A stretch of 10,555 nucleotides of DNA. Source: Nitrospinota bacterium (GTDB taxonomy: Bacteria > Nitrospinota > Nitrospinia > UBA9942 > JAHJSF01). The DNA lies in assembly GCA_018830405.1 (NCBI GenBank), contig JAHJSF010000005.1, positions 1-10,555 on the forward strand, given 5' to 3'. The notes below the pieces were generated by a model. It worked only from the letters and a program-made list of their open reading frames with translations. It was not told where the DNA came from and did no database searches. Below are positions 1 to 10,555 of the stretch, piece by piece (the first letter of the stretch is position 1; every line of letters begins with the position of its first letter). The position numbers and the translations under genes were made by a program.

Positions 1-40
1 AAATCCCCCCTTGCCCCCCCTTTACTAAAGGGAGGATTTT
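1..40. repeat. Imperfect palindromic C/G-tract element at the window edge
   Basis: The first 40 bases form an imperfect inverted repeat. AAATCC at 1-6 can pair with GGATTT at 34-39, and CCCTTT at 18-23 pairs with AAAGGG at 27-32 around the three-base loop ACT. Related ATCCCC/GGGGAT or CCCCCTT/AAGGGGG palindromes occur at 4191-4245 and 10131-10149, all between genes. This suggests a small dispersed repeat family, the kind found in many copies in environmental bacterial genomes. It could also terminate transcription of an upstream gene lying outside the window. The element may extend left of the window. Confidence 0.55.
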
Positions 41-143
41 CCCGTTCCCATATAGGCGCCCAATAGATCAACTATCAATTTTAGCTCTCTTTTGTTAGAC
101 TGAAGGGGCAGTAAGGACTTCTGTATAATACAAGGAGGTTATT
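41..143 (+). promoter_or_regulatory. 5' region of the ABC transporter operon, with a strong ribosome binding site
   Basis: No gene is visible here. A consensus Shine-Dalgarno sequence AAGGAGG lies at 132-138, five bases before ATG 144, and not in front of the solute-binding protein start at 205. A perfect -10-like hexamer TATAAT lies at 124-129, but a transcript from it would start near 136, inside the Shine-Dalgarno sequence, and no convincing -35 box is seen 16-18 bases upstream. The true promoter is therefore not established. The ribosome binding site is the solid part of this entry. Confidence 0.4.
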
Positions 144-215
144 ATGGTCAACGGGGTATCGGTAAGTAGAGCCTTCGCAACCCTTTTAGCTATATCTGAA
201 TTCTATGCGCATTAA
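144..215 (+). CDS. Putative 23-residue leader peptide overlapping the solute-binding protein start
   Basis: ATG 144 follows a consensus AAGGAGG by five bases and opens 23 codons ending at TAA 213-215. The product would be a small peptide with a hydrophobic middle (residues ATLLAI) and no recognisable family. Its stop lies just past the ATG (205) of the solute-binding protein, which has no Shine-Dalgarno sequence of its own. The arrangement fits translational coupling: ribosomes loaded at 144 terminate at 213 and restart at 205. It could also be an old, displaced start region. There is no run of one amino acid that would suggest attenuation. The peptide has no independent support as a protein. 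Confidence 0.4.
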   Translation: MVNGVSVSRAFATLLAISEFYAH

Positions 216-2232
216 ATATATATTCATAGTTATCCCTCTTCTCCTTATTCTCTTTCTTCTCCAATCATTCTTTTGGGTGCCTACCTTTGATGACCAGTCA
301 AAAGGGGGGGGGAGACGTTTGGCTCAGTTTGTGGAGGGGGCTGCCGGTGATGCCTCTATCCTCAACCCTATTCTTGCGGCTGATTCTTCAAGCAGCAGTA
401 TAAATTCCCTTATCTTTGATTCACTCCTCGATTATGATGAGGAGCTTCGCCTTCGCCCTCGGTTGGCGGAGAGTTGGAAGATATATGAGGAGGTTCTTTT
501 CTTTGCCCATGGCCGTCCGGCTCAGGAGATAGCGGATAGGATTGAGAATGTCAGAAAGGTATCGGCCTCCTTGGCCGATATTGAGAAGGTGGAGATACTC
601 CCCCGCGAGGAATTAAAGATAGGGAAAGAGGGGGAAAAAGAGGAGCGGATAGTAAAACTCCCCCCACGGATAAAACTGACCCTTACCTCAGTCGCTCCCG
701 ATATATTCAAGAGATTGGAGCCTATTCTCGGGAAAGATTATTTTGATAAGGGGGGATTGGCCGATTATATCGGCTCTTCGGGGGGAGACCTTTCTTCTTA
801 CCTGGCCTACCGTTCTATCCCTGTTAAGGAGCATAACCCGGTTATTCTCTTTGACCTGAGAAGGGGGGTAAAGTTTCATGATGGGGCGGAGTTTACCGCC
901 AATGATGTCCTCTTTACCTATCGGGCTATTATGGATCCGGCCAGCCTCTCCCCCCGAGTGTCTGATTTTACCCCAATAAAAAAGGCGGAGGCGGTAGACA
1001 GGTACCGCATCAAGGTTACTTACAACGAACTCTATTCCCCGGCCATAGGGAGCTGGATGATTGGGATTCTGCCGGAACATCTCCTCAATCAGGAAGCCCT
1101 CAAAAAGGAGGCCTTGGAGAAGGGGGAGGATCCGGCCAAGTTTACGATGAGGGATAGCGGGTTCAACCGCAACCCGGTCGGCTGCGGGCCGTTTAAGTTT
1201 TCTTCCTGGAGGTCTGATGAGGAGATACGCCTCGTCAGCAATGATAAATATTGGGAAGGGGCGCCGAATTACGAAGAGTATATATATAGAATTATCCCCG
1301 ATTCACTCGGGCAGGAGATTGCCTTTTACGGGGGGGCTCTCGATTCATATTCGGTCCGTCCCCATCAGGCCAAGCGTTTGCAGGATGATGAGAGGTATCA
1401 AACCTTTTCAGGTCTTTCCTTCGGCTATACCTACATCGGCTATAATATGAGGCGCGATATCTTCAAAGACCCCCGCGTTAGGCGGGCCCTCGGGATGGCC
1501 ATTAATAGGGATGAGATAATTGATTATCTCTTCTATGGCGAGGCGGAGGGGGTAACGGGACCTTTTGCCAAACAGACCGATTTCTACGATAAGAATATCC
1601 CCAATCTTCCATTCGACCCTGAGGGGGCGGTTAAGCTCTTGGAGGTAGCGGGCTGGAAGAATGTTGATGGCCGTCTGATGAAGGATGGTCAGCCGATGCG
1701 TTTTTCGATTATTACCAACCATGGGAATGACCAGCGCATGCAGATTTTGACTATCGTTCAAAATGCCTGGAAGAAGCTGGGTATAGAGGTTTCGGCCGAC
1801 ACGGTGGAGTGGTCTGTCTTTCTGGAGAAACATATAAATAAGTCTGATTTTGATGCGGTCATACTCGGTTGGAGTATGGGGATAGAGCCTGACCTGTATC
1901 AGATATGGCATTCGAGCCAGAGCGGGCCTTATCAGCTAAATTTTGTCGGGTATGGCAATGCGGAGGCGGATAAACTTATTGTGCAGATACGCCAGGAGTA
2001 TGACCGGGACAGACAGATAGAACTGGCCCGCAAACTCCACAAGATTATCTACGACGATCAGCCCTACACCTTCCTCTACGCCCCGAGGTGGACGGCGGTT
2101 ATGGATAAGAGGATTCTGATTAAGAATGCAGACGGGACCTACAGCAAGATAACCCCCACCAATACCGGCAACTTCAGATACTACTTCAACCGTTGGGTTA
2201 AGCTCCCCGTCATGCCTCAACTTAAACAGTAA
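205..2232 (+). CDS. ABC transporter solute-binding protein, family 5 (peptide/nickel type)
   Basis: Extracytoplasmic binding component of an oligopeptide/dipeptide-type ABC importer; the ligand cannot be told from sequence. Residues 4-25 form a hydrophobic export signal or membrane anchor. No lipobox cysteine follows (the only cysteine is C327), so it is not a typical lipoprotein. Family hallmarks are ILNPILAADSSSSS near 52-65, LAESW at 87-91, GVKFHDGAEFTANDV at 221-235, NPVGCGPFKF near 323-332, DPRVRRALGMAINRDEI at 422-438, and the C-terminal domain to about 665. The protein is 675 residues, longer than the usual 500-550, because about 120 residues (93-211) separate LAESW from the strand before GVKFHDG; in typical members these are about 15-20 residues apart. 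Start ATG 205 is the best available: an in-frame TAG lies at 187-189. It lacks its own ribosome binding site and overlaps the leader ORF. A run of nine G (304-312) encodes three glycines after the signal. First main gene of an operon with two permeases. Confidence 0.93.
   Translation: MRIKYIFIVIPLLLILFLLQSFFWVPTFDDQSKGGGRRLAQFVEGAAGDASILNPILAADSSSSSINSLIFDSLLDYDEELRLRPRLAESWKIYEEVLFFAHGRPAQEIADRIENVRKVSASLADIEKVEILPREELKIGKEGEKEERIVKLPPRIKLTLTSVAPDIFKRLEPILGKDYFDKGGLADYIGSSGGDLSSYLAYRSIPVKEHNPVILFDLRRGVKFHDGAEFTANDVLFTYRAIMDPASLSPRVSDFTPIKKAEAVDRYRIKVTYNELYSPAIGSWMIGILPEHLLNQEALKKEALEKGEDPAKFTMRDSGFNRNPVGCGPFKFSSWRSDEEIRLVSNDKYWEGAPNYEEYIYRIIPDSLGQEIAFYGGALDSYSVRPHQAKRLQDDERYQTFSGLSFGYTYIGYNMRRDIFKDPRVRRALGMAINRDEIIDYLFYGEAEGVTGPFAKQTDFYDKNIPNLPFDPEGAVKLLEVAGWKNVDGRLMKDGQPMRFSIITNHGNDQRMQILTIVQNAWKKLGIEVSADTVEWSVFLEKHINKSDFDAVILGWSMGIEPDLYQIWHSSQSGPYQLNFVGYGNAEADKLIVQIRQEYDRDRQIELARKLHKIIYDDQPYTFLYAPRWTAVMDKRILIKNADGTYSKITPTNTGNFRYYFNRWVKLPVMPQLKQ
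304..312 (+). repeat. Homopolymeric G9 tract inside the solute-binding protein gene
   Basis: Nine consecutive G, preceded by four A (300-303), encode Lys-Gly-Gly-Gly at residues 33-36, just after the signal sequence. Tracts of this length can slip during replication, and a one-base change here would frameshift nearly the whole protein. Runs of seven or eight G or C also occur elsewhere in the window (for example 1330-1336 and 9084-9091), so it may simply reflect the genome's use of GGG and CCC codons. It is also a likely place for sequencing error. Confidence 0.85.
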
Positions 2233-2245
2233 GGAATTGTAGAGA

Positions 2246-3205
2246 ATGATATCGTTTACCCTAAGGAGTATCTTGAGGAAGGGGATAACTCTCTTTCTGA
2301 TATCGATTGTCTCTTTTCTGATTATCCATCTTGCCCCCGGTGAGCCGAGCCAGATTGACCCCCTCAATCCCCGTTTCACCAAGGAGGATATTGTTCGATA
2401 TCGGGCGGCCTTCGACCTTGATAAACCACTCCCTCTCCAATATCTTTCTTTCTATAAAAAACTATTTAGCGGGCGGCTTAAATCGTTTAAAGACAATCTG
2501 CCGGTCTTGGGGAAGATAAAGGAGCGGTTTTTAAACAGCCTCCCCCTCTTCGTTGTGGGGACGCTGATTACCTGGTCTCTCGCCTTTCCGGTCGGGATTA
2601 GTGCGGCTATCAATAGGGGGGGTATCTTTGATAAAACAACCACCTTTATGGCCTATCTCCTTATCTCCGTTCCCGGGTTCTTTATGGCCTACCTCCTGAT
2701 ACTCTTTGTGGTCAACAATTTTCATGTCTCGGTTCTCGGTATGCGGACATTCGGGATGGAGGACGCCTCTTTTATCGCCTCATTTATGGATAGGGTCTGG
2801 CATCTCGTTATCCCCTCCCTCCTCGGTTCCTTGGTGGGTATAGCCTACCTTTCCCGCTATGTCCGTTCGCAGATGCTGGAGGTGATGGGGGAGGATTATA
2901 TAAGGACGGCCCGGGCCAAGGGAGCCTCGGAGGATAGTGTCTATTACCACCACGCCCTCAGGAATGCCCTCCTCCCCTTTGTGACCATGTTTGGCATGCT
3001 GATTCCGGCCATGATTGGGGGCTCGGTAATTATCGAATCAATACTTGCCTGGCCTGGGATGGGTAGGCTCGGTTACGAGGCGATTTTGGCCCGCGATTAT
3101 CCGGTGGTGATTACCCTAAACTTTGTAGCCGCCTTCCTTGTTTTAATGGGGACATTTTTTTCAGACCTTTTATATATGCTGGTCGACCCGAGGATAAAAC
3201 TTTAA
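2246..3205 (+). CDS. ABC transporter permease, DppB/OppB type
   Basis: First of two membrane permeases of a peptide/nickel-type importer, forming half of the translocation channel. At 319 residues it has the normal family length. Residues 12-30 form the first membrane helix, followed by the usual periplasmic stretch (31-95, including DLDKPLPLQYLSFYKKLFSG). The transmembrane domain spans about 98-310. The cytoplasmic EAA loop that docks on the ATPase is intact: DYIRTARAKGASEDSV at 217-232 followed by HHALRNALLPFVT. The C-terminal WPGMGRLGYEAILARDYPV and VDPRIKL are typical of DppB. ATG 2246 follows the upstream stop by 13 bases, with AAGGA at 2231-2235. It is co-transcribed with its neighbours; the next gene begins one base after its stop. 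Confidence 0.95.
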   Translation: MISFTLRSILRKGITLFLISIVSFLIIHLAPGEPSQIDPLNPRFTKEDIVRYRAAFDLDKPLPLQYLSFYKKLFSGRLKSFKDNLPVLGKIKERFLNSLPLFVVGTLITWSLAFPVGISAAINRGGIFDKTTTFMAYLLISVPGFFMAYLLILFVVNNFHVSVLGMRTFGMEDASFIASFMDRVWHLVIPSLLGSLVGIAYLSRYVRSQMLEVMGEDYIRTARAKGASEDSVYYHHALRNALLPFVTMFGMLIPAMIGGSVIIESILAWPGMGRLGYEAILARDYPVVITLNFVAAFLVLMGTFFSDLLYMLVDPRIKL

Positions 3206-3206
3206 G

Positions 3207-4181
3207 ATGGATATATCCCTAAACGAAGATAATCGGGATATCCTGACTAAAGATGGGGGGAGGCTGGCCAAGGTTTGGGGTCTTATGGCCGAGAACCGAC
3301 TGGCCGCGACCGGCCTTATCTTTTTTATCATCTTTCTCAGCCTATCTCTGTTCGGGGCGGTTACCACCAACGGGACAAACCCTCTGTTTAATCCGGAGAC
3401 GGTTCGTCTGTCAGATAAATTGTTGCCCCCCCTATCTTCGGCTACCCTGGCCAATATGCTCAAATCGGAGTTGCCGCCACTTGGAATCTATATACTTGGG
3501 ACGGATGATTTGGGGCGCGATATATTTTCGAGGATGCTGCAAGGGGCCATTGTTTCTCTCCAGGTCGGTTTTATCTCTATCGGCATCTCCGTTATTTTAG
3601 GGGTGATTATCGGCGGCATAGCCGGTTTCTACGGCGATAGAAAGGTCTTCGGGCCGCTTACCGTGGATACAATTATTGTCGGGTTGATAGATATTCAGCT
3701 CAGTTTCCCCACCTTCTTCCTTATCTTGACAGTGGTGGCTCTTCTCCCTCCGAGCATCTGGAACATAATGATAGTGATAGGGCTGACCGGCTGGGTCGGT
3801 CCGGCCCGTTTTGTCAGGGCTGAGGCCTTGGCCCTAAAGGGGCAGGATTTTGTTCTGGCAGCCATGGCTACGGGGATGTCTGATATCAGAATTATCTTTA
3901 GGCATATATTACCGAATGCCATATCTCCCGTACTAGTTTCGGCCACCATAGGTATAGCCGATGCTATCCTGACCGAATCGGCCTTAAGTTTCCTCGGCTT
4001 TGGAGTTCCCCCTCCTAATGCAACTTGGGGGAATATCTTAGCCAACGGGAGAAACTTTATATTCGACGCCCCTTGGCTGATATACATACCGGGGATAGCC
4101 ATACTTGTTACCGTTCTCTCTTTTAACCTACTTGGGGAGGGGCTGAGGGAGTCCCTTAATCCGAAACTTAGGAGCGGATGA
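3207..4181 (+). CDS. ABC transporter permease, DppC/OppC type
   Basis: Second permease, partner of the DppB-like subunit. It has 324 residues. An N-terminal OppC-like segment with one helix (about 34-52) is followed by a periplasmic loop and LGTDDLGRDIFSRMLQGA (97-114), diagnostic of the DppC/OppC family. The transmembrane domain covers about 117-310, with the EAA loop FVLAAMATGMSDIRIIFRHI at 215-234 and the conserved LPNAISPVLV after it. ESALSFLGFGVPPPNATWG (257-275) and the LNPKLR end are also typical. ATG 3207 lies one base after the upstream TAA, and GAGG at 3190-3193 is the nearest ribosome binding sequence, so coupling to the upstream gene is likely. No ATPase genes (DppD/DppF type) follow. 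The transcription unit ends at the hairpin 4191-4245. Confidence 0.95.
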   Translation: MDISLNEDNRDILTKDGGRLAKVWGLMAENRLAATGLIFFIIFLSLSLFGAVTTNGTNPLFNPETVRLSDKLLPPLSSATLANMLKSELPPLGIYILGTDDLGRDIFSRMLQGAIVSLQVGFISIGISVILGVIIGGIAGFYGDRKVFGPLTVDTIIVGLIDIQLSFPTFFLILTVVALLPPSIWNIMIVIGLTGWVGPARFVRAEALALKGQDFVLAAMATGMSDIRIIFRHILPNAISPVLVSATIGIADAILTESALSFLGFGVPPPNATWGNILANGRNFIFDAPWLIYIPGIAILVTVLSFNLLGEGLRESLNPKLRSG

Positions 4182-4190
4182 TTTTAATAA

Positions 4191-4245
4191 GGGAACAACC
4201 CCCTTAATCCCCCTTAACAAAGGGGGAATCAAAGGGGTTGTTCCC
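4191..4245. repeat. Nested inverted repeat after the permease genes, possible terminator
   Basis: GGGAACAACCCC (4191-4202) is perfectly complementary to GGGGTTGTTCCC (4234-4245). Inside it, CCCCCTT (4209-4215) pairs with AAGGGGG (4220-4226) around the loop AACA. The whole can fold as one long hairpin in either strand. A T-run does not follow, so it is not a canonical intrinsic terminator, though such structures can still stop or protect transcripts. The inner part resembles the elements at 1-40 and 10131-10149. A further GGGGGATTT at 4254-4262 looks like a stray half of the same motif. It separates the transporter operon from ispH. Confidence 0.7.
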
Positions 4246-4297
4246 ATTAACCAGGGGGATTTGATGTCAATTTATTTAATGCCTTTACTGTAATTTA

Positions 4298-6028
4298 ATG
4301 AAGATATTTGTAGCCAAAAAGGCCGGGTTTTGTATGGGGGTCAAGATGGCCCTGGATATGGTTCTGGCCACTGCCAAGGAGGAGCGGGGGCCTATCTATG
4401 TCTACGGGTCTCTGATACATAATCCTCAGGTTATACAGCTCCTTGAGAAGAGGGGCATAAAGGTTCTGGCCGAGGGGGAAGACCCGAGCGGGAAGGTGGT
4501 AATTATCCGAACTCATGGTATCAGCCCGGCTGTCAGGCAGGGACTCAAGGATAGGAAGGCGATATTGAGCGATGCCACCTGCCCCCTCGTGGCCAAGGTT
4601 CAGTCGGCCATCAGGAAGAGGGTGAGGAGCGGATACAATATTATCATCGTCGGGAATAAGGATCATGCCGAGATAAAGGGCCTTATCGGTTTTGCCGAGG
4701 GGAAGGGGATGGTGGTTAATTCCATTGAAGAGGTAGAGCCTCTTCCTCATATGGAAAATGTCTGTGTGGTTGGGCAAACTACACTGAATAGGGAGAAGTA
4801 TCGCCTTATAACAGAGACCATCATTAAAAGGTTCCCCAATACGATTGTCGAGGATACTATATGCGAAGCGACAGATCTCAGGCAATCGGAATTGCTTGAA
4901 CTTTCAAAAATGGTCGATGCGGTTGTGGTGGTCGGAGGGAGGAACAGCGCCAATACGAGACACTTGGGACAGATATCGGAATCTGTTGGGACACCTACAT
5001 TCATGGTCGAAACGGAGAAGGAGATTGACCCGGAGATTTTGGGGAGGTTTGAACTGGTCGGCGTAACGGCCGGGGCCTCTACCCCCAACTGGATGATAAA
5101 CAGGGTTATCGAGCGGCTGAAGGAGATAGACAGAAGGAAGCAGAAGGGGTGGAAGAGGTTTGGGGTGTCCCTCCTCGATTTTTTGGTTAAGGGGAATATA
5201 TATATCGCTGTCGGGGCAGCCTTTATTACTTATGCGGCCTCTGTCATGCTGGCCATTCCGGCTAAGTCCGAAACTATAATAATATCGGCTCTATATTTCT
5301 TTTCGGTCTATAACCTGAATCATCTGGCCGATAGAGAGGCGGCTGAGTTTAATGAGCCGGAGAGGGCCATCTTCTACGAAAGGTTTGGCCATATATTGCT
5401 TGGGGCTTCTTATCTTTCCATTATCTCGGCTATTATTCTGGCCTTTATGGAGGGGGTCTGGCAGGGGGGAATCATCCTGGCGGCGGCTATTTTGGGTAGA
5501 TTGTATAGTGTCAATATCATACCTGCTTCTTGGGAGAAGATTCGGGCAAGGAGACTGAAAGATATCCCGGCCTCAAAGGACCTCTTCGTTGCTCTGGCTT
5601 GGGCCACAGTGGCCGGTCTCCTCCCGGCCATTAAAAATTGGGGTGATATTAGTCTCCCCTCCCTCTATGTAACCCTCATATTTATCTTTATACTCATCTA
5701 TATCCGCACTGTTCTATTTGATATAAGGGATATAGAGGGGGACCACTTTGCGGGGATAGATACAATCCCTATCCTGATAGGGAAGGAGTATACCAAGCTT
5801 TTTCTTCTAACCCTTACTTCTATATTGACGGCCATCCTCTATACCTCGTCCCGTGTCGGGATGCTCTCCCCCATCGGATATTACATGCTTCTTCCGGTCG
5901 GCTATACCCTCTTTTATCTCTATCTATACCATAGGCGCATTATCTCGCACGGGATAGCCGCCGAGCTGGTTATCGATGGAACCCTTATCCTTAGTGGGTT
6001 GATTGGGATGGTCTACCTGTTTATTTAG
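4298..6028 (+). CDS. ispH: IspH (LytB) 4-hydroxy-3-methylbut-2-enyl diphosphate reductase fused to a UbiA-family prenyltransferase
   Basis: Residues 1 to about 278 are a full-length IspH, the last MEP-pathway enzyme, which reduces HMBPP to IPP and DMAPP with an Fe-S cluster. Cluster cysteines C12, C95 and C189 are present, as are substrate residues H41 (LIHNPQV), H73 (RTHG), H123 and E125 (NKDHAEI), T161/T162 (GQTTL), S217 and N219 (GGRNSANTRHL) and S261 (GASTPNW). After a charged linker (about 272-287), residues 290-576 form a polytopic membrane domain with about nine hydrophobic helices and a clear UbiA second aspartate motif, DIRDIEGDHFAGIDTIP (475-491), plus RRLKDIPASKDLFVALAWA (418-436). 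The first motif is degenerate: NHLADREAAE at 341-350 keeps N341 and D345 but lacks the third aspartate. The UbiA substrate is unknown. ATG 4298 matches the usual IspH N-terminus, though no Shine-Dalgarno sequence precedes it. The reading frame runs through the linker without a stop. The stop overlaps the convergent sirtuin gene by 8 bp. Confidence 0.95.
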   Translation: MKIFVAKKAGFCMGVKMALDMVLATAKEERGPIYVYGSLIHNPQVIQLLEKRGIKVLAEGEDPSGKVVIIRTHGISPAVRQGLKDRKAILSDATCPLVAKVQSAIRKRVRSGYNIIIVGNKDHAEIKGLIGFAEGKGMVVNSIEEVEPLPHMENVCVVGQTTLNREKYRLITETIIKRFPNTIVEDTICEATDLRQSELLELSKMVDAVVVVGGRNSANTRHLGQISESVGTPTFMVETEKEIDPEILGRFELVGVTAGASTPNWMINRVIERLKEIDRRKQKGWKRFGVSLLDFLVKGNIYIAVGAAFITYAASVMLAIPAKSETIIISALYFFSVYNLNHLADREAAEFNEPERAIFYERFGHILLGASYLSIISAIILAFMEGVWQGGIILAAAILGRLYSVNIIPASWEKIRARRLKDIPASKDLFVALAWATVAGLLPAIKNWGDISLPSLYVTLIFIFILIYIRTVLFDIRDIEGDHFAGIDTIPILIGKEYTKLFLLTLTSILTAILYTSSRVGMLSPIGYYMLLPVGYTLFYLYLYHRRIISHGIAAELVIDGTLILSGLIGMVYLFI

Positions 6029-6842
6029 ATAGTAACTCAGCTATCTTGGGGAGAATATCCCCGCTCTTCCCCCTCAAGGCACACCCTTTAGAGGCGGCCT
6101 TGGCCATATCGCTAAAGCGGTTCTCCTCCAAATTGATATCTATTATGTATCCTCCTCGATTGGTCACTATCGACCCGATATGTATTGGTAAGGTTGTTCC
6201 ACCCGATGTTCCTACCACGATTAAGAGGTCTGTCTCGGAGGCTGTTTTAATGGAGGTTTCAAACCTGTAAAATTGTTCGTTGTAAGATTCGTCAAACCAG
6301 AGGATATGGGGGCGGGTTATTGATCCGCAATCGGGGCAGACAAGTCTCTCTTTATCCTCTTCTGATATCTGCCCGTCTCTGTCTGTATAAAAGATATCTT
6401 TTGGTATGGGGATAAGTTTATTGGAGCAGTTATTCAAACAGCGCATAAAGTTTATATTTCCATGTATCTGAAAGGTTCGTTCGGGAGAGTTCCCCCCCTT
6501 GAGGTGAAGACCATCCACATTTTGAGTGATGAGGGTGAAAGAGTTTTGGTATATCCTTTCAAGTTCGGCTATGGCGGTATGACCTTGGTTTGGTTCGGCA
6601 TTGCCATATATACTCCTCCGGTAGAGATACCAATACCAGACCTCGTAAGGGGCTTGGCGGAACATCCTCATTGTGGCCATTTCCTCCGGGCGGTATTCCT
6701 TGGAACCAAGTTTCCAGTAGCCATCCTTCCCTCTGAATGTAGGGAGACCGCTCTCGGCCGATATTCCCGCCCCGGTCAGTAGGGTAATCTTCCCACTAAC
6801 CTTTTGAAAGGAGCTAATTATCTCTTCTAATCTATTATCCAT
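6021..6842 (-). CDS. cobB: Sir2-family NAD-dependent protein deacylase, class III-like
   Basis: Cytosolic sirtuin that removes acyl groups from protein lysines with NAD. The order of motifs is complete over 273 residues: GAGISAESGLPTFRG (24-38) for NAD binding, TQNVDGLH (106-113), catalytic H127 in IHGN, a zinc site of C135, C139, C169 and C172, RPHILWFDESYN (177-188), GTSGGTTLP (211-219) and INLEEN (236-241). Y72 and R75 in WYLYRR match the Tyr-x-x-Arg pair of SIRT5 and E. coli CobB, which binds acidic acyl groups, so desuccinylase or demalonylase activity is plausible. Minor deviations are D184 where the family usually has Gly in the WFGE motif, and INLEEN where the last residue is usually Thr. 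ATG 6842 is supported by AAGGA six bases upstream (6849-6853). It overlaps the 3' end of the IspH-UbiA gene and is divergent from the membrane protein gene. Confidence 0.95.
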   Translation of the reverse strand: MDNRLEEIISSFQKVSGKITLLTGAGISAESGLPTFRGKDGYWKLGSKEYRPEEMATMRMFRQAPYEVWYWYLYRRSIYGNAEPNQGHTAIAELERIYQNSFTLITQNVDGLHLKGGNSPERTFQIHGNINFMRCLNNCSNKLIPIPKDIFYTDRDGQISEEDKERLVCPDCGSITRPHILWFDESYNEQFYRFETSIKTASETDLLIVVGTSGGTTLPIHIGSIVTNRGGYIIDINLEENRFSDMAKAASKGCALRGKSGDILPKIAELLSK

Positions 6843-6895
6843 TTTTTATCCTTGCCAAGCTGTTATAGTATTATTCTAACAAAAAGTTGTACCGG

Positions 6896-6912
6896 TTGGC
6901 CAAACAGGCCAA
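6896..6912. promoter_or_regulatory. Inverted repeat in the divergent region, candidate operator
   Basis: TTGGCC (6896-6901) and GGCCAA (6907-6912) form a perfect six-base inverted repeat with a five-base spacer, AAACA. It lies in the 110-base region between the sirtuin start (6842) and the preferred start of the membrane protein (6953). It could be a dimeric regulator site or a weak hairpin. AT-rich stretches on either side (6864-6885 and 6918-6929) could hold -10 boxes for the two directions, but no promoter is convincing. Confidence 0.3.
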
Positions 6913-6952
6913 GGGAGTAAAAATATTTTCAAACTATCTGAAGGAGTTTAGG

Positions 6953-7564
6953 GTGTTAAAGGTAGTCTTAAAAGAGTCGAAGAGGCATATCCCCTTTACC
7001 CTTACAGGTGCCGGTGCCGGAGTAGTGGTTATAGTGCTGATGGGATATTTTCGTATCTCAAAGCCGGTGCTGACCCAACTCTTTAATATCCTCCATCCGC
7101 TCCACGTCTTTCTGAGTGCCATGGCAACTACGGCGGTCTACCTGATATATCGGAGGGACAAGGTTTGGCAGGCGGTTCTTATCGGCTATTTTGGTTCTGT
7201 AGGTATTGCCACCGTCAGCGATTCTCTTATCCCCTATTTTGGGGAGTGGCTCCTCAATATGCCCTACCGGGCTCCCCATATTGGGTTCATAGAGGAATGG
7301 CTGGTGGTAAATGGTCTGGCCATTGCGGGGATTGCTGTGGCCTTCTTCTGGCCCAAGACAAAGGCCCCTCACCTGCTCCATGTATTCTTCAGCACCTGGG
7401 CTTCGCTGCTTCATATTAGTATGGCGATGGGAGTAGCCGACCCGCTAACACTCTTGACGGTCTTTTTCTTTATATTTATAGCGGTTTGGATTCCCTGCTG
7501 TATGAGTGATATTGTCTTCCTGCTACTATTTGTGGGGGGTGATAAAGCCTCGGCTTGTTGTTGA
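6953..7564 (+). CDS. Conserved-looking six-helix membrane protein of unknown function
   Basis: I do not recognise the family with certainty. The chosen start is GTG 6953, because AAGGAG lies six bases upstream (6941-6946). An upstream in-frame TTG at 6887 would add 22 polar residues without a ribosome binding site. From GTG the product has 203 residues and about six hydrophobic helices, near 14-33, 48-66, 73-95, 116-133, 140-159 and 165-194. Polar and metal-ligand-type residues recur at helix ends: HPLH (48-51), ATVSDS (86-91), PHIGFIEEW (108-116), H140, H143 and H154, and WIPCCMSDIVF (179-189). The pattern suggests a metal-binding or redox membrane protein, but that is inference. It ends in Ala-Cys-Cys. 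It stands alone, divergent from the sirtuin and convergent with recG, and only 37 bases separate it from the recG stop. Confidence 0.8.
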   Translation: MLKVVLKESKRHIPFTLTGAGAGVVVIVLMGYFRISKPVLTQLFNILHPLHVFLSAMATTAVYLIYRRDKVWQAVLIGYFGSVGIATVSDSLIPYFGEWLLNMPYRAPHIGFIEEWLVVNGLAIAGIAVAFFWPKTKAPHLLHVFFSTWASLLHISMAMGVADPLTLLTVFFFIFIAVWIPCCMSDIVFLLLFVGGDKASACC

Positions 7565-7601
7565 TACACAGTTAGTATTTAAATGCGATTCTGTATGAGG
7601 G

Positions 7602-10052
7602 TTAACCAATCTCTCCTAATTCAAACCTTTTTCTATAACCCCTTTTAAGAATATCCCTTAGTGGTTGATATTGTGAGGTTGTAAGGCGCGGGTCTTCCTC
7701 AACAATCCGAAAGGCCTCTTTGCGGGCGGTTTGGAGGAGCTGCTGGTCTCTTATGATATTGGCCACCTTGAACTGAGGCAGTCCCGCCTGTCTCGTTCCG
7801 AGGAATTGCCCCGGCCCTCGAATCTCCAGGTCTTTCTCGGCGATATAAAAACCATCCTGGCTCTCGGTCATTACCCTGAGCCTCTGTTTCCCTTCGTTTG
7901 AGATCGGATAGTGGGCCATAAGGATACATTGCGATTCTCGCTCCCCCCGACCGATCCTCCCTCTAAGCTGGTGTAGTTGTGAAAGGCCAAACCGTTCGGC
8001 GTGCTCTATCATCATCACGCTGGCGTTGGGCACATCCACCCCAACCTCAACAACGGTTGTGGCCACGAGTATATCTATCTCTCCATTTCGAAAGGCGAGC
8101 ATCACCCCATCCTTTTCAGCCGACTTCATCTTCCCATGCACCAGACCAACTTTGAAGTTTGGGAAGATATCTTTCTCAAGATGTTCTTTCATAGTTATGG
8201 CCGCCTTAAGGTCGCTCTTCTCTGATTCTTCAACCAACGGATAGATGATATAGGCCTGTCCCCCCTTGGCCACCTCTTTTTCGATTATTGAGTAGGCCTT
8301 GGGGAGGCCTTTATCGAAGAGGAGGGATGTTTTTATCGGTTTCCTCCCCCTCGGCATTTCGTTGATTATCGAAACATCAAGGTCTCCATAGACTGTCATG
8401 GCCAAGGTTCTGGGGATTGGGGTTGCGGTCATGATGAGGATATCGGAGTTTATCCCCTTCTTTTTCAAGGTTCCCCTCTGCATGACCCCGAAACGGTGCT
8501 GTTCATCTATTACCGCCAACCCGAGATGTTTAAACTCAACCCCCTCCTGTATAACAGCGTGGGTGCCGATGGCTATATCAACCTCCCCATTTTTTATTGC
8601 TTCGATGTTCTCCTTCTTCTCTTTCCCCTTTAGACCACTTTTGAGTAGAGCAATCTTAAGCCCAAGAGTCTCTCCCCAAGATTTAAAGTTTTTGTAATGT
8701 TGTTCAGCCAATATTTCAGTCGGGGCCATAATGGCCGCTTGGAAACCATTCTCTATGGCGATAAGGAGTGTATGGAAAGCGACGACTGTCTTTCCGCAAC
8801 CAACATCCCCTTGGAGGAGTCTGTTCATCGGGGTGTCAGATGTAAGGTCTTTTTCTATTTCCCCCATAACCTTTTTCTGTTCTTCGGTTAGGGTGAAGGG
8901 GAGTAGGGAGAGAAATCTTTTTGTCAGGCTTCCCCCCAGTTTGTAAATCTTCCCCCTCTTTTCTTCTTTTATCCCCTCTCTTCTGAGAGCCAGCCCTAAT
9001 TCCAAAAAGAAGAACTCATCAAAGATTAGTCTTCGATGGTATGCGGTTTTCCAAGCCGCTAAATCTGTCAGGTTGGAACCGACGGGGGGGGAGTGTATTT
9101 TTTTCAAAGCTTCTTTTATCTCGGCCAGTTCTAATCTGGTTATCAGTTCAGGAGAGTGGTATTCGTCTATCCAGTCGATGAAGGAATCAACCGCCCCCCT
9201 TACTATTGTCCGCATCCTCCTCTGCTGAATCCCCTCAGTCAGGCCATATATGGGGGTAATCCCACCCACATGCACCTTCCCCGTATCCCCCACTTCATAA
9301 TCCTCTATCTCAGGATGGACTATCTCAAAGGTGCGGTTGTAGCCGCTCAACTTTACAGGGCCGTGTACGAAGAATGTTTCTCCCGCTTTAAACTTCCGAT
9401 CCATATACTCTTTTCGGTAGTTGAACCATTTTCCTATCACCACCCCTGTCTCATCCTTAAAGGCCACCTGATATATGCCTCGGCCTCTGCGTCCCCTCCC
9501 GGCAAAACTCTGCCCAACGGGACCGGCATCAATAACCGTTCCGATAAAGGTCTCCTCCTGGCCGGGGGTGATGGCCGATATCTTTTTGAGTGATGAGCGG
9601 TCTTCATATCTTAGGGGGAGATGCAGCAAAAGGTCATAAACCGATTCAATATTTATATTGGCCAGCCGTTTGGCTATCTGCTCTCCCACCCCCTTTACAT
9701 ATTTAACGTCTACCTGAGAAGGGGATTGCCGGACATCTGTGACATCTGTCTTGATCTGGCCGGTTGTTTTTCCCTTCTTTTCGGGGGGAGTTTGGCTGAA
9801 ACGCATTATAGTTTTCTTGGCCGATTTTATTCTCTCTATCTTTTCCGCAGTCGGAAGGGAGTCGTAACCTGAAAAGAGTTGTTCAAGTTTGTCAGCCAGA
9901 ATATTTTTAGGGACCGCCTGTCTTAGTTCGGAGATAATAGTTTTGGCGAACGGCTCAAACGATTTGAGATTTTCTATATGGGCATAGGAATCGGCCGAGG
10001 CCACGGAGAAGGGGCGTTCCAGTTTTGAAATAATCGTTAGAATCTCTTTCAT
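7602..10052 (-). CDS. recG: ATP-dependent DNA helicase RecG
   Basis: Double-stranded DNA translocase that remodels stalled replication forks and branched recombination intermediates. With ATG 10052 the protein has 816 residues. Residues 1-85 form the extra N-terminal helical domain seen in many non-enterobacterial RecG proteins (LERPFSVASADSYAHIENLK). A low-complexity linker (86-114) and a helix-hairpin-like segment VKGVGEQIAKRL (119-130) follow. The wedge/OB-fold spans about 165-255 (ETFIGTVIDAG, GYNRTFEIVHPEIE). Helicase motifs are all present: GDVGCGKT (415-422), APTEILAEQH (443-452), DEQHRFG (516-522), TATPIPRT (542-549), TTVVEVGVDVP (665-675) and QLRGRIGRGE (695-704). The Walker A loop has Cys419 where Ser is more common. 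The frame stays open up to TTG 10163, adding 37 residues rich in Cys and Ser that do not look like RecG; ATG 10091 is a second alternative. ATG 10052 lacks a clear ribosome binding site but fits the family N-terminus. Confidence 0.95.
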   Translation of the reverse strand: MKEILTIISKLERPFSVASADSYAHIENLKSFEPFAKTIISELRQAVPKNILADKLEQLFSGYDSLPTAEKIERIKSAKKTIMRFSQTPPEKKGKTTGQIKTDVTDVRQSPSQVDVKYVKGVGEQIAKRLANINIESVYDLLLHLPLRYEDRSSLKKISAITPGQEETFIGTVIDAGPVGQSFAGRGRRGRGIYQVAFKDETGVVIGKWFNYRKEYMDRKFKAGETFFVHGPVKLSGYNRTFEIVHPEIEDYEVGDTGKVHVGGITPIYGLTEGIQQRRMRTIVRGAVDSFIDWIDEYHSPELITRLELAEIKEALKKIHSPPVGSNLTDLAAWKTAYHRRLIFDEFFFLELGLALRREGIKEEKRGKIYKLGGSLTKRFLSLLPFTLTEEQKKVMGEIEKDLTSDTPMNRLLQGDVGCGKTVVAFHTLLIAIENGFQAAIMAPTEILAEQHYKNFKSWGETLGLKIALLKSGLKGKEKKENIEAIKNGEVDIAIGTHAVIQEGVEFKHLGLAVIDEQHRFGVMQRGTLKKKGINSDILIMTATPIPRTLAMTVYGDLDVSIINEMPRGRKPIKTSLLFDKGLPKAYSIIEKEVAKGGQAYIIYPLVEESEKSDLKAAITMKEHLEKDIFPNFKVGLVHGKMKSAEKDGVMLAFRNGEIDILVATTVVEVGVDVPNASVMMIEHAERFGLSQLHQLRGRIGRGERESQCILMAHYPISNEGKQRLRVMTESQDGFYIAEKDLEIRGPGQFLGTRQAGLPQFKVANIIRDQQLLQTARKEAFRIVEEDPRLTTSQYQPLRDILKRGYRKRFELGEIG

Positions 10053-10130
10053 TAGGTAAATGTTACTACACTCTTTTTGGTGTGTATACATACTAATTTC
10101 CGGGCTACATCTACATTCTGCGACCGAAAA

Positions 10131-10149
10131 ATCCCCTAAAATGGGGGAT
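10131..10149. repeat. Short ATCCCC/GGGGAT palindrome upstream of recG
   Basis: ATCCCC (10131-10136) and GGGGAT (10144-10149) are perfect complements with a seven-base loop, TAAAATG. Flanking A-rich sequence (10127-10130 and 10150-10154) resembles the ends of the element at 1-40. It sits in the recG 5' region and would be within the recG leader if transcription starts further upstream on the minus strand. Confidence 0.5.
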
Positions 10150-10171
10150 GAAAATTGATTCAAATAAGTTC

Positions 10172-10201
10172 TTGGATAGGTCTTATTGGCGGGTGTATAG
10201 T
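10172..10201 (+). promoter_or_regulatory. Candidate sigma-70-type promoter for the riboswitch transcript
   Basis: TTGGAT (10172-10177) and TATAGT (10196-10201) resemble -35 and -10 boxes with an 18-base spacer. A transcript would start near 10208, just before the first riboswitch pairing strand at 10216. The overlapping TATAAA at 10201-10206 is an alternative -10. The position relative to the riboswitch is the main support. Confidence 0.45.
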
Positions 10202-10215
10202 ATAAAACATTGAGA

Positions 10216-10322
10216 GCAGCTACGCGGTAAGGGGAAGTCTGTGAGACTCAGACACAGTCGCGCTACGGTGTTAAGAAACCATTGAAAAGGTTGACTTTAA
10301 GTCCGAATGCCTGGGTAGCTGC
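10216..10322 (+). ncRNA. Cobalamin (B12) riboswitch, compact form
   Basis: The closing stem P1 is perfect: GCAGCTAC (10216-10223) pairs with GTAGCTGC (10315-10322). Inside are the conserved B12-box features in order: GGGGAA (10231-10236), a hairpin GTCTG (10237-10241) / CAGAC (10249-10253) with loop TGAGACT, then the core CGCGCTACGGTG (10259-10270), and the 3' core AAGTCCGAATGCCTGG (10299-10314). A small AACC/GGTT hairpin (10277-10292) occupies the place of the usual larger peripheral arm, so the element is short, about 107 bases. Only 36 bases separate P1 from ATG 10359 and no terminator hairpin is seen, so control is more likely at translation, through access to the AAAGGGGA ribosome binding site (10347-10354). 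In the cell it would reduce expression of the downstream gene when cobalamin is abundant. Confidence 0.85.
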
Positions 10323-10358
10323 ATGTCCTAAAATTGTCGCCGAAACAAAGGGGAAACT

Positions 10359-10555
10359 ATGGTCGCAGGAAATATCTTTACCAAGATTAGAAAGAGGGAT
10401 GGGGAGGCGGTTGCTTTTGAAGCCTCCAAAATTACCGATGCCATCGCCAAGGCCGGTGGTGCCACCGGAGAGTTCGATAGTAGTGTCGCCAAAAGACTTA
10501 CCCTTCAGGTTTTAAGCCTGGCCTATCAGACCATAGAAGCAGAAATTCCCGAGGT
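10359..10555 (+). CDS. ATP-cone protein, probable ribonucleotide reductase large subunit (partial, cut by window end)
   Basis: ATG 10359 opens a frame that stays open to the window edge (65 full codons). GGGG at 10350-10353 gives a ribosome binding site five bases upstream. Residues about 8-65 match the start of an ATP-cone: TKIRKRDGEAVAFEASKITD (8-27), AIAKAG (28-33), and AKRLTLQVLSLA (44-55). This domain senses ATP/dATP at the N-terminus of ribonucleotide reductases of classes I, II and III. NrdR also has an ATP-cone but carries a zinc ribbon before it, which is absent here. The upstream B12 riboswitch fits a ribonucleotide reductase. In known cases such as Streptomyces nrdABS, the switch represses the B12-independent enzyme, so class I (NrdA) or class III (NrdD) is more expected than class II (NrdJ). 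The fragment cannot decide. Confidence 0.8.
   Translation, partial: MVAGNIFTKIRKRDGEAVAFEASKITDAIAKAGGATGEFDSSVAKRLTLQVLSLAYQTIEAEIPE

Follow-up and report, generated by a model that had tools for sequence, protein, structure and literature searches.

IspH (LytB) is an essential enzyme and an antibiotic target, and it is commonly regarded as soluble. In 2015, Rao et al. described 47 IspH-UbiA 'Rosetta stone' fusions, mainly from Desulfobacterales and all said to belong to sulfate reducers (PMC4746011). There, UbiA is suggested to bring IspH to the membrane, and IspH to increase the local level of IPP/DMAPP; attempts to express the intact full-length IspH-UbiA failed, and the sulfate reducers with the fusion also have a separate UbiA/MenA (PMC4746011). 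Because the exact IspH-UbiA order is described there, the architecture is already known. The first-pass annotation of the locus studied here had left open how widespread it might be; it was published in 2015, is common, and appears to extend beyond sulfate reducers. A literature search for work after 2015 on IspH-UbiA function found none. As for the UbiA fold, AfUbiA has nine helices and an N-terminus that is probably cytoplasmic; its Mg2+ ligands are N68, D72, D198 and D202, and alanine at N68, D72, R22 or K146 abolishes GPP binding (PMC4106721). For E. coli MenA to function, the residues matching Y139 and the four Mg2+ ligands are required (PMC4106721).

The window, meaning the whole stretch of 10,555 nucleotides that was analysed, comes from a Nitrospinota genome of 1.42 Mb in 185 contigs, with an estimated completeness of 87%, in which the fusion gene sits on contig 14. 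The features of the gene, in window coordinates, are the following:

4298-6028, + strand: IspH-UbiA fusion gene; 576 codons, ATG start, no internal stop
4298-5134, + strand: IspH (LytB) domain, residues 1-279; from PF02401, TIGR00216 and structure comparison
5132-5167, + strand: basic linker RRKQKGWKRFGV, residues ~279-290; from the sequence, loop charges and AlphaFold helices
5168-6025, + strand: UbiA-family membrane prenyltransferase-like domain, residues ~291-576; nine transmembrane helices
5318-5344, + strand: UbiA aspartate motif I, N341-H-L-A-D345-R-E-A-A349; from alignment
5552-5581, + strand: signature loop R419-L-K-D-I-P-A-S-K427-D428, between TM4 and TM5; from alignment
5720-5743, + strand: UbiA aspartate motif II, D475-I-R-D478-I-E-G-D482, intact; from alignment

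The gene corresponds to the uninterrupted 576-codon frame read at first annotation, which had also named a complete IspH on the basis of C12, C95, C189, E125 and T161/T162. These residues are all found in the translation, together with H41, H123, S217, N219 and S261, and the active-site residues are all invariant in an alignment of 31 fusions. In the Pfam search, PF02401 LYTB matches residues 3-275 with 302 bits (cut-off 24.5); TIGR00216 matches the IspH half with 291 bits (cut-off 187.85), and NF000907 (IspH-RPS1) with 316 bits, under its cut-off of 624. An AlphaFold model of the fusion, built from 31 fused sequences, has a mean pLDDT of 87 and a pTM of 0.74, and its residues 1-279 superpose on E. 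coli IspH 3t0g with Z 33.9 and rmsd 1.5 over 279 residues. Judged from its residues, the IspH half is predicted to be catalytically intact.

In a survey of 77 genomes of the phylum, the fusion was present in 11; a twelfth match (G009) is a stand-alone UbiA of 274 residues. The fusion is the sole LYTB match in these 11 Nitrospinota genomes, save for a weak 46-bit match in G071, and the only full IspH in 24 further fusion genomes. A second, stand-alone ispH, a question raised at first annotation, was not found in the 87% complete assembly of the window genome, where IspH looks both essential and membrane-tethered. The other phylum genomes with IspH have a stand-alone copy or fragments thereof. 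The Nitrospinota stand-alone IspHs are 31-34% identical to the window IspH and belong to a different subtype, with the motifs GTCFGV, DASCPLV and TAGTSTP in the sister families (L090-L101). Since these families use a distinct subtype at such identity, IspH has apparently been swapped within the phylum; in the tree, monophyly of the fused IspH against the stand-alone types had low support (0.14). On contig C77 of G071 lies a divergent IspH-like ORF of 320 residues (L126), which adjoins a nucleotide-sugar epimerase-like gene and is possibly a functionally different LytB relative.

The genomes of 84,980 species were then scanned with a KDIP pattern, and the loci overlap in part with the genomes of the phylum survey. 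In all 34 loci recovered, the UbiA part is preceded in frame by IspH sequence; contig ends truncate L042 and L048. Their record titles, which can err for MAGs, name Nitrospinota, Zixibacteria, candidate division B38, Pseudomonadota and Planctomycetota. The fusion-family profile matched 60 of 392 Planctomycetota genomes (E<=1e-45), nearly all with frames of 565-690 codons, and essentially every strong match there is joined to IspH; it also matched four of nine genomes in the phylum of G087 and four of four in that of G077. Outside the sulfate reducers, the family seems to range more widely than is stated in PMC4746011, taking in Nitrospinota, Planctomycetota, Zixibacteria and other MAG lineages. 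Apart from a few weak short-frame matches (G111, G148, G281 and G442), no clear stand-alone member of the fused UbiA branch was found among the genomes searched. Two strong candidate unfused members, G249 and G392, turned out to be one contig end and one frameshift. The distances in the IspH and UbiA trees were correlated (Mantel r 0.90, n=59, 0 of 999 permutations), which fits a single old fusion followed by joint inheritance, with the reservation that shared species history can also raise r. Some records depart from the common pattern: G343 (Planctomycetota) carries three separate full-length IspH-UbiA copies, by paralogy or contamination, and in G393 (C120) and G360 (C375) the fusion lies within longer frames, of 1193 and 795 codons, which may encode additional domains.

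Residues 290-576 had been assigned to UbiA in the first-pass annotation, with nine helices and a good second aspartate motif. The Pfam search supports this assignment, as PF01040 UbiA matches residues 310-544 with 51 bits (cut-off 34.2). Residues 291-576 of the AlphaFold model superpose on AfUbiA 4tq4 with Z 19.1 and rmsd 3.8 over 261 residues, and the motif D478-I-E-G-D482 is intact. The fused-UbiA family profile matches AfUbiA 4tq3 (E=4.5e-4); the window UbiA domain as a lone phmmer query gave no PDB match. The fused domain does not reach the NCBIfam cut-offs for MqnP or ubiA_other, and its best UbiA-type model is PRK13591, with 53.7 bits (cut-off 238). The AlphaFold model has nine long helices beyond residue 300 and, at the domain boundary, a helix at 264-281 followed by another at 285-298. 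The linker ahead of UbiA helix 1 contains seven Lys/Arg against one Asp/Glu. Because the N-terminus of UbiA is expected in the cytoplasm, IspH should be tethered at the cytosolic face of the membrane, the side on which it had been placed before.

In the active site of the UbiA half, the Mg2+-ligand positions N341, D345, D478 and D482 are all kept in the window protein, as is Tyr403, and K421 occupies the position of AfUbiA K146. In relation to NDxxDxxxD, motif I is incomplete: the Asn and the first Asp are kept, and the equivalents of D69 and D76 are lost. The earlier description 'catalytically intact' is therefore retained for the IspH half and the four UbiA Mg2+ ligands, but not for motif I. 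Residues were counted in 63 non-redundant fusions, about half from the pattern scan and 27 recovered by profile alone. N341 (62/63), Y403 (63/63) and D482 (61/63) are near-fixed, and the D478 position is Asp in 55 of 63; the D345 position is occupied by Asp in 30 fusions, by Asn in 23 and by another residue in 10. Both D478 and D482 are lost in L027 and L039, and D345 in L044, L047 and L049 and in L040, L041, L046 and L048. I423, P424, S426 and K427, which form the IPxSK loop, are invariant (63/63), also in the 27 fusions recovered by profile alone, and W435 is invariant among the fusions. K421 was rejected as an invariant diphosphate lysine, being present in only 36 of 63 in the wider set; the first sample had been biased by the KDIP pattern.

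As controls, 21 stand-alone UbiAs of the same phylum were selected without any motif pattern. Motif I was kept in 21/21, with the N68, D72, D76 and K146 positions always conserved, and motif II was kept in the 18 MqnP-like controls. The fused UbiA family looks, from these alignments, to have a remodelled active site, which seems competent in the window lineage and eroded in others. Since N341, D345, Y403, D478 and D482 are retained together in 23 of 63 fusions, and the D69 and D76 equivalents are Asp in 0 of 63, the family's conserved function may be something other than prenyl transfer.

We propose, giving the reading an even chance, that the protein is a membrane-anchored IspH, the only one detected in its genome, whose UbiA half binds a prenyl diphosphate and probably transfers it to an acceptor other than menaquinone. 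The C-terminal UbiA-type domain would anchor IspH at the cytosolic membrane face, and IspH would reduce HMBPP to IPP/DMAPP at the membrane, the site of elongation and consumption of prenyl diphosphates. Mg2+ would mediate the binding of a prenyl diphosphate by the UbiA domain, which in the window lineage would probably pass the prenyl group to its acceptor; since a separate enzyme of MqnP type is retained in most fusion genomes, this acceptor is probably not the head group of menaquinone. In this way, the fusion would bring the supply and the use of isoprenoid precursors together in a single location at a constant 1:1 ratio. Channelling, use of a C5 donor and co-regulation, suggested at first annotation, are possible extensions; direct channelling forms no part of the proposal. 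The strictly kept fusion makes membrane organisation or control of the end of the MEP pathway testable, and the partly eroded UbiA site provides a series of natural variants with which catalysis could be told apart from binding.

The Mg2+ ligands are eroded in several sub-lineages, yet fusion and IPxSK loop are kept without exception, and this UbiA branch is strictly linked to IspH. These observations also suit a second, rather unlikely reading, in which the UbiA half serves as an anchor in the membrane and a sensor of prenyl diphosphates, regulating or positioning IspH, and has no enzymatic activity or has lost it. Bound long-chain prenyl diphosphate would then report supply to IspH, and the precedent is mammalian UBIAD1, a binding partner of HMG-CoA reductase that responds to geranylgeranyl compounds (PMC4374513, PMC8641950). 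That resemblance is an analogy only, however, and the 97-100% conservation of N341, Y403 and D482, with each catalytic residue tested being kept in the window protein, argues against this reading. We consider unlikely the more specific form of this idea, that the UbiA half is a built-in sensor controlling the last MEP enzyme, in which catalysis was lost repeatedly and binding and fusion were kept; if true, it would be a bacterial single-chain counterpart of the link between UBIAD1 and HMG-CoA reductase.

Our preferred reading, a prenyl-binding UbiA half with a non-menaquinone acceptor, also draws on the genome context. The window genome encodes a second UbiA on contig 39, over the TIGR01475 cut-off and MqnP-like, which answers the earlier question of a canonical ubiA/menA beside the fusion; it also encodes a UbiD-family decarboxylase and IspG. 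By Pfam search, the genes near the fusion in the window include an oligopeptide-type ABC transporter, a sirtuin and recG. A hydrophobic protein of ~225 residues, without Pfam or NCBIfam match, is encoded at 6887-7564 (+). No acceptor-pathway gene adjoining the fusion is conserved across phyla; the neighbours are lineage-specific and suggest no single pathway. In ~25 Planctomycetota loci (L061-L085) the fusion is immediately followed by a gene for a DUF502 membrane protein, and a 485-residue protein without Pfam match is the neighbour in the phylum of G087. Two other neighbours, mqnL (TIGR03701 over cut-off), directly upstream of the fusion in L016, and a BchU/CrtF-like O-methyltransferase gene, downstream of it in six loci (L025, L029, L031, L032, L035 and L042; 9 and 37 nt away in L025 and L032, the two measured), would suit a UbiA domain acting as a second quinone prenyltransferase, for menaquinone or a related quinone, fed by IspH. 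In the partial genome G069, moreover, the fused domain is the only UbiA found. We judge this role unlikely, given that each of these neighbours is limited to one lineage and that a separate UbiA is present both in most fusion genomes, where it is of MqnP type, and in the fusion-bearing sulfate reducers, as UbiA/MenA, according to PMC4746011. In L016 (797-2385), mqnL is spread over two ORFs whose homology overlaps, which a frameshift in the MAG or a partial duplication might explain.

The in-frame junction recurs in ten Nitrospinota relatives, with frames of 578-598 codons, and this junction also occurs in dozens of independently assembled genomes, with frames of 565-640 codons. That two adjoining genes were merged artificially is practically excluded by the conservation of the junction in those assemblies and in cultured species already published (PMC4746011); this conserved architecture rules out a missed stop or frameshift as the source of the fusion, since two domain searches, the AlphaFold model and the ten Nitrospinota fusions agree. 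The single-chain IspH-UbiA fusion is confirmed as genuine. An in-frame GTG at codon 290 (window 5132-5170), with the purine-rich GGAAGAGG on its 5' side, precedes the first UbiA helix, and an internal start there, yielding a free UbiA half, is conceivable.

Among known systems, the IspH-RPS1 fusions of Clostridia (NF000907) likewise join the C-terminus of IspH to another domain, but the partner there is ribosomal protein S1 and here UbiA. In UBIAD1-HMG-CoA reductase (8djk), a UbiA-fold protein is likewise physically linked to an enzyme at a control point in isoprenoid synthesis, by analogy only; those are two separate eukaryotic proteins of the mevalonate pathway, whereas the window protein is a single chain. 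AfUbiA of Archaeoglobus fulgidus (4tq3/4tq4) shares its fold with the window UbiA half at ~14% identity, and its N68, D72, D198, D202 and Tyr139 correspond to N341, D345, D478, D482 and Y403; the equivalent of D76 is Ala in the window protein, and K427 and W435 are additional residues, family-invariant in the fusions. The closest system is that of Rao et al. (2015), whose fusions, as described in PMC4746011, have in common with the window protein the IspH-then-UbiA order, about nine helices, a separate UbiA/MenA and the proposed tethering. They come from sulfate reducers and the window fusion from Nitrospinota, and the Desulfobacterales proteins are compared by their description only. In the accessible part of PMC4746011 no mention was found of the remodelled motif I or the invariant IPxSK loop of the fusions studied here. 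To what was known in 2015, the present analysis adds a broader range, the status of the fusion as sole IspH, the remodelled UbiA site, the absence of a clear stand-alone member of the branch, and the separate MqnP-type UbiA in most fusion genomes.
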